NCBI RefSeq assembly: GCF_020103725.1
Contig: NZ_JAHXBG010000021.1
Coordinates: 124,001-188,000 of the forward strand
Origin: Hyalangium gracile
GTDB taxonomy: Bacteria > Myxococcota > Myxococcia > Myxococcales > Myxococcaceae
DNA: 64,000 nt
Reading direction: 5' to 3'
A program made the translations under genes and the position numbers. Positions within the stretch are counted from its first letter, which is position 1; every line of letters begins with the position of its first letter. Positions 1 to 64,000 of this stretch are shown here, piece by piece. The notes beneath the pieces are model-generated. The model saw only the letters and a program-made list of their open reading frames with translations, was not told the origin of the DNA and did not search any database.

Positions 1-1
1 G

Positions 2-1048
2 GTGGCCCCGAACGCGGGCGCGGCGGGGGTGCTCCACATGGACACGCCCCCTCAGCCGGGAGCGACCTCGCTCTCCGCGGCGGGAGCGACGTACCGCTCG
101 GCCTTCGGGCGCCAGGAAGTCGTCGATGCGACGAAGGGGGACAGGCTCTACCTCCTCCAGAAGCTCCGCCGCTCGGCGGGGGACTTCAACTACTTCGCGA
201 CGGCTCGGGGGCTGACGCTGACGCGCGTGAGCTTCCGCCCGGATGAGCAGGCCACGCCGATGGACGGGACCTTCGCCGCCCTCCCTCCGCGTCCACTCAC
301 GCTCGACTGGCGGCGCTCGAGCTTCGAGGCGCACCGGGCCTCGGTGCACCCGCTGGCGGTGTCGCTGCCCGAGACGTCCGTGCGCCACAGCTTCATCCTG
401 GCTCCAGCGGTGGGCGGCATCTCCGAGGGCGTGGTGGGCTATGCGGGTGAACTGCTCTCGGGCAACATCCCGGCCGCCAGCCAGGACGTGACGCTCGCGC
501 TGGAGTACGGCAACCCCTATCCGCCCACTTGGGGCGTGGTGGCCAGCGTGGTCCACCGCTACCAGGTCCCGGTGCGGCTGCCGGCGCAGGGGGCCATGGG
601 CACGATCGGCGTGTCCTTGGAGGACCAGGCCGAGCTGAGCGCCTTCTCCTCGCAGCCCGTGCAGGCGCGGCTCTCGCCCCCCTCCCGGCTCCAGGTGGAT
701 GGCGCCGACGCGCAGGCGGACCGGACGCTGGCCTCCCTCACGCCCGTCTTCACCTGGGAGCCGCCCACGCTGGGCACGGCGGACGTCTACGAGCTGCGCA
801 TCTTCCGCCTGTACACCACCACGAGCGCCCCGGACGTGGCACGCGCGGAGACGGTGGCCACGTTCCTCACGGCGCGGCGACAGGTGCGGGTCCCGCCAGG
901 CGTGCTCCAGGCCAAGCAGTCCTACGTGGTGCGGATCGCCGCCCTGCGGACCCCGGGTGTGGACCTCACGCGAGCGCCCTACCGCATGGACTCGCTGGTC
1001 GACACCTCGCTGGCCGAGGCGCTCACCAGCGTGCTGACCACGCCCTGA
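2..1048 (+). CDS. Fibronectin type III-like hypothetical protein, 5'-truncated
   Basis: The frame is open from the first bases of the window, so the true start probably lies outside it; the GTG at position 2 is only the first possible start. At least 348 residues are present. The C-terminal third (from about residue 230) has the look of a fibronectin type III-like beta-sandwich: a Pro-rich strand, then PVFTWEPP, a run containing YELRIFRL and a final VRIAALRT strand. The middle part is rich in beta-prone segments with few charged clusters, as in exported surface proteins. No signal peptide can be judged because the N-terminus is missing. It converges with the sigma-factor gene on the other strand. 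No specific function is recognised. Confidence 0.7.
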   Translation: MAPNAGAAGVLHMDTPPQPGATSLSAAGATYRSAFGRQEVVDATKGDRLYLLQKLRRSAGDFNYFATARGLTLTRVSFRPDEQATPMDGTFAALPPRPLTLDWRRSSFEAHRASVHPLAVSLPETSVRHSFILAPAVGGISEGVVGYAGELLSGNIPAASQDVTLALEYGNPYPPTWGVVASVVHRYQVPVRLPAQGAMGTIGVSLEDQAELSAFSSQPVQARLSPPSRLQVDGADAQADRTLASLTPVFTWEPPTLGTADVYELRIFRLYTTTSAPDVARAETVATFLTARRQVRVPPGVLQAKQSYVVRIAALRTPGVDLTRAPYRMDSLVDTSLAEALTSVLTTP

Positions 1049-1070
1049 GCTCCCCTCGGACTTCCGGGCA

Positions 1071-1093
1071 ACTGGTCCGACAAGCAGACCAGT
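1071..1093. promoter_or_regulatory. Inverted repeat ACTGGT-N11-ACCAGT between convergent genes
   Basis: Seven-base perfect arms (ACTGGTC and GACCAGT) flank a 9-base centre in the 60-bp gap between two convergent genes. There is no T-run after it, so a simple intrinsic terminator is not obvious. The same element in opposite orientation, with 20 of 23 bases matching, occurs at 53849-53871. That makes a shared protein-binding site or dispersed repeat a real alternative to a hairpin terminator. Confidence 0.45.
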
Positions 1094-1108
1094 CCGGCCA
1101 GCGCGCGC

Positions 1109-1999
1109 TCAGCTCATCAGCCGTTGGAGGCTGAGGTCCAGGCGGCTGCGTACCAGGCCGAGCAGGCTCTCCACCTCGGGGCCGGCGAGCTTCAGCCGGG
1201 AGGCCAGGTCCTCGCGCGTGAGCTCCAGCAGCCGCTCGCGGGCCTGGGCCACCCGGCGGGCCACGCCCGAGCGGGACTCGCGGTACATCGCCGAGAGCCG
1301 GTCCATCGTGAGCCCATGGAGGTGGTGCAGCCGCAGCAGGGCCCGATCCCGCTCCGGCAGCGCCGCCAGCGCCTTGCGCAGCGCCTCGGCGAGCGCCTGA
1401 CGCGAGTCCTCCCGGAGCAGCGTACGCTCCGGATCGTTCGCGGACAGCATCCTCGCGAGCACCTCGGGAGGCTCATCGAAGAGCACCTGCCGCCCCTCCT
1501 TGTTCGCCAGCTCGCCGACGATCCGCGCGGCGATGATGCGCACCCACGCCAGCAGCGGCCCCCGGCCCGAGTAGTCGGCGATGCGAGGCGGCGCGTCCCC
1601 GCGCCCCAGCAGCAGGCGCTGGCGGACCTCCTGCAGCACCTCATCCACGGTGGACTCCGGGAGCTGGCCCAGCCGGGAGGGCACCCGCTGGAGGATGTGC
1701 TGCTCGAAGGCATGCAGCCCCAGCGGCTCTCCCTCGGCGCAGGCACACGCCAGGAACAGGTCCGCGCCGTGAAGCTGCCGCAGCCCTGCCTCCAGGTCCT
1801 CCGGCAGGTGCCGCGCCAGGTGCCGTACGAAGCGCTCCGGCCCGAGCGGAACGGACGGCCACCGGTCCTGGCCCCCCGCGTAGTGCTCGCGCAGCAGCGC
1901 CTCCAGCCCCGCCACCTGCTCCAGCGCGGCGCCTCGCTCCCGGGGCGCATGGGCCCGCAGCAGCGCGGAGAGAGAGCCCGGGTCCCGTGTCTCGCTCAT
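1109..1999 (-). CDS. Sigma-70 family RNA polymerase sigma factor (Myxococcales type)
   Basis: A 296-residue protein. A region 2-like part lies around residues 100-175 (FDEPP and WVRIIAARIV context), and a region 4-like helix-turn-helix around residues 225-280 (ALPERDRALLRLHHLHG, then the recognition stretch ending ARRVAQARERLL). The overall plan fits the large ECF-like sigma factors described as Myxococcales family 1. The ATG at 1999 overlaps the stop of the upstream kinase gene as ATGA, which decides the start over a longer in-frame extension and indicates translational coupling. The N-terminal ~90 residues are not a standard sigma domain. Likely role: transcription initiation at a dedicated regulon, with activity probably controlled by the coupled zinc-finger kinase. 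Target promoters are unknown. Confidence 0.85.
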   Translation of the reverse strand: MSETRDPGSLSALLRAHAPRERGAALEQVAGLEALLREHYAGGQDRWPSVPLGPERFVRHLARHLPEDLEAGLRQLHGADLFLACACAEGEPLGLHAFEQHILQRVPSRLGQLPESTVDEVLQEVRQRLLLGRGDAPPRIADYSGRGPLLAWVRIIAARIVGELANKEGRQVLFDEPPEVLARMLSANDPERTLLREDSRQALAEALRKALAALPERDRALLRLHHLHGLTMDRLSAMYRESRSGVARRVAQARERLLELTREDLASRLKLAGPEVESLLGLVRSRLDLSLQRLMS

Positions 2000-4900
2000 G
2001 GTGCCTCCACCCGCTGCCGCCAGGCCATCACCTGCCGCAGCTCCACGCGGGCCCGGATGCCCAGGCCCTCCATCCGTGTCCGGGCCTCCTCGGCCAGGGC
2101 GACGGCTCGCGCTCTCTCGGCGGCCGAGCGCTGCTCCCCGAGCGCCCGGGCCAGCAGGAAGGTGGCCCACGCCTCATCGAGCGGATCCCTGGGGGCGATC
2201 CTGTGGAGCCGCCGGGCCCGCTCGAGCAGCGGCACGGCCTGCGCCGGTGCGCCCAGGGCCAGGTGCCCCTCCGCGAGGCAGGCCAGATCCAGCGCGACAT
2301 CCGGAGCCTCCGCGCCCTGCACCCGCTCATCCAGCGCCAGGGCCCGCTGGCAGTGCTCGAGCGCCTTGCGCGGCGCTCCCGAGGCCAGCTCGACCCGCGC
2401 CAGGGGACGCAGCGCGTTGGTGGCCGAGGAGCCATCAGGCCCTCCCTCCTTCTCCCAGAGCTGCAGGGCGCGCGTGAGAGCCCTCCGCGCCTCGACGTAG
2501 CGCCCCGCCCGCAGGTGGACCGACCCCAGGTAGGTCAGCGGCGCGGAGGCGCGAGCCGTGTCCGGCCCCAGCGCCCGCTGGACGCGCGCCAGGGCCTGCT
2601 CGTGGTAGGCGCACGCCTCGTCCAGCCGCTGCGAGTCGAAGGCGACCATTCCCAGCTCGGTGAGCGCGCTGGCCGTGTTGGGGTGATCCGGCCCCTTGCC
2701 GCGCTCGAAGATGGCCAGGGCCCGCTCGAGGTCCTGCCGCGCCTCGTCCAGGTGGCCCATGGTCCGCAGCACCGAGGCGAGGTTGGTGAGCGGCGCGGCG
2801 AAGCTGGGGTGGTCCGGCTCGCGGGAGGCCTCCAGCAGCGCCAGGGAGCGGCGCCAGGTGGCAATGGCCTCCTCCCGCCGGCCGAGCGCCAGCAGCTCGA
2901 TGGCGATGTTGTTGAGGTTGAGCGCCAGCGCGGGGTGCTCGAGGCCCCAGGTGCGCTCGCGCAGTCTCAAGGCCTGCTGGTACAGCTCCAGCGCCTCCGC
3001 CGGGCGGCTCTGCCGGGTACGGACGCGCCCCAGCCCGACGAGGAAGTAGGAGGCGCGCAGGCTGTCCGCGCCGTACGTCTTCCGAGCGAGCTCCAGGCCG
3101 TGAGAGAACGCCGCGTCGGCCTGCTCCAGCTTTCCCTGCACCATGAGGAGCCCGCCCATCCGCAGGTGCAGCTCCGTGGAGATGCGCGGGAAGCGCTCCC
3201 GGCCCAGCCGCGCCACCTCGGCCTGGGCGTGCAGGACGATGCGATCCACCTCGCCCGCGCGGGCCATCTGATCCCCCACCACCCAGATGAGGAAGATCCA
3301 CGCGCGCGCGGCCGCCTCGTCGTCCCGCCCGGCCTCGGCGGCCCACACGGCCTTGTAGAGGCTCTCCTCGGCCTCCTTGAGCTGACCGGAGAGCGCGTGG
3401 AGCTGGCCATGGAGCACGCGCACCTCCGCCTCGAGCGGGCGGTAGTCCACCCCCTGGATCTCCTGGAGGAGCCCCGTCGTCACCGCGAGCCCCTCGGAGT
3501 ACCGGCCCGCCTCCATGCGGGCCTGGGCCTCGGAGAGCCTGCGCCGCGCCGCATCCACCCGAGGGCGGAGGGCATCCGGCGGCTGCGGACGGGTGGAGAG
3601 CGCCGGGGCCTCCTTGCAGCCCTCGAGCCCCTCGAGCGAGGACAGCATCTGCTGCGCGTGCTGGACCATCTGCCTGTCCGCCTTCTCCAGCAGCTCGGTG
3701 ACGGCCGCGAGCTGCCACAGCCGGGCATCGAGGCACGCGACCGTCTGCCACGCGGTGTCCGAGGTGTGCTCCTCCACCGCCAGACAGGCCTCGGTGCGCA
3801 GCGTGCGCCACAGGGAGGCCTGGGCCTCCAGCTCCGAGGAGAGCTTCTCCCAGGCGGGGACCGCATAGGGCTTGCCCGTGGCGAGGAAGGCCGCATGCAC
3901 GCGCTCGCGGCGCTCGGGGCTCCAGGCCGCGGCGACCTTGTCCGCCTCCTGCGCGCAGCGCACCTCATGCCGGTGGGACACCACGTAGTCCACGGTGACG
4001 CCCGCAAGGCCCACGGCAAGGACGGAGGCGACCAGCCACGTGCGGACGCGCACGGTGCGCGGAGTGAGCGCCGCCAGCAGCGCCTCCATGGAGGGGAAGC
4101 GCTCCTCGGCCCGGGTCCGCAGGCCCCGGAGCACGGCTCGCCGCACCCGAGCGGGGACCTTCGCCTCGCGAGCGGGCGCTCGCACCCGTCCCTCCTCGAT
4201 GGCCCGCCCCAGCTCCTCCAGGGTGCGGCCGTCGAAGGGCCGCACGCCATACAGGGCCTCATAGAGGGCCACGCAGAAGCTGAACTGGTCCGAGAGCGCG
4301 TCCGCCCCCTCGCCCCGGAGCTGCTCCGGAGCCATGTAGACCGGCGTCCCCACCAGCACACCGCTCCGCGTGAGCGGGGCGGTGTCGTGCCCCAGCAAGG
4401 AAGCCGGGAGCACGCCCATGGCGCCAGGGAGGCCCGTGCGGTTCGAGGGACGGGCCAGCCCGAAGTCCGTCACCCGCGCCCGGCCATCTCGCCCCACGAG
4501 GACGTTGGCGGGCTTGAAGTCGCGATGCACCAGGCCCGCGGCATGCGCGGCGGACAGCCCCCGCCCGGCGTCCTGGAAGACGCGCAGCACCTCGCGCCAG
4601 GGGCGCGCCTCCTTCATCCAGTCCGCCAGCGTGGTGCCCTCCACCAGCTCCAGGGCCAGGAAGACGCTGTCCCCGCACGGGCCCACGTCATGCACGGCGA
4701 CGACGTTGGGGTGGGAGAGCCGGGCCAGCGACTGCGCCTCTCGGAGCAACCGCCGACGCAGCTCCTCCAGCTGGCGGCCCTCGGGGCGCAGCAGCTTGAG
4801 CGCCACCTGGCGATCCAGCTCCGGATCATACGCCGCGTACACCACCCCCATGGCCCCATCGCCGATGCGCTCGAGCACCACGTAGCGAGAGACGGTGGCG

Positions 4901-5094
4901 CCTCGGGCCAGGAAGCTCCCCGCGTCGGCCTCCCCGGACGTGACGCTCGACGCCGGCCCGGAGTCCTCCCCCGCGGCCAGCACCCGCTGACAGTCGGCGC
5001 AGCCCTCCACGTGGGAGAGCACCTGCGCCCTCCGCTCCTCCTGAAGGCCGCCCACGAGCAGGTGGCTCAGCGTCGTTTCGTCGGGGCAGCCCAT
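1996..5094 (-). CDS. Ser/Thr protein kinase with N-terminal zinc finger and C-terminal TPR repeats
   Basis: A 1032-residue protein. The N-terminus (residues ~3-50) carries a putative zinc finger of the anti-sigma type (H-x3-C-x2-C in HVEGCADC). A Hanks-type kinase domain follows: Gly loop in ERIGDGAMGVVY, VALKLL lysine, catalytic loop HRDFKPANV and DFG in TDFGLARP. One membrane segment lies near residue 355 (WLVASVLAVGLAGVTV), then a large output region with repeated TPR units, for example the ALNLNNIAIELLALGRREEA type. A TTG at 5106 would add four residues, but ATG 5094 was chosen because MGCPDE fits family N-termini. It is coupled by ATGA to the sigma factor gene downstream. The zinc finger suggests direct binding to that sigma factor and the TPR part a partner-sensing role; both are inferences. 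Confidence 0.9.
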   Translation of the reverse strand: MGCPDETTLSHLLVGGLQEERRAQVLSHVEGCADCQRVLAAGEDSGPASSVTSGEADAGSFLARGATVSRYVVLERIGDGAMGVVYAAYDPELDRQVALKLLRPEGRQLEELRRRLLREAQSLARLSHPNVVAVHDVGPCGDSVFLALELVEGTTLADWMKEARPWREVLRVFQDAGRGLSAAHAAGLVHRDFKPANVLVGRDGRARVTDFGLARPSNRTGLPGAMGVLPASLLGHDTAPLTRSGVLVGTPVYMAPEQLRGEGADALSDQFSFCVALYEALYGVRPFDGRTLEELGRAIEEGRVRAPAREAKVPARVRRAVLRGLRTRAEERFPSMEALLAALTPRTVRVRTWLVASVLAVGLAGVTVDYVVSHRHEVRCAQEADKVAAAWSPERRERVHAAFLATGKPYAVPAWEKLSSELEAQASLWRTLRTEACLAVEEHTSDTAWQTVACLDARLWQLAAVTELLEKADRQMVQHAQQMLSSLEGLEGCKEAPALSTRPQPPDALRPRVDAARRRLSEAQARMEAGRYSEGLAVTTGLLQEIQGVDYRPLEAEVRVLHGQLHALSGQLKEAEESLYKAVWAAEAGRDDEAAARAWIFLIWVVGDQMARAGEVDRIVLHAQAEVARLGRERFPRISTELHLRMGGLLMVQGKLEQADAAFSHGLELARKTYGADSLRASYFLVGLGRVRTRQSRPAEALELYQQALRLRERTWGLEHPALALNLNNIAIELLALGRREEAIATWRRSLALLEASREPDHPSFAAPLTNLASVLRTMGHLDEARQDLERALAIFERGKGPDHPNTASALTELGMVAFDSQRLDEACAYHEQALARVQRALGPDTARASAPLTYLGSVHLRAGRYVEARRALTRALQLWEKEGGPDGSSATNALRPLARVELASGAPRKALEHCQRALALDERVQGAEAPDVALDLACLAEGHLALGAPAQAVPLLERARRLHRIAPRDPLDEAWATFLLARALGEQRSAAERARAVALAEEARTRMEGLGIRARVELRQVMAWRQRVEAP

Positions 5095-5288
5095 GCCGGC
5101 ACCCAAGCTAACAGGACCCCTTTTTTCTCACGAATCGGCATTTACAGGGAAATTCTCATTTTCCCCAGATGGCGCTCAACCCACTGTAACTCCAGGCTTT
5201 TTTCAGCCCCGAGCCACGAGGGGGAGCGCTTTTCTCACTTTCTGGGGCCAACGGCGGAGTCGGCCGGCAGGAAGGGGCGCGAGCCGGC

Positions 5289-6839
5289 TCACATCGTGGA
5301 GCCGAACCCGGTCGAGCCCCGCGAGGCGGCACTGCCCGGCAGGGCCTCCAGCATGGACAACAGCCGCTGGATGTCGAGGGGCTTGTCCACGCAGGGGTTG
5401 CGCGCGGTGCTCAGGAAGGCGCGCGTCTCCTCCGTGAAGGCTCCGCCCGTCATGAAGATGACCCGCTGGGCCTGCTCAGGCGCCAGCCGCTCCAGCTCGT
5501 GATGGAACTGGGCACCGCTCATCTCCGGCATCATCAGATCGCAGAGGATGGCGTCGAAGCGGCGGCCCGAGGTGATGTGCGCCAGGGCATCCTGGGCCCG
5601 GTCGAACGTGATGACCTGGTGCCGCGCGCTCAGCAGCCGGCGCAGGGCCTTGCCTACCGCCGCCTCGTCATCGAGCACGAGCACCCCCAGCCCCTGCCGG
5701 GAGGACTTCGCCTTCACCTCGGGAGTGACTTCCTGCTCCCGGGCCACGCGCAGGTGGATCCAGAACGTGCTGCCCTGTCCGGGCTCGCTGTCCACGCCGA
5801 TGCTGCCGTCCATCTCGTTGATGAGGCGACGGCAGATGGACAGCCCCAGCCCGGTGCCCACCCCCACCGGCTTCGTGGTGAAGAAGGGCTCGAAGATGCG
5901 CTCGCGCAGCTCCGGCGGCACGCCCGGACCGGTGTCGCGGATCTCCACCCGCACCAGCTCGCCGAGCCGCCGCGTCACCACCCGGATCTCATGCGAGTCC
6001 CGCTGGCCCTCGGGGATGGCCTGGGCCGCGTTGATGATGAGGTTGAGGAAGACCTGCCCCAGCCGCGCCTCGCCGCCGTGGACGGGCGGAAGGTCCCCGT
6101 AGTCCTTCACGAGCCGGGCCCGGTGGAACAGCTGGTTGTGCGCCATGCGCAGGGCCGAGTCCATCACCCGGTGCACGTCCGTCGGGCCGAAGTGCTGCCC
6201 CTCGGGGCGGGAGAAGATCTTGATGTCGCGGATGATGTCGCGGATGAGCCCCGCGCACGAGAACGCCTCGCGCAGCGCCTGCACCGACTCCTTGGAGCCG
6301 CCCGACTCCTGGACGTCCGTCAGGCTGAACTCCAGGTTCATCATCACCGAGGCGAGCGGGTTGTTGAGCTCGTGCGCCACGCTGGCGGCGAGCATGCCCA
6401 ACGAGGCCAGCCGATCCGACAGCATCAGCTGCTCCTGCATCTTGCGGCGCTCGGCGCGCACCTCGGCCTCGCGCAGCTCGCGAGCCACGGCCGGCCCCAG
6501 TCGCCCCAGCCGATCCTTGAGCACGAAGTCGTGGACGCCCGCCTTCATGGCGGCCACCGCCACGTCCTCGCCGATCTTCCCCGACACGATGAGGAAGGGC
6601 ACATCCAGCCCGCGCTGGCGCACCAGGGCGAACGCGCTCAGGCCGTCGAAGTGGGGCAGCGCATAGTCCGCGATGACGACATCCCAGGTCCCCGCGCTCA
6701 GCGCGCGCTCCATCTCCTCGCGCGTCTCGACACGGGTGTGGGAGACCTCGTAGCCACTGCGGCGCAGCTCGCGCAGCAGCAGCATGGCATCGTCCTCGGA
6801 GTCCTCCACGAGGAGCAGCCGCAGGCGCTGGGTGCTCAT
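5289..6839 (-). CDS. Hybrid receiver-histidine kinase-receiver protein
   Basis: A 516-residue cytoplasmic signalling protein with three parts. An N-terminal receiver (residues ~5-120) has the acidic pair in LLVEDSEDD, phospho-acceptor Asp in VIADY, and Lys in VLKDR. A HisKA/HATPase core (~140-370) has H-box [14 protein letters not shown]-box [12 protein letters not shown]1 DTGPGVP, the F-box FEPFFTTK and G2 [10 protein letters not shown]-terminal receiver (~385-505) has [16 protein letters not shown] and CVDKP. There are no membrane segments or PAS domain, so input must come through the first receiver or by protein contact. Its start overlaps the upstream PAS kinase gene as ATGA, so the two are co-translated and probably work in one phosphorelay. 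No DNA-binding output domain is present in the pair. Confidence 0.92.
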
Positions 6840-8080
6840 CCCTCACCTCCAGGGCGGGGCTCCAGGGGAGCGGTGGAGACGACGGACGGGGGGAGCTCGT
6901 TCAGGGTGAAGAAGAAGCAGGCCCCCTGGTCGGGCTGGCCCTCGCCCCAGATGCGCCCGCCATGGCGGCGGATGATCCGGTGCGCCGTGGCGAGCCCCAC
7001 GCCGCTGCCCTCGAACTCCGACTGCGCGTGCAGCCGCTGAAAGACTCCGAACAGCTTGTGTTTGTACTCCATCTCGAAACCGGCGCCGTTGTCCTTCACG
7101 AAGTAGGTGCGCACCCCTTGTGTCTGCGTCGCGCCGAACTCGATCTCGGCCAGGGGACGCTTGCGCGTGAACTTCCACGCGTTGCCCAGCAGGTTCTCCA
7201 CCAGGGAGCGCAGCAGCTGCGGGTCGCCCTGGTCCACCAGCCCCGCCTGGAGGGTGAAGCGCGCCTGGCGGTCCGGGTGCTGGGCCCGCAGCTGCTCCGA
7301 GACCGCCCGCGCCAGGGCCGACAGATCGCACTGGCTGGCCACCAGCGTCGTGCGGTTCACCTTCGAGAGCGCCAGGATGCCGTCGATGAGCGCGGACATG
7401 CGCTGGGCTCCACCGTGGATGCGCTTCAGGTAGTCCAGCCCCATCTCATCCAGGCGGTCGGCGCAGTCCTCCCTCAGCGCGTCGCTGAAGCTGGTGATGG
7501 CGCGCAGCGGGGCGCGCAAGTCATGCGCCACGGAGTACGCGAAGGCCTCCAGCTCCCGGTTGGACGCCTCGAGCTGGGCGGTGCGCTCGACGATGCGCCG
7601 CTCGACCTCCTCGTTGAGCTTGCGGCGCTTCTCCTCCTCGCTCCGCGCGGCCTTGCCCGTGTCCTTCACGAGCAGCAGGCCACCCATGATGGCGCCCCGC
7701 TCATCGCGCAGCGGGAGACCATCGCAGCGGACATGCCTGCCTTGCGGCACCCTCTCGTCGCGGACGAACAGCTCCACACCCCGGATCTCCTCTCCCTTCA
7801 ACGCCCCCCAGACAGGCAGCTGGTCCGCGGGAAAGGGCGTCTGCTCATCCGGGAAGAAGACCCCATGGGTAGTCCCCCCAACGCCGAAGAACGGCTCGGC
7901 CGGAGGGCTGGAATGGATGAGCGCGCCCCTGGCGTCGACGAGGGCCACGCCTTCGGAGAGGTGCGCGAGGATGGACCGGACGAGGTGCTGGGGCCCGGAC
8001 TGCAAGAGTCCTTCCGCGAGCGGACCTGCATGGAGGGCGGAAGGCACGGTGGGATCGGGACTGTGATTCGAGTGTGGCAT
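6836..8080 (-). CDS. PAS-domain sensor histidine kinase (phytochrome-like kinase core)
   Basis: A 414-residue protein with a PAS-like domain at about residues 30-145 (LSEGVALVDARGALIHS), a coiled-coil linker (EEEKRRKLNEEVERRIVE), then HisKA with the H-box SVAHDLRAPLRAITSF and a HATPase domain (N-box VENLLGNAWKF, G1 VKDNGAGFEM, and a GSGVGLATAHRII G2 box). This H-box type is the one shared by phytochrome-associated kinases. No membrane segment is seen. ATG 8080 is preferred over a TTG 30 bases upstream because a GGTGGG-like ribosome site lies just before it. It is co-translated with the receiver-kinase-receiver protein downstream, its likely partner. Confidence 0.88.
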   Translation of the reverse strand: MPHSNHSPDPTVPSALHAGPLAEGLLQSGPQHLVRSILAHLSEGVALVDARGALIHSSPPAEPFFGVGGTTHGVFFPDEQTPFPADQLPVWGALKGEEIRGVELFVRDERVPQGRHVRCDGLPLRDERGAIMGGLLLVKDTGKAARSEEEKRRKLNEEVERRIVERTAQLEASNRELEAFAYSVAHDLRAPLRAITSFSDALREDCADRLDEMGLDYLKRIHGGAQRMSALIDGILALSKVNRTTLVASQCDLSALARAVSEQLRAQHPDRQARFTLQAGLVDQGDPQLLRSLVENLLGNAWKFTRKRPLAEIEFGATQTQGVRTYFVKDNGAGFEMEYKHKLFGVFQRLHAQSEFEGSGVGLATAHRIIRRHGGRIWGEGQPDQGACFFFTLNELPPSVVSTAPLEPRPGGEG

Positions 8081-8333
8081 GACCCACCAGGGAGCCGAGG
8101 GCGCCTTCAAATATACGCGAGTCCGCGCTCGACTGTCATCGGTTCGACGCTTGGAAAGTGCCGCACTCGCTTAGGAAATTCCGATACTTTGGTCCCTGGC
8201 TGAGGCGCTCGGGGGCGATGCGATGTCAAAAGCCACCCACATCCATCGCCCTGCCGCTGGGAAGCGCTGCCGAGCATTTCCGATAAGAGTACCCGCCCAG
8301 GCAGGCGCCGGTTCCCCATCCAGGACACCTTGC

Positions 8334-9506
8334 ATGTTGGACTCCTCTCGACGAACGGGCTGTGGCTCTCTCGGGCGCTTGGTGGGGGTGCTCGCGCTGC
8401 TGCTCGCGGGGGGCTGCGCTCCGCTCAGCGGGTCTGACGAGCCCCTCCCGGACGTGCTCCCCCCCTCGCCCCCCGGCCTCCGGGGCGTGGAGGACTGGGA
8501 GCAGCGCTTCCTGGAGCAGTGGGACTTCGAGCACCACTCGAGCTTCCTGCCCGCGAGCACCTCGGGTGACAGCTGGCAGCTCTATACACTCGCCTACGGA
8601 ATCGATGGCAACACCGCCATGTATCGGGCCACGGGGAAGATCCAATACCTCGACCGGGCCCTGCTCTACGTCGACAATGTGATTGACACGGCCCGGGACT
8701 CCTGGTCGCTGCCCGACAGCCACTTCCGGGATGCGTATCGCGGCTGGGCCTCCCAGCACCCGGAGACGCTGGGAGACGAAGTCGCGCTGACCGAGAGCTA
8801 TTGCTGGCGCTACGTGACGCGTCTGCTACGGGTCATCCGTGAGCGGCCCGCGCTCTACGGGCACACGCGCTACCGCAAAGCCTATCATCGAATCCTGGAG
8901 TTCACGGAGAAGTATATCTTTGACAAGTGGTTCAGTCGCGGTGCAAGCAGTTACATCTACCGCGAGAACACACACATGGCCTCGCACTGGGCCTATATCG
9001 CGATGAACCTGTCCCTGATGAGCTCGGACCCAACCCGTCAGGTTCGGTACCAGGAAGTCTTCCACGCCATCAACTGGCACCTGCCCAACCACGGCTCGTC
9101 CCTGCGCGAGCAGCTGAGGCCCCACCCGGCCCACGCGGAGGCCGTCTTCTGGGACGACGCCTGGGGCTCCCGCTCCCGCCCGGGCCAGGACGTGTCCCAC
9201 GGCAACGGCGTGGTGGCCTTCATCACCGAGGCCCGTGACGCGGGCATGGAGTGGGAGGACCCGGACGTGCGCGCGCTCGCCGTGACGCTCGACTCCGTCA
9301 TCTGGCCCTCGGCCAGACGCTACGCTGAATACGTCGATGGCTCGGGAGACGGGAATGGCTGGTTCAACGACGGATTCATGAAACTCGGTCGCTACAACGT
9401 CGAGCTCCAGCGCCGCCTCGAGACACACCTCGTCGGCCAGAACACGCAGTTCTACGGAAATGCCGCACTCAACGTGCGCATCCTCTCCGAACAACCCACA
9501 CCCTGA
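8334..9506 (+). CDS. Lipoprotein with alpha-barrel (six-hairpin glycosidase-like) character
   Basis: 390 residues starting at ATG 8334. An earlier in-frame ATG at 8223 would bury the signal peptide, so it was rejected. The N-terminus is a lipoprotein signal: Arg residues, a hydrophobic run, then LLLAGGC with the acylated Cys near residue 29. The mature part is mostly helical, with paired Trp/Tyr-rich helices (for example YCWRYVTRLL and THMASHWAYIAMNLSL) and Gly/His/Asp-rich loops (FWDDAWGSRS, DVSHGNGV). This pattern is typical of (alpha/alpha)6 barrel polysaccharide lyases and glycosidases. No specific family or catalytic residues can be assigned. It precedes the NRPS-PKS gene on the same strand by 161 bases, but a functional link is not evident. 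Confidence 0.65.
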   Translation: MLDSSRRTGCGSLGRLVGVLALLLAGGCAPLSGSDEPLPDVLPPSPPGLRGVEDWEQRFLEQWDFEHHSSFLPASTSGDSWQLYTLAYGIDGNTAMYRATGKIQYLDRALLYVDNVIDTARDSWSLPDSHFRDAYRGWASQHPETLGDEVALTESYCWRYVTRLLRVIRERPALYGHTRYRKAYHRILEFTEKYIFDKWFSRGASSYIYRENTHMASHWAYIAMNLSLMSSDPTRQVRYQEVFHAINWHLPNHGSSLREQLRPHPAHAEAVFWDDAWGSRSRPGQDVSHGNGVVAFITEARDAGMEWEDPDVRALAVTLDSVIWPSARRYAEYVDGSGDGNGWFNDGFMKLGRYNVELQRRLETHLVGQNTQFYGNAALNVRILSEQPTP

Positions 9507-9544
9507 GTGGCAAACCGCACACGGCGCACGCGTTCCACGGAAAA

Positions 9545-9566
9545 TGAAAGATTGCTGTTTCTTTCA
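9545..9566. promoter_or_regulatory. Inverted repeat TGAAAGA-N8-TCTTTCA upstream of NRPS-PKS gene
   Basis: Perfect 7-base arms separated by 8 bases, 102 bases before the NRPS-PKS start, in an unusually A+T-rich stretch for this genome. It could be a regulator-binding site for the megasynthase gene. A hairpin ending the upstream lipoprotein transcript is possible, but no T-run follows it. Confidence 0.4.
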
Positions 9567-9627
9567 CACCCGCGCTGAACGGGAATGAAGCATGAGAAGT
9601 GATACAGCGAGTCAGTCGGACCGAAGG

Positions 9628-9633
9628 TACAAT
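9628..9633 (+). promoter_or_regulatory. Possible -10 element TACAAT before NRPS-PKS gene
   Basis: TACAAT matches the vegetative -10 consensus at five of six positions and lies 34 bases before the ATG at 9668. No convincing -35 box is visible at the right spacing, so this is only a candidate; it would need activation if real. Confidence 0.25.
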
Positions 9634-9667
9634 CTAGGCACTCCCCTCCGGCGGCTCGTTTTTTCTC

Positions 9668-12600
9668 ATGAATTATCCTCCTTTTTTTCCCCTCTCGCTC
9701 GAGCAGGAACGCATGTGGTTCCTCTCGAAGCTCCACGGGGCCGCCCCCGCCTTCCACGAGCGTGCGGGCGCCTGGCTCGATGGACCGCTCGACGTGAGCG
9801 TGTTGCAACAAACCCTCGCGGATGTCGCAAAGCGACACGAGATACTTCGTACAACCTTTGTCCAAGTGGGCGAACAGCCTACTCAAAGCATTGCGCCTGA
9901 AATCGAGCTTCCCTGGCGAGAACAAGACGTGAGCGCCGCCGGGGACACAGGAGGGCAAGGGCTCGAGGAGAAGGCCCTGCTCCTGGCTCGTGAGGAAGTC
10001 TCCCACCCTTTCGACCTGGAGCACGGGCCCCTGTGGCGGGCCTGCCTGGTGCGGGTGGAGCCGCGGCGGCACCTGCTCGTGCTGACGATGCACCATCTCA
10101 TCTCGGATGGAGACTGGACGCTGGGCCTGTTCTTCTCCGAGATCTTCGCGCTGTACACGGCGCGCCGCGAGGGGCGGCCCGCCGACGTGCCCGCGCTCCG
10201 GCTGCAGTACCGGGCTCATGCGCTCTGGCAGCGAGAGCATCTGAAGGGCCGGAGAATCGAGCGGCAGCTGGCGTGGTGGCGGCAGCAGCTGCGCGGGGCC
10301 ACCCCCGCGTTGGATCTGCCGGTGGATCGGCCCCGCCCCTCCGTCCAGGCCTTCGCCGGGGGCACGGTGGAGCGAAGCGCCCCCGCGGAGCTGGGACAGG
10401 CCGCGCGAGAGCTGGCGAAGCGGGAGGGTGTCTCGCTCTTCTCGGTGGTGCTCTCGGGCCTGCAGGCCGTGCTGTATCGCTACACCCGTCAGGATGACAT
10501 CCCCGTGGGGACTCCGCTGGCGGGGCGGCCCCTTCCCGGCGTGCTCAACCTGCTGGGCTACTTCGGCAACCCGGTCGTGCTGCGGGGGCGCGTCGGAGAT
10601 GATCCGTCCTTCCGTGAGCTCGTCCTGCGGACCCAGGACGACTTCATCCAGGCGCAGACCCACGGCGAGCTGTCCTTCAAGGATCTCGTCGAGGCGCTGG
10701 CCCCCACGCGGGACTTGAGCCGGCCTCCGCTCTTCCAGGTGCTCTTCGCCCTGAGAGACCCGTGGCCCACGCACACCAGCCCCTCCCTCACCCTTACTCC
10801 CGTCGACATCGAGCTGCCGTTCGTCGCCTATGAGCTCATGGCGTCCGCCCGGGACATGGGGACCCACCTGCGCCTGAAGCTCGAATACAACCGCGAGCTG
10901 TTCCTGCCGGAGTCCGCGGCGCGCCTGCTCAAGCACTGGGAGGTGCTGCTGCGCGGGGCCCTGGAGACGCCGGGGCAGCGGCTCTCGGAGCTTCCGCTGC
11001 TGTCCCCCGAGGAGGAACACCAGCTCCTGCGGGAGTGGAACCAGACGCAGGCGGACTATCCGAAGGATGTCACGGTCCACGCGGCCTTCCAGGCCCAGGT
11101 CCGGCGCGCCCCGGAGGCCGTGGCCCTGGTCTTCGGCGACCGACAGCTCACGTATCGGGAGCTGGACCGCCGGGCCCAGCGGATCGCCCGGGAGCTGCGC
11201 CAGCGGGGCGTGCGCACCGAGGATCGGGTGGGCCTCTTCACCCAGCGCTCGCCCGAGACGATCATCGCCATGCTGGGCATCCTCCAGGCGGGGGGCGCCT
11301 ATGTGCCGCTCGACCCGGAGCTGCCGCCGGAGCGGCTGGCCTGGATGATCGAGGATGCCCAGGCCCGAGTGCTGGTGACGGTGGGCGCGCCCCCGCCCCC
11401 TGTTCCCCTCGAGGGCCGCGAGCTGCTCCGCGTCGACGCGACGGAGACGGCTCCCGCGGCCGAGGAGCTGGCTCCACTGCTGGAGGAGACCGGAAGCGAG
11501 CACCTCGCCTATGTCCTCTATACGTCGGGCTCCACGGGCACTCCGAAGGGCGTGGGCATCGCGCACCGCTCCATCGTCCAGCTGGCCTTCCACGCCGACG
11601 TGAGCCCCGACGATCGCGTCCTGCAGAGCACGACCTACTCCTTCGACGTGTCGGTGTACGAGATATGGGTCTCGCTCCTCAAGGGAGCCCGTGTCGTCGT
11701 CGGCACGAGGGACCTCACCCTGTCTCCGCATGCGCTCGGGGAGGAGCTGCGGCGTCAGGCCATCACCGTGTGCTGCATGACGCCCGCGGTGTTCAACAAC
11801 CTGGTGCGGGAGCGGCCCTTCCTCTTCCGGACGCTCCGGGCCGTCATGCTCGCGGGCGAGGCCCTGGACCCCAACTGGGTCCGCGTGGCGCTCGAGGAGG
11901 GACACCAGCAGTTCTTCAACGCATACGGCCCTACCGAGGCCACCGTCTATACCCACATCCACCCGATCTCCGAGGTGCCCGAGGGCGCCATCTCCATCCC
12001 GATCGGGCGGCCCATGCGCAACGTGCAGGGCTATGTGCTCGATCGTCACCTGCGCCCCGTTCCGCGCGGCGTGCCAGGCGAGCTCTACGTCGGCGGAGCC
12101 GGCGTGGCCCGAGGCTACTGGCGACGCCCGGAACTCACCGCGGAGCGCTTCATCCCCGACCCGTTCTCGAAGGAGCCCGGAGCCCGGCTCTACAGGACGG
12201 GAGATCTCGTCCGCTACCTGCCGGGAGGACTCGTCGACTTCCTGGGGCGCATCGATCATCAGGTCAAGATCCGTGGCTTCCGCATCGAGATCGGCGAGAT
12301 CGAAGCCGTCCTGGGCGACCACCCGGGCGTGAAGCAGGTGGTCGTCTCCGCCCGGGAGCTCGGGGCGGGGGACAAGCAGCTCGTGGCGTACGTCATCCCG
12401 AGGACGAGCCCGCCTCCCTCCACCACGGAGCTGCGCGAGTTCCTGTCGCGGAAGCTGCCGGCCTACATGGTGCCGGGCTTCTTCGTCGTGCTGGATGCCC
12501 TGCCCTTGAACCCCAATGGCAAGGTGGATCGCCGGGCCCTGCCAGCCCCGGATGGAACGCGGCCGGAGCTGGCGCAGGAGTTCGTCGCCCCCCGCACGCC

Positions 12601-15600
12601 GACGGAGCAGGCGCTGGCGACCATCTGGAAGGAGAGCCTCTCCCTGGACAGGGTCGGGCTCGACGACGACTTCTTCGCGCTGGGCGGGCACTCGCTGCGC
12701 GCCCTGCAGGTGACGGCGCGCATCCGTCAGCAGTTCCAGGTGGAGGTGCCCCTGCGCTCCTTCTTCTCACGCCCCACGCTGGCGGGACTGGCGGACCTGC
12801 TGAGCAGGGCCCAGCGCGGAGAGCCGGCCACTGCCTCCATCACCTCCGCGTCCCGTGGCGCCATCGTGCCGCTCTCCTTCTCCCAGGAGCGGCTCTGGTT
12901 CCTCCAGCAGCTGGCCCCCTCGAGCGCCGCCTACAACTACCCGGCCTTCTTCCGGGTGCGCGGGACGCTCGACGCCGACGCGCTGGAGAAGAGCCTCCAG
13001 GCGCTCGTCTCCCGTCACGAGTCCCTGCGGACCCGCTTCGCCGAGGTGGAGGGCCAGCCCGTGCAGGTGATCGCGGGACACCTGCCCGTGCACCTCGATC
13101 GCATCGAGCTGGGGGCGCTGCCGCCAGAAGAGCGGGAGCTGGAGGTGCAGCGCCGCGCCGAGGCCGACGCCAGGCAGCCCTTCGATCTGCATCGGGCCCC
13201 CCTGCTGAGAGCGCACCTGCTGACGCTGAGTGGCGACGAGCATGTGCTGCTGCTCAACCTCCACCACGCGATCACGGACGGCTGGTCCATGGACGTGCTC
13301 TACCGCGAGCTGGAGGCCCTCTATGGTGCCCTGGCCCGGGGGGAGCCGCCCTCGCTGCCGGCGCTCGCGCTGCAGTATGCCGACTACGCGGTCTGGCAGC
13401 GGCAGTGGGCCGAGACGCCCGCGCTGGCGGAGCAGCTCTCCTGGTGGAAGCAGCAGCTCGCGGGAGTGCCCCCGGTGCTGGAGCTGCCCTCGGATCGGCC
13501 CCGTCCCCCCGTCCAGGACTTCCGTGGAGCGGTGGTGCCCTTCCGGGTCGACCGGCAGACCACCGCGGCGCTGCGAGCCCTGGCGACCCAGGAGCGCGTC
13601 ACGCCCACGATGGTGCTGCTCGCCGCCTTCCAGGCGCTGCTGCACCGCTACACCGGCCAGGAGGAGTTCATCGTCGGCATGCCCCACGCCAACCGGGATC
13701 GCTCGGAGATGGCGGAGGTGGTGGGCTTCTTCGTCAACACCCTGGCCATGCGGGCCGATCTCACGGGAGAGCCGTCCTTCCGGTCGCTGCTGGCGCGGGT
13801 CCGGGAGACGAGCCTCGGCGCTCACGAGCATGCGGCGCTCCCCTTCGAGCGGCTGGTGAAGGCCGTGCAGCCGGAGCGCGATCTCAGCACGCTCCCCCTG
13901 GTGCAGGTGGTGTTCGCGCCCCAGGTCTCCAAGCTGGGGCGGCTGAGCCTGCCGGGGCTGGAAGTGGAGCCGCTCGCGTACGATCCGGGACGCTCGACGT
14001 TCGATCTCACCCTGTTCTCCTGGGAGGAGGCGGACACGCTGGGGGGCCAGTGGGAGTACTCCACGGCGCTCTTCGAGCGCGGCACCCTGGAGCGCATGGC
14101 GGGGCACCTGCGCAGACTCCTGGAGGGAGCCGTCCGTCAGCCGGACGCGCGTATCTCCAGCCTGCCGCTCCTGGGAGAGGAAGAGCGCCAGCGGCTGCTG
14201 GTGCAGTGGAACGACACCGCCGCCGCCTACCCCCGGGACTCCACCATTCCGGAGGCCTTCGCCGAGCAGGTCCTCCAGCATCCCGAGGCCGTGGCCGTGA
14301 GGTCTGGCGAGCAGCAGCTCACCTACCGGCAGCTGGACCAGCGCTCCAACCAGGTGGCCTGGCGGCTGCGCCGCATGGGCGTGGGCCCGGACTCCCGCGT
14401 GGCGATCGCCATGGGACGCTCGGTGGAGCTCATCGTCGCCCTGGTGGGCATCCTCAAGGCAGGTGGCGCCTACGTCCCTCTCGACACCGACTACCCGCGC
14501 GAGCGCCTGGCCTTCATGCTCGAGGCCACGCAGCCGGATGCCGTCGTCACCACCACGGCCCTGCTGCCGAAGCTCCCCGCCCAGGGGCCGCGGCACCTGC
14601 TGCTGGACGAGGCCCGGCTGGACGAGGAGCCCATCACCGCTCCGCCCTCGGGCGTGACGGCTCGAAACCTCGCGTACATCGACTTCACCTCCGGCTCCAC
14701 TGGCCGGCCCAAGGGTGTCTGCATCGAGCACCGCTCGGTGCTGCGGCTGGTGAAGAACATCCGCTACGCGCAGCTGGGGCCGGGGGAGACGCTCCTGCTG
14801 GCCTCGCCGCTCTCCTTCGATGCCTCCACCTTCGAGCTCTGGGGCAGCCTGCTCACGGGGGCCACCCTCGCCGTCTTCCCGCCCCACCCGCCCGCGGACG
14901 CGGTGGAGCTGGCCGAGGAGCTCTCCCGCCATGGCGTCACCTGCATCTTCCTGACCACCGGCCTCTTCAACCTGGCGGTGGACATGGTCGCGCAGCGGCT
15001 GGCGAGCGTGCGCCTCATCCTCACCGGCGGGGAGGTGATGTCCGCCTCCCATACGCGCCGCATGGTGGAGCTGGGCGGCGGCGTCACGCACGTCTATGGC
15101 CCCACGGAGTGCACCACCTTCGCGACGGCCTGGCCCTTGAAGCCCCACTCCCGGGTGGAGGAGCCGGTGCCGCTGGGCCAGCCCATCGCCAACACCACCG
15201 CCTATGTGCTGGATCGGCACATGCAGCCGGTGCCGATCGGCGTCGCGGGCGAGCTCTACCTCGGCGGGGATGGCGTGGCGCGCGGCTACGTGGGCCAGCC
15301 CTCCTTCACCGCGGAGCGCTTCGTGCCGGACCCCTTCGGCGCCGAGCCCGGAGGACGCCTGTACCGGACGGGGGATCGGTTCCGCTGGCGGGCCGATGGC
15401 ACCCTCGACTTCCTCGGCCGCCTGGACAACCAGGTGAAGGTCCGAGGCCACCGGATCGAGCTCGGGGAGGTGGAGGCGGCCCTGCTCTCCTTCCCCGCCG
15501 TGTCCAAGGCGGTGGCGGTGGTGCGCGAGGACACTCCCAGCCAGAAGCTCCTGGTGGGCTACGTCGTCGCTCCGCCAGAGCTGGACATGGTCGCGCTGCG

Positions 15601-18600
15601 CACCCACCTGTCGGAGCGTCTGCCCCGGTACATGCTGCCGTCGGCGCTCGTGAGGATCGATGCGCTCCCCCTCACGCTCACCGGCAAGTTCGACCGCAAG
15701 GCGCTGCCCGCTCCCAGCGCGGCCCGCTCTGGAGCCGAGCAGGGCTACGTGGCACCGCGCTCGGAGCTCGAGCGCTCGCTGGCCGAGATCTGGCGGGAGG
15801 TGCTGGGCGCGGAGCGCGTGGGCGTCGATGCGCCCTTCTTCGAGCTCGGGGGCCACTCGCTGCTGCTGGCGCAGGTGAGAGCGCGGATCCGCGAGCGGCT
15901 GGGTCATGACATCGGGCTGGTGACGCTCTTCCAGTACCCCACCATCCGCCAGCTCGCCGCCCACCTGAGCCCCGAGGAGAAGGAAGCCCCCACGGCTCCA
16001 GTCTCCGCCGCCCTCTCCCTCGAGGTGGCGGGCGCCACGCTCGCGCGCCGGGAGCACGCCATCGCCGTCATCGGCATGGCCGGACGCTTCCCCGGAGCCC
16101 GGAGCACGCGCGAGCTCTGGGAGCTGCTGCGCGAGGGCCGTGAAGGAGTCAGCCGCTTCACCCGCGAGTCGCTCCACGCCTCCGACGTGCCGCCGGAGCT
16201 CCTGAGGGATCCCTCCTTCGTCCCCGCCCTGGGCATGCTCGAGGAGGCCGCGCGCTTCGACGCGGGCTTCTTCGGGTACGCGCCCCAGGAGGCCCAGCTC
16301 ACCGATCCGCAGCAGCGCCTCTTCCTCGAGAGCTGCTGGGAGGCCCTGGAGGACAGTGGCTATGATCCCCGCCGCTACCCGGGCGCCATCGGCGTGTTCG
16401 CTGGAGCGGGCGTCCCTCGCTACTGGCTGCAGCGGGTGGCCTCGCTGGGCTCCATGCGGGGCAGCTCGGGCGACTACCGGGCCATCGTCGGCAACGGCAA
16501 CGACTTCCTGTCGACGCGGGTGGCCTACAAGCTGGGCCTGCGCGGCCCCGCGCTGAGTCTGCAGTCGGCCTGCTCCACCTCGCTCGTGGCCATCCACCTG
16601 GCCTGTCAGAACCTGCTGTCCGGCCAGTGCGACATGGCCCTGGCCGGCGGCGTGTCGCTGTTCTCGCTGGGCCCCTCCGGCTACCCCTACGAGGAGGGAG
16701 GGATCCTCTCGCCCGACGGCTACTGTCGTCCCTTCGACGCGCAGGCGCAGGGGACGGTGCCGGGCAGCGGAGTGGGCGTGGTGGTGCTCAAGCGGCTGGA
16801 CGAGGCGCTGGCGGATGGCGACACCGTCCATGCCGTCATCCTGGGCTCGGCCATCAACAACGACGGCTCACAGAAGGTGGGCTACACCGCGCCCAGCGTC
16901 GAGGGACAGGTGGAGGCCATCGTCAGGGCCCAGTCCGCGGCGGGAGTCACGCCCGAGACCCTGAGCTATGTCGAGGCGCACGGCACGGCCACGCCGCTGG
17001 GCGATCCCATCGAGGTCGCCGCCCTCACGAAGGCGTTCCGCCGGAGCCCGGTCCCCAAGCAGTTCTGCGCGCTCGGCTCGCTCAAGAGCAACCTCGGCCA
17101 CCTGGACGCGGCGGCCGGGGTGACGGGGCTCATCAAGGTGACGCTCTCCCTCGAGAACGAGCTCATCCCCGCCACGCTGCACTTCCACCGTCCCAACCCG
17201 GAGCTGGCGCTCGAGGACAGCCCCTTCTTCGTGAACGCGCAGCCGCGCCCGTGGCGACGCGGCAAGCGGCCCCGCCGCGCCGCCGTGAGCGCCTTCGGCA
17301 TGGGTGGAACCAACGCCCATGCCATCCTGCAGGAGGCTCCGCCACGCGCGCCGTCCGGTCCCTCCCGCCCCTGGCAGCTGCTGCCGCTGTCCGGCCGCAC
17401 CTCCGCGGCGCGCGAGACGATCACCGACAGGCTCAGCGAGCACCTGCGGCAGCGGCCGGAGCTTCCGCTGCCGGATGTGGCCTTCACCCTCCAGCAGGGG
17501 CGCGCGGCCTTCGAGCACCGCCGCGTGGTGGTCAGTCCGGATCGCGAGGCCGCGGCCTGCGCGCTGGCGGCTCGCGAGAGCGCCAGGGTCTTCGACGGAG
17601 TCGTCCAGCCCCAGCCGCTCCAGGTGGTCTTCATGTTCCCCGGCGGTGGCACCCAGCAGGTGGGCATGGGGCGGGAGCTCTACCAGGGAGAGCCCGTCTA
17701 CCGGGAGACGCTCGACCACTGCGCCGAGCTCTTCGCCCGGGAGCTGGGGGTCGACCTCCGCCCGGTGCTCTTCGGCGACGAGGCCGGGCGCGCCGAGGCC
17801 TCCGCCCAGCTCCTGCGCCCGTCGCTCAACATGGCGTCCATCTTCTCCACCGAGTATGCGCTGGCGCAGCTGCTGCTCTCTTGGGGAGTGAAGCCCTCCG
17901 CGCTCACCGGACACAGCCTGGGGGAGTACGCCGCCGCCACGCTCGCCGGCGTGCTCTCCCTCGAGGATGCGGTGGCGCTCGTGGCCCTCCGCGGACGGCT
18001 GTGCGACACGATGCCCGAGTCCGCCATGCTGAGCGTCCCCCTGCCGGAGGAGGCGCTCACGAGCCGCTGGGCCCAGGGCGTCTCCATCGCCGCGATCAAC
18101 GGGCCCGCGCACTGCGTGGTCGCGGGCCGCAAGGAGGCCATCGAGAAGCTGGAGGCCACGCTGCGCGCCGGAGGCATCGAGGCGCAGCGGCTGTGGCTGG
18201 CGGGCGCCTCGCACTCGCCGCTGGTGGAGCCCTTCGCGGGCCGCCTCACCGAGCGCGCGGCGTCGATGAAGCTCCAGGCCCCGCTCACCCCGCTCGTCTC
18301 CAACCTCACCGGCACGTGGATGGGCTCCGCGGACGCGACGGATCCCTCCTACTGGGCCCGCCACCTGCGAGGCACGGTGCGGTTCGCCGATGGGCTGTCC
18401 ACCCTGCTGGCACTGCCCGCTCCGGTGCTCATCGAGGTGGGACCGGGCCGGGTGCTGGCCTCGCTGGCGCGCATCCACCCCGAGACAGGGAAGGCCCGCC
18501 TGGTCACGAACACCTTGTCCACCCCAGGCTCGGGGCGCGGCGACCTGGAGGCCCTGCTGGGCGCGGTGGGGAAGCTCTGGTGCGTGGGAGGGGAGCTCGA

Positions 18601-19879
18601 CTGGGCGGCCTTCTCGCGCGGCGAGCGGCGCCAGCGGGTGTCCCTGCCGACGTACCCGTTCGAGCGACGCGAGTACCTCCTCGAGGCGGACCCCGCCGAG
18701 CAGCCCATGAGGGCACCGCGCGCGCCTTCCGTGATGGGGGGCGTACGCCGTACCCCGCCTCCCCTGGGCGTCCAGCCTCCCCCCGCGCCCATCATGAAGG
18801 CCCCTCCCCCGAGCCGGGACACGCTCGAGCACCGGGTGGCGGAGATCTGGCGGGAGGTGCTGGGAGTCTCCTCCACCCGCCCCGACGATCACTTCTTCGA
18901 TGTCGGTGGGTCCTCGCTCATCGCCTTGCAGCTTCGCACCCGGGTGCGTGAGCGGCTCGGCGTGGTGCTGCCCGTCCACACCCTCGTCGAGAACCCCCGC
19001 TTCAGCCAGCTGCTGGCCACCATCCACAGAGCCAGCAGCGCCTCGGCCTCACAGCCCGAGTCGCCATCCGTACCGAAGGGCCGCCTGCTCGTCTGCCTTC
19101 AGGCGGGGACGGCCGAGCACCTTCCCCTCTATCTGGTCCAGCCCATCGGCGGCACGGTCTTCACATACATGAGTCTGGCTCGCCAGCTCGGTCCCGAGCA
19201 GCCGGTGTATGCCTTCCGGGCCTCGGGCCTCGAGCCGGGAGAACCCATCCATCCCGACGTGCCGACGATGGCCGCGCATTACATCTCCGAATTGCTGGAG
19301 CGACAGCCTCGCGGACCCTTCCAGCTGGGCGGACACTCCTCCGGAGGCGCCGTGGCCACCGAGATGGCTCGCCAGCTTCTCCAGAAAGACATGGAAGTCT
19401 CTCTTGTCTTGCTTTTAGACACGCCGCCGCTGCCCTTGAAACAGCTCCAGGTCCACCAGCCCGAGGATTTGTTGCACCTGGTGGCTCCCTTCCGCGAGCG
19501 GGCGCCCGGGGCCTGGGAGGGCTTTGCCAGCGCGGTCGCCAAGGACTCTCCCCTCCGAGAGCTCCTCATGGCGCAGGCCCAGGCCCTGGCTACCTACTCG
19601 CCCGGCCGCGGCCTGTTCCCCCTCCTCTACATTCGAGCCCGGGAGCGAGACGGCGTGCTGGAGCCTCACGCCGAGCGGTGGTGGATGGACCAGACGGACG
19701 GCCCCTTCTCCATGCACAACGTGCCCGGCGACCACTTCACGATGATGGAGCCGCCTCATGTCGCGGCGGTCGCACGCATCGTGAGACAGAGCCTCGCAGG
19801 GCGAGTAAGCAACCTTGCACGAACAGCCAGGGAGGATGATTCCAGTGAAGGATTTCGCTCAGGTTTGGGCAGTGCGTGA
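9668..19879 (+). CDS. Hybrid NRPS-PKS megasynthase, C-A-T-C-A-T-KS-AT-T-TE
   Basis: 3403 residues, ten domains. C1 (~5-440; HHLISDG at 142), A1 (~460-950; YTSGSTGTPKG), T1 (Ser1009 in LGGHS), C2 (~1060-1490; HHAITDG at 1199), A2 (~1505-2000; FTSGSTGRPKG), T2 (Ser2064), KS (from 2130; Cys2302 in SACSTSL, His in EAHGTATP and NLGHLDAA), AT (from ~2650; Ser2750 in GHSLGEY, motif GASH at 2846-2849), T3 (Ser3083 in VGGSSL), TE (Ser3224 in GHSSG, Asp3251, His3356). All active-site residues are present. Read by alignment to the GrsA pocket, A1 gives about DVYCMAAVY (no confident substrate) and A2 about DAFFLGVTF, which resembles Ile/Val pockets. There is no KR, DH, ER, MT or epimerase. The N-terminal C domain suggests an acyl starter or an upstream partner not in this window. 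Inferred product: acyl-aa1-aa2-ketide, possibly cyclised on release. Confidence 0.95.
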   Translation: MNYPPFFPLSLEQERMWFLSKLHGAAPAFHERAGAWLDGPLDVSVLQQTLADVAKRHEILRTTFVQVGEQPTQSIAPEIELPWREQDVSAAGDTGGQGLEEKALLLAREEVSHPFDLEHGPLWRACLVRVEPRRHLLVLTMHHLISDGDWTLGLFFSEIFALYTARREGRPADVPALRLQYRAHALWQREHLKGRRIERQLAWWRQQLRGATPALDLPVDRPRPSVQAFAGGTVERSAPAELGQAARELAKREGVSLFSVVLSGLQAVLYRYTRQDDIPVGTPLAGRPLPGVLNLLGYFGNPVVLRGRVGDDPSFRELVLRTQDDFIQAQTHGELSFKDLVEALAPTRDLSRPPLFQVLFALRDPWPTHTSPSLTLTPVDIELPFVAYELMASARDMGTHLRLKLEYNRELFLPESAARLLKHWEVLLRGALETPGQRLSELPLLSPEEEHQLLREWNQTQADYPKDVTVHAAFQAQVRRAPEAVALVFGDRQLTYRELDRRAQRIARELRQRGVRTEDRVGLFTQRSPETIIAMLGILQAGGAYVPLDPELPPERLAWMIEDAQARVLVTVGAPPPPVPLEGRELLRVDATETAPAAEELAPLLEETGSEHLAYVLYTSGSTGTPKGVGIAHRSIVQLAFHADVSPDDRVLQSTTYSFDVSVYEIWVSLLKGARVVVGTRDLTLSPHALGEELRRQAITVCCMTPAVFNNLVRERPFLFRTLRAVMLAGEALDPNWVRVALEEGHQQFFNAYGPTEATVYTHIHPISEVPEGAISIPIGRPMRNVQGYVLDRHLRPVPRGVPGELYVGGAGVARGYWRRPELTAERFIPDPFSKEPGARLYRTGDLVRYLPGGLVDFLGRIDHQVKIRGFRIEIGEIEAVLGDHPGVKQVVVSARELGAGDKQLVAYVIPRTSPPPSTTELREFLSRKLPAYMVPGFFVVLDALPLNPNGKVDRRALPAPDGTRPELAQEFVAPRTPTEQALATIWKESLSLDRVGLDDDFFALGGHSLRALQVTARIRQQFQVEVPLRSFFSRPTLAGLADLLSRAQRGEPATASITSASRGAIVPLSFSQERLWFLQQLAPSSAAYNYPAFFRVRGTLDADALEKSLQALVSRHESLRTRFAEVEGQPVQVIAGHLPVHLDRIELGALPPEERELEVQRRAEADARQPFDLHRAPLLRAHLLTLSGDEHVLLLNLHHAITDGWSMDVLYRELEALYGALARGEPPSLPALALQYADYAVWQRQWAETPALAEQLSWWKQQLAGVPPVLELPSDRPRPPVQDFRGAVVPFRVDRQTTAALRALATQERVTPTMVLLAAFQALLHRYTGQEEFIVGMPHANRDRSEMAEVVGFFVNTLAMRADLTGEPSFRSLLARVRETSLGAHEHAALPFERLVKAVQPERDLSTLPLVQVVFAPQVSKLGRLSLPGLEVEPLAYDPGRSTFDLTLFSWEEADTLGGQWEYSTALFERGTLERMAGHLRRLLEGAVRQPDARISSLPLLGEEERQRLLVQWNDTAAAYPRDSTIPEAFAEQVLQHPEAVAVRSGEQQLTYRQLDQRSNQVAWRLRRMGVGPDSRVAIAMGRSVELIVALVGILKAGGAYVPLDTDYPRERLAFMLEATQPDAVVTTTALLPKLPAQGPRHLLLDEARLDEEPITAPPSGVTARNLAYIDFTSGSTGRPKGVCIEHRSVLRLVKNIRYAQLGPGETLLLASPLSFDASTFELWGSLLTGATLAVFPPHPPADAVELAEELSRHGVTCIFLTTGLFNLAVDMVAQRLASVRLILTGGEVMSASHTRRMVELGGGVTHVYGPTECTTFATAWPLKPHSRVEEPVPLGQPIANTTAYVLDRHMQPVPIGVAGELYLGGDGVARGYVGQPSFTAERFVPDPFGAEPGGRLYRTGDRFRWRADGTLDFLGRLDNQVKVRGHRIELGEVEAALLSFPAVSKAVAVVREDTPSQKLLVGYVVAPPELDMVALRTHLSERLPRYMLPSALVRIDALPLTLTGKFDRKALPAPSAARSGAEQGYVAPRSELERSLAEIWREVLGAERVGVDAPFFELGGHSLLLAQVRARIRERLGHDIGLVTLFQYPTIRQLAAHLSPEEKEAPTAPVSAALSLEVAGATLARREHAIAVIGMAGRFPGARSTRELWELLREGREGVSRFTRESLHASDVPPELLRDPSFVPALGMLEEAARFDAGFFGYAPQEAQLTDPQQRLFLESCWEALEDSGYDPRRYPGAIGVFAGAGVPRYWLQRVASLGSMRGSSGDYRAIVGNGNDFLSTRVAYKLGLRGPALSLQSACSTSLVAIHLACQNLLSGQCDMALAGGVSLFSLGPSGYPYEEGGILSPDGYCRPFDAQAQGTVPGSGVGVVVLKRLDEALADGDTVHAVILGSAINNDGSQKVGYTAPSVEGQVEAIVRAQSAAGVTPETLSYVEAHGTATPLGDPIEVAALTKAFRRSPVPKQFCALGSLKSNLGHLDAAAGVTGLIKVTLSLENELIPATLHFHRPNPELALEDSPFFVNAQPRPWRRGKRPRRAAVSAFGMGGTNAHAILQEAPPRAPSGPSRPWQLLPLSGRTSAARETITDRLSEHLRQRPELPLPDVAFTLQQGRAAFEHRRVVVSPDREAAACALAARESARVFDGVVQPQPLQVVFMFPGGGTQQVGMGRELYQGEPVYRETLDHCAELFARELGVDLRPVLFGDEAGRAEASAQLLRPSLNMASIFSTEYALAQLLLSWGVKPSALTGHSLGEYAAATLAGVLSLEDAVALVALRGRLCDTMPESAMLSVPLPEEALTSRWAQGVSIAAINGPAHCVVAGRKEAIEKLEATLRAGGIEAQRLWLAGASHSPLVEPFAGRLTERAASMKLQAPLTPLVSNLTGTWMGSADATDPSYWARHLRGTVRFADGLSTLLALPAPVLIEVGPGRVLASLARIHPETGKARLVTNTLSTPGSGRGDLEALLGAVGKLWCVGGELDWAAFSRGERRQRVSLPTYPFERREYLLEADPAEQPMRAPRAPSVMGGVRRTPPPLGVQPPPAPIMKAPPPSRDTLEHRVAEIWREVLGVSSTRPDDHFFDVGGSSLIALQLRTRVRERLGVVLPVHTLVENPRFSQLLATIHRASSASASQPESPSVPKGRLLVCLQAGTAEHLPLYLVQPIGGTVFTYMSLARQLGPEQPVYAFRASGLEPGEPIHPDVPTMAAHYISELLERQPRGPFQLGGHSSGGAVATEMARQLLQKDMEVSLVLLLDTPPLPLKQLQVHQPEDLLHLVAPFRERAPGAWEGFASAVAKDSPLRELLMAQAQALATYSPGRGLFPLLYIRARERDGVLEPHAERWWMDQTDGPFSMHNVPGDHFTMMEPPHVAAVARIVRQSLAGRVSNLARTAREDDSSEGFRSGLGSA

Positions 19880-19895
19880 GGCTTTCCGGAGCCTC
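19878..19895 (+). terminator. Hairpin overlapping NRPS-PKS stop codon
   Basis: GAGGCT and AGCCTC are perfect 6-base arms around a TTCCGG loop, beginning inside the stop codon. No T-run follows, so it is at best a weak or Rho-assisted terminator. Confidence 0.3.
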
Positions 19896-19951
19896 GAGCG
19901 GGCCTGCCGGGAAAAGGCACTCGGGACCTGGATGTAATAAGGTCCCGCCGC

Positions 19952-21805
19952 ATGAACCTTCCGGCAGCTCTCTCGTCCTCCAGCGACGCGCCCGCTCAAG
20001 AGGGAATGGCAATCTTTGATGCCTCGGGCCGGCTGATCGAGTGCAGCGCCAACTTCGCGCGAATGCTCGGAGAGAGCCCCCAGAAGCTCCTGGGGCGCGC
20101 GTACGAGGAGCTCCCCCTCTGCGCGGACAGCTCCACCCCGCCGCTGCTCCGGCAGGCCCAGGAGACGGGCAGCCCCACCTCAAGGAACCTCGTGCTGGGC
20201 GAGGCCTCGCTGCGGGTCGTCGCCCAGCCCCTGCTGTCGCGCGACGGCGGCTCGCCTCGTGTGGCCGTGACCCTCATGACGCTCGATCAGGAGCAGGTCC
20301 CCCGCGAGCGGCTGAGGCAGATCGAGGCCGAGCTCATCCGGTACCGCTCGCTGTTCGAGAACCTCCCGCTGATCTTCTGGATCGTCCGGCCGAACGGGGT
20401 GCCGGACCACTTCAACCGGTTCTGGTACGAGTTCACCGGCCTCTCGCAGAGCTCGCTGGAGCCCGGGGCGTGGCACCAGGTCATCCACCCGGAAGATCTT
20501 CCCGACATCAACCGGCGCTGGCTCCAGGCCCTGGAGGCGGGCGAGTCCTACGAGTTCGAGTGCCGCTACCGGCGACACGACGGCGCCTGGCTCTGGCACC
20601 GCGCTCGGGGCTTCCCCCTGCGGGACGCCGAGGGTCGCGTCCTCTGCTGGCTCGGATGCAGCATCGACATCCAGGAGATCCGCAGCGCCCTCGAGCGGGC
20701 GGAGAAGGAGCGCCGCGACTCGGAGCAGGTGCGCGCCGCGCTCAACACCTTCTTCGATGCCGTCCCCGCGGCCATGGGGCTCTTCGACGAGAAGCTGCGC
20801 TACATCCGCATCAACCGCTCCCTGGCGGAGATGAACGGCCTGCCCGAGGAGGCCCATCTGGGCCACACCCCGCGCGAGCTCTTCCCGCAGCTGGAGCCCC
20901 ACCCGGAGGATCTCTTCCGCCAGGTCTTCGATTCGGGAAAGACGGTCACCTTCGAGAGCACCGGCAAGTCGCACGCCTCGGATGAGATCTCCACCTGGCT
21001 GGCGTCCACGGCGCCCGTGCTCGGCTCGGATGGCAGCCGCCTGGGCGTGGCCATGGTGGCCCTGGACATCTCCCAGCGAAAGCGCGCCGAGGCCGAGCGC
21101 GACCGGCTCATCGTCGCGCTCGAGCGCAGCAACCGGGAGCTCGATCAGTTCGCCTATGTCGCCAGCCACGATCTCAAGGCGCCCCTGCGGGGCATCGCCA
21201 ACCTGGCGCAGTGGATCTCCGATGACCTGAAGGACGTGATGCCCGAGGAGACACGCGGGCAGATGCGGCTGCTGACGGGGCGGGTCCACCGGATGGAGGC
21301 GCTCATCAACGGCATCCTCGCCTACAGCCGCGCCGGCCGGACGAACTCCGAGCCCGAGACCATCGACGTGGGAGCGCTGCTCACCGAGACGATCGAGCTG
21401 CTCTCGCCCAAGCCGCCCGCCGCCATCCAGGTGGAGAGCCGCATGCCGCAGCTGCTCGCCGAGCGGGTGCCCCTGCAGCAGGTCTTCCTCAACCTCATGA
21501 GCAACGCGCTCAAGCACGCCCAGCGCCCGGACGCGCTCGTGCGGGTGCGCTGCGCCGACCAGGGCGAGGCCTGGGAGTTCGCCATCGCCGACAACGGCCC
21601 CGGCATCGCCCCCGAGTATCACGAGCGCATCTGGGGCATCTTCCAGACGCTGCGGGCGAGAGATGAAGTCGAGGGGACGGGCATCGGCCTGTCCGTGGTC
21701 AAGAAGATCGTGGAAGCCCGCGGAGGCTCCGTGCGAGTGGAGTCCGCCGTGGGCCAGGGGGCCACCTTCTTCTTCATCTGGCCAAAGACCCCGCCCAAGC
21801 GATGA
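19952..21805 (+). CDS. Multi-PAS sensor histidine kinase
   Basis: 617 residues with three PAS-type modules: ~10-105 (AIFDASGRLIECSANF), ~125-250 with PAC end (the classical FNRFWYEFTG and CRYRRHDGAW stretches) and ~265-375 (FFDAVPAAMGLFDEKLRYI). Then HisKA with H-box VASHDLKAPLRGIANL and HATPase (N-box FLNLMSNALKH, G1 DNGPGIAP, G2 GTGIGLSV). No membrane spans, so it senses a cytoplasmic or diffusible ligand. AAGGT eight bases before ATG 19952 is a plausible ribosome site. Its stop overlaps the start of a CheY-like single-domain regulator as ATGA. This kinase/regulator pairing, with the same H-box type, is the layout of phytochrome kinase/Rcp1-type pairs. It lies 72 bases after the NRPS-PKS gene and may be cotranscribed with it. 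Confidence 0.9.
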   Translation: MNLPAALSSSSDAPAQEGMAIFDASGRLIECSANFARMLGESPQKLLGRAYEELPLCADSSTPPLLRQAQETGSPTSRNLVLGEASLRVVAQPLLSRDGGSPRVAVTLMTLDQEQVPRERLRQIEAELIRYRSLFENLPLIFWIVRPNGVPDHFNRFWYEFTGLSQSSLEPGAWHQVIHPEDLPDINRRWLQALEAGESYEFECRYRRHDGAWLWHRARGFPLRDAEGRVLCWLGCSIDIQEIRSALERAEKERRDSEQVRAALNTFFDAVPAAMGLFDEKLRYIRINRSLAEMNGLPEEAHLGHTPRELFPQLEPHPEDLFRQVFDSGKTVTFESTGKSHASDEISTWLASTAPVLGSDGSRLGVAMVALDISQRKRAEAERDRLIVALERSNRELDQFAYVASHDLKAPLRGIANLAQWISDDLKDVMPEETRGQMRLLTGRVHRMEALINGILAYSRAGRTNSEPETIDVGALLTETIELLSPKPPAAIQVESRMPQLLAERVPLQQVFLNLMSNALKHAQRPDALVRVRCADQGEAWEFAIADNGPGIAPEYHERIWGIFQTLRARDEVEGTGIGLSVVKKIVEARGGSVRVESAVGQGATFFFIWPKTPPKR

Positions 21806-22230
21806 ATGGAATCCAACTCATGAGAACGCTGAACATCCTGCTCGTCGAAGACGATGAAGTGGACGTGATGAACGTCCAGCGGTCCTTCAAGAAGAACAAC
21901 ATCAGCAACCCGCTCTACGTGGCGGGCAACGGCGTGGAGGCGCTGGAGATGCTGAGGAGCGGGTCGGTGCCCTCGCAGAACCGGCTCATCCTGCTGGACA
22001 TCAACATGCCGAAGATGAACGGCATCGAGTTCCTGCGGGCCTTGCGCGCAGACCCCGTGCTGCGCTCCAGCCCCGTGGTGGTGCTCACCACCTCCAATGA
22101 CGACAAGGACCGCATGGAGAGCTTCCAGCTCAACGTGGCGGGCTACCTCCTCAAGCCGGTGACGTTCTCCTCCTTCGTCGAGCTGATGCTGGCCCTCAAC
22201 AAGTACTGGATGCTGGTGGAGATGCCCTGA
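21802..22230 (+). CDS. Single-domain response regulator (Rcp1-like)
   Basis: 142 residues, one receiver domain and nothing else. Acidic pair in LLVEDDEVDV, phospho-acceptor Asp in LLDINMPKMNG, Thr/Ser switch in VVLTTSNDD and Lys in GYLLKPV. The extended loop before the beta-3 strand and the DDKDR motif are typical of the phytochrome partner regulators (Rcp1 type). The first ATG overlaps the kinase stop as ATGA; ATG 21820 (MRTLNILL) is an alternative start. It has no output domain, so it should act by docking on another protein or as a phosphate shuttle between the flanking kinases. Confidence 0.9.
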   Translation: MNGIQLMRTLNILLVEDDEVDVMNVQRSFKKNNISNPLYVAGNGVEALEMLRSGSVPSQNRLILLDINMPKMNGIEFLRALRADPVLRSSPVVVLTTSNDDKDRMESFQLNVAGYLLKPVTFSSFVELMLALNKYWMLVEMP

Positions 22231-22260
22231 AGCGCTCCCGCCCCCCTTCGCTCCAAGCGG

Positions 22261-22500
22261 GTGCTGCTCGTGGAGGACAGCCCGCTGGATGCGGAGTTCA
22301 TCTGCGCGCAGCTCGAGGAGGCCGGAGCCCGCCTGGCGCTCACCCGGGTCGACAGCCACGCCGGCTTCAACGAGGCCCTCTCCGAGTGCCGCTTCGACCT
22401 CATCCTCTCCGACTGCCACCGCGCGGGAAGGAACCCTGTTCACCATGCGGCTCCCGAGGAGCCCGCGACCAGGAAGGAGGCCCTCGGTGCAATCGAGTGA
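22261..22500 (+). pseudogene. Receiver-domain fragment, remnant of a lost hybrid kinase
   Basis: From GTG 22261 the frame reads as the first half of a receiver domain (LLVEDSPLDAEFICAQL, then a LILSD phospho-acceptor strand). It then loses all homology-like character and stops at 22498. The essential second half (FDG loop, Thr/Ser and Lys) is absent and there is no ribosome site before the GTG. The next frame over, right at the break, reads GTLFTMRLPRS, which resembles the last strand of a histidine kinase ATPase domain. The simplest reading is an internal deletion that joined the start and the end of a former receiver-kinase gene out of frame. Same reading frame as the preceding regulator, separated by its stop. 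Confidence 0.6.
22474..22480 (+). promoter_or_regulatory. Strong ribosome binding site AAGGAGG deciding a GTG start
   Basis: AAGGAGG lies 6 bases before GTG 22487 and inside the receiver fragment. It fixes the start of the PAS kinase at 22487 rather than at the several upstream in-frame ATG codons, and makes the kinase start overlap the fragment's stop by 14 bases. Confidence 0.75.
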
Positions 22501-24148
22501 TTTCGAGAAGATCTTTCGCCTCTCGGCCAACCCGTACATGGTGGTGGACCGCGAGCTGCGGTACGTGGCCGCCAACGAGGCCTACCTGCAGACCACGGCC
22601 AGCCGGCTCGAGGATCTCATCGGCCGTCGCCTCTTCGAGCTCTTCCCCCACGATCCGGAGGACCCCAACAACGCCAGCCTGCGCATGCTGCGGGCTTCCT
22701 TCGAGCGGGTCCTGTCCCAGCGCGCGCCGGACACGCTGGCGCTCATCCCCTACCGGGTGCCCCGCCAGACCGAGGCGGGGGTGGTCGTCGAGGAGCGCTA
22801 CTGGAGCGCCACGCACACGCCCCTGCTCGATGAGCGCGGAGAGGTGGCCTACATCCTCCAGCACACGGTGGACGTGACGGAGCTGCAGCGACTCAAGCAG
22901 GCCGTGGAGGCGGACCGGGAGCAGTTGGCGCGCTCGGCGCAGATCGAGGCCGGCGTCCTGCTCCGGGCCCAGCGTGTCCAGCAGGCCAACCTGTCGCTCG
23001 AGGACGAGCGCCGTCACCTGCATCAGCTGTTCGATCAGGCCCCCAGCTTCATGTGCTTCCTGCGGGGGCGCCAGCACGTCTTCGAGCTGGTCAACCGGGC
23101 GTACTACGGCGTCGTCGGGCATCGCGAGCTGGTGGGAAAGCCCGTGCGAGAGGCGCTGCCGGAGCTGGAAGGACAGGGCTTCTACGAGCTGCTCGATCGC
23201 GTCTTCATGTCGGGCGAGCCCTTCATCGGTCGCGGGCTGCGGGTGGTCCTTCAGCGGCAGCAGGGCGGGTCGCTGGACGAGGCCTACGTGGACTTCATCT
23301 ATCAGCCCATCCGTGGGCCTGATGGCCGGGTGTCCGGCATCTTCGTCCAGGGCCACGACATGACCGAGCAGAACCGGGCCGAGGCGGAGGTCCGGCGGCT
23401 CAACCAGCTGCTGGAGCGGCGGGTTCAGGAGCGCACGGCGGAGCTGGTGGAGGCCAACAAGGAGCTCGAGTCCTTCAGCTACACCGTCAGCCACGATCTG
23501 CGCGCCCCGCTGCGTCACATCACGGGCTTCGCCCAGCTGCTCGAGAAGCGGGTGGGCCCCCAGCTGGATGCCACCGCCCGCCGCTACGTCACGACCATCT
23601 CGGAGGCGGCCAGACAGGGCGGGAAGATGGTGGATGATCTGCTGGCCTTCAGCCGCATGGGGCGGGCCGAGCTGAACAAGAGCCCGGTGGTGTTGCGCGA
23701 GCTCGTCGCGGAGGTGCAGCGCGAGCTCGCCCCCGATGCCGAGGGACGAAAGGTCGAGTGGCGGGTGTCTTCCCTGCCCGAGGTCCAGGCGGATCAGTCC
23801 CTGCTGCGCCTGGCCGTCAAGAACCTCATCTCCAACGCGCTGAAGTACACGCGGCCCAAGCCCGAAGCCATCATCGAGGTGGGAGGCCGCGAGGAGTCCG
23901 GCGAGGCCCACGTGTGGGTGAAGGACAACGGCGTGGGCTTCGACATGCGGTACGCGGACAAGCTGTTCGGCGTCTTCCAGCGCCTCCACACGGCCGAGCA
24001 GTTCGAGGGCACGGGCATCGGGCTGGCCAACGTGCGCCGCATCATCTCCCGCCACGGCGGACGTGTCTGGGCGGAAGGACGGCCCGAGGAGGGAGCGACC
24101 TTCCACTTCACCCTGCCCGCCGCCCAGAAAGAGCCCCCAGCGCGCTGA
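22487..24148 (+). CDS. Two-PAS sensor histidine kinase
   Basis: 553 residues from GTG 22487. PAS 1 at ~5-130 (FRLSANPYMVVDRELRYV and a DVTEL end), PAS 2 at ~175-300 (FDQAPSFMCFLRG and HDMTEQ end), then a coiled linker, HisKA with H-box TVSHDLRAPLRHITGF and HATPase (N-box VKNLISNALKY, G1 VKDNGVGFDM, G2 GTGIGLANV). The ATPase domain is close in style to that of the PAS kinase at 6836-8080, including the KLFGVFQRLH stretch, suggesting paralogues. No membrane spans. With the multi-PAS kinase and the single-domain regulator just upstream it forms a signalling cluster immediately after the NRPS-PKS gene. Confidence 0.9.
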   Translation: MQSSDFEKIFRLSANPYMVVDRELRYVAANEAYLQTTASRLEDLIGRRLFELFPHDPEDPNNASLRMLRASFERVLSQRAPDTLALIPYRVPRQTEAGVVVEERYWSATHTPLLDERGEVAYILQHTVDVTELQRLKQAVEADREQLARSAQIEAGVLLRAQRVQQANLSLEDERRHLHQLFDQAPSFMCFLRGRQHVFELVNRAYYGVVGHRELVGKPVREALPELEGQGFYELLDRVFMSGEPFIGRGLRVVLQRQQGGSLDEAYVDFIYQPIRGPDGRVSGIFVQGHDMTEQNRAEAEVRRLNQLLERRVQERTAELVEANKELESFSYTVSHDLRAPLRHITGFAQLLEKRVGPQLDATARRYVTTISEAARQGGKMVDDLLAFSRMGRAELNKSPVVLRELVAEVQRELAPDAEGRKVEWRVSSLPEVQADQSLLRLAVKNLISNALKYTRPKPEAIIEVGGREESGEAHVWVKDNGVGFDMRYADKLFGVFQRLHTAEQFEGTGIGLANVRRIISRHGGRVWAEGRPEEGATFHFTLPAAQKEPPAR

Positions 24149-24343
24149 GCCCGGAGCAGTCCACTCCCCGTCACGGCGCAGCGTTCAGCCCTGCCTGGAT
24201 TGCTGCACTGCGACAATAACCGTGAACTCAAAGGTAAGCCGGTTACGCTTGTTCACTCTGCTTTCCCACACTTTCGGGAATGCTGGATATGTGGCATTTA
24301 TTGTCTACACTGCAGGGCATTTCACCTTGGCCTTGGGGAGCCA

Positions 24344-26143
24344 ATGACCCATGCTCGAGTGTCGTCATGTGTCACGCTGTTATTTGTTTCAGTGCTCCTC
24401 GTTCGGTGCGTTGACGAGCAGCCGGATGTCAATGTCCGCTCCATCTCGGTAAGCCCCCGCGCCGTCAACCTGGGCTTCGGGCAGCAGCAGCGCTTCACGG
24501 CGACAGTCCTCGGCTTCGAGAACACGGCGGTGACGTGGTCCCTCTTCGAGGGCGCCAGCGCCGGGACCATCGACGCGGACGGCCTCTACACCGCGCCCTC
24601 CGTCGCGGGCACCTACCACGTGGTCGCCGTCAGCCAGGTGGACCCCAGCCGCAGCAGCTCGGCGACGGTCAACGTGCGCGCCACGGAGCAGCCCGTCGCG
24701 GTGAGCCTGTCTCCCGCCGCGGCCCGCCTGACCGTCAGCACCTCCCAGCAGTTCACCGCGACGGTGACGGGCACGGCGAACACCGCCGTGAGCTGGAGCG
24801 TGACGGAGGCTGGCGGCGGCACCGTCAGCGCCTCGGGCCTCTACACGGCCCCCAGCACCCCGGGCACCTACCACGTGGTGGCCACCAGCGCCTCGGACCC
24901 GACGAAGAGCGCCACCGCCACGGTGACGGTGGAGCCGGTCCAGACCATCATCGTCGTGAGCGTGAGCCCGAGCACCGCGAACCTCCTCACGGGAGAGACG
25001 AGGACCTTCACCGCGACGGTGACGGGCACGACGAACACCGCCGTGAGCTGGAGCGTGACGGAGGCCGGCGGCGGCACCGTCAGCGCCTCGGGCCTCTACA
25101 CGGCCCCCAGCACCCCGGGCACCTACCACGTGGTGGCCACCAGCGCCGCGGACCCGACGAAGAGCGCCACCGCCACGGTGACCGTCACGGCGGCCATCAC
25201 GGTGACCGTGAGCCCCACCACCGCGACGCTCGTCATCGGCGAGCCCCAGCAGTTCACGGCCACCGTCGGCAACACCAGCAACAACGCGGTGACGTGGACG
25301 ATCCAGGAGGGGGCCGCCGGTGGCAGCGTCGACGCCAGCGGCCTCTACACCGCGCCTGTCACCCCCGGCACCTACCACGTGGTGGCCACCAGCGAGGCGG
25401 ACCCGACGAAGAGCGCCACCGCCACCGTCACCGTCACGCCCTTCCCCACCGCCGGCCTCGCCCTGCACTTCTCGGCCGATCAGCTCCTCGGTCCCACGGG
25501 CACCCTGCCCGCTGACGGCGCCGCGGTCAGCACCTGGGTGGACCTCTCGGGCAATGGGGGCGACCTGGGCCAGACCGAGGCCAACCGGCAGCCGATCTTC
25601 AAGAGCGCCGGCCTCAATGGACTGCCCACGGTCGCCTTCGATGGGTCCACGACGGCGGGCGAGGGAGACTACCTGCGCACGGCCGCCTTCGCGTCCGCCC
25701 TGCCCCAGCCCCTCACGGTCTTCTTCGTGTACAAGGCGCCGCCCGTGAGCGCGAACAGGACCCTGCTCGACGCGCCCCCGGCCACGGGGACCCAGCGCAT
25801 CCGGGTCCAGGCCACCACCGTTCCCGTGGGCGCCCTCCAGCTCTACACGAGCGCGTTCACCAGTCCGGGCACCGCCAAGACGACCGGCTCCTTCTATTAC
25901 GTCACCGCCGTGTACGCGGGCGCCAACTCGCGCCTGCGCGCCAATGGCCTCGATGAGACGCTCAACAACCGCGATCCGGGCCCCATGGGCATGGCCGGCC
26001 TCATGCTGGCGGGACGCCAGGATCTGCTGAACACCGCCTTCGCGCAGACCGAGTTCGCGGAGCTGCTCGTCTTCAGTCGCGTGCTCAGCGACACCGAGCT
26101 GGGCCAGGTCGAAGCGTACCTCATGAACCGGTACTTCCCTTGA
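24344..26143 (+). CDS. Ig-repeat and LamG-like lipoprotein
   Basis: 599 residues from ATG 24344, with GGGGAG just before it. The lipoprotein signal ends in LLVRC. Four tandem Ig-like (Big-type) modules of about 85 residues follow, each ending with a GLYTAP...GTYHVVA signature and SATATV strand. A ~225-residue C-terminal concanavalin-A/LamG-like domain begins at ALHFSADQLLG and includes WVDLSGNG and LPTVAFDG. Modules 2 and 3 are almost identical at the DNA level. The next gene is a shorter paralogue with one Ig module and the same C-terminal domain. Likely a surface adhesin or polymer-binding protein. The earlier in-frame ATG at 24200 was rejected because it lies before the signal peptide. The 195-bp gap upstream is A+T-rich and probably holds the promoter. 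Confidence 0.85.
   Translation: MTHARVSSCVTLLFVSVLLVRCVDEQPDVNVRSISVSPRAVNLGFGQQQRFTATVLGFENTAVTWSLFEGASAGTIDADGLYTAPSVAGTYHVVAVSQVDPSRSSSATVNVRATEQPVAVSLSPAAARLTVSTSQQFTATVTGTANTAVSWSVTEAGGGTVSASGLYTAPSTPGTYHVVATSASDPTKSATATVTVEPVQTIIVVSVSPSTANLLTGETRTFTATVTGTTNTAVSWSVTEAGGGTVSASGLYTAPSTPGTYHVVATSAADPTKSATATVTVTAAITVTVSPTTATLVIGEPQQFTATVGNTSNNAVTWTIQEGAAGGSVDASGLYTAPVTPGTYHVVATSEADPTKSATATVTVTPFPTAGLALHFSADQLLGPTGTLPADGAAVSTWVDLSGNGGDLGQTEANRQPIFKSAGLNGLPTVAFDGSTTAGEGDYLRTAAFASALPQPLTVFFVYKAPPVSANRTLLDAPPATGTQRIRVQATTVPVGALQLYTSAFTSPGTAKTTGSFYYVTAVYAGANSRLRANGLDETLNNRDPGPMGMAGLMLAGRQDLLNTAFAQTEFAELLVFSRVLSDTELGQVEAYLMNRYFP
24752..25182 (+). repeat. Recent tandem duplication, 255-bp period
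   Basis: Bases 24752-24927 and 25007-25182 differ at only 3 of 176 positions and are exactly 255 bp (85 codons) apart. The unit corresponds to one Ig-like module, so the array can expand or shrink in frame. The flanking modules share only protein-level similarity. Confidence 0.9.
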
Positions 26144-26204
26144 TGCCGTGGGTGAACCTGGGGCCCAGCCGCCACCGCCCCCGCCGTCCTCCCTCTCGAG
26201 CCCC

Positions 26205-27419
26205 ATGAATCGACTCTTCCTCCTCTTCGTTGGCTGCTTCCTGCTCGTCGGTTGCTCGGTGAACTTCACCGAGCCCCCAGGGCGACGATGCGATGACTCG
26301 CACGCCTGCCCTCCGGAGCAGGTCTGCATCGAGCTGCGCTGCCAGTCCGCGGAGGAGCTACCTCCCGATGGAGGCAGTCCGGCGGACGGCGGATTCGATG
26401 GTGGCGCCGACGGCGGGATGGACGGCGGCACCGATGGAGGGACGGACGGTGGCATGGATGGCGGCACCGACGCCGGCATCTCGGTGAGCGTGAACCCCAC
26501 GTCGGTAAGCATCGCCCCCAACACCACCTACGCCTTCACGGCGACCGTGAGCAACGCGAGCAACCCGGCGGTGACCTGGAGCGTCAGCGAGGGGGCCGCG
26601 GGAGGCTCCATCGAGGCGAGCGGCCTCTACACCGCGCCGGCGACGACGGGCACCTATCACGTGGTGGCCACGAGCGTGGCGGACCCCAGCCGGTCGGCCA
26701 CCGCCACGGTGTACGTCGCCATCCTTCCTCCCAACATCGCGCTGCACCTCTCGGCGGATCGCCTGCTCGGTGAGGGCGTGGCGCTCCCGGCGGACGGAGC
26801 GCCGGTCTCCTCCTGGGTGGATCTGTCCGGCAACGGGCGCGACGTGGGCCAGAGCGAGGCCACCCGGCAGCCCGTCTTCAAGCTCTCCGGCCTCAACGGT
26901 CTGCCCACCGTTGCGTTCGATGGCAACACGTCCGGTGAAGGGGACTACCTGCTCTCGGCCGCCTTCGCCTCCCCCCTGCCTCAGCCCCTGACGGTCTTCC
27001 TCGTGTACAAGTCCCCACAGGTGGATGCGAACAAGACCTTGATGGATGCCCCCAGCGCGGCGGGCACCAACCGGATCCGCCTCCAGGCCACCACCGTTCC
27101 CCTGGGCGCCCTCCAGCTCTACGCGACCAAGTTCACGAGCCCGGGCACCCAGAAGATGGCCGGCGCCTTCTACCAGGCCACCGCCGTGTACGACGGCGTC
27201 AACTCGCGACTGCGCGTGAACATGATCGAAGAGGCCCTCAACAACCGGGACACCGGCCCTGTCGGGATGGGCGGCCTGCTCCTCGGCGGTCGCCAGGACC
27301 GCCTGGACACCTCCTTCGCGCAGACCGAGATCGCCGAGCTGCTCGTCTTCGCTCGCCTGCTCACCGACTCCGAGCGGGATCTGGTCGAGCTCTATCTCCG
27401 CGACCGGTACTTCCCCTAA
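26205..27419 (+). CDS. DGG-linker lipoprotein with Ig and LamG-like domains
   Basis: 404 residues. Start ATG 26205 gives a clean lipoprotein signal (FLLFVGCFLLVGC). Next come a small four-Cys segment (C-x5-C-x5-C-x4-C, residues ~29-46), an Asp-Gly-Gly repeat linker at about residues 55-90 (a spacer frequent in myxobacterial lipoproteins), one Ig-like module with the GLYTAP...GTYHVVA signature, and a LamG-like C-terminal domain. The last ~220 residues match the upstream lipoprotein domain for domain (LHLSADRLLG, WVDLSGNG, LPTVAFDG, LNNRD), so the two genes arose by duplication. Probably on the cell surface as a binding protein. Ligand unknown. Confidence 0.83.
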   Translation: MNRLFLLFVGCFLLVGCSVNFTEPPGRRCDDSHACPPEQVCIELRCQSAEELPPDGGSPADGGFDGGADGGMDGGTDGGTDGGMDGGTDAGISVSVNPTSVSIAPNTTYAFTATVSNASNPAVTWSVSEGAAGGSIEASGLYTAPATTGTYHVVATSVADPSRSATATVYVAILPPNIALHLSADRLLGEGVALPADGAPVSSWVDLSGNGRDVGQSEATRQPVFKLSGLNGLPTVAFDGNTSGEGDYLLSAAFASPLPQPLTVFLVYKSPQVDANKTLMDAPSAAGTNRIRLQATTVPLGALQLYATKFTSPGTQKMAGAFYQATAVYDGVNSRLRVNMIEEALNNRDTGPVGMGGLLLGGRQDRLDTSFAQTEIAELLVFARLLTDSERDLVELYLRDRYFP

Positions 27420-27434
27420 GCTCTCCCTGATCAC

Positions 27435-29246
27435 ATGACCTTCGCACAGCCCAAGGCGCCCCCCATGTCCGATGATCGCCTCGGCAAGTACCGGCTCCTC
27501 AAGCTCCTAGCCACGGGAGGGATGGGAGAGGTCTTCCTGGCTCGACAGGAGGGGCCCGCGGGCTTCGCGAAGACCGTGGTGGTCAAGCGCATGCTGACGC
27601 ACCTCGGGAGGGACCCGAAGTTCGTCGAGATGTTCCTCAACGAGGCGCGGCTCGCGGCGCAGCTGTCCCACCCCAACGTCGTCCAGATCTTCGAGCTGGG
27701 AGAGCACAACGGGGCCTACTTCATCGCGATGGAGTTCATCCACGGGATGAACCTGCGCGCCATCAAGCGCCGCACGGAGGAGCGGCGGATGGAGGTCCCC
27801 GTCGGCTTCGCCGCGTGGATCTGCGCGCAGGCGCTCAAGGGCCTGCACTACGCGCACACGCTCACGGACGAGCTGGGCGCTCCGCAGCACATCGTCCACC
27901 GCGACGTCAGCCCGGACAACGTGCTCGTCGGCTTCAACGGCATCGTGAAGATGGTGGACTTCGGCATCGCCAAGGCCTCCACCTCCATCTCCACCACGGG
28001 CGCCGGGACGGTGAAGGGCAAGTACGCCTATATGGCGCCCGAGCAGCTGAGCGGCCACCCGGCGGATCCCCGCACGGACGTCTACGCCATGGGCGTCGTC
28101 CTCTATGAGCTGCTCGCCGGAGAGCGCCCCTTCACCGGCACCTCGGAGGCCGCGCTCGTCAAGGCCATCCTCCAGGACGCGCCCCGGCCCCTGCGCGAGG
28201 TGCGCCCGAACACTCCCCCGGAGCTGGAGGAGATCTGCCGCCGCGCGCTCGCGAAGAATCCCCAGGAGCGCTTCCCGACGGCGGAGAGCATGTCGACGGC
28301 GCTCGAGATCTTCGTGCTCGGCCTGGGCGGCGTGGCCCAGGAGGAAGTGAAGACGCTGCTGCAGGGCCTGTTCAGCGAAGAGGCGGACATGGCGACGGTG
28401 GTCAGCCTCCGCCACAGGGCCGGCAACCCGTTCGGCCTGCCCACCCCGCCGCCCGGCCCCCCGTCCTCCGCGGGCCGCGCTCCCCTCCCCCTCGTCCCGG
28501 CGCCCCTGAAGGCGGATCCGACACAGCCGGGCGCCGCTCCGGTGACGAGCACCTCGCAGTGGGTCAACGTGGATCTCTCCACGGACTTCGCGGCGCCCGT
28601 CGTCGCGGCCCCTGCCCCACCAGCCCCAGCACCCGCTCCCGCGGAGCAGCCGCGGCGCCCGAGCCGGAGCTGGCGCTGGCCCGCGGTCAGCGCGGCCCTC
28701 CTCATGCTGGCTGGCGGCGCGGCGCTGTGGACGCGCACCGAACGTCCTGCCGCCGAGCCGCGACCCGACGCCGTGCCGTCGGCTCCGGCCCTGGCGCAGC
28801 TCCCTGCACGGCCCACCTCCGAGAAGCTTCCGGACACCGAGCCCGCGCCTCCACCTCCCGCGCCCGAGGCGCTCCCTCCCACCGAGGTGCCGCCCGCCGC
28901 CGCGACGGCGCAGCCCGCTGCTCCCGCGCCCACTGCCGCTCCCGCCCCCGCTCCCGTCGAGAAGGAGCCGCCCCGCAAGGCCACGGCCACTGCCTCCCGG
29001 CCCGCGGCACGCCCGGCGGCCAAGGCCGCCACTGGCACCGTCACGCTGCGAGTCAATCCGTGGGCCGAGGTCTTCTACGCCGGCAAGACGCTGGGGGTGA
29101 CGCCCATGGCGCCCATCGAGCTGCCGAGCGGCACCCAGACGCTCACGCTGGTGAACCGGGACCTCGACGTGGAGAAGAAGGTCAAGGTCTCCGTCCCGGC
29201 GAACCGGGACGTCGTGCTGCGCGTCAACCTGCTCGACGGGATGTGA
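27435..29246 (+). CDS. Ser/Thr protein kinase with Pro/Ala-rich linker, membrane span and PEGA domain
   Basis: 603 residues. The Hanks-type kinase domain spans ~20-290: Gly loop ATGGMGEVFLA, Lys in VVVKRM, catalytic loop HRDVSPDNVL (Ser in place of the usual Lys, common in myxobacterial kinases), DFG in VDFGIAKA and APE in YMAPEQL. A Pro/Ala-rich linker, a membrane segment near residue 420 (AVSAALLMLAGGAALW) and another Pro/Ala-rich stretch lead to a C-terminal PEGA-type domain (TGTVTLRVNPWAEVFYAG). PEGA domains are thought to bind surface or envelope components, so the kinase probably transmits an envelope signal inward. A second ATG at 27465 is possible. Ends 9 bp from a convergent gene. 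Confidence 0.92.
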   Translation: MTFAQPKAPPMSDDRLGKYRLLKLLATGGMGEVFLARQEGPAGFAKTVVVKRMLTHLGRDPKFVEMFLNEARLAAQLSHPNVVQIFELGEHNGAYFIAMEFIHGMNLRAIKRRTEERRMEVPVGFAAWICAQALKGLHYAHTLTDELGAPQHIVHRDVSPDNVLVGFNGIVKMVDFGIAKASTSISTTGAGTVKGKYAYMAPEQLSGHPADPRTDVYAMGVVLYELLAGERPFTGTSEAALVKAILQDAPRPLREVRPNTPPELEEICRRALAKNPQERFPTAESMSTALEIFVLGLGGVAQEEVKTLLQGLFSEEADMATVVSLRHRAGNPFGLPTPPPGPPSSAGRAPLPLVPAPLKADPTQPGAAPVTSTSQWVNVDLSTDFAAPVVAAPAPPAPAPAPAEQPRRPSRSWRWPAVSAALLMLAGGAALWTRTERPAAEPRPDAVPSAPALAQLPARPTSEKLPDTEPAPPPPAPEALPPTEVPPAAATAQPAAPAPTAAPAPAPVEKEPPRKATATASRPAARPAAKAATGTVTLRVNPWAEVFYAGKTLGVTPMAPIELPSGTQTLTLVNRDLDVEKKVKVSVPANRDVVLRVNLLDGM

Positions 29247-29255
29247 GCGGGGGCC

Positions 29256-30008
29256 TCACTGCAGGACGTAGGCGAGCACCGCTCCCACCGCCGCGGTGGC
29301 CGCCACGCCGATGGCCACGTTGGCTACGCGCGCGTCGCGCCGGGCCTGATCCTGGCTGGCGAGCGCATCCTCGTAGAAGGTGTCCCGATCGTTCGCCCGC
29401 TTCTCCTCGGAGCGTGCCTGCGTGCCGAAGTAGACCGCGCCTCCCGCCGCCGCCACGCTCGTGCCCGACAGCAGCAGCGGGAAGAGCAGCTTCTTCCTGG
29501 GCTCGGGGGCTGGCGCCGTCTGGGTGAGGACCGGCTGCGGAGCCGGAGCGGGAGGCTGCAGCTCCACCTTGCGAGGGGCCTCCGGCGCCGCGGGGGCGGG
29601 CGCGGGCGCGGGCTTCGGCGGCTCGGGAGTGGCGACCTCCTCGGGAGCGGTCCTCCCCGGCACCCGCTGCGCGAGCGCATCGAAGAAGGTGAGCAGCCGG
29701 GGGCTCGAGTACGGAGGCAGCTCCACCTTCGGATCGAGCTCCAGCGCCATGGAGAACGACTTGCGCGCATCCTCCTCGTTGCCGAGGCTGAACGCGCAGA
29801 GGCCGGAGTAGAGCTCGATCTCGACCTGCTCGGCGCGGGTGTTGTTCTTCCACCGGCCGGCCTGCTCGAGCCGCTTCAGGCACTTCTCGAACTCCAGGCC
29901 CTGGTAGTGGACCTTCGCCTGGGTGAGGAAGGGGTTGGGCTTCTGTGCCGCGAACGCGGGCACCGCGAGGAAGACGACGAGCAACAGGCCCTGCCGGCTG
30001 AGACGCAT
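29256..30008 (-). CDS. Exported TPR-like protein with C-terminal membrane segments
   Basis: 250 residues from ATG 30008, preceded by a strong GGAGGGGG ribosome site; an earlier in-frame start was rejected. A cleavable signal peptide ends near VPAFA-AQ. Residues ~25-120 form helical TPR-like pairs (YSGLCAFSLGNEEDARKSF, ALELDPKVELPP), followed by a Pro/Ala-rich region and two hydrophobic segments (LLFPLLLSGTSVAAAGGAVYF and a final VAIGVAATAAVGAVLAYV). The plan is common among myxobacterial proteins next to PEGA or Ser/Thr kinase genes. Possibly the envelope partner of the convergent kinase, though there is no direct evidence. Confidence 0.7.
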   Translation of the reverse strand: MRLSRQGLLLVVFLAVPAFAAQKPNPFLTQAKVHYQGLEFEKCLKRLEQAGRWKNNTRAEQVEIELYSGLCAFSLGNEEDARKSFSMALELDPKVELPPYSSPRLLTFFDALAQRVPGRTAPEEVATPEPPKPAPAPAPAAPEAPRKVELQPPAPAPQPVLTQTAPAPEPRKKLLFPLLLSGTSVAAAGGAVYFGTQARSEEKRANDRDTFYEDALASQDQARRDARVANVAIGVAATAAVGAVLAYVLQ

Positions 30009-30096
30009 ACCCCCTCCGGAATCGCTCGAGAGCCCGCTCAGTGTATCGCGGCCCGAATGCTTCATACAATGAGACTGGCACCAGGGAGCGGAGCGC

Positions 30097-31743
30097 TCAG
30101 CGCCCGAGGATGGTGCGGATCACCGTCAGGGCGGGCTTGGGGGCATAGCGGGTGTCGAAGAGGAGCGGCGCGCTCCCGCTGCCCAGCGAGTTGTACTTGT
30201 CGGTGACACCCCAGGCCGTCACGCGAGTGCACGCGCGGCGGGCCTGACAGGCGGCCACCATCCCCTTGTAGATGCGCGCCTGCAGCTCCAGCTGCTCCGC
30301 CTCCGGCATGTCGGAGACCTGGGACAGGTTCACCGTCATCTCGGTCAGGTCCGCCCGCAGCCCCGCGCCCTCGAGGCGGGCGATCACCGACTCGAGCTCC
30401 GCCTGCGTCGGGTAGTAGTTCGGAGAGACGTGCGCCTGCATCCCGATGCCGTCGATGGGCACGCCCTGCGCCTTGAGCGAGACGGCCAGCTCGTAGATGG
30501 CGGCGGCCTTGGCGTTGGGCTTCTCCGCGCTGAAGTCGTTGTAGAAGAGCCGGGCGGAGGGATCGGCGCGGTGCGCCGCCCTGAAGGCCAGCGCGATGTA
30601 CTCGGGGCCGATGGTGTCCCTCCAGAGGTTGGCGCGCAGCCGGCCTTGATCATCAATGGCCTCGTTCACCACATCCCACTCGGGGATGCGGCCGCGGTAG
30701 CGCCCCACCACGGTGGCCACGTACGTCTCGAGCACCTCGATGAGCTCCTCGCGCGTCCAGGTCCGTCCGGTGAGCCAGGCCGGCAGCGAGTTGCCCCAGA
30801 TGAGCGTGTGGCCCCGCAGCTCCTTGCCGTGCTGCTCCGCGAAGGCCACCAGCCGGTCCGCGTTGGCGAACTCGAACTCGCCGAACCTCGGCTGCAGCTG
30901 GGCGATCTTCATCTCGTACTCGGGCGTCATCGAGTCGAAGTGGGCCAGGAACGTCTGCTGGTACAGCGGCTCGTTCACGTCGAAGAGGCGCCCCTGGTTG
31001 GTCGCCGCGCCCAGCCGCACCTGGCGCCGGAGCGGGATGGCCTGCACGGGCCCGATGTGCACCGTGCGCGTCTCGTCCTCGTAGCTCGGGAACACCTGCC
31101 AGATGCCGACGGGATCGAGCGGACGCGTCCGGGCGAAGGCGTCGAGCCGCACCTCCTGGCCCGGAACGAGCGTGAGCGGCCCGAGCACCGGCTCGAAGTC
31201 CACCGCGGGCCCGTCAGGCAGGGAGGCCCCCGGAGGGCGGGCCGTGAGCACCAGCCTGGGGACCTGGACGACGCGCGTGCTCGTGTTGGTGAAGGTGGCC
31301 GAGGCCCGCAGGGTGTCGCCGATGACGCCATCGCGCATGGGGAAGGTGAGCGTCATGGCGATGGGGCGCTCCGGACGGGCGTTGCTCACGACGAACGTCC
31401 TCGCGGCGAGTGCGAGGTTGCCCCCACTGTCCGTGGCGCGCACCGTCAAGGTGTGGAAGCCGTCACTGACGGTGGAGGTGTCCCAGCGGTAGCTCCAGTC
31501 GGTGGTCCCGGTGGCGGGCTCGAACCGGCCCTGGTCGACCTGGACCTCCACCAGGCTCACCGCCTGGTCGTCCGAGGCCAGCCCTCGCACATCCACCGTT
31601 CCGCCTACCTGGGCGGAGGCCGCGGGCGCCGTGAGGGAGAGCTCGGGTGCCGTGCGATCCACAGGCTGCTCGGGAGGCGCTTCCGGATCGCACCCCAGGA
31701 CGAGGAGGATCGCCAGACACCCGACAGCCCAGCTCCGTTGCAT
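30097..31743 (-). CDS. GH10 endo-1,4-beta-xylanase, lipoprotein with Ig-like N-terminus
   Basis: 548 residues. ATG 31743 follows a GGAAGG ribosome site and gives a lipoprotein signal (AILLVLGC). An Ig-like module (residues ~30-110) and a second beta-rich module (~115-220) precede a GH10 TIM barrel (~230-548). GH10 signatures: HTLIWGNSLPAWL, acid/base Glu in WDVVNEAI, GIGMQAHV and nucleophile Glu in LTEMTV. The usual Asp after the nucleophile motif (TEMDV) is Thr here, a modest oddity. Predicted to hydrolyse internal bonds of xylan at the cell surface. An in-frame extension upstream lacks signal features and was rejected. No other xylan genes adjoin it. Confidence 0.92.
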   Translation of the reverse strand: MQRSWAVGCLAILLVLGCDPEAPPEQPVDRTAPELSLTAPAASAQVGGTVDVRGLASDDQAVSLVEVQVDQGRFEPATGTTDWSYRWDTSTVSDGFHTLTVRATDSGGNLALAARTFVVSNARPERPIAMTLTFPMRDGVIGDTLRASATFTNTSTRVVQVPRLVLTARPPGASLPDGPAVDFEPVLGPLTLVPGQEVRLDAFARTRPLDPVGIWQVFPSYEDETRTVHIGPVQAIPLRRQVRLGAATNQGRLFDVNEPLYQQTFLAHFDSMTPEYEMKIAQLQPRFGEFEFANADRLVAFAEQHGKELRGHTLIWGNSLPAWLTGRTWTREELIEVLETYVATVVGRYRGRIPEWDVVNEAIDDQGRLRANLWRDTIGPEYIALAFRAAHRADPSARLFYNDFSAEKPNAKAAAIYELAVSLKAQGVPIDGIGMQAHVSPNYYPTQAELESVIARLEGAGLRADLTEMTVNLSQVSDMPEAEQLELQARIYKGMVAACQARRACTRVTAWGVTDKYNSLGSGSAPLLFDTRYAPKPALTVIRTILGR

Positions 31744-31909
31744 AGCGTTACACCTTCCGCCCCGGAGAGGGGCCCCTGAGAGCGCGCGCGACCGCCGGTT
31801 CCCCATTCTGACCCAGGAAACCGCCGCGCGAGCACGCCCGAAGCATGCCAGGGGTCGCTGTCGGAGCGCTGCGGCCGTTGTGTGGGCGCAGCCCCCATGG
31901 GCGTGCGAC

Positions 31910-33349
31910 TCAGAACGTGAAGAGCATCCCCGTCTCGAGCCCCACGGCGGTGCGCTTGCCTCCGTCCGACCCGAGATCCTCGAGGTCGAACGGCTGCAGC
32001 GCATGGCGGGACTGGAAGAGGAAGCCCTCCAGCACCAGGGCGAGCGCGGTCCCCGGCTTGAACTCGTAGCCCAGGCGAGCGGAGCCGTTGCGGAGCAGGC
32101 CCGGCCCGGTGCCACTCAGCGCCGCGGTGGAGACGGCGGGGCGCTGGCCTTCCGGCACCGCCGGGTATGCGTAGGCGGGCACCACGTCACCCGGCTTCAG
32201 CGCGCGCTGCATTCCCACGAGGCCGTAGACCGCGTGATGGGGGCTGAAGGACTGGCGCGCCGAGATGAAGCCGCCGAAGTCCCGCATGTCCTTGTCCGTG
32301 CGCCCCTGGGAGAGCGAGAGCATGCCCAGGTTGGCGGTGTTCTGGCCGAAGTTGAGCTCCACCCGCACGGTGGTGGCTGGCGTGGGGATCAGCTCCGCGT
32401 AGAGCGCGCCCTGGTACGAGGTGCCGTGGCGCTCCTGGGGCGTGTCCCGGGCGTAGGTCAGCCGCGTGGCGATCACGCTCGCGCCCACGCGGCTCGAGCC
32501 GAACTTGTAGGCGCCGCGCGCGGCGATGGTGGGGAAGAGGCCCAGCTCCAGGGCGGCGTCCTTGGGCGTGGCGTTGGCGGCGGGAAAGCCCAGCGCCAGG
32601 CCCACCTCGTAGGAGTCCTGCGTGTGGAGGTACCGGAGCTGCTGGCGCATGAAGCCGGTGTTGCCGGCGGTGAACAGCGCGCCCACCAGGTTGATGCCGT
32701 GCGGGTTGATCGGCACCGCGAGATCCCAGTCCTGGCCGAGCGAGAGCGTGTGGCCGGGAGCCGGCACCCAGTCCACCCGCGCGATGCGCAGGCGAGGCAG
32801 GGCCTGCACCGTGGGCGTGGCCTTGGCGAAGTCGACGAAGTCCACCTCCACCTGGCCACGCAGCGAGCCCTTCTCATTCACCCAGAGCCCGAAGCGGGTC
32901 TGGCCCACCTGGAACGAGAAGCGCGCATCGTCCGGCGCGCTGGGGAACACCGGGTCGCCCGCGCCGGTGGGAGCCGTGGCGTTGGGCTGGTTGAAGGACT
33001 CCACCGCGGCCGAGGACACCACCACGCGCGTGATGAAGATGCCGTAGGGGCGCAGCACGTTCTCCGTCGCCGGGGAGGCCGCGGAAGCCGCGGGCGCGGC
33101 AGGAGCAGCGGGAGCAGCCGGAGCGGCAGGGGCCGCGGGAGCAGCGGGCGCCTCGGGGGCAGGCGGCGCGGGCGGCGGCACGGTGGGCTGCTGCCGCTCC
33201 CCCGTGGTGGGCGGCGGAGTCGTCCCCGAGTCCGGCGCGGTCTGGGCCAGCACGGATGCGCCCACCACCGGAGGAGCACTCCACGAGGACGCCTGGGCCT
33301 CGCTCACGGCGGACAGGGCGAGCACTGCGACAAGACGCAACACGGCCAT
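31910..33349 (-). CDS. Outer-membrane beta-barrel (porin-like) protein
   Basis: 479 residues from ATG 33349 with TTGGAGGT just before it. Signal peptide ends around SEAQA; a Pro/Ala-rich stretch at ~40-90 follows. The rest consists of alternating amphipathic beta strands with Gly/aromatic girdles (RFSFQVGQTRFGLWV, GQVEVDFVDFAK, SARLGYEFKPG) and ends in LFTF, the terminal aromatic expected of barrels handled by the Bam machinery. It follows the MHS transporter by 54 bp on the same strand and is probably cotranscribed. The pair suggests entry of a small solute through the outer then the inner membrane. Substrate unknown. Confidence 0.75.
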   Translation of the reverse strand: MAVLRLVAVLALSAVSEAQASSWSAPPVVGASVLAQTAPDSGTTPPPTTGERQQPTVPPPAPPAPEAPAAPAAPAAPAAPAAPAAPAASAASPATENVLRPYGIFITRVVVSSAAVESFNQPNATAPTGAGDPVFPSAPDDARFSFQVGQTRFGLWVNEKGSLRGQVEVDFVDFAKATPTVQALPRLRIARVDWVPAPGHTLSLGQDWDLAVPINPHGINLVGALFTAGNTGFMRQQLRYLHTQDSYEVGLALGFPAANATPKDAALELGLFPTIAARGAYKFGSSRVGASVIATRLTYARDTPQERHGTSYQGALYAELIPTPATTVRVELNFGQNTANLGMLSLSQGRTDKDMRDFGGFISARQSFSPHHAVYGLVGMQRALKPGDVVPAYAYPAVPEGQRPAVSTAALSGTGPGLLRNGSARLGYEFKPGTALALVLEGFLFQSRHALQPFDLEDLGSDGGKRTAVGLETGMLFTF

Positions 33350-33403
33350 GCAACCTCCAAAGGGAGCAACGAGCAATGGTGACGCGCGCAAGGACTCGGA
33401 GCG

Positions 33404-35152
33404 TCAGTGCGTATGGTAGACGGAGCTGTCCTTCGTCTCGCGCACGAACAGCAGGCCGATGACGAGCGTCAGCGCGGCGACGACGATGGGGTACCAGAGC
33501 CCCGAGTAGATGTCGCCGGTGGCCGCCACGATGGCGAACGCGGTGGTGGGCAGGAACCCGCCGAACCACCCGTTGCCGATGTGGTACGGCAGCGACATGG
33601 ACGTGTAGCGGATGCGCGTGGGGAACATCTCCACGAGCATCGCGGCGATGGGGCCGTAGACCATGGTGACGTAGAGGACCAGCACCATGAGCAGCAGGAC
33701 GACAGGCACGTGGTTCACTCGCGCCGGGTCCGCCTTGAGCGGGTAGCCCGCCGCCTGGATGGCCGCGTTGAGCTCGCGATCGAAGCGCGCCGCCTCGGCC
33801 TTCGCATCCCCAGCGCTCGGGCCGTGGCCCGCCGAGGGCCCGTGTCCGAGCGACACCTCCGTCTTGCCCGAGCCCGCCGGGTCCGCCGCGTACGCGGCGA
33901 TGACCGTCTGGCCCACGCGCACCGTGGCCGGCTGCCCCGCGGAGAGCTCCACGTTGGAGTAGGGAATGCCGCGCTTGACCAGGGCCGACTTCGCGATGTC
34001 GCACGAGGAGGTGAAGCTCGAGGTGCCCACCGGGTTGAACTGGAAGCTGCACTCGTTCGGGTCGGCGCTCACCACCACCGGCGCGCGCGCGATGGCCTCC
34101 TCGAGGGCCGGGTTGGCGAAGTGGGTGATGCCCTTGAAGATGGGGAAGTAGGTGACGATGGCCAGGGCCAGCCCCGCCATGATGATGGGCTTGCGGCCGA
34201 TACGGTCCGACAGCGCGCCGCAGACGACGAAGAACGGCGTGGCCAGCACCAGCGCCGCGGCGATCATCAGGTTCGCCGCCTGCGCGTCCACCTTCAGCGT
34301 CTGGGTGAGGAAGAACAGCGCGTAGAACTGGCCCGTGTACCAGACCACCGCCTGCCCGGCGACCACGCCAAACAGCGCGAGCAGGACGATCTTCAGGTTG
34401 CCCCACTGCGCGAACGCCTCGCTCAGCGGCGCCTTGGACGTCTTGCCCTCGGCCTTCATCCTCTGGAAGGCGGGGGACTCGCTGAGCATGAGGCGGATCC
34501 AGATGGAGATGCCCAGCAGGAGCACCGAGATGAGGAACGGGATGCGCCAGCCCCAGGACTCGAAGGCCTCGACGCTCATCGACACGCGGCAGCCGAGGAT
34601 GATCAGCAGCGACAGGAACAGGCCCAGCGTGGCCGTGGTCTGGATCCACGCCGTGTAGCTGCCGCGCTTGCCGTTGGGCGCGTGCTCGGCCACGTAGGTG
34701 GCCGCCCCGCCGTACTCACCGCCCAGCGCCAGGCCCTGCAGCAGCCGCAGCACGATGAGGATGATGGGCGCGACGATGCCCAGCGTCGCGTACCCGGGCA
34801 GCAGGCCGACGATGAACGTCGAGATGCCCATGATGAGGATGGTGACGAGGAAGGTGTACTTGCGGCCCACCAGGTCCCCGAGCCGTCCGAACACCAGCGC
34901 GCCGAAGGGCCGCACCGCGAAGCCCGCGGCGAACGCCAGCAGCGCGAAGATGAACGCCGCCGTGGGGTTGACGCCGGAGAAGAACTGCTTGGCGATGATC
35001 GCGCTGAGCGAGCCGTACAGATAGAAGTCGTACCACTCGAACACCGTGCCCAGCGAGGAGGCGAAGATGACGCGCTTCTCCTCGGAGGTCATGGGTTGGG
35101 CGGCGACTGCGGAGCTGCTCGGGGGCGAAGCCGGGGCGTCGGGAGGAGCCAT
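33404..35152 (-). CDS. MHS-family MFS transporter with large periplasmic insertion
   Basis: 582 residues, twelve predicted membrane segments. MHS-family signatures are clear: TVFEWYDFYLYGSL in TM1, RPFGALVFGRLGDLVGRK in the loop 2-3 region, GGEYGGAATY in TM5 and EMFPTRIRYTSMSLPYHIG near TM9. These belong to metabolite:H+ symporters of the shikimate/proline/betaine/ketoglutarate type. Between about residues 330 and 460 there is an insertion of roughly 130 residues, with two cysteines and a tandem GHGPSAG repeat, where typical ~430-residue members have a short loop. ATG 35152 follows GGGAG. It forms a likely operon with the porin-like gene. Substrate not predictable. Confidence 0.88.
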   Translation of the reverse strand: MAPPDAPASPPSSSAVAAQPMTSEEKRVIFASSLGTVFEWYDFYLYGSLSAIIAKQFFSGVNPTAAFIFALLAFAAGFAVRPFGALVFGRLGDLVGRKYTFLVTILIMGISTFIVGLLPGYATLGIVAPIILIVLRLLQGLALGGEYGGAATYVAEHAPNGKRGSYTAWIQTTATLGLFLSLLIILGCRVSMSVEAFESWGWRIPFLISVLLLGISIWIRLMLSESPAFQRMKAEGKTSKAPLSEAFAQWGNLKIVLLALFGVVAGQAVVWYTGQFYALFFLTQTLKVDAQAANLMIAAALVLATPFFVVCGALSDRIGRKPIIMAGLALAIVTYFPIFKGITHFANPALEEAIARAPVVVSADPNECSFQFNPVGTSSFTSSCDIAKSALVKRGIPYSNVELSAGQPATVRVGQTVIAAYAADPAGSGKTEVSLGHGPSAGHGPSAGDAKAEAARFDRELNAAIQAAGYPLKADPARVNHVPVVLLLMVLVLYVTMVYGPIAAMLVEMFPTRIRYTSMSLPYHIGNGWFGGFLPTTAFAIVAATGDIYSGLWYPIVVAALTLVIGLLFVRETKDSSVYHTH

Positions 35153-35322
35153 AGCGACTCCCAGTAAACATCACTTCATGCGACCAGGCCCTACCAACGC
35201 GCTCGAAAGTCGAGCGTTTCACACATGCCTGGGAGGCCAATTCCTCTCCGCCGCGCAAGCCGCTCATTGCCACTCTCAAGGAAGACATGTTATCGCCGAT
35301 TTCACTCGATTACGGAGATTGC

Positions 35323-37932
35323 ATGTTCATCCAAGACCTCCATTCGCGGCGCGCGCGCTGGCACGTGCCGGGCCTCCTCGCGCCACTGCTCGGGCTCCTC
35401 CTGGCTCCGGGTGAGGCGGACGCGGTGCCGCGCCCCCAGCTGGTCAATACGCGCATCTCCACGCCCTTCGGCGCCAACGGCCACTCCTCCACGATTGATG
35501 GCCGGGTCTTCATCGGCAACGTGCGGGAGGACCAGGTGACGACGACCACCACCTGGAGGGCTCGGGTCTTCCGGCCCGAGGCGGTGACCTACGACGCCGA
35601 GGGCAAGCCTGGCTTCGCGAGTGCCTTCTCCACCGGGAAGACCCTGGACGTGAAGAACGGGGAGAACGCGCTGGCGTTCTGCTTCACCCAGCCCGCGCAG
35701 CCCTACACGCTCAGCAGCGGCGTGGCCATCTACCAGCCCTTCCTCTTCGACTCGCAGATGTACAACGGCCCGAACATCTTCCGCCGCCGCACCGTGGACA
35801 TCCGGGTGAGCCAGCCGTTCACGCCCCAGGCGGAGATCGCCTCGTTCACGACGGGCGCGCTGGAGACCCTGACCACCGTCACGGGCGCCCACATCCGGGG
35901 CATCGAGCCGACGATGACCTCCGACGGGCGGCTGCTCATCTACCAGGGCGGTCCGGACAACAACGGCGTCATCGACCACCTGATGTACTCCTACAACCCC
36001 ACGCCCTGCGCCAGCACGGGCTGGAGCACCCCGCGCCCCGTGTCGGCGATGTTCAGCGACCCGAACACGGCGCTCAAGCGCTACCCGCTGGCCTGGCAGC
36101 GAATGAAGGCCGCCACGGGCGAGGAGTTCGGTGACACCGCCGCGACAGGGCTGATCCGCGGCGCCTATCCCTGGGTGGACCACGAGGGGCGCAACCTGCT
36201 CTACGCCGCCGTGCGGTACACGGATGGCGCGCGGCGCGAGGCCATCAGCCTGATCGGCTCGGAGACGGGCTGGGCCGCCTACCACATCGACGGGAGCCTC
36301 AACACGGACCGCCTGGACCGGGGTCACCTCTTCTACTCGGGCCCCATGTGGAACTTCGAGCAGGAGCGCCACCCGTCGCAGAACTTCCCGCCCGGCTCCA
36401 GCAACGAGACGAAGTACCTGCCCGTCACCAAGACGCACGACGTGCTGGCCCTCTTCGGCAGCAACACGGCGGACTACAACGAGGTGGACATCGGCGAGCT
36501 GCTCAACCCCTTCCAGGTGCTCTTCCTGCCGATGAACGAGCTGGTCACCCGGACCGGCGACTATGACGTGACGCGCACGCCGGACCTCTCGGGCCGCTTC
36601 TTCACGGGCACCGTCACCGGCACCGCGCAGATCTCCGACAAGAACAACGTGACGCAGCCGGCCTCGGGCTCGCTGTGGCAGCCGCAGGGCAAGGGCAAGG
36701 CGCTGGTCCTCCCCGGCGGCGGGGCCCTCACCGTGAACCTCGCGGATGCCAGCGGCACCACGCCCGGCATCGGCGCGCCGGTGAAGGGCTTCACCGTGCA
36801 GCTCGCCGTCCGCCCGGACGCGGCCATCAACCAGGGCTGCACGACGGGCAACCCGTACCGCTACCTGCTGCAGAAGCGCGGCACGCTGGACCTCATCTAC
36901 GAGGCGAACGACACGGTCCAGATGTCGTTCCAGATCAACGGGCAGCGGGTACGCCTGGGACGGAGCCCCGTGCTGCCCAAGGGCGTGTGGACCCACCTGG
37001 CCTACACCTGGGACGGAACGACGGGGCAGTTCGCCGAGTACGTCAACGGCGTGGAGACGGGGCGGGTGCTCCCCACGGCGCCGGGCACCTTCCAGCTGGG
37101 CACGGGGGTGCTGTCCATCGGCGCGGGAGTGACGCTGGACACGCAGGCCTGCCCGGCCAATGGCGAAGGCTCGTTCAAGGGGTTCATCGACGAGGTGCGG
37201 TTCTTCGCCCACACACGCTCCAACCGCAGCGTCTGCATGTCGACGCTGGGCGCGGACTGCAAGGAGGCGGCGATCCAGGAGGAGCCCACGCTCGGCCAGT
37301 TCGTCATGAGCCACCAGTTCCCGGGCTGCAACAGCGTCTCCGCGCTGGGCTCGCAGGCGTGCGCCGCGGCCATGCACCGCGTCTGCGCCCAGCGAGGAGC
37401 GGACGACGCGCTGAGCAGCGCCACCAACTTCTACGAGACGCTCCAGCAGGTCATCGGCAACCGTCCCCCCATCTCCCTGGTGGGCGTCCCGTCCTCAGCG
37501 ACGGCCACCGAGGTGAACGTGGCCTGCGCCCCCATCCAGCACGAGAGCCTGGCGGTGACGTTCGAGGAGCTGGCGCGCAAGCACTCCGGCTGCGCGGATG
37601 AGCGGTCCATCTCCTCCACGCACTGCACCGCGGCCGCGCGCCGCTGGTGCACGAGCCTGGGCTGGACGACGGGGCAGATCTTCGAGATGACGTCCCGGCC
37701 GTGGGTGGGCTGCTTCAACTCGGGGCTGCGCCAGAACGTGCCCTGGAGCCAGCTTGGGCCGGCCTCCAGCACGGGCAACTTCGCGGCCGCGGCCTCCCGG
37801 CTGGAGGTCAGCGCCTGGTGCCAGACGCGAGGCTACGGCGCCGGCGTCGTCCAGGAGATCCCCAGCGCCACCGAGGCCCTCGTCCACTGCTTCCAGCCAT
37901 CCGTGACGCGGCCGTGGAGGTTCATGCCCTGA
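35323..37932 (+). CDS. Exported LamG-like protein with C-terminal Cys-rich repeats
   Basis: 869 residues from ATG 35323 (GGAG five bases upstream), giving a signal peptide that ends near GEADA; ATG 35287 is a possible alternative. Residues ~30-410 include beta-propeller-like stretches (EPTMTSDGRLLIYQG, GAYPWVDHEGRNLLYA). A LamG/concanavalin-like domain lies at ~470-650 (WTHLAYTWDGTTGQFAEYV, GFIDEVRFF). The C-terminal ~220 residues carry three related Cys-containing units with a GC...S..C.AA..R.C...G layout (for example SSTHCTAAARRWCTSLGW). The units would form disulfides outside the cytoplasm. Family and function not recognised. It converges with the kinase gene 9 bp away. Confidence 0.75.
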   Translation: MFIQDLHSRRARWHVPGLLAPLLGLLLAPGEADAVPRPQLVNTRISTPFGANGHSSTIDGRVFIGNVREDQVTTTTTWRARVFRPEAVTYDAEGKPGFASAFSTGKTLDVKNGENALAFCFTQPAQPYTLSSGVAIYQPFLFDSQMYNGPNIFRRRTVDIRVSQPFTPQAEIASFTTGALETLTTVTGAHIRGIEPTMTSDGRLLIYQGGPDNNGVIDHLMYSYNPTPCASTGWSTPRPVSAMFSDPNTALKRYPLAWQRMKAATGEEFGDTAATGLIRGAYPWVDHEGRNLLYAAVRYTDGARREAISLIGSETGWAAYHIDGSLNTDRLDRGHLFYSGPMWNFEQERHPSQNFPPGSSNETKYLPVTKTHDVLALFGSNTADYNEVDIGELLNPFQVLFLPMNELVTRTGDYDVTRTPDLSGRFFTGTVTGTAQISDKNNVTQPASGSLWQPQGKGKALVLPGGGALTVNLADASGTTPGIGAPVKGFTVQLAVRPDAAINQGCTTGNPYRYLLQKRGTLDLIYEANDTVQMSFQINGQRVRLGRSPVLPKGVWTHLAYTWDGTTGQFAEYVNGVETGRVLPTAPGTFQLGTGVLSIGAGVTLDTQACPANGEGSFKGFIDEVRFFAHTRSNRSVCMSTLGADCKEAAIQEEPTLGQFVMSHQFPGCNSVSALGSQACAAAMHRVCAQRGADDALSSATNFYETLQQVIGNRPPISLVGVPSSATATEVNVACAPIQHESLAVTFEELARKHSGCADERSISSTHCTAAARRWCTSLGWTTGQIFEMTSRPWVGCFNSGLRQNVPWSQLGPASSTGNFAAAASRLEVSAWCQTRGYGAGVVQEIPSATEALVHCFQPSVTRPWRFMP

Positions 37933-37941
37933 CGGCGCTCC

Positions 37942-39252
37942 TCAAGCCGTGGCGGACACCGGGTGGTGGGCGATGGCTGGCAGACGGATGCACAGCCGCG
38001 CCCCACCCTCTTCCCGGTTCGCCGCCGTCAGCGTGCCACCGAACTGCTCCACGTACTCCCGCGACAGCATCAGCCCGAGCCCCGTGCCTCGCTCGGGCTC
38101 CTTCGTCGTGAAGAAGGGCTCGAACAACCTGGGCAGCACCTCCTCGGGGAAGCCGGGGCCGTTGTCCTCGATGAGCAGTTGGACCGCCTCGCCCTCCACA
38201 CGCGCCTGGACCCGGACTTCGCTCTCCTGCCCGCGGCGAGCCTCCAGCGCGTCACTGGCGTTGACCAGCAGGTTGAGGATGACCTGCGCCAGCCGTCGGC
38301 GCACCACGTGGACCTCGGGCAGCTCCGCGGGCAGCTCCACCCGAAGCCGGGCCACGCTCTTGAGCCGGACGGACGCCAGCCGCGCCGCATCCGTCACCAC
38401 CTCCGCGAGCGAGCACCGCGCGGGCTCCTCCGTCGCGTCCATCCGCGAGAAGCCGCGGAGATCGGACACGATCTGCCGGATGCGCTCCACGCCGCTGTTC
38501 ACGTCCTGGAACGCCTCGCGCACCTCCTCTCGGGAGCCCGGCGGCGTGCTCAGCAGCTCCCGCCCCAGGAAGTCCAGGTTCGTACGCACATAGGCGATGG
38601 GGTTGTTCAGCTCGTGCGCCACGCCCGCCGCCAGGCGGCCGATGGTGGCCAGCCGCTCGGACTGGGCCCGGCGGCGCTCGCTCGCGGCCAGCTTCTCCAG
38701 GGCCTCGCGCCGCGAGCGCTCCAGCCGCGTCTCGTTCTCCGCGAGCCGCGCCTTGCGGAACTGAACGCCCCCGTACAGCCCGAAGAACATCATCACGAGC
38801 ATCATCAGCGACCACAGGAAGGCCTCGAGCGGTGACGCTCCCGAGGCATGCAGCATCCACCCGCCGCCCAGCGCGCTCACGAGGCCGCACGTCACGGGCG
38901 CCCCCAGCGTCTCGGTGGACGCCATCGCCATCACGAGCGGAATCGCGGGGGAGAAGGAGAAGTACGGCCCATGGGGCCCGCCGCCCAAGGCGACCAGCCC
39001 CAGGTAGCAGAGCGCGGAGACGATCCCGTAGCCCGAGCTCACCAGCCATGACTGGAAGGGGCTCGTGTGGTTCATCGCCAGCCCGGTCAGGATCATCGCC
39101 ACCGCCCAGGCCAGCCGCACCGCGAGCGGCTCCCAGCTGGCGTGCTCCAGGATGAGCAGATCCACGCCGTAGAGGAGGACGACCACCACGGCAAACACCA
39201 CCAGCGTCCGTTGACGTACCCGTCCTTTTTCCTGGGCGTCTGTTCCACTCAT
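37942..39252 (-). CDS. Membrane-bound sensor histidine kinase
   Basis: 436 residues from ATG 39252 (MSGTDAQEK), selected because upstream residues add nothing recognisable. The N-terminal half has about six hydrophobic segments (TLVVFAVVVVLLYGVDLLI through SLMMLVMMFFGLYGG) with no extracytoplasmic domain. A coiled-coil linker (LERSRREALEKLAASERR), HisKA with H-box [16 protein letters not shown] and HATPase (N-box ILNLLVNASDAL, G1 DNGPGFP, F-box [11 protein letters not shown]2 GTGLGLML) follow. The lack of a large external loop suggests sensing in or at the membrane. No partner regulator is adjacent. Divergent from the Tad-like operon across a palindrome-rich gap. Confidence 0.9.
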   Translation of the reverse strand: MSGTDAQEKGRVRQRTLVVFAVVVVLLYGVDLLILEHASWEPLAVRLAWAVAMILTGLAMNHTSPFQSWLVSSGYGIVSALCYLGLVALGGGPHGPYFSFSPAIPLVMAMASTETLGAPVTCGLVSALGGGWMLHASGASPLEAFLWSLMMLVMMFFGLYGGVQFRKARLAENETRLERSRREALEKLAASERRRAQSERLATIGRLAAGVAHELNNPIAYVRTNLDFLGRELLSTPPGSREEVREAFQDVNSGVERIRQIVSDLRGFSRMDATEEPARCSLAEVVTDAARLASVRLKSVARLRVELPAELPEVHVVRRRLAQVILNLLVNASDALEARRGQESEVRVQARVEGEAVQLLIEDNGPGFPEEVLPRLFEPFFTTKEPERGTGLGLMLSREYVEQFGGTLTAANREEGGARLCIRLPAIAHHPVSATA

Positions 39253-39571
39253 GCCGACGAGAGTGAATCGATGGATTCTTGCTCGCAACGCGAGGGGACA
39301 GCGGCGTCATTGAAGCGACAGTCCTATCGGCTCGGAGGGCCGAGCCTCCTCCGAGGGGTACCTGTACCCACAATCCCACCTCCACGGAAAGCCTGCCGTC
39401 CCGGAGACAACTGTCTCCGCTCTGGTGACTGCCGACACCAGGGGCGGGGACTCCACGAGGCCCCGGGGCCCCGCGTCAAAGGGGCGCTCCAGGCGGTGGG
39501 GCCTCCTCCGGCCGTGGCATGCCCGTCGCAGTAGGCGGGGGGGCTGCTCGCAGGCCCTGGAGCCCCCCGCC
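39253..39571. other. Intergenic region with three inverted repeats
   Basis: A 319-bp gap between the divergent histidine kinase and the Tad-like operon. It holds GGCTCGG-N4-CCGAGCC at 39329-39346, the palindrome GGGTAC-CT-GTACCC at 39356-39369 and the longer palindrome at 39402-39419. No open frame with coding character was seen in it. The operon start used here is GTG 39572. Confidence 0.6.
39402..39419. promoter_or_regulatory. 18-bp palindrome CGGAGACA-AC-TGTCTCCG
   Basis: Eight-base perfect arms around a 2-base centre, too tight to form a good RNA hairpin but ideal for a dimeric DNA-binding protein. Located 153 bp before the Tad-like operon start and 150 bp before the divergent kinase start, so it could control either. 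The regulator is unknown. Confidence 0.5.
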
Positions 39572-40351
39572 GTGTCCTACCCGTCCTCACCCTCCCGTCG
39601 AAAGGCCGTCCGCCCGAGCTCGCAGCGGGGCCAGGCCACCGTGGAGGCCGCCATCAGCCTCCCGCTGACCCTCTTCCTCTTCCTGGGCACGCTGCAGCTG
39701 TTCCTGCTGCTCCAGGCCCAGGCGCTCACCGGCTACGCCGCCTTCCGGGCCGTGCGCACCGGCAGCGTCAAGTACGGGGACTGCGAGGCGATGACGCACG
39801 CGGCCATCGCCTCGCTGCTGCCCTCCTTCGCTCGCACGGACTCGGCGGTGGCGCTGGGCACCTCCTTCCGCCTCCACCGCGAGAACCGCTTCACTCCCGC
39901 GGCGGACAGCGGGCACTCCGGCAGCATCGTCTGGATTGCCCGGGAGCGCCCGCTGGCCTCGGAGATCCGCGCGGACGAGGAGCGCAGCTTCGATGATCCG
40001 GCTCGCTACTCCAGCGTCACGGACGTCACCCGGCTCGAGGCGCGGCTCGTCTTCTGGTACCCCATGCGCGTCCCCTTCGCGAACTGGGTGCTGAGCCGGA
40101 TGTTCCTGGCCCAGCTGGGGCTGCGCGACTTCGTCGCCGTGGACCCGCTGGTGCCCGCTCACGATGCGCGCTGGGGCGCGACCAGGCCCGTCACGCTCGA
40201 GGCCTCCATCCGCGAGGAGATGCTGCGGCGCGCCGACCGCCGCCAGTACGCCTTCCCGCTCCAGGCCACCTACGCCATGCGGATGATGACGCCGCCGCGT
40301 CCGCGGTTCTTCGCCACGCAGAACTGCCCCTTCCCCTCGGAGGCGCCATGA
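39572..40351 (+). CDS. TadE-like pseudopilin protein
   Basis: 259 residues from GTG 39572; the longer in-frame start gives only an Arg-rich tail. Near the N-terminus is the TadE/TadG class signature: a short basic leader with RGQATVEAAISLPL followed by a hydrophobic helix (TLFLFLGTLQLFLLLQAQ). The Glu in VEAA is the residue conserved in prepilin-like TadE proteins. The remainder is soluble and exported, with one conserved-looking WYPMRVPFANW stretch. It is the first gene of a tight four-gene operon (next start overlaps as ATGA). Likely a minor pseudopilin of a Tad/Flp-type fibre or secretion machine at the cytoplasmic membrane. Confidence 0.75.
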   Translation: MSYPSSPSRRKAVRPSSQRGQATVEAAISLPLTLFLFLGTLQLFLLLQAQALTGYAAFRAVRTGSVKYGDCEAMTHAAIASLLPSFARTDSAVALGTSFRLHRENRFTPAADSGHSGSIVWIARERPLASEIRADEERSFDDPARYSSVTDVTRLEARLVFWYPMRVPFANWVLSRMFLAQLGLRDFVAVDPLVPAHDARWGATRPVTLEASIREEMLRRADRRQYAFPLQATYAMRMMTPPRPRFFATQNCPFPSEAP

Positions 40352-41835
40352 GCTCCCGCTCCCCTCGCGGACAGTCGCTGATCCTCATGTGCATCGCGCT
40401 GCTGTTCCTGGTGCTGATGGTGTGCCTCACCCTGTCCTTCTCCATGAAGCTGCGCGACAAGATGGAGACGCAGAACGTGGCGGACCTGGCGGCCTACAGC
40501 GGCGCGGTGGCCACCGCGCGCACGTTCAACAGCGTGGCCCTCATGCGGCGCGCGCAGACCGGCAACCTGGTGGCCATCTCCTCGGTGATGAGCCTCATCA
40601 GCTGGACGAGCATGGTGCGCGCGGACCTCAACTCCGCTCGCATGGCCGCCCACGGCTGCTCCGCCGCCGCCACCACCCTGGAGGCGCTGGACGAGAAGAA
40701 CGCGGAGATTGAGGAGCGGTGGCACGAGCTGGACGCCCGCGCCGGCGTGCAGGCCTACAACATCCAGATCCTCGGCAACTACCTGGCCTACCTGCAGGGA
40801 AAGATGTTCGAGGAGCTGCAGCAGTCCGTCTCGGGCGGCCCCGAGTCCTTCGCCGCGCGCATGACGGCCATGGCCAGTGAAAACAGCCGCTTCCCGGGCG
40901 AGCTGCACGCCGGCCCCACCCCCGTGTCCGTGGGGGAGCTGGTGCATGCGACGTCGGGCGGCAATGGCCACGCCATGGACATGGCCATGGCCTCCCGCGG
41001 GTACGGGTTCATCACCCGCCGCCAGGTGGACCCCTCCATGAACGCCCCGGGCGGAATCCTGGGAGCGCTGGGCGCGGCCGGGGCCCGCCTGCGCGTCATC
41101 GAGGGCGGCGGCAGCGCCTACTGGGGCTCGGAGCTGGGCCACGGCGGCCGAGCGGACTCCACGTGGTTCACCTTCGCGGAGGACCACGCCACCCTGGAGG
41201 TGACCTTCCCCGGCTGCGCCCCCTTCCGCGTCACGGCCACCGCCGGCGTGCGGGCCACCGACAAGGAGGATGCCTCGGACGACCACTGGTGGACCCCGGC
41301 CAGCTCGAAGCTGGGCCAGGCGGATGTAGGCATGGAGAAGCAGCACCGGCACACCCTCATGTCCTGCTGGCCGCGCCAGTTCTGCCCCAACACCTTCATT
41401 GGCGGCATGACGTACAACACCGCCGACCAGGAGGAAGCCAACCTCTGGGCCCAGCCCAAGAATTTCGCGCTGGTACAGCGCGACTACCGGGCGCGGGGAC
41501 GCAACAGCGCGCCCTGGGAGCTCGTCTTCCAGCTGCGCTTCACCCCCGACTCCAACAGCTCCTTCGACAGCCACGGCTGGAACACGGCGGATGGCACCGA
41601 CATCAGCGTGCAGTCGGCGCTGGGCACCGGGCTGGCCTACTACCACCGGCCGGGCCACTGGAACGAGCCCCCCAACCTCTGGAACCCCTTCTGGCGCGCC
41701 ACCCTCGTCTCGGCCGATGTCGATGCCGCGGGGGACCCTCGGAGAGGCGGCACGGACATTGCTGACACGGTGGGAGAGCCCGCCGCGGAAGCGCTCCGGC
41801 AGCTCACTCTCGCTGGCTACAAAGGAGTCCACTGA
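40348..41835 (+). CDS. TadG-like Flp pilus assembly protein
   Basis: 495 residues, starting within the ATGA overlap with the previous stop. The N-terminus has SPRGQSLILM and a hydrophobic helix (MCIALLFLVLMVCLTLSFSM), then KMETQNVADLAAYSGAVATAR, the DAAALAAA-like motif seen in TadG proteins after the membrane anchor. The large remainder is a periplasmic domain without a visible von Willebrand A MIDAS motif, unlike many TadG proteins. Two-residue overlap logic (TGATG) couples it to the next gene. Probably an anchored periplasmic component of a Tad-like apparatus. Confidence 0.72.
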   Translation: MSSRSPRGQSLILMCIALLFLVLMVCLTLSFSMKLRDKMETQNVADLAAYSGAVATARTFNSVALMRRAQTGNLVAISSVMSLISWTSMVRADLNSARMAAHGCSAAATTLEALDEKNAEIEERWHELDARAGVQAYNIQILGNYLAYLQGKMFEELQQSVSGGPESFAARMTAMASENSRFPGELHAGPTPVSVGELVHATSGGNGHAMDMAMASRGYGFITRRQVDPSMNAPGGILGALGAAGARLRVIEGGGSAYWGSELGHGGRADSTWFTFAEDHATLEVTFPGCAPFRVTATAGVRATDKEDASDDHWWTPASSKLGQADVGMEKQHRHTLMSCWPRQFCPNTFIGGMTYNTADQEEANLWAQPKNFALVQRDYRARGRNSAPWELVFQLRFTPDSNSSFDSHGWNTADGTDISVQSALGTGLAYYHRPGHWNEPPNLWNPFWRATLVSADVDAAGDPRRGGTDIADTVGEPAAEALRQLTLAGYKGVH

Positions 41836-42899
41836 TGCGCGCCGCCCCCCACGCCTCCCGAGGACAAGCCCTGGTGGAGCTGAGCCTGGGACTGCTCACC
41901 TTCACCGTCGTGGCGGTGTACGGCATCCACTTCGCCGAGGTGGGCTACCTCTCGCTCAAGGTGCCCGAGGCGGCCGTCTCTCCGCTGTGGGACAGCACCG
42001 CGCTGCGCGTGCACCGCATGGAGCCCCGGAAGGAGCAGATTGGTGACTTCCGCTCCTTCGAGAACATCGCCCCCGAGGTGCAGGCCCACGCCCGCGCGCG
42101 CTACGGAGACTTCGATGGGCGCAGCTCCACCCTGAACGGCCGCCCCGAGCTCACCCAGGTCTTCACGCGGATGAACGGGCTGAAGCTGGACTGCACCCGG
42201 GATGATCAGGTGGCGTTCGACGTGCCCCGCAGCCGCCGCCCGGCGCTGATGATGCCCCAGGACGGAGACTTCGGCGTTCCCCAGCCCGGGCAGGACCTGG
42301 GCGAGGAGACGGACAGCCCGCTCGACGGCATCTACGAGAACGTGGGCGGCATCAGCTGCTCGGCGCAGGCGGACCTCCAGGGGCTGCCGTCGCTGCCCGT
42401 CCTCGTGCTGGACAAGGCGCGCGCCCTCATCCATGGCGAGGCGCCGGCGCAGCACGAGACGATGAAGGCCTGCGCGACGGGCCAGGCCGTGGGCGGCGTG
42501 TGCTCCGGGCGCTATGGAATCCTCCTGGGGGACTTCGGCTTCGCCGACGCGGACCTGGGCGACCACTGCCCCCTGCAGGCCGAGCGCCCCAATGAGCCCT
42601 GCCGCGAGAACCCCACCTTCTATTACGCGGCGATGAAGGTGTTCTCCAACAACGGGCGCGCCGCGGGCCGCGCGGCCTCCGACTTCGCCGAGGCCTTCGC
42701 CGGCTACAGCCCCATCGACGAGAACGGCTTCTTCATGAGCTACCGCGGCGAGGAGGACGACTACATCGAGAACGACACGCCGCGCGGCGAGGAGCTGGAC
42801 GAGGTGGACCGCCCCCGCAACACCGGCGGCCCGGACCACAAGCCGACCGCCGTGCGCCGTGCGTCCAACCTGTGCTTCCTGGGGATGCGGGAATGCTGA
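41835..42899 (+). CDS. TadE-like exported protein
   Basis: 354 residues. AAAGGAG seven bases upstream supports ATG 41835, which overlaps the previous stop as TGATG. The N-terminus repeats the TadE-type plan: SRGQALVELSLGLLTFTVVAVYGI, with Glu after the helix start, then a long soluble domain with about eight Cys, for example the CSAQ, CATG, CSGRYG and CRENP stretches, that could form disulfides. Third pseudopilin-like gene of the operon. Its large Cys-containing domain is not recognised. Confidence 0.65.
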   Translation: MRAAPHASRGQALVELSLGLLTFTVVAVYGIHFAEVGYLSLKVPEAAVSPLWDSTALRVHRMEPRKEQIGDFRSFENIAPEVQAHARARYGDFDGRSSTLNGRPELTQVFTRMNGLKLDCTRDDQVAFDVPRSRRPALMMPQDGDFGVPQPGQDLGEETDSPLDGIYENVGGISCSAQADLQGLPSLPVLVLDKARALIHGEAPAQHETMKACATGQAVGGVCSGRYGILLGDFGFADADLGDHCPLQAERPNEPCRENPTFYYAAMKVFSNNGRAAGRAASDFAEAFAGYSPIDENGFFMSYRGEEDDYIENDTPRGEELDEVDRPRNTGGPDHKPTAVRRASNLCFLGMREC

Positions 42900-43540
42900 G
42901 CCCACTGATCGCCGTCACGGTGCTGCTGGCCGCCGCTCCCGGCGCGGATCCGCTCCGCTGGGAGGTGCCGGGCCTGGTCACCCAGGTGGAGGTGCCCGGC
43001 CGGATGAACATGGCGGGCATTCCCATCCGCCTGCAGGCCTATACCTCCCGGCACTCGGTGCAGCAGCTGCTGCAGCACTTCGCCACCGCCTTCGACGAGG
43101 CCGGCTTCTACATCGAGCGCAACCAGCGCCAGTTCGCGGCCCAGCCGCACCTCACGGCGCTGGATACGAAGACGTTCACCGCCTACACCGTCATCCTCGA
43201 GCGCGAGCCGAGCGGGCTCACCTCCGTGGTGATTGGCGAGGCGAAGCTCGGGGCAGCTGCTCCGCCTGCCAGGCCGTCCTCCACCCTGCTCTACCCCGGC
43301 GCCCAGAGCCCCGTGCAGGGTGACTTCGAGGGGGCACGGACGCTGGCGTATCAGGTGGTGGCCAGCAAGGAGCAGGTGGCGGACTGGTACCGCGAGCAGC
43401 TCACGCGCGCCGGTTTCCAGGAAGAGGCGCCCGGCATCTTCCGCCGCTCCGAGCAGGAGCTTCGCCTGAACCTCACGCAGAGCGGGGGCTCGGTCCAGGT
43501 GGGGGTGTTCCTCACGACCGCGGGCGCGGCGGCGCCCTGA
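42893..43540 (+). CDS. Exported hypothetical protein of the Tad-like operon
   Basis: 215 residues. ATG 42893 overlaps the previous stop by 7 bases, which fixes the start. A signal peptide (SPLIAVTVLLAAAPGA) is followed by two similar alpha/beta halves, each with a helix bearing a Phe/Tyr-rich strand after it: SVQQLLQHFATAFDEAGFYIERN and, later, QVADWYREQLTRAGFQEEAPG. Such repeated modules resemble small periplasmic assembly proteins, but no family is assigned. Its place at the end of the operon suggests an accessory role for the apparatus. Confidence 0.65.
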   Translation: MLSPLIAVTVLLAAAPGADPLRWEVPGLVTQVEVPGRMNMAGIPIRLQAYTSRHSVQQLLQHFATAFDEAGFYIERNQRQFAAQPHLTALDTKTFTAYTVILEREPSGLTSVVIGEAKLGAAAPPARPSSTLLYPGAQSPVQGDFEGARTLAYQVVASKEQVADWYREQLTRAGFQEEAPGIFRRSEQELRLNLTQSGGSVQVGVFLTTAGAAAP

Positions 43541-43554
43541 GGCGGCGGGGAGCT

Positions 43555-46500
43555 TCACCTCCGCGGGAGCGTGACGATGAACTCCGCGTACTCGCCCTCC
43601 CGTGTCTCGACCCGGAGGGTGCCGTTGTTGCCCTGCTCGATGATCTCCCGGCTGAGGGACAGGCCGAGCCCGGTGCCCTCGCCAGCCGGCTTCGTCGTGA
43701 AGAAGGGCTCGAAGATCCGCTGCAGCGCGGCGGCGGGGATGCCCGTGCCGTTGTCTCGGATGCGGAGCTCCACGGAGTCCCCCAGGTCGCGGCTCTTGAG
43801 CACGAGCTCGGGCACGTACCCCTGCCCGGCGCTCGCCTTACGCTTCGCGCTGACCGAGAAGCACGCGTTGTTCAGGAGGTTCAGCAGCACCTGCCCCACC
43901 TCGTGCTGGGACACCTTCACCAGGCCGAGTGAGGCGTCCAGCTCCAGCAGGAGCGTGACGGTGAAGGACGGATCGCTGGCTCGCGCCGCCTGACAGGCCA
44001 GGCTCGCGGACTCGCGGAGGAGGAGGTTGAGGTCCGTCTCCGTCCGCTCGCTGGAGATGCCTCGGGCGTGCTGCAGCATCGAGCCGATGATGCGGGAGGC
44101 GCGGTCTCCGTGCTCGAGCACCTTGGAGAGGCTGGTCTTCATGTCCGCGCCGATGCCCTGGAGGAACTCCGCCTGCGTCGGCTCGAGGCGCTGGGAGAGC
44201 CGCGGCAGCTCCCCGACGAGCTCATCGCACAGCTCCGCCGTGTGCTCGGAGAAGTTGAGGATGAAGTTCATCGGGTTGCGGATCTCGTGGGCAATGCCCG
44301 CGGTGAGCGAGCCGAGCGCCGCCAGCCGGCTCTGGGTGATGAGCTGGTCCTGCGTGTCTCGCAGCTCCTGGAGCGTGGCCGCCAGCGTCTCGTTCTTCTC
44401 CGTCAGCTCCCGCGTCCGCGCCTTCACCCGCTGATCCAGCGTCTCGTAGAGCACCGCGTTCTCCAGGGCGATGGCGGCCTGGGTGGCCAGCAGCTGCAGG
44501 GTGTGGGTGCGCTCCGGCGTGAACGCGCCGACCGTGAGGCTGTTCTCCAGGTAGAGGATGCCTCGCCGTCGGGCCTGTCCCACCGCTGGCAGGCAGAGCA
44601 CCGAGCGCACCCGGCGCGAGGCGATGTCGGGATCTCCCCGGAAGGACGCATCCTCCAGGGCATCGTCCAGCACCACCGTCTTCCCCGTGCGCTGGACGTA
44701 CTGGATGAGGCTGCGCGGGACGTCGGAGCAGCTCTCCAGGGGCACCGACTGCTGCACCTGGACGGTGTCCGCCTCCAGGGAGACGGTGGCCTCGACGAGC
44801 AGGCGCCCCTCTCGCTCGAGGATGAGGACGCCGCGACGCGCCCCCGCGTTCTCCATCCCGATGCGGACGATGCGCTCCATCAGCCGGCCAAGGACGATCT
44901 CTCCCGAGAGCGCCTGGGCCGCCTTCATGACGGTGGCCAGATCGATGCGCTCGGCGTGCAGGCGCGAGGGGTCTACCGCCGCTCGCGCGGGGGCCTGGGA
45001 CTTCGCGGCGCCGAAGAGCTCGGGATGGTCCGCCTCCAGGCTCGCGCCCTTGGTAGCCGCCCCCCAGCGGGAGTACAGGAGGTGTGACTCCAGCAGGTAG
45101 CCCCTGGCCGCCTTGGGCCGCCCCAGCTCGAGGTAGTGTCTGCCGGCCAGCTCGTTGGCGAGCGCCTCGTGATGCAGGTACCCGGCCTCCCGCGCGGAGG
45201 CAATGGCCTCCTCATACAGCCGCGACGCCGGCTCGGACTCTCCCACCAGGCGCGCATGCTCCGCCGAGATGAGCAGGAGTTCGTGCTGGTAGTTGGCGGG
45301 GCACTGCTCCGCCCACTCGCGCACCTGCTCACGGTGCGAGGCGATCTCTCGCAGCCGCTCCTGGCGCTCCGAGGGCCCGGCCTTCGCGCACCGCGCGGCG
45401 AGGATGAGCGCGCGGTATAGGAAGTGGGTGGAGTAGTGCATCGTCCGGGGGACGATCTCGCGGCGCTTGTCCGCCTCATCGCTGGCCCGGAGCGCACCCT
45501 CGAAGTCGCCCCGGAGGTAGGAGACCAGGGACAGGAGCAGGTAGTACCAGTGGATGGCGAACTCGGCGTGGAGCCGCTCGAAGCGCTGGACGACAGCCTC
45601 CTCGCGAAACTCCTCCGCCTCCTCCGGGCCCGGGCGCAGCGCGCCTCCCTGCAGGCCGCGGACGAGGTGCTGCATCACTCGCAGCGACTCATGGAGGGGG
45701 GCGTAGCCGGAGGAGCGGACGTAGTCCTGGTACAGCAACCCCGTCTCGTGGACCTCGGAGAGGGGGCTGCCCTTGATGAACCTGGCGACCCAGATCCACA
45801 TCGCGGCCCACGCGCCCCACCACCGATCGCCCGAGCGCAGGGCGTACTGATAGGACTCCTCGTAGAGGGGGATGTTCGTCCCGACCGGGTTGACGAAGTG
45901 GTTGATGAAGTTGGCGAAGGTGTTGTTCACCTTCGGGATGACCAGCGGGTGCTTGAACTTCTGGCTGACGGCCATCGCCAGCTTCCCGAAGGCGTAGGCG
46001 CGGGCGTAGTCCCCCTGCATCGCCAGCACCATGCCGTAGGCCACGTAGCCACAGGCCGAGAACTCCGAGTTACCGCTCGACAGCGAGAGCGCCGCCATGT
46101 GCAAGGCCGTCAGGTAGACCGGCATCGGCTCTCCCATCATCAGCGCGCACGTCCACGTCTCGTGGAGCAGCGCCAGGCAGCTGGCCTTCTCCGTGTCCTG
46201 CATCACCGGCAGCGCCACGAACTCCTGGAGCTCCCGCTCGCCGATGAGCCGCTGGAGCTCCGCGGTCCTGGCCTCGATCAGCGCCCCGGCTGCGTCCGGC
46301 TCCGTCGGCAGCTCGATGCCCAGGAGCCGCAGGCCCTCCCGGCCCAGCTCGAACCCCTCCTGGACCTTCGCCGAGGTCTGGAGGATGCGGCACATGAGCG
46401 GGTAGAGCTCACCGAGGTGCTCGCGGGTCTTCGCCCGCCGCGCGGCGAGCGCGAACAGCGCCTCGGCCCGCTCGAGGTGGCCGCAGAGGAACGAGCTCTC

Positions 46501-48906
46501 GATCAAGTCGCGGTGGAGGGCGAACGTGAGCTCGGAGTGGCTGTCCCAGGCATCCTCTGGGAGCAACCGGAGGCCTTGCTGCAGGTAGCTGACGGCGGCC
46601 TCGTAGGCGGTGGTGGCCCTGGCGCGCTGAGCGGCCAGCAGGTTCATGCGGGCACAGGTGGACCGCTCCGCCGCCGAGGCCATCAGCCCGCTGCCGAGGT
46701 TGAGGTGGCTGACCAGCTCGAAGATGCGCTCGCTCTGCTGCTCCGGGGTGAGCTTCTCGAGCAGCCGCTGACCGATCCGCAGGCTGAGCGCTTCCTGCTG
46801 GTCCTCGGGAATCTGGGAGCGCGCCGCCTTCCGGACCCGATCGTGCGCAAAGCGGTAGAGGACCTGCGTCGGCTGGGGGGCGTCCTTCCGCTCTTCCCGA
46901 GCCCAGAGGTAGTACTGGGAGCTGTTGTCGTGCAGCACGAGGAGCCCATCCCGCGCCGGGTCCCAGAGCCACTGGGCGACGCTGCGGAGTGGAGCGTCGA
47001 GGATGATGGAGACGGAGCCGAGATCGAAGGTGCCGCCGAGGCTGCTGGCCAGCATGAGCGCCCGCTGCGTCTGCTCGGGGTAGCGCTTGATCTTCTTCAC
47101 CATGAGCTCGACGACGTTCTCGCTGACCCCGAGGCGCTGAAGCCGCCCGAGGTTCCACGTCCAGCGCCGCTCCTGGGAGTCGAAGCGCAGGAGCCCGTCC
47201 TGGTACAGGGTGTCGAAGAGCTGGGTGATGAAGAAGGGGTTGCCGCCCGTCTTCTCCAGGACGAGCTCGGCCAGCGGCTGGCCCACGGCCACCGGGCAGC
47301 CCAGGGTGTCCGTCACCATCGTCACCACCTGCTCCAGGTGGAGAGGCCCCATGGAGATCCGCGTGGGCGGCGGCGTGCGCTGCTCCAGCTCGGCGAGCGC
47401 GAGCGCCAGCGGATCCGTCGGAAGGACTTCGTCGTCACGGCAGGCGCCGACGATCAGCAGATGCGAGGCGGACGGGCTCGTGGCGAGCTGGGTGAGGAAG
47501 CGCAGGGAGGCGGGCTCGAGCCACTGCAGATCATCCAGGAAGATGACCAGCGGGTGCGCCACCGTGGCGAACGCCAGCAGGAACTGAGTGAGGGCGGCCT
47601 CGAACCGGCTGTGCGTCTCCGCCGCGGGAAGCGCGGGCAGGAGGGGCTGCTCTCCCAGGACGTACACGAGCTCGGGGACCCGCTCGATGAGCAGCTGCCC
47701 GTTGCCGTTCACCGCGTCGCGCAGGACGGAGCGCCACTGCTCCAGTCGCGCCTCGCTCTCGGTGAGCAGCTGGCGCGCCAGCTCCTCGAGCACCTGGGTG
47801 AAGATGGACAGCGGCGTCTGCCCTACCTGATCGCACTTGCCGGTGGCGAAGTAGCCGCGCCGCGCCGCGATGGGCTTGTGGATCTCCCGCACGACGACGG
47901 ACTTGCCCACCCCGGAGGGGCCTCCGACGATGAGCAGCTCGACGCGGCCCGCGGCGGCCCGCTCGAAGGCGGCCATGAGCGTGGCCAGGGCCTCCTCGCG
48001 GCCATAGAGCTTCTCGGAGATGTGCAGCGTCCGGCGGACATCCTGCTGGCCTGGCGGAAAGGGGGCGATGTGGCCGGTGGCCTCCAGCTGGCGCGCGCAC
48101 TCGGAGAGATCCGCCAGCAGCCCTTCGGCGCTCTGGTAGCGGTCCTCCGCGTTCTTCTCCAGGAGCTTGCAGAGGATGGCGGAGAGCGGCTCGGGGATGG
48201 AGGGCCGCCGCAGGTGCGGAGGCTGGGGCGGCCGGGCGATGTGACAGGAGATGAGCTCCACGGCCTCCTGCGTGTCGAAGGGCGGAGTGCCCACCAGCAG
48301 GTGATAGAAGGTCGCTCCCAGCGCATAGAGGTCCGCGCGATGATCGATGGCGCGGTTCATCCGGCCCGTCTGCTCCGGGGAGATGTAGGCCAGCGTTCCC
48401 TCGATGAGCGCGGACGTCCGGAACTCCTGCCGCTCCCGGGTGAGGATGGAGGCCAGGGCGAAGTTCCCCAGCTTCACCTGCCGGGAATGCGGGTTGTAGA
48501 AGACGTTGGCGGGGCAGATGTCCTTGTGGATGATTTCGTGCCGGTGAAGGGACTCCACGGCACGGGTGAGTGCCTGCGCCACTTCCAGGAAGCGCCCCAC
48601 CTCGAATGGCCCGTGCGTGGCCAGATGGTCAGCCAGCGAGATCGCCCCAAAGTCTTCCAGGACGAGCGTGCACGAGCGCCCATGAGGGACGAGCGCGAGG
48701 TGCTGGACGATTCCCTCCACCTCCAGCTTGCGGCCGATCTCGTGCTCGCGCTCGAGCAGCGCCAGCTCCGCCGGCAGGGGATAGGGAGCGACCGGCGTCT
48801 TGAGGATGACGAAGCAGCCCTCCCGCTCCGAGTAGGCGCGGTGGATGACCGACCCTGAGCCCTGGTGCAACTTCTCCTCGATACGGTATCCAGGGATGGC
48901 CTGCAT
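43555..48906 (-). CDS. Trifunctional Ser/Thr kinase - AAA ATPase - GAF histidine kinase, with degenerate DFG
   Basis: 1783 residues from ATG 48906; ATG 48942 would add 12. Order: kinase-like domain (~1-265), AAA ATPase (~290-600; Walker A GGPSGVGKS, Walker B VIFLDDLQW), long helical repeat region (~650-1330), GAF (~1370-1520), HisKA/HATPase (~1560-1783; H-box GIAHEIRNPMNF, N-box LLNLLNNACFS, G1 DNGTGIP, G2 GTGLGLSL). This is the known large multi-output kinase family of myxobacteria and cyanobacteria. Oddity: the Ser/Thr kinase has HKDICPANV in the catalytic loop but VKLGNFALAS where family members have a DFG motif, so Mg-binding Asp is Asn. The VILK lysine remains. It may be a pseudokinase scaffold. 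The histidine kinase part looks intact. Confidence 0.92.
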   Translation of the reverse strand: MQAIPGYRIEEKLHQGSGSVIHRAYSEREGCFVILKTPVAPYPLPAELALLEREHEIGRKLEVEGIVQHLALVPHGRSCTLVLEDFGAISLADHLATHGPFEVGRFLEVAQALTRAVESLHRHEIIHKDICPANVFYNPHSRQVKLGNFALASILTRERQEFRTSALIEGTLAYISPEQTGRMNRAIDHRADLYALGATFYHLLVGTPPFDTQEAVELISCHIARPPQPPHLRRPSIPEPLSAILCKLLEKNAEDRYQSAEGLLADLSECARQLEATGHIAPFPPGQQDVRRTLHISEKLYGREEALATLMAAFERAAAGRVELLIVGGPSGVGKSVVVREIHKPIAARRGYFATGKCDQVGQTPLSIFTQVLEELARQLLTESEARLEQWRSVLRDAVNGNGQLLIERVPELVYVLGEQPLLPALPAAETHSRFEAALTQFLLAFATVAHPLVIFLDDLQWLEPASLRFLTQLATSPSASHLLIVGACRDDEVLPTDPLALALAELEQRTPPPTRISMGPLHLEQVVTMVTDTLGCPVAVGQPLAELVLEKTGGNPFFITQLFDTLYQDGLLRFDSQERRWTWNLGRLQRLGVSENVVELMVKKIKRYPEQTQRALMLASSLGGTFDLGSVSIILDAPLRSVAQWLWDPARDGLLVLHDNSSQYYLWAREERKDAPQPTQVLYRFAHDRVRKAARSQIPEDQQEALSLRIGQRLLEKLTPEQQSERIFELVSHLNLGSGLMASAAERSTCARMNLLAAQRARATTAYEAAVSYLQQGLRLLPEDAWDSHSELTFALHRDLIESSFLCGHLERAEALFALAARRAKTREHLGELYPLMCRILQTSAKVQEGFELGREGLRLLGIELPTEPDAAGALIEARTAELQRLIGERELQEFVALPVMQDTEKASCLALLHETWTCALMMGEPMPVYLTALHMAALSLSSGNSEFSACGYVAYGMVLAMQGDYARAYAFGKLAMAVSQKFKHPLVIPKVNNTFANFINHFVNPVGTNIPLYEESYQYALRSGDRWWGAWAAMWIWVARFIKGSPLSEVHETGLLYQDYVRSSGYAPLHESLRVMQHLVRGLQGGALRPGPEEAEEFREEAVVQRFERLHAEFAIHWYYLLLSLVSYLRGDFEGALRASDEADKRREIVPRTMHYSTHFLYRALILAARCAKAGPSERQERLREIASHREQVREWAEQCPANYQHELLLISAEHARLVGESEPASRLYEEAIASAREAGYLHHEALANELAGRHYLELGRPKAARGYLLESHLLYSRWGAATKGASLEADHPELFGAAKSQAPARAAVDPSRLHAERIDLATVMKAAQALSGEIVLGRLMERIVRIGMENAGARRGVLILEREGRLLVEATVSLEADTVQVQQSVPLESCSDVPRSLIQYVQRTGKTVVLDDALEDASFRGDPDIASRRVRSVLCLPAVGQARRRGILYLENSLTVGAFTPERTHTLQLLATQAAIALENAVLYETLDQRVKARTRELTEKNETLAATLQELRDTQDQLITQSRLAALGSLTAGIAHEIRNPMNFILNFSEHTAELCDELVGELPRLSQRLEPTQAEFLQGIGADMKTSLSKVLEHGDRASRIIGSMLQHARGISSERTETDLNLLLRESASLACQAARASDPSFTVTLLLELDASLGLVKVSQHEVGQVLLNLLNNACFSVSAKRKASAGQGYVPELVLKSRDLGDSVELRIRDNGTGIPAAALQRIFEPFFTTKPAGEGTGLGLSLSREIIEQGNNGTLRVETREGEYAEFIVTLPRR

Positions 48907-49160
48907 GCGGCTGGAGATGGCTCCTGCGGTGGGGGGCGCCATCCTACAGCGTGATGAAGCCTCCAGGGGCAGGCTCCCCAGCGAGGAAGCAGCCTCGCCG
49001 TCATGCGCCGCCAGTGTGCCCTGAGAGGGTTTAAGGGACTCCGGATGCCGACGGGATGCGCCGCGCATCACGGGCCTCGGGAGCCATTCTGGGATGTGGG
49101 AACGGGCATGGCTCCTCCACTTGGGGATCGCTCCACCCTACGCGCGATGACGCCCCCCGC

Positions 49161-49180
49161 CCTGTGAGCCCGTTCACAGG
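49161..49180. promoter_or_regulatory. CRP-family-like operator CCTGTGA-N6-TCACAGG
   Basis: Seven-base perfect arms; the core TGTGA-N6-TCACA is exactly the Escherichia coli CRP consensus. It lies 255 bp upstream of the trifunctional kinase start and 367 bp upstream of the start at 49547. CRP-family regulators exist in myxobacteria, but whether one uses this site is unknown. Confidence 0.45.
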
Positions 49181-49190
49181 ACCTTGATGA

Positions 49191-49376
49191 AAATCTTCAC
49201 CGGGAGAGCATCAGGTCAGCTGGCCAGCGCCTGGGCCCACGGTTGGGGATCCACAGGTCGCGGTCGAGTTCGAGGCCACCTCGCGTGACGTCATCGACTC
49301 GATGCGCATCGAGGAGAAGATGACCACCGGCCAGATGGCGAAGCGCTCCGAGGAGGCCCGGCGCGCCGCGAACTGA
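49191..49376 (+). pseudogene. Possible short gene remnant
   Basis: The frame ending at TGA 49374 reads VAVEFEATSRDVIDSMR and then EEKMTTGQMAKRSEEARRAAN, with an amino-acid mix and helix pattern that looks coding. It has no good start: the frame is closed 5' by two stops at 49185-49190. An ATG at 49187 in another frame (MKIFTGRASGQLAS) suggests a frameshift in between. Probably the tail of a decayed small gene; chance coding character cannot be excluded. Confidence 0.3.
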
Positions 49377-49533
49377 GGACTGGGGCGGAGAGGCTGCTGG
49401 ACCGCGACGGGGGGGATTCCGTGGTCAGCACGGCTACCCTCTCCCACACCTGGGAGGAGCGGATCTTTTTTGCGACTGCCGGCGGCGAGAACTGTCTCTC
49501 CCGTGAGGCTTCAAAAAAGGTCCCTTTCCTACC

Positions 49534-49540
49534 AGGAGGA
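49534..49540 (+). promoter_or_regulatory. Ribosome binding site AGGAGGA deciding the GTG 49547 start
   Basis: AGGAGGA six bases before GTG 49547. It excludes the longer in-frame reading from 49421, which has no such site. Confidence 0.75.
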
Positions 49541-49546
49541 ATCCCC

Positions 49547-51010
49547 GTGTCCCTCAAGAGCGTCTCCTACAAGCCCCCGGTGCGGCCGTCTGCTCCTCCC
49601 TCCGCTCCGGCTGCACCGGCGGCGAGCGCGCCCCCGACGAGCGCCGCGTCTCCCGCGAGCACCTTCACGGCCACGCGCTTCGAGCCGCCCGCCCGTCGCC
49701 CCATGTCGCCGGACGGCACGTCGAGCACCCTGCGAAACGAGGTGCTCGGGGATGGGAAGGCCAACTGCCTGGAGAAGGCCAGCAACCTGGCGCGTCCAAA
49801 CGACACGGTGGTGCTCTTCCGGGACGCGAATGATCCCGTCGGCCACGCCGTGGTGCAGCGCCCCGATGGCAGCGTGGTGGATCCGAACAATCCGAGCATC
49901 ACCTACCCCGATCTCGGCAGCTGGCAGGCCTCCCACCCGGAGTACAACTCGCCCGCGAAGGTGCCGGCCTCGGCCCTGAAGCAGGTGCTGTCGCTGCCTC
50001 CCGGGCCGAAGCGCGATGCGGCCATCTCCGCGCTCGGTCTGTCGGGCGTGGCCAACCGCCAGGTCGCCGACGGCCCGCTGCCCTCGGGGGTGCGGGTGGA
50101 CGCCAGTGACGGCCTCAGGCTCCGCGAGGGCGCGGGCACGAACACCAAGGAGCAGCGGATGCTGACGAACGGCACCGAGCTCACCGTGCTGGGCAGCCAT
50201 GAGACCCAAACCGACTGGCTCTTCGTGCAGACCAGCGATGGGCTCACGGGCTACGTGCACCAGGGCTACGTCCAGCCCACGGACGGGCAGAGCTACCCGG
50301 GCATCGGCGATCTGGGCGACTCGCGCCAGGCCCAGGGCGGCGGCACGGTGGGCGGCTCGACGCCTCCTCCCTCCGGCCCGGCGGGGGGCTTCCAGTCGGG
50401 CTCGGTGGGCGTGTCTCCCAGCGTCACGCTGGGCACCGTCACCGAGGGGCGCACGCAGGAGAACCTCGATGCGCGTACGCCGCACTTCTCCCAGGGAGAC
50501 CCGCTCTACTCCGCCAGCACCATCCCAGCCTGGGGTGGAACCGCCAGCATCAAGGACGCGGGCTGCCTCATCACCTGCAAGGCCATGGCGATCAGCGCCT
50601 ACCAGAATGGCGATGGGCAGCCGATGGTGAGCCCGGGAGACCTGGCCGACACCTCCAACAGCGCCGCGGTGACGGTGGGTGACCGCACCTTCGTCCAGCA
50701 CAGCCCCGCGTTCGGTCAGGGGGCCATCGATCGCGCGCTCGAGCAGGGGCTGCCGGTGGCCGTGCGCCTGGACGGGCCGTACGGCGAGCACTGGGTGCTC
50801 ATCACCGGCAAGAACACCGACGGTACCTACACGGCGCGTGATCCGGGCTTCCGCGCGAACGCGGGCACCAACGACAGCTGCCAGGACATCTCCCTCACCT
50901 GGAACGGGACGACGCTCACGGGCCAGGCGCCTTTCGGCAAGGGCGCCTACACGGCGAACACCTCGGTGAACATGCACATCTACGCGCCCGAGGGGGCGTA
51001 TACGCCCTGA
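49547..51010 (+). CDS. Pro/Ala-rich protein with SH3 and C39-like cysteine peptidase domains
   Basis: 487 residues. No signal peptide: the first ~55 residues are Pro/Ala/Ser-rich (KPPVRPSAPPSAPAAPAA). Residues ~65-120 hold a papain-like or transglutaminase-like Cys/His arrangement (KANCLEKA, VGHAVVQRPDGSVVDPN). An SH3-type domain sits at ~180-245 (DGLRLREGAGTN, TGYVHQGYVQP). The last ~170 residues match the C39-like peptidase plan: Cys in DAGCLITCKAMAIS, His in GEHWVLITGK and Asp in YTARDPGF. SH3 plus cysteine peptidase suggests action on peptidoglycan or extracellular protein. The disordered N-terminus without Sec signal is like that of proteins exported by non-Sec routes. Convergent with the type III needle-like gene across a strong hairpin. 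Confidence 0.75.
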   Translation: MSLKSVSYKPPVRPSAPPSAPAAPAASAPPTSAASPASTFTATRFEPPARRPMSPDGTSSTLRNEVLGDGKANCLEKASNLARPNDTVVLFRDANDPVGHAVVQRPDGSVVDPNNPSITYPDLGSWQASHPEYNSPAKVPASALKQVLSLPPGPKRDAAISALGLSGVANRQVADGPLPSGVRVDASDGLRLREGAGTNTKEQRMLTNGTELTVLGSHETQTDWLFVQTSDGLTGYVHQGYVQPTDGQSYPGIGDLGDSRQAQGGGTVGGSTPPPSGPAGGFQSGSVGVSPSVTLGTVTEGRTQENLDARTPHFSQGDPLYSASTIPAWGGTASIKDAGCLITCKAMAISAYQNGDGQPMVSPGDLADTSNSAAVTVGDRTFVQHSPAFGQGAIDRALEQGLPVAVRLDGPYGEHWVLITGKNTDGTYTARDPGFRANAGTNDSCQDISLTWNGTTLTGQAPFGKGAYTANTSVNMHIYAPEGAYTP

Positions 51011-51023
51011 GTAGCCTCGACTT

Positions 51024-51064
51024 CGAGACGAGGCCGCCCGAGCTTGCGCCGGGCGGCTGTCTCG
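51024..51064. terminator. Bidirectional hairpin terminator between convergent genes
   Basis: Inner perfect 8-base GC arms GCCGCCCG (51033-51040) and CGGGCGGC (51050-51057), extended outward by CGAGAC (51024-51029) and GTCTCG (51059-51064). The whole structure fills the 63-bp gap between two convergent stops. There is no long T-run on either side, as is usual in this GC-rich genome. Confidence 0.6.
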
Positions 51065-51073
51065 AGGCCGTGA

Positions 51074-51289
51074 TCAACGCATGTTGTTGATGATGGCCAT
51101 GCTCATGTCGTTGAGCTTCTTCATGATGTTGCTGATGAGGCTGACGGCCTGCTGCTCCTTGTCGAGCTGCATCTGAGCCGCCATCATTCTCTGCTGGTCC
51201 GGGGGAAGCCCGGCGAGAACGTCGAGCTGAGACTGCGACAGTCCCGGGGTGCCAGCGGCGGCCTTGAACGCGGAATCAATGGTAGACAT
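51074..51289 (-). CDS. Small helical protein resembling type III secretion needle subunits
   Basis: 71 residues. AGGAGG six bases before ATG 51289 makes the start certain. The protein is a helix, a Pro/Asp turn (GLPPDQQ) and a long helix ending MSMAIINNMR. Needle proteins (PrgI, YscF, MxiH) have the same size range, helix-turn-helix hairpin with a P-x-D/P turn, and C-terminal ends such as AIIQNFR. From memory, the last 44 residues align with PrgI without gaps at about 14 identities, including P and D of the turn and AII-N-R of the tail. No secretin, ATPase or other type III gene lies in the window. No WXG motif, so ESX substrates fit less well. The convergent Pro-rich peptidase could be cargo; this is speculation. 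Confidence 0.5.
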   Translation of the reverse strand: MSTIDSAFKAAAGTPGLSQSQLDVLAGLPPDQQRMMAAQMQLDKEQQAVSLISNIMKKLNDMSMAIINNMR

Positions 51290-51390
51290 GTGGAGCCTCC
51301 TGCCGCGACAGGGTGGATTCCCTGTCGCGTTGCAGAGAGGTACCGGAGCACCAGCGAAACCTCTGTACCGCTGGGGAAGTAGGCTCGCCG

Positions 51391-51544
51391 TCAACGCGGC
51401 GAGGACTCACTGGAAGCGGTCAGCTCGTTCCAGCGGGCAACGGTCAGCTCGGTGTAGCGGGCCTTGTCCAGGCCGTAGGAGCTCCCTCATCTCCGGCTCC
51501 ATCCGTCCGCTGCCCTGCTCCTGGATGAACGCGCGACGAACCAT
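51391..51544 (-). pseudogene. Small gene with apparent one-base frameshift
   Basis: GGAGGT five bases before ATG 51544 starts MVRRAFIQEQGSGRMEPEMREL. Unshifted, the frame then becomes an Arg/Pro-rich tail and stops at 51407. Skipping one C at about 51478-51480 gives YGLDKARYTELTVARWNEL and a stop at 51391, which looks far more like protein. Either a real inactivating frameshift or a sequencing error. It lies 18 bp after the acyltransferase gene and 101 bp before the needle-like gene, same strand. Function not recognised. Confidence 0.45.
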
Positions 51545-51562
51545 CGAAGACCTCCACTTCAC

Positions 51563-52759
51563 TCAATCCCTCGGCGGCGTGGCGGGCGCCATTCCTGGCC
51601 GGTGCTCGCCCTGCTCGACCCAGGGCTGAAGCCCTAGCCGCAGCCATGCCCGCAGCGGACGCTCCACATAGCGGTGGCTCAGCAGCGACACCGCGACCAG
51701 GATCGAGAGCGTCAGCACGAAGAACAGTCGCGGCGCCGTGTCGAACATCGGAACCGCCAGCCATCCCAGGCCGGCGGTGACTCCGATCCAGACCGGGTGC
51801 TGGAGGATGTACACCGCGTAGCTGGCCTCCCCGAGCCGCACGAGCAGGGGCCGCGACAGCCACCCGCCGAGCGCTCCACCTCCGCGCGCGAGCCCATACA
51901 CCAGGGCCCCATACACAGGCGCCAGCAGCGCGTTGTGGAGCAGTGGCAGCGGCAGGCGAAGGCTCATCGCGAACGCCCCCAGCGTCAGCAGGGCGGCGCC
52001 CGTCGCCAGCAGCGCCCCCGAGCGCCGAGGCCCCGCCTCTCGCTGCTCCAGGAGGAAGAGGCGCCCCAGCACCATCCCCATGAGGAACTCGGGCAGCCGC
52101 AGCAGCGGATTGTACCGGAGCACCGCGAGCCACGGGCCCTGCGTCAACAGGTTGCCAGGGCCTCCATCCGGCTCGAGCACCATGTACACGAAGGACGGCA
52201 GCAGCCCCAGGCCCCACAGCGCGGCCAGCGTCCAGCCCAGTCGCTCGCGCCGCAGCCTTCCCACCCAGACCGCGGCCACGGGGAACACCGCGTAGAAGAA
52301 CGCCTCCACGGCGACGGACCAGCCCGGAGTGTTCCACGTCGTCGCCAGGGAGGGCAGCCACGCCTGGACCAGCATCAGCGAGCTGACCCCGCTCATCACC
52401 AGCTGCGAGGCCCACGCTTCGTGCCCCTGCCGCGCCTCGAACAGGGCCTGAGGCGCCATCAGCAGCAGCGCGAGCACATAGACGGGATACACCCGCGCGA
52501 GCCGGGCCACCCAGAATGCACGAGGGGCCACGTCCATCCCTCCGTCGGGGCCCACGTAGTTGTAGGCGAGCACGAACCCCGAGAGCACGAAGAAGAGCCC
52601 CACCGAGGCATAGCCGCACAGGTAGATGGACACCAGCCACCGGGGAGCGTGGTCGAACCAGAAGCCCCCGAAGTGGAAGACCACCACGTGGAGCGCCGCC
52701 CAGAAGCGCAGTCCGGTCAACGCTGGCAGTGCCCTCTGTCCGGTGCTGGCGCTGCGCAT
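51563..52759 (-). CDS. Acyltransferase 3 family membrane protein (OafA/YrhL-like)
   Basis: 398 residues with about ten membrane segments. Family signatures: N-terminal ALTGLRFWAALHVVVFHF with the catalytic-type His in TM1, GYASVGLFFVLSGFVLAY in TM2, and ARLARVYPVYVLALL with conserved Arg/Tyr in the next. Members transfer acetyl or other acyl groups to sugars, lipids or macrolides at the cytoplasmic membrane. GGGAG just before ATG 52759 supports the start. No glycan-synthesis cluster is adjacent, so the acceptor is unknown. Confidence 0.92.
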   Translation of the reverse strand: MRSASTGQRALPALTGLRFWAALHVVVFHFGGFWFDHAPRWLVSIYLCGYASVGLFFVLSGFVLAYNYVGPDGGMDVAPRAFWVARLARVYPVYVLALLLMAPQALFEARQGHEAWASQLVMSGVSSLMLVQAWLPSLATTWNTPGWSVAVEAFFYAVFPVAAVWVGRLRRERLGWTLAALWGLGLLPSFVYMVLEPDGGPGNLLTQGPWLAVLRYNPLLRLPEFLMGMVLGRLFLLEQREAGPRRSGALLATGAALLTLGAFAMSLRLPLPLLHNALLAPVYGALVYGLARGGGALGGWLSRPLLVRLGEASYAVYILQHPVWIGVTAGLGWLAVPMFDTAPRLFFVLTLSILVAVSLLSHRYVERPLRAWLRLGLQPWVEQGEHRPGMAPATPPRD

Positions 52760-52883
52760 GCGCTCCCGTCACGTCGCGTCCAGCGGAATTCTTACACCGG
52801 CAGGTGGGAACAGGTGAAGCCGGCGGGTCCCTCGCGCACGGTTCCGCGAGGCGCTCGCCTGGTCGGCTGCCCCAGATGTCGGC

Positions 52884-53645
52884 TCAGAACGCCGTCTGGC
52901 CGCCGTCCACCGGCAGGGCGACGCCCGTGGTGAAGGCGGCGGCATCGCTGCACAGGTAGAGCACCGCCGCGGCGACCTCCTCGACCTTGCCGATACGGCC
53001 GACCGGATGCACGGAGAGCGCTATCTGGGCCTTGCGCGGATCCGTCTCGGCGGCGCGGCGGAACATGTCGGTGTCGATCACCGCCGGGCAGACCGCGTTG
53101 ATGCGCACGTTCTTCTTCCCGTACTCGACCGCCGCCGAGCGGGTCAGGCCAATCACCGCGTGCTTCGAGGCGGCATAGATGCTCATCTTCGGGGCAGCGC
53201 CCAGGCCCGCGACGGAGGAGATGTTGACGATCGCGCCTCCGCCCTGAGCGAGCATCAGGGCAATCTCGTGCTTCATGCACAACCAGACGCCCTTGACGTT
53301 GACGGCCATGATCGCGTCGAACTCGCTCTCGGTGCCGTCGGCCAGCTTGCCCTTCTCGATCTCGATGCCGGCGTTGTTCACGGCATAGTCGAGGCGCCCG
53401 TAGGCCTCCTTGCAGCCCTCCACCAGCGCGCGGACCTCGGCATCCCGGGTGACGTCGCAGCGGATGAAGCGGGCCTCGCCGCCCGCCGCGCGGATCTGCG
53501 CGACAGTGCCCTCGCCACCTGCCGTGTCGACGTCGGAGACCACGACCTTGCGGCCCTCGCGGGCAAAGGCCAGCGCAATGGCACGGCCGATACCAGCGGC
53601 GGCGCCCGTGACCAGGGCGACCTGGCCGGACAGGAAAGCACTCAT
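52884..53645 (-). CDS. Short-chain dehydrogenase/reductase
   Basis: 253 residues, the standard SDR length. GAGGAG six bases before ATG 53645 decides the start. Motifs: cofactor loop TGAAAGIGRA, acidic SDVD after beta-2 (NAD preferred), NNAG, catalytic Ser in NISSVAG, YAASK with Tyr and Lys, and a C-terminal PVDGGQTAF, typical of classical 3-oxoacyl-ACP/glucose dehydrogenase-like SDRs. Substrate unknown. The 346-bp gap upstream holds the inverted element at 53845-53875, about 200 bp before this start, where a regulator of this gene could bind. Confidence 0.92.
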   Translation of the reverse strand: MSAFLSGQVALVTGAAAGIGRAIALAFAREGRKVVVSDVDTAGGEGTVAQIRAAGGEARFIRCDVTRDAEVRALVEGCKEAYGRLDYAVNNAGIEIEKGKLADGTESEFDAIMAVNVKGVWLCMKHEIALMLAQGGGAIVNISSVAGLGAAPKMSIYAASKHAVIGLTRSAAVEYGKKNVRINAVCPAVIDTDMFRRAAETDPRKAQIALSVHPVGRIGKVEEVAAAVLYLCSDAAAFTTGVALPVDGGQTAF

Positions 53646-53991
53646 ACGGCACTCCTCGGGAAGGACGGGGGCGCGGAGTCTATCCCGAGTTCCCACCGCC
53701 GATGCGGCCTACGAGCGGCTCCGCGAAAGATAAGCAGGCCCGAAGAAGTCTTTTCACGACTGCCGAAAAGGCTTCGCCACCTGAACCGGACAGCAGGCCC
53801 GCGTCCGCGCCCGCCTCCGGTCCCCCCTGCCGGGCGCGCTCTGTCCGAACTGGTCTGCCTGTCATACCAGTTCGGTACCGGTCCGAGCACAGGGGCCTCC
53901 CTGGCCAGACCGTTCCCCTGGCACAGGCGCCTCTCTCCAGGAGCAAGAACTTCTGCCGTCATAGGCCGCGAACTCGCGATGGAGCGCCCTA
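53646..53991. other. 346-bp intergenic region carrying an inverted element
   Basis: Between the SDR start and the discoidin glycosidase stop, both minus strand. No coding frame was seen. The one clear structure is the inverted repeat at 53845-53875; the part nearest the SDR start (53700-53770) is relatively A+T-rich and probably its promoter. Confidence 0.55.
53845..53875. promoter_or_regulatory. Inverted repeat CCGAACTGGT-N11-ACCAGTTCGG
   Basis: Ten-base perfect arms with an 11-base centre. In reverse orientation the inner 23 bases match those at 1071-1093 in 20 of 23 positions, including most of the asymmetric centre (GACA-N-GCAG). This conservation inside the loop argues for a DNA-binding site or dispersed repeat over a plain hairpin. 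TGGT/ACCA half-sites are reminiscent of GntR-type operators, but the regulator is unknown. Confidence 0.55.
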
Positions 53992-56900
53992 TCAACGCCC
54001 CTCCTTGCGGCGAGTGAGGACGATGGTCGCCGGAGCACGCGCCACTTCGAGCTCAGCGCCACTCCACTTCGCGCGGCGACCGTTGATGCGCGCGTCGGAC
54101 GGGTCGAAGAGATCGGCCGGGATGATGAAGCCGCCCGGCGGCCGGGCCGTTCCCTCGAGGCGGATGGTCAGACGGTCTCCCTCCGCCCTCAAGGTGAAGC
54201 TCAGCGCCCCCCAGGGCGTGTGATGGTTCTGGATGCGGACTCCGTCCCCCTGCAACCAGCTCTCCGGAACGCCGGCGGCAATGACGAGCGCGTCGTCGTC
54301 GCGCCGCTCGTATACGAAGAGGTCCAGCGCCGAGCGGATGAAGTCGGAGGCCACCCAGCCGTGCGGCATGTCCCCGATGAAGCGAGGCTCGCGCGGGTCT
54401 CGGCCCACGACCTCCGCCCACTGGTTCCAGGCATGCGGGCGACGATCGCCCATGAAGAAGTCGAGGGCCTCCAAGGCACGGTCTCGGCGACCGAGCCGGA
54501 CGAACGCGCCGACAACGCGCCATTCGTAGGGAGTGTAGTCCTTCCAGGATGCGCCACCGTCACGCCTCGCCGTGAAGTTCCGCCAGTAGCGCTCGAAGGT
54601 TCCTTCCAGGAGGTCCGCGGGCAGCTGGCGCCGCAGTCCCCCAGGAGAGAGCGCGATCGTCGTCGAGGTGGCGTCGAAATCGCCCAGGTCCGCCGCACCG
54701 GCGATATAGGGAATGTCGAAGCGGCGCGCGGTCTCGCGCACGGAGCTCATCAGATCGGCGCGGAACTCATCGCGCTGCGCGGCCAGGCGCGCTCGCGTCC
54801 GGGCATCTCCAAACGTCGCCGCCAGCAGGACGGCGTCCTCGAAGCCTCGCAGCGTCCAGAAATCGTCCCAGTAGGAATAGGCGGGCTTCGCCGAATAGCC
54901 CTCGTGCGAGATGGAGGGCGGCATGAGCCCGAAGAGGTTGCGCCGCTCCGGCGTGTCGAGATGGGACTGCAAGCGCTCGGAGAGGCGCTGCTCGTTCATG
55001 TACCGAGCCGCCGCCTCCACCTTGGGCCAGACGGCCTGGAGCAGCGCGCGGTCTCCGGTGTAGCGCCAGACCTCCGCCGCCAGATGGATGAACTCGCCGT
55101 GGCTGTCGTTTTCCGGCACAGGATCGGCTCCGCGCGCATCGACACAGCAGGGCACCTTGCCGTTGGAGAAGAGGTGCGCCGAGTACCAGCGCAGGTAGGC
55201 CTTGGCCTCCTCCCCGTGCCCAAGGCGCAGGAGCGCCTCGGCGATCATCGCGCCATCTCGGATCCAGGAACGAGCATAGGAGCGCGCACCGGGACGCAGG
55301 ATTGGCCCATCCATCATGATGAGGATGTGCGCGAGCGCGGTGCGGAGCGCGTTCGTCACCTCCCGCCCTCGCCCAGCCGCATCCACCTGGGTGACGGAGA
55401 GTTCCTTCCGCCATGAGGCCGCGACACGCGCCTCCTCTTCATCAAGCCAGCGCTCGGACTCCGTGCGCGGCGGAGCAGGCACGTCCCCCATCAGCGGCGC
55501 GACGAGGCCGAGGCGCTTCTCACCGCGCGGTGGCAGAACGACGTCATAGGCCAGCACTCCCGAGGCCAGACCTGTCTCATCCTCGACCGCAGGCTCACCC
55601 GCCGCATCGGTCCTCAGGAGGCGTTGCGGATAGGCTCCCCCGTCGAACTTCGAGCTCCCCACCATGTCGGGGCGCTGGAGCGGGAAGATGCGTCGTGCAT
55701 CCGCGCTCAGCACCTCACCATCCCACGCCATCCTCCGGACCGGACTCACGCCCCCAGGCGTCGTGAGAAACTGCGTCGGCGGATTCACCTGCAGCGGTCG
55801 CACGACCAGGGCCAGCCGCAGCGAGAGCGGCGCGTCGGTGAGGTTCCTCAGAGTGTAGGAGCCGACGAGGCGATCCTTGCCGCGCTCGCCGGCCACGAAG
55901 GCCTTCACCGTCAGCCGCCAGGCGGGCCGAGTCCATTCCACGGACGGCATCGGCAGGGAGTCGTCCGACAGGCTGTGCACGATCGCGGCGTCCGCCCAGC
56001 TCGTGAGGCCTGTCCCGTCGATGACGAACGGCTCGATCGAGGGGCCTCCTCGGCCGAGCTCGAGCGCCCCGTCCTCCGACAAGAGCGCGCCGTCACCACC
56101 TCCCTTGACGCCCATCAACGTCCAGTAGCTCTGCTCTCCAACGAATCCGCGAGGGTGGAGCCCTCTCGGCGCACGGTGCGCCAGCGCCTTCAGGAAGGCG
56201 TTCGCATCGGCGCCGAACTCGAGTGGCTCGACTCGTACGTCCGCGAGCCCGAACCCCTGCCCGCTGGGGTTCCGCATCTGGATGCGGATGAAGCGCGCCT
56301 CCGACTCCGTCGCCAGGATCGGGTCCTCGCCTCCATCTCCGCCGCGGACACCGCGCAGGAGACGCCAGCGCTGCCCGTCGTCGGAGAGCTCGATGTCGTA
56401 ATCGCGCGCGTGCGCGCCTGGCGCCCAGGTGAGCGAGAGCCCGCCAAACTCACGCATGCGCCCGAGATCGAGCGTCAGCGACTGCGGGCCGCGGCTGGAT
56501 GCAGGGCTGCGCCAGGCCGTCGCCAGGTCGCTGTCGACAGCGAGCTTCGCGAGCTCGCCCGCCGAGGTGGCGCGTGCGGTGAGCGGTGGCGGCTTCCCGG
56601 TCTCGACGGGGAGAGGCCGGAGCACCAGCTGATCCATCTCGATCCACCCCGCCCCACCGCCGCTGCCCGCGCTCACGACGAGCTCGATCGCCGCGGTGCG
56701 TCGCAGCGTCTTGTCCGAGGTAGGGCCCCAGGCGAAGGAGATCTGACGCCTCTTGATGCGCACCTCGCGCCACTCGCGCTGGACCTGGAAGTCGCGCCGG
56801 ACGTGCCACCAGACGTTCTCGCCGCTGGCATCCGTCAGCTTGAACTCGAGGTTGTTCGGCGCTCCCTCCCCACGCACGAAGAAGGAGAGCTCGAAGTTCT

Positions 56901-57189
56901 CCGGCAGCTCCAGTGGAAGGTCTCGACGCGCGAAGGCGTAGCCGGCGGATGGGCCCAGATCGAAGGACAGCCGCAGCGCCCCGCCCTCCGTCCCCACCGT
57001 CGGCGCCTTCGCGACGGCCACGCCGTCCGATGCCGCCACCCGCCATGGCGCCAGGTCGTCGAAGGTGTCCAGCATCCTCGGAGCGGGAGGCTCGGGCGCG
57101 GCCGCGGTGAGGAGGAGCAGTGCACTGGCGGCCAGGGCCACCCTCGCCATCCTCCCCACCCTTTCATCGAGCGCCTGCGTCATGCGCAT
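53992..57189 (-). CDS. Exported discoidin-domain glycoside hydrolase of the glucan locus
   Basis: 1065 residues. GAGGAGG seven bases before ATG 57189 supports the start. Signal peptide ends near TAAAPEP. Residues ~35-190 form a CBM-like beta sandwich (FELSFFVRGEGAPNNLEFKL). Residues ~205-330 are an F5/8 type C (discoidin) domain (LAVDSDLATAWRSP, SLTLDLGR, FIRIQMRN). From ~340 on comes a super-sandwich region and then an (alpha/alpha)6 barrel (~620-960) with SYARSWIRDGAMIAEALLRL, NDSHGEFIHLAAEVWRYTGD and SYWDDFWTLRGFEDA. This is the six-hairpin glycosidase fold used by GH94/glucoamylase-type enzymes. Divergent from the LacI gene through the shared operators, so probably induced by the same glucan. 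Exact linkage specificity is not certain. Confidence 0.82.
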   Translation of the reverse strand: MRMTQALDERVGRMARVALAASALLLLTAAAPEPPAPRMLDTFDDLAPWRVAASDGVAVAKAPTVGTEGGALRLSFDLGPSAGYAFARRDLPLELPENFELSFFVRGEGAPNNLEFKLTDASGENVWWHVRRDFQVQREWREVRIKRRQISFAWGPTSDKTLRRTAAIELVVSAGSGGGAGWIEMDQLVLRPLPVETGKPPPLTARATSAGELAKLAVDSDLATAWRSPASSRGPQSLTLDLGRMREFGGLSLTWAPGAHARDYDIELSDDGQRWRLLRGVRGGDGGEDPILATESEARFIRIQMRNPSGQGFGLADVRVEPLEFGADANAFLKALAHRAPRGLHPRGFVGEQSYWTLMGVKGGGDGALLSEDGALELGRGGPSIEPFVIDGTGLTSWADAAIVHSLSDDSLPMPSVEWTRPAWRLTVKAFVAGERGKDRLVGSYTLRNLTDAPLSLRLALVVRPLQVNPPTQFLTTPGGVSPVRRMAWDGEVLSADARRIFPLQRPDMVGSSKFDGGAYPQRLLRTDAAGEPAVEDETGLASGVLAYDVVLPPRGEKRLGLVAPLMGDVPAPPRTESERWLDEEEARVAASWRKELSVTQVDAAGRGREVTNALRTALAHILIMMDGPILRPGARSYARSWIRDGAMIAEALLRLGHGEEAKAYLRWYSAHLFSNGKVPCCVDARGADPVPENDSHGEFIHLAAEVWRYTGDRALLQAVWPKVEAAARYMNEQRLSERLQSHLDTPERRNLFGLMPPSISHEGYSAKPAYSYWDDFWTLRGFEDAVLLAATFGDARTRARLAAQRDEFRADLMSSVRETARRFDIPYIAGAADLGDFDATSTTIALSPGGLRRQLPADLLEGTFERYWRNFTARRDGGASWKDYTPYEWRVVGAFVRLGRRDRALEALDFFMGDRRPHAWNQWAEVVGRDPREPRFIGDMPHGWVASDFIRSALDLFVYERRDDDALVIAAGVPESWLQGDGVRIQNHHTPWGALSFTLRAEGDRLTIRLEGTARPPGGFIIPADLFDPSDARINGRRAKWSGAELEVARAPATIVLTRRKEGR

Positions 57190-57221
57190 CTCGGAGCCTC
57201 CTCACGCCGCGCGGCGTCATA

Positions 57222-57237
57222 GAGAAAACGTTTACTC
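57222..57237. promoter_or_regulatory. LacI-type operator O1, GAGAAAACGTTTACTC
   Basis: Near-perfect 16-bp palindrome centred on CG, with only one mismatched pair. AAACGTTT cores with a central CG are the hallmark of LacI/CcpA-family sites. It sits in the 83-bp gap between the divergent glycosidase and LacI genes, 33 bp upstream of the glycosidase ATG. Confidence 0.7.
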
Positions 57238-57242
57238 AGAGG

Positions 57243-57258
57243 GAGAAAGCGTTTACAT
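57243..57258. promoter_or_regulatory. LacI-type operator O2, GAGAAAGCGTTTACAT
   Basis: Second copy of the O1 sequence with 13 of 16 bases identical, 21 bp downstream, i.e. two helical turns, so repressor dimers would bind on the same face. It ends 14 bp before the LacI start, suggesting autoregulation of the LacI-receptor-glucanase operon. Confidence 0.65.
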
Positions 57259-57272
57259 GACGACGCCAGCCC

Positions 57273-58340
57273 ATGGCCAGGACCGCGCGCACTGGATCGC
57301 AAGCCAGCATCAAGGACGTGGCTCGCAAGGCCCGCGTCTCCATCGCGTCGGTGTCGCGCGTCATGAATGGCCTCGACACCGTGGGCGCGGAGACACGCGA
57401 GCGCGTGCTGGCCGCGGTGCGTTCCCTCCAGTACGTGCCGCACAGCGGAGCGCGCAGCCTCGCCACCCAGCGGACGAACATCGTCGGCGTCCTGCTGCCG
57501 GATCTGCACGGCGAGTTCTTCTCGGAGCTCATCCGCGGAATCGATGCCGTGGCTCGCCTGCGGCGCCTCCAGCTCCTGCTGTCGAGCACCCACGGGAATG
57601 CGGCGGAGCTGGCCGGCGCCATCCGCGCCATGAGAGGCCGGGTGGATGGGCTGCTCGTCATGTCGCCGCACGTCGACGCCGCGCTCCTGGACAAGAACCT
57701 GCCCAGCTCCCTGCCGATCGTGCTCCTCAACAGCCCCCTCGAGGACTCGCGGCACTCCACGCTGAGCATCGACAGCTACCGCGGGGCTCGCGACATGGTC
57801 AGCCACCTCATCAAGCACGGCCATCGGCGGATCGTCCACATCGCGGGCCCCGAGCTCAACCTCGACGCCCAGGAGCGTCTGCGCGGCTATCGCGACGAGA
57901 TGGCGTCCGCCCTGCCCCGCGTCCCAACGCAGGTGCTGCCGGGAGACTTCAGCGAGAAGTCCGGCTACCTCGCCGGGCGAGCCCTGGCCGCCCAGCCCGA
58001 CCGCCCCGACGCCGTCTTCGCCGCCAACGATGTCATCGCCGTGGGCTGCATGGTCGCCCTCCGCGAGGCCGGCCTGCGCGTCCCCGACGACATCGCCGTG
58101 GCGGGGTTCGACGACATCCCGCTCGCCTCCCTGGTCAGCCCCGCGCTGACCACGGTGCGCGTCCAGATCGCGGATCTCGGCCGGTCCGCGCTGGAGCAGC
58201 TCCTGCTCGGCATCGAGAGCCCCACGCGCTCGCGGCCCGTGTCCCGCGCGCTGGTGCCCCAGGTGATGGTTCGCGAGTCTTGCGGCACCGAGAAGCCGCC
58301 CCAACGACGCTCCCGGCGTCACGCAGCGAGGTTGCCATGA
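57273..58340 (+). CDS. LacI family transcriptional regulator
   Basis: 355 residues. N-terminal helix-turn-helix with the family motif SIKDVARKARVSIASVSRVM (~12-31) and hinge helix region YVPHSGARSLATQ, then a periplasmic-binding-protein-like effector domain (NIVGVLLPDLHGEFFSELI, GLLVMSPH, VFAANDVIAVGCM, GFDDIPLAS, LTTVRV). First gene of an operon: its stop overlaps the TonB receptor start as ATGA. The two palindromes just upstream are its probable operators, controlling the operon and the divergent glycosidase; effector likely a glucan-derived sugar. Typical repressor relieved by sugar. Confidence 0.93.
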   Translation: MARTARTGSQASIKDVARKARVSIASVSRVMNGLDTVGAETRERVLAAVRSLQYVPHSGARSLATQRTNIVGVLLPDLHGEFFSELIRGIDAVARLRRLQLLLSSTHGNAAELAGAIRAMRGRVDGLLVMSPHVDAALLDKNLPSSLPIVLLNSPLEDSRHSTLSIDSYRGARDMVSHLIKHGHRRIVHIAGPELNLDAQERLRGYRDEMASALPRVPTQVLPGDFSEKSGYLAGRALAAQPDRPDAVFAANDVIAVGCMVALREAGLRVPDDIAVAGFDDIPLASLVSPALTTVRVQIADLGRSALEQLLLGIESPTRSRPVSRALVPQVMVRESCGTEKPPQRRSRRHAARLP

Positions 58341-61249
58341 ACAGGAAGCCAGGCAGCAGAATCGACCGGATATGCAGGGTGCTCGGGCTCGCCGTGGTGC
58401 TGACGGCCTTGCCAGCGCTCGCGCAGAAGACGACGGCGACTGTCCGGGTGGCCCTCAGCTCCCCCAGCGGGCCGATCACCGGCGCGACCGTGCTCGCCGT
58501 GAACACGAACAACGGCGCCTCCGCCAAGGGCACCGCTCGCTCGGACGGCTCCCACCTCCTGACCGGCCTGGAGCCCGGTGAGTACGTCATCACCGCCACC
58601 CTGCCCGGCGGCAAGGAGGTGTACCGCACGGTCTCCGTGCAGGTCGGCCAGACGGTGGACTTGACCATCAACCCCGAGGAGGAGGTGGCGCTCGATCTCG
58701 GCCAGAGCGAGACCCTCATCGTCGAGGGCAAGACGACGGAGAGCTCGACGGCCGAGGTCGCCACCAACGTCAGCCGCGAGGAGATCGAGAACCTCCCCCA
58801 GAGCAGCCGCAACTTCCTCAACTTCGCCGCGCTGGCGCCCGGCGTCCGCCTGTCCAACGACGAGTTCAAGAAGAACTACTCGTCCGGCGCGCTCGAGGCC
58901 CGCAACACCAACGTCTTCGTGGACGGCGTGAGCCTCAAGAACAACGTCATCGAAGGCGGCGTCGTCGGGCAGGACTCGAGCCGCGGCAACCCCTTCCCCC
59001 AGCTCGCCGTCAGCGGCTTCCGCGTGATCAGCCAGAACTACAAGGCCGAGTACGAGCAGGCCAGCGGCGCCATCATCTCCGCCATCACCCGCTCGGGCGG
59101 GAACGAGTTCCACGGCGACCTCTTCCTCACCTTCCAGAACCAGGCCCTGGCGGCCCGCAACTACTTCGACGTGGAGAAGGGGGCCCTGGAGCGGCCCGAT
59201 CTGCTGCGCTCCCAGTTCGGCGCCGCGCTCGGCGGTCCCCTGGTGAAGGACAAGCTGCACTTCTTCGCGAGCTATGAGGGCAACATCCAGGACCGCTCGA
59301 ACCTGGTGGCCATGGGCAACCCCACCGACGAGAACGTGGGCCGCTTCGGCGAGTTCGAGGGCAGGTTCACCAGTCCCTTCCGCGAGCACCTCGGCTTCGG
59401 GAAGCTGAGCTGGCGGCCGACCGGCAACCAGACCGTCGATCTCAGCGCCAGCCTCCGGCGCGAGACAGACATCCGCAGCTTCGGTGGACTGGTGGGCCGC
59501 GAGGGCGCCGAGAACGTCCGAAACAACGTGCTCACCGCCGCGCTCCGCCATCAGCTGCGGCTGGGCGAGCTGACGAATGAGGCGACGTTCCAGTACCTCG
59601 ACTCGCAGTTCAACCCCACCGCCTCGAACCCCGACGAGGTGGGACGAGACTACCAGGGCGTCATCCGCCTGGGCGGCCGCGACACCACCCAGGACATCAC
59701 CCAGCGGGCCTTCACGCTGCGCGACGACGTCACGTTCGCGAACTTCGAGTGGGCCGGCCAGCACGTGGTGAAGACCGGCGCCAAGCTCTCCTTCCAGCAG
59801 TACAAGATCGAGCGCACGCTCTTCGGCAACCCCGTCTTCCGCTTCCGCGAGGACGCCGCCAACGATCTCAGCTACGAGTTCCCGTTCGAGGCCGCCTACG
59901 GCGTCGGCGATCCCCGGATGACCGCCAACAACACGCAGCTCGGCGTGTACGTCCAGGACGACTGGGAGATCGCCCGCAGGTTCACCGTGAACGTGGGCCT
60001 GCGGTGGGATGTGGAGACCCAACCGCTGAACAACGACTATGTGACTCCCGAGGATGTCCGCGTGGCGGTGGAGGAGCTCGCGCGCCTGGTCGAGCCCACC
60101 AACGGGCCCGACTTCTTCCGCGTGGAGAACTACCTCACCGACGGCAACCAGCGCCCCATCTTCCTGGGGGCCGTGCAGCCACGGCTCGGCGTGACGTTCG
60201 ATGTCCGGGACGACGGGCGCACGGTCCTCTTCGCCGGCGCCGGGCGCTACTACGACCGCACCCTGTTCAACACCGCCGTGGACGAGCGGCTCCGCCTCCA
60301 GTACCAGGTCCGCACCTTCCAGTTCTCTCGGGATGGCTCCATGCGCAACGGTCAGCCGACCATCGCCTGGCGCCCCGAGTACCTGACCAGGGCGGGACTC
60401 GACTCGCTGATCGACCAGGGCGTGGCTCCCGCCCCGGAGCTCTTCCTGCTCGAGAACGACACCAGGCCGCAGTTCAGCGATCAGTTCAGCGCTGGCCTCC
60501 GGCAGCAGCTCGGGCCGGTGAACACCTCGCTGACGCTCACGTACATCCGCAGCCAGAACGGCGTCGGCTTCTACCCGGCCAACCGCAGGTCCACCGGCAG
60601 CCGTGACTTCATCCCCACGCCGGGTGGCTTCGGGAACGTCATCATCTCGGTCGACGACCGGACTTCCACCTACCGGGGAGTGCAGGTCTCGGCCGAGAAG
60701 CGCTACTCGAGCGAGCTGTCCAAGGGGGGCATCCAGTGGGGCGCGTCCCTGGCCTACACCCTGGGCTTCGCGGAGGAGCGCGGCGGGCTCTTCAACTTCG
60801 ACTACCCGACCGTCAAGGACAGCCCCATCAGCCCCACCGCGACCGACGAGCGTCACCGGCTCGTGCTCTCCGGCATCGTCGGGCTGCCGCTGAACTTCAA
60901 GCTCTCCACGCTGATCACGCTCGGCACCGGCCTGCCCTTCAACGTCTCCGATGCGTCCCAGGGCTTTGGTCCCACCGAGTTCGTGTTCCGCCCCTATGGT
61001 GGCCGGGCGGACGGCTTCATCCAGTTCAGCCAGGTGGACCTCCGGCTGACGAAGGACTTCGTCATCTCCGAGGGTCGCCGGATCAGCGCCTTCGCCGAGT
61101 GCTTCAACCTCTTCAACGCCAAGAACTTCGGCGGATACGACGGGTTCATCCCTCCGGAGACCGAGCCCGCCAACCCGAAGTATGGACAGCCCTCGACCCT
61201 GGTGGGCCCGCCGCGCAACCTCCAGTTCGGCATGGGCTACAGCTTCTGA
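58337..61249 (+). CDS. TonB-dependent outer-membrane receptor (Oar-like) with N-terminal carboxypeptidase-regulatory-like domain
   Basis: 970 residues from ATG 58337, within an ATGA overlap with lacI-type stop. Signal peptide ends near LPALA-QK. Residues ~30-115 are a CarboxypepD-regulatory/Cna-like beta sandwich (GPITGATVLAVN, LTGLEPGEYVITATLPGG). The plug (~130-260) includes LPQSSRNFLNFAALAPGV, NTNVFVDGVSLKN, and SGAIISAITRSGGNEFHGDLF. The barrel ends with FGMGYSF, a terminal Phe. No clear TonB box was identified. Expected to move glucan oligosaccharides across the outer membrane using TonB energy, upstream of the lipoprotein glucanase and ABC binding protein in the same operon. Confidence 0.92.
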   Translation: MNRKPGSRIDRICRVLGLAVVLTALPALAQKTTATVRVALSSPSGPITGATVLAVNTNNGASAKGTARSDGSHLLTGLEPGEYVITATLPGGKEVYRTVSVQVGQTVDLTINPEEEVALDLGQSETLIVEGKTTESSTAEVATNVSREEIENLPQSSRNFLNFAALAPGVRLSNDEFKKNYSSGALEARNTNVFVDGVSLKNNVIEGGVVGQDSSRGNPFPQLAVSGFRVISQNYKAEYEQASGAIISAITRSGGNEFHGDLFLTFQNQALAARNYFDVEKGALERPDLLRSQFGAALGGPLVKDKLHFFASYEGNIQDRSNLVAMGNPTDENVGRFGEFEGRFTSPFREHLGFGKLSWRPTGNQTVDLSASLRRETDIRSFGGLVGREGAENVRNNVLTAALRHQLRLGELTNEATFQYLDSQFNPTASNPDEVGRDYQGVIRLGGRDTTQDITQRAFTLRDDVTFANFEWAGQHVVKTGAKLSFQQYKIERTLFGNPVFRFREDAANDLSYEFPFEAAYGVGDPRMTANNTQLGVYVQDDWEIARRFTVNVGLRWDVETQPLNNDYVTPEDVRVAVEELARLVEPTNGPDFFRVENYLTDGNQRPIFLGAVQPRLGVTFDVRDDGRTVLFAGAGRYYDRTLFNTAVDERLRLQYQVRTFQFSRDGSMRNGQPTIAWRPEYLTRAGLDSLIDQGVAPAPELFLLENDTRPQFSDQFSAGLRQQLGPVNTSLTLTYIRSQNGVGFYPANRRSTGSRDFIPTPGGFGNVIISVDDRTSTYRGVQVSAEKRYSSELSKGGIQWGASLAYTLGFAEERGGLFNFDYPTVKDSPISPTATDERHRLVLSGIVGLPLNFKLSTLITLGTGLPFNVSDASQGFGPTEFVFRPYGGRADGFIQFSQVDLRLTKDFVISEGRRISAFAECFNLFNAKNFGGYDGFIPPETEPANPKYGQPSTLVGPPRNLQFGMGYSF

Positions 61250-61257
61250 GCCTCTCG

Positions 61258-62703
61258 ATGGAACGCCCCGGCCGCCGCTCCCTGCTCTCCGCCATGGCCG
61301 TCGCGCTGCTCCTTGCGAGCGCGCTGGCGGGCTGCGCTCGCAATGCGCTGGACCCGAGCCCCTCCCCGAGCGCCACGCGGCTCTCCGAGCAGGAGCTGCT
61401 GGAGGACCTGGAGGCGCGCACGTTCCGCTTCTTCTGGGAGACGGCGAACCCGGAGAACGGGCTGATCCCGGATCGCCATCCGAGCCCGTCCTTCAGCAGC
61501 ATCGCCGCGGTGGGCTTCGGGCTGACGGCGTACGGCATCGGCGTGGAGCGCGGCTACGTGAGCCGGGAGGCGGCTCGAGATCGCACGCTCACCACCCTGC
61601 GCTTCCTCCACTCCGCGCCGCAGGGGCCCGAGCCCAGCGGCGTGAGCGGACACCGGGGGTTCTTCTATCACTTCCTGGAGATGAAGACGGGGCACCGCTT
61701 CGAGACGAACGAGCTCTCCACCGTCGATACCGCCCTGCTCCTCGGAGGGGTGCTGTTCGCGCAGTCCTACTTCGACGGGGACTCGCCGCAGGAAGCGGAG
61801 ATCCGGAAGCTGGCCGACGAGCTCTATCGCAGGGTGGACTGGCGCTGGGCGCAGGCCCGCCCGCCCGCCATCTCCCATGGCTGGTCACCCGAGGCGGGCT
61901 TCATCGCCTATGACTGGAAGGGCTACAACGAGGCGATGCTGCTGGTGCTCCTCGCCCTGGGCTCGCCGACGTTCCCCGTCGAGCCGAATGCCTGGCAGGA
62001 GTGGGTCTCCGACTACGGGAAGGACTGGGGCTCCTTCTTCGGCCAGGAGCACCTGAGCTTCCCGCCCCTCTTCGGGCACCAGTACAGCCACGTGTGGGTG
62101 GACTTCCGCGGCATCCAGGACGACTACATGCGCGCCCGCGGGATGGACTACTTCGAGAACAGCCGCCGCGCCACGTATGCCCAGCGCACGTATGCGATGA
62201 GTCAGCCGGGCAGCTGGAAGGGGTATGGCCAGGACGTCTGGGGACTGACGGCCTGCGACGGGCCCGCGGACGTGGAGCTCGACTACCAGGGCCAGCGGCG
62301 GAGGTTCCGCGGCTACGCGGCCCGAGGCCCGGGGCTCCATGACGATGGGACCCTGGCACCTACCGCGGCGGCCGCGTCCATCCCGTTCGCACCCGAGATT
62401 GCCATCCCGGCCGTCATGGAGATGCATCGCCGCTATGGCGAGCACATCTACTCCACCTACGGCTTCCTGGACTCGTTCAACCCCAGCTTTACCTACGATG
62501 TCCCGCTCCAGGAGGGCCGCCGGGTGCCTGGCTTCGGCTGGGTGGCCGACGACTATCTCGGGATCGACCAGGGCCCCATCATCGCCATGCTCGAGAACCA
62601 TCGGAGCGAGCTCGTGTGGCGGGTGATGCGCAAGAACCCCTACCTCCGTGCAGGCCTCGAGCGGGCGGGGTTCCAGGGCGGATGGCTCGGGGAGAAGCAG
62701 TGA
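61258..62703 (+). CDS. GH144-like glucanase lipoprotein (glucoamylase/DUF-type family PF10091)
   Basis: 481 residues from ATG 61258, 8 bp after the receptor stop. Lipoprotein signal LLLASALAGC. The family plan of bacterial GH144-type proteins is visible: DLEARTFRFFWETANPENGLIPDR at the N-terminus, SIAAVGFGLTAYGIGVERG, GFFYHFLEMKTG, ELSTVDTALLLGGVLFA, PLFGHQYSHVWVDFRGI, YGQDVWGLTACDGP and the final YGFLDSFNPS ... GIDQGPIIAMLENHRS. Characterised members are endo-beta-1,2-glucanases, so the locus may handle beta-1,2-glucan; other linkages remain possible. Placed at the surface or periplasmic membrane face by its lipid anchor. The stop overlaps the next GTG start (GTGA). Confidence 0.87.
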   Translation: MERPGRRSLLSAMAVALLLASALAGCARNALDPSPSPSATRLSEQELLEDLEARTFRFFWETANPENGLIPDRHPSPSFSSIAAVGFGLTAYGIGVERGYVSREAARDRTLTTLRFLHSAPQGPEPSGVSGHRGFFYHFLEMKTGHRFETNELSTVDTALLLGGVLFAQSYFDGDSPQEAEIRKLADELYRRVDWRWAQARPPAISHGWSPEAGFIAYDWKGYNEAMLLVLLALGSPTFPVEPNAWQEWVSDYGKDWGSFFGQEHLSFPPLFGHQYSHVWVDFRGIQDDYMRARGMDYFENSRRATYAQRTYAMSQPGSWKGYGQDVWGLTACDGPADVELDYQGQRRRFRGYAARGPGLHDDGTLAPTAAAASIPFAPEIAIPAVMEMHRRYGEHIYSTYGFLDSFNPSFTYDVPLQEGRRVPGFGWVADDYLGIDQGPIIAMLENHRSELVWRVMRKNPYLRAGLERAGFQGGWLGEKQ

Positions 62704-63989
62704 CGCTGGCGGGCGCGGAGCAGGCCGTTCGCTGCCTCTCCATCGCCGCGCTCGTGTGTGGCCTGGCCTCCTGTGCCCGGCCTGACTCGGGCGAGATCGT
62801 GCTCGAGTTCTGGGCGATGGGTCGGGAAGGCGAAGTGGTGGCCGAGCTGACGCGTGACTTCGAGGCCCGTCACCGCGGAATCCGCGTCAACGTGCAGCAG
62901 CTGCCCTGGCAGGGCGCTCACGAGAAGCTGCTGACGGCCTTCGTGGGCGATGCCACGCCCGACCTGGCGCAGATGGGCAACACCTGGGTCCCCGAGTTCG
63001 CCACGCTCGGAGCGCTCGCTCCCCTGGAGCCGCTCGCCTCGGCGTCGGCGCTCGTCGAGCAGGGGGACTACTTCCCCGGCATCTGGGACACCAACGTCAT
63101 CGATGGGCGGCTCTTCGGTGTCCCCTGGTATGTCGACACGCGGCTGCTCTTCTATCGGAGGGACCTGCTGGCCCAGGCCGGCTTCAGCCAGCCACCCAGG
63201 AGCTGGGAGGAGTGGCGGCGGATGCTCGTGGCCATCAAGCGGCTGCCCGGCGCGGAGCACTATTCGATCCTGGTGCCGCTCAACGAGTTCGAGCCGCTGC
63301 TCCTGCTCGGGCTCCAGCAGGACGAGCCGCTCCTGCGCGAGGGCGGCCGGTGGGGCAACTTCCGCAGCCCGGGCTTCCGGCGCGCCCTGGGCTTCTACCT
63401 GGAGCTGTTCGAGCAGGAGCTGGCTCCGCGCGCGACCAACACCCAGATCGCGAACGTCTGGAACGAGTTTGCCCGCGGGTACTTCGCCTTCTACATCACC
63501 GGCCCCTGGAACATCGGCGAGTTCAAGCGCCGTCTTCCCCCGGAGCTCGCGGGGAGCTGGATGACCGCTCCGCTGCCCGGCCCCAGCGGACCGGGACTGT
63601 CGAATGCGGGCGGCTCGAGCCTGGTGATGTTCGCGAACTCCTCGCGCAAGGAGGCGGCCTGGAAGCTCATCGAGTACCTGTCGCAGCCCGAGGTTCAGCG
63701 TCGCTTCTATGCCCTCTCCGGCGACCTGCCGCCCCGGCGGTCGAGCTGGGAGGGCTCGGAGCTCGGCGGTGATGTCTACGCCGCCGCGTTCCGGGAGCAG
63801 CTCGAGCGCGTCGAGCCGACTCCCAAGGTGCCGGAGTGGGAGCGCATCGCCACCGAGCTGAGAGTCGTCGCCGAGCAGGCGGCCCATGGAGCCCTCACGG
63901 CCGACGCCGCGGTCTCGGAGCTGGATGCCCGTGCAGACCGCATCCTGGAGAAGCGGCGCTGGATCCTGGCGCGGGAGGCTGGCGAGTGA
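62700..63989 (+). CDS. ABC transporter sugar-binding lipoprotein
   Basis: 429 residues from GTG 62700, inside a GTGA overlap and after GGGGAG. Lipoprotein signal LVCGLASC. Family 1 solute-binding protein (MalE/UgpB type) features: VLEFWAMGREGEVVAELTRDFEARH at the start, LPWQGAHEKLLTAFVGDATPDLAQMG, LFGVPWYVDTRLLFYRRDLL, the GPWNIGEFKR hinge and the AWKLIEYLSQPEVQRRFY C-terminal part. Expected to deliver oligosaccharides released by the glucanase to an inner-membrane ABC permease, whose first gene probably begins at 63986. The ATPase is not in this window. Confidence 0.93.
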   Translation: MTLAGAEQAVRCLSIAALVCGLASCARPDSGEIVLEFWAMGREGEVVAELTRDFEARHRGIRVNVQQLPWQGAHEKLLTAFVGDATPDLAQMGNTWVPEFATLGALAPLEPLASASALVEQGDYFPGIWDTNVIDGRLFGVPWYVDTRLLFYRRDLLAQAGFSQPPRSWEEWRRMLVAIKRLPGAEHYSILVPLNEFEPLLLLGLQQDEPLLREGGRWGNFRSPGFRRALGFYLELFEQELAPRATNTQIANVWNEFARGYFAFYITGPWNIGEFKRRLPPELAGSWMTAPLPGPSGPGLSNAGGSSLVMFANSSRKEAAWKLIEYLSQPEVQRRFYALSGDLPPRRSSWEGSELGGDVYAAAFREQLERVEPTPKVPEWERIATELRVVAEQAAHGALTADAAVSELDARADRILEKRRWILAREAGE

Positions 63990-64000
63990 AGGCCGCGCAC
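63986..64000 (+). CDS. Start of a probable ABC sugar permease gene, truncated by window end
   Basis: GTG 63986 overlaps the binding-protein stop as GTGA, the same coupling used at the two previous junctions. Only five codons (VKAAH) are in the window. The call as a permease rests on the usual gene order after a sugar-binding protein, not on its sequence. Confidence 0.35.

What the first reader, a model, noticed from the sequence alone, without database searches (positions are those of the whole stretch)
51074..51289. Orphan type III needle-like subunit in a myxobacterium
The 71-residue protein has the size, Pro/Asp-turn helical hairpin and AII-N-R tail of PrgI/YscF needle proteins; from memory the last 44 residues align with PrgI without gaps at about 14 identities. 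Myxococcus xanthus is known to use a type III-like apparatus in predation that lacks a recognised needle. A free-standing needle-like gene in a relative, convergent with a Pro-rich, signal-less cysteine-peptidase-like protein, could be a missing part or a contact-dependent effector system. No other type III genes are in view.
Basis: partly seen in the sequence, partly recalled or inferred. Interest (0 to 1): 0.78.

Follow-up and report, generated by a model that had tools for sequence, protein, structure and literature searches.

The report
Orphan copy of an injectisome needle
The small protein is a stray relative of the needle subunit of bacterial injection machines, and its relatives sit in repeated copies inside a secretion gene cluster of predatory bacteria that has been described as having no needle.

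Summary
The 71-residue ORF (51074-51289, -) is real and distantly SctF-like (type III needle). PF09392 matches it below its cut-off (E 2.8e-4). A profile of its own family finds a known needle fragment in the PDB at E 7e-6; the reversed profile finds nothing below 2.5. The "orphan" is one paralogue of a family in 42 of 59 genomes searched, this one included. Other members lie in near-identical tandem arrays inside a cluster whose content fits the myxobacterial T3SS*, called needleless or SctF-less in four papers (passages). The better candidate for the missing part is the family, not this gene. Beyond the finding: many array members, a DUF1521 protein and dispersed signal-less proteins (peptidoglycan-binding, lysozyme-like, C39) follow a strict GAAACT-N15-CGATAA element (45 sites in 9 of 10 genomes, backward control 0), and the cluster encodes a FliA/WhiG-like sigma factor beside sctI. 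I read this as a flagellum-style late regulon. The window copy lacks the element; its conserved C-terminal helix suggests function, untested. The peptidase-needle pair is not kept in the one close counterpart seen. Export and polymerisation are inferred.

The parts
51074..51289 (-). 71-aa SctF-like (type III needle-like) orphan paralogue
51077..51202 (-). codons of residues 30-71: predicted long C-terminal helix (30-70) and tail, the best conserved part of the family
51304..51329 (-). perfect 10-bp inverted repeat (arms 51304-51313 and 51320-51329, 6-base loop) in the 5' leader just before the ribosome-binding site; nearly conserved before the G006 counterpart
   Evidence: sequence; alignment and folding
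49547..51010 (+). convergent neighbour: Pro/Ala-rich N terminus without an obvious signal peptide (by eye), SH3_3 and weak C39-like domain; residues about 1-188 match other, differently sized proteins elsewhere. Not shown to belong to the needle gene

Best explanation
The ORF is an orphan paralogue of a myxobacterial family of SctF-like proteins. Family members in the main type III cluster are probably the exported filament (needle) subunits of that machine: small cytoplasmic proteins that pass the SctRSTUV gate and stack through their conserved C-terminal helix on the SctI/SctJ base, as a short needle or a periplasmic filament, since no type III secretin was recognised. Shown here: sequence relatedness to known needles, linkage of the family to the export apparatus, near-identical tandem copies, a shared promoter-like element, and a FliA/WhiG-like sigma gene in the cluster. 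Inferred: that the sigma factor reads that element, that the proteins are exported and polymerise, and that the window copy is still used. It lacks the element, so it would be made under other control or be a spare copy.
For: PF09392 is the window protein's best Pfam hit, E 2.8e-4, and 4 of 18 family members match it at E<=1. Family profile against the PDB: top hit a needle fragment at E 7e-6 that is itself PF09392 at E 8.9e-17; reversed profile nothing below 2.5. Family in 42 of 59 genomes. With the window protein alone as query (73 hits in 24 genomes), 49 hits lie within 30 kb of a SctV-family match, 9 are far on the same contig, 15 are on contigs without one; in the genomes of at most three contigs, 21 of 30 are near. 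With the family profile, 96, 12 and 42 of the 150 hits printed (list cut short), and 36 of 47 in such genomes; by my arithmetic 1-2% would be expected at random. In the second cluster of this genome the order is needle-like gene, sctI-like, sctJ. The main cluster has a separate SctI-like gene, so the family is not simply the inner rod, and a FliK-like length-control protein just under its cut-off (28.7 against 29.8 bits).
Against: Every curated cut-off (PF09392, TIGR02105) is missed; 14 of 18 members do not match PF09392 at E<=1, and NCBIfam's needle model matches 3 of 26. The long cluster gene (L119:1824-2405) has no Pfam match at E<=0.01 and the second cluster's only HrpF at E 0.083; both rest on the family profile alone. 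Fold comparison listed no needle. Abby and Rocha 2012 report that their searches found no SctF in these systems. No export, polymer or mutant data. The window copy has no promoter-like element and a fast-changing N terminus.
Confidence: 0.66

Rival explanations
1. The short array proteins are secreted substrates (early or late cargo, caps or translocator-like proteins) that keep a needle-like C-terminal export helix but do not build a filament; the true needle is only the long gene (about 190 aa) a few genes before sctI.
For: They share the promoter-like element with candidate effectors. A long needle-like gene sits a few genes before sctI and sctJ. Some family members carry N-terminal extensions of 100-300 residues or more.
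Against: Size and predicted hairpin are needle-like. Near-identical tandem copies (96.4-100% at DNA level in four arrays) suit a subunit needed in bulk.
Confidence: 0.2
2. The window copy is a decaying duplicate with no role, whatever the family does.
For: No promoter-like element, SctV genes on other contigs, N-terminal half differs at 29 of 41 residues from its closest relative; dN 0.35 against dS 0.44 over the ORF.
Against: Intact ORF; C-terminal part differs at 3 of 30 residues from the G006 counterpart, with 6 of 9 base changes there at third positions; leader and inverted repeat largely conserved.
Confidence: 0.3
3. The resemblance to needles is chance similarity of a short helical hairpin.
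For: Single-sequence scores are low, and ubiquitin chains outrank PrgI in the phmmer list.
Against: Profile E 7e-6 with a clean reversed control, and linkage to type III clusters in many genomes.
Confidence: 0.05

Closest known systems
Type III needle subunit SctF (PF09392: PrgI, MxiH, YscF, SsaG)
   Same: Length, helix-turn-long-helix prediction, C-terminal similarity, gene linkage of the family to the export apparatus, needle-like/sctI/sctJ order in the second cluster.
   Different: Below curated cut-offs; several members per genome, in near-identical tandem arrays plus orphans; no type III secretin above cut-off; many cluster copies share a promoter-like element with other genes.
Myxobacterial T3SS* (MXAN_2434-2464) and T3SS(2) (MXAN_5643-5654)
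   Same: Two SctV loci in this genome; main cluster with SctJ, L, N, R, S, U and a sub-threshold SctI, SctQ and TPR proteins in relatives. Identity with the MXAN clusters is inferred from content.
   Different: Published as lacking needle homologues; here both clusters contain SctF-like genes by the family profile.
Flagellar late genes under sigma-28 (FliA), e.g. tandem flagellin genes (recalled)
   Same: Several near-identical filament-type genes, a shared element resembling TAAA-N15-GCCGATAA (consensus recalled), a FliA/WhiG-like sigma gene in the cluster.
   Different: -35 reads GAAA; the sigma is below the FliA model cut-off (109.7 against 189.6 bits) and a gene on contig C7 scores the same (109.6); no FlgM match in the preceding ORF.
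DUF1521/MIIA autocleaving type III proteins (NopE1, VIC_001052)
   Same: PF07481 domain (48.5 bits, cut-off 23.6) and the GDPH cleavage tetrapeptide (site in passages of PMC6506597).
   Different: Found in a myxobacterial T3SS*-type cluster next to needle-like arrays.

Membership tests
SctF / PF09392 needle | score of the window protein above the curated family cut-off | tested here: not met
   PF09392 21.5 bits against 29.4; TIGR02105 17.2 against 41.7. Hence called SctF-like, not filed as a member.
SctF / PF09392 needle | significant profile similarity of the family to a known needle protein | tested here: met
   7y6c_F, E 7.4e-6 and 7.2e-6; that fragment is PF09392, E 8.9e-17; reversed control best E 2.5
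SctF / PF09392 needle | about 70-85 aa helical hairpin | tested here: inconclusive
   71 aa; helices 19-26 and 30-70 in a single-sequence model, pTM 0.46; Foldseek and VIA-align listed no needle
SctF / PF09392 needle | gene linked to a type III export apparatus (family) | tested here: met
   49 of 73 hits of the window protein, and 96 of 150 printed profile hits, within 30 kb of a SctV-family match
SctF / PF09392 needle | gene linked to a type III export apparatus (window copy) | tested here: not met
   SctV genes lie on C35 and C8; the window is on C21
SctF / PF09392 needle | export through the apparatus and assembly into a hollow helical filament | not testable with these tools
   needs experiment
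Non-flagellar T3SS | export apparatus and base in this genome | tested here: met
   SctJ, L, N, R, S, U above cut-off and SctI below it, SctV; SctQ by Pfam only in the G006 cluster; SctT not scanned
Non-flagellar T3SS | type III secretin SctC | tested here: not met
   TIGR02516: best 132.9 bits against cut-off 238.45; none of the 14 control genomes exceeds the cut-off either, so the test has no positive control
FliA / WhiG sigma factor | score above the TIGR02479 cut-off | tested here: not met
   109.7 bits against 189.6; a C7 gene scores 109.6; sigma-70 regions 2 and 4 found
FliA / FlgM circuit | FlgM anti-sigma next to the sigma gene | tested here: inconclusive
   no FlgM match in the preceding 131-aa ORF of three genomes; a diverged one is not excluded
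DUF1521 / MIIA | PF07481 above cut-off and GDPH site | tested here: met
   one homologue scanned by Pfam (L045); GDPH in 6 of 6 homologues

The most novel reading that the evidence does not exclude
The 'needleless' myxobacterial T3SS* is not needleless. It builds a filament from multi-copy SctF-like subunits and keeps flagellum-style logic: a cluster-encoded FliA/WhiG-like sigma factor switches on, through a GAAACT-N15-CGATAAT promoter, the needle arrays, an autocleaving DUF1521 protein and a scattered set of peptidoglycan-attacking effectors that lyse prey. Orphan needle genes such as the one in the window are spare or specialised filament subunits outside that regulon.
Probability: 0.45. Interest if true: 0.92.

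Novelty: new variant of a known kind. Interest (0 to 1): 0.8.

Why it matters
T3SS* is needed for prey lysis in Myxococcus xanthus, yet how anything leaves it and what it delivers are open; a published model lets the Kil (Tad) pilus tips stand in for the missing needle (PMC12075869). Abby and Rocha (PMC3459982) infer from the absence of SctF that the earliest-branching injectisomes lost their needle and perhaps cannot secrete. SctF-like genes in both myxobacterial type III clusters would overturn that premise, give genes to delete and tag, and, with the shared promoter-like element, a first list of candidate substrates, some with domains that fit a lytic role.

Tried and rejected
PF09392 on the whole genome rang nowhere, controls included, so it says nothing. 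Two scans of genome contigs gave no confirmed relative, so no organism names were obtained; identity of the clusters with MXAN_2434-2464 is inferred from gene content. Foldseek and VIA-align on the single-sequence model were uninformative and listed no needle. A link between orphan needles and Tad genes (next to L036; a TadE-like gene in the window) was considered: Pfam matches were weak to moderate, and the ten orphan loci shown (6 kb around) had no BLAST match to those Tad genes, so it is left as a remark. The element was sought in the window and before the ORF and not found. FlgM beside the sigma gene: not found. The matrix comparison is partly circular (matrix built from 41 exact sites, and 12 of the high-scoring 'other' genes were fetched because of the element); the exact-pattern count with its backward control is the independent figure. 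Gene starts come from a simple gene finder of my own. The sigma-28 consensus is recalled from no call. Thiery et al. 2022 could not be read (DOI from memory).

Full report
OBSERVATION. The ORF at 51074-51289 (-) is real, ATG-started and 71 codons long. Its best Pfam match is the type III needle family PF09392 (E 2.8e-4, 21.5 bits, cut-off 29.4; residues 19-70 on profile 20-71). NCBIfam's needle model gives E 0.0052, below cut-off. Single PrgI chains score only E 0.26-0.51, and many ubiquitin chains outrank them. The AlphaFold2 model from one sequence (pLDDT 77.5, pTM 0.46) has a short helix 4-10, helix 19-26, a GLPP turn and a helix 30-70; fold searches with it were uninformative.

FAMILY. A search of 59 genomes, this one included, found relatives of the protein in 24; a profile of 18 members found 42 of 59. 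The profile's best PDB match is a 43-residue needle fragment, 7y6c_F (E 7.4e-6; 7.2e-6 with 26 members). The depositors' label speaks of a needle co-chaperone, but the fragment itself scores as PF09392 at E 8.9e-17. A profile of the same 18 proteins reversed finds nothing below E 2.5, and the reversed proteins' best Pfam match is an unrelated family at E 0.0031. Only 4 of 18 members match PF09392 at E<=1 and 3 of 26 match NCBIfam's needle model, so the family is SctF-like and distant. I do not file it as PF09392.

WHERE THE FAMILY LIVES. In this genome one copy is at G000:C35:1259-1480, 2.1 kb before the sctV start at 3582. The upstream half of the same cluster is on contig C51 (L119): a long SctF-like gene (193 aa; no Pfam match at E<=0.01), a TPR-looking ORF (by eye), a 131-aa ORF, a sigma factor, SctI (PF17001, E 3.5e-4, below cut-off), SctJ, a FliG_C protein, SctL, SctN, a FliK-like protein (28.7 bits, cut-off 29.8), SctR, SctS, SctU. 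The last bases of C51 hold the element and the first codons of what is probably another short copy, so the array was probably broken by the assembly. In relatives the short genes occur in up to five copies in the same place, 96.4-100% identical at DNA level in the four arrays compared. Using the window protein alone, 49 of 73 hits lie within 30 kb of a SctV-family match, 9 are far on the same contig and 15 are on contigs without one. Using the family profile, the figures are 96, 12 and 42 of the 150 printed hits (the list was cut short). In the nine genomes of three contigs or fewer that have profile hits, 36 of 47 are near. Of 95 SctV-family matches (which include flagella and contig fragments), 55 have a printed profile hit within 30 kb and 40 do not. 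SctV-family matches occur in 45 of 59 genomes; 40 genomes have both, one of the printed hits lies in a genome without one (G030), and five genomes with SctV show no printed hit. The second cluster of this genome (C8, L034) has the order needle-like (family profile E 2.4e-6; Pfam only HrpF at E 0.083), sctI-like (PF17001 E 0.0018, below cut-off), sctJ (E 8.1e-16). The SctC secretin model finds nothing above its cut-off, but no control genome exceeds it either.

LITERATURE. I saw passages, not whole texts. Abby and Rocha 2012 (PMC3459982) state that Myxo systems lack SctF and that it should have been found. Kaimer 2023 (PMC10433427), Herrou 2025 (PMC12075869) and a 2024 review (PMC10849154) say that the M. 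xanthus system lacks a needle. Wang 2023 (PMC10196010) names two clusters, MXAN_2434-2464 and MXAN_5643-5654; this genome also has two. In the listings (open-licence PubMed Central only; titles and abstract starts) I saw no report of a needle-like protein or sigma regulon for T3SS*. Thiery 2022 is not held.

THE SHARED ELEMENT. Upstream of cluster copies I saw GAAACT, 15 bases, CGATAAT. With a spacer of 12-22 allowed, all 30 distinct hits printed from the loci had exactly 15. In ten whole genomes the exact pattern GAAACT-N15-CGATAA occurs 45 times, in nine of them, and its backward reading 0 times. By my sorting against, 28 sites precede needle-family ORFs (one cut off by a contig end), 3 precede the DUF1521 protein, and 14 lie elsewhere. 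Of those 14, 12 end 5-68 bases before an ORF start on the same strand; one is 368 bases away and one overlaps an ORF start. By a weight matrix, 36 of 68 needle-family genes and 21 of 920 other genes score at least 15 within 150 bases; these counts are partly circular. The window copy scores -18.5 and its G006 counterpart -16.6; other orphans fall on both sides.

CANDIDATE SUBSTRATES. Of the 12 off-cluster target ORFs, ten were given to Pfam. Four have matches: PG_binding_1 (L127), LysM with a VgrG3-like domain (L129), DcrB (L132), C39_2 (L133). Six have none (five, L124); L121 and L128 were not scanned. Many begin with Pro/Ser/Ala-rich stretches and show no obvious signal peptide (by eye). The DUF1521 protein (PF07481, E 1.3e-12) has GDPH in 6 of 6 homologues, the autocleavage site of the type III-secreted MIIA protein in PMC6506597 (passages). 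That these are T3SS* effectors is inference.

THE SIGMA FACTOR. The cluster ORF (G000:C51:3407-4042) matches FliA_WhiG at 109.7 bits, under the 189.6 cut-off; a gene on C7 scores 109.6, so it is not the only candidate, and 13 places match in all. It has sigma-70 regions 2 and 4. It lies beside sctI in this genome (L112 and L119 are the same place) and in seven other genomes' loci, 83-94% identical; the other six loci searched (L034, L042, L047, L049, L052, L066) showed neither it nor a main-type sctI, save a partial sctI match in L034. The element resembles the sigma-28 consensus as I recall it. That this sigma reads it is inferred.

THE WINDOW COPY. The G006 counterpart (L038) differs at 29 of 41 N-terminal and 3 of 30 C-terminal residues; over the whole ORF dN 0.35 and dS 0.44. 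About 90 bases of leader, with a 10-bp inverted repeat before the ribosome-binding site, are largely conserved. Its neighbour, the SH3/C39-like protein, matches something in 15 of 59 genomes; most strong matches are confined to its first 190 residues or so, in open frames of 478-1176 aa, so the N-terminal module seems to occur with other C termini (not compared directly). None of those loci shows the element at array strength (best matrix score 18.7). In G006 the needle gene has different neighbours.

MECHANISM. Most likely: family members are exported by T3SS* after the base is built and stack by the C-terminal helix into a needle or periplasmic filament, produced in bulk from the arrays with late substrates. 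Orphans such as this one add spare or specialised subunits. Steps shown: homology, linkage, co-occurrence of the element, conservation of the sigma gene. Steps inferred: export, assembly, sigma recognition, use of the window copy.

VERDICT. The strongest result is that SctF-like genes are present in clusters called needleless.

Noticed in passing
L045:7978-9096 and homologues in L040, L042, L043, L044, L046: DUF1521 (MIIA-type) protein with GDPH site encoded among the needle-like arrays of the T3SS*-type cluster; all six have the element or a variant of it upstream (matrix score 21-42): a candidate autocleaving T3SS* substrate.
   Followed up: partly
L120-L133: Off-cluster genes behind GAAACT-N15-CGATAA: proteins without obvious signal peptides, some with peptidoglycan-binding, LysM/VgrG3-like, C39 or DcrB domains; two (L120, L130) are followed by downstream genes that look alike by eye.
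   Followed up: partly
L119 (G000:C51:3407-4042), L073:8801-9505: FliA/WhiG-like sigma gene inside the T3SS*-type cluster, its open frame overlapping the start of sctI.
   Followed up: partly
window 49547-51010; L135-L139, L149, L150: A roughly 180-residue N-terminal module with conserved Cys and His (by eye) in open frames of very different length: looks like a polymorphic protein family.
   Followed up: partly
L036:9820-13514 (G000:C7): Another orphan needle-like gene lies at the end of a run of three Tad-like genes (one PF07811 match above cut-off, two matches below cut-off), recalling the reported link between Kil pilus tips and T3SS*; ten other orphan loci do not repeat it.
   Followed up: partly
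window 39572-42899: TadE-like gene (PF07811, E 7.8e-6) followed by two genes, one without a Pfam match and one not scanned, 8-12 kb from the needle-like ORF.
   Followed up: no
L052:8346-11308 (G013): In another genus the array genes are about 188 aa with a long N-terminal extension, each behind the same element.
   Followed up: no
L119:5635-7524: FliG_C-type domain (E 2e-6) in the T3SS*-type cluster, although Abby and Rocha list FliG as absent from these systems.
   Followed up: no
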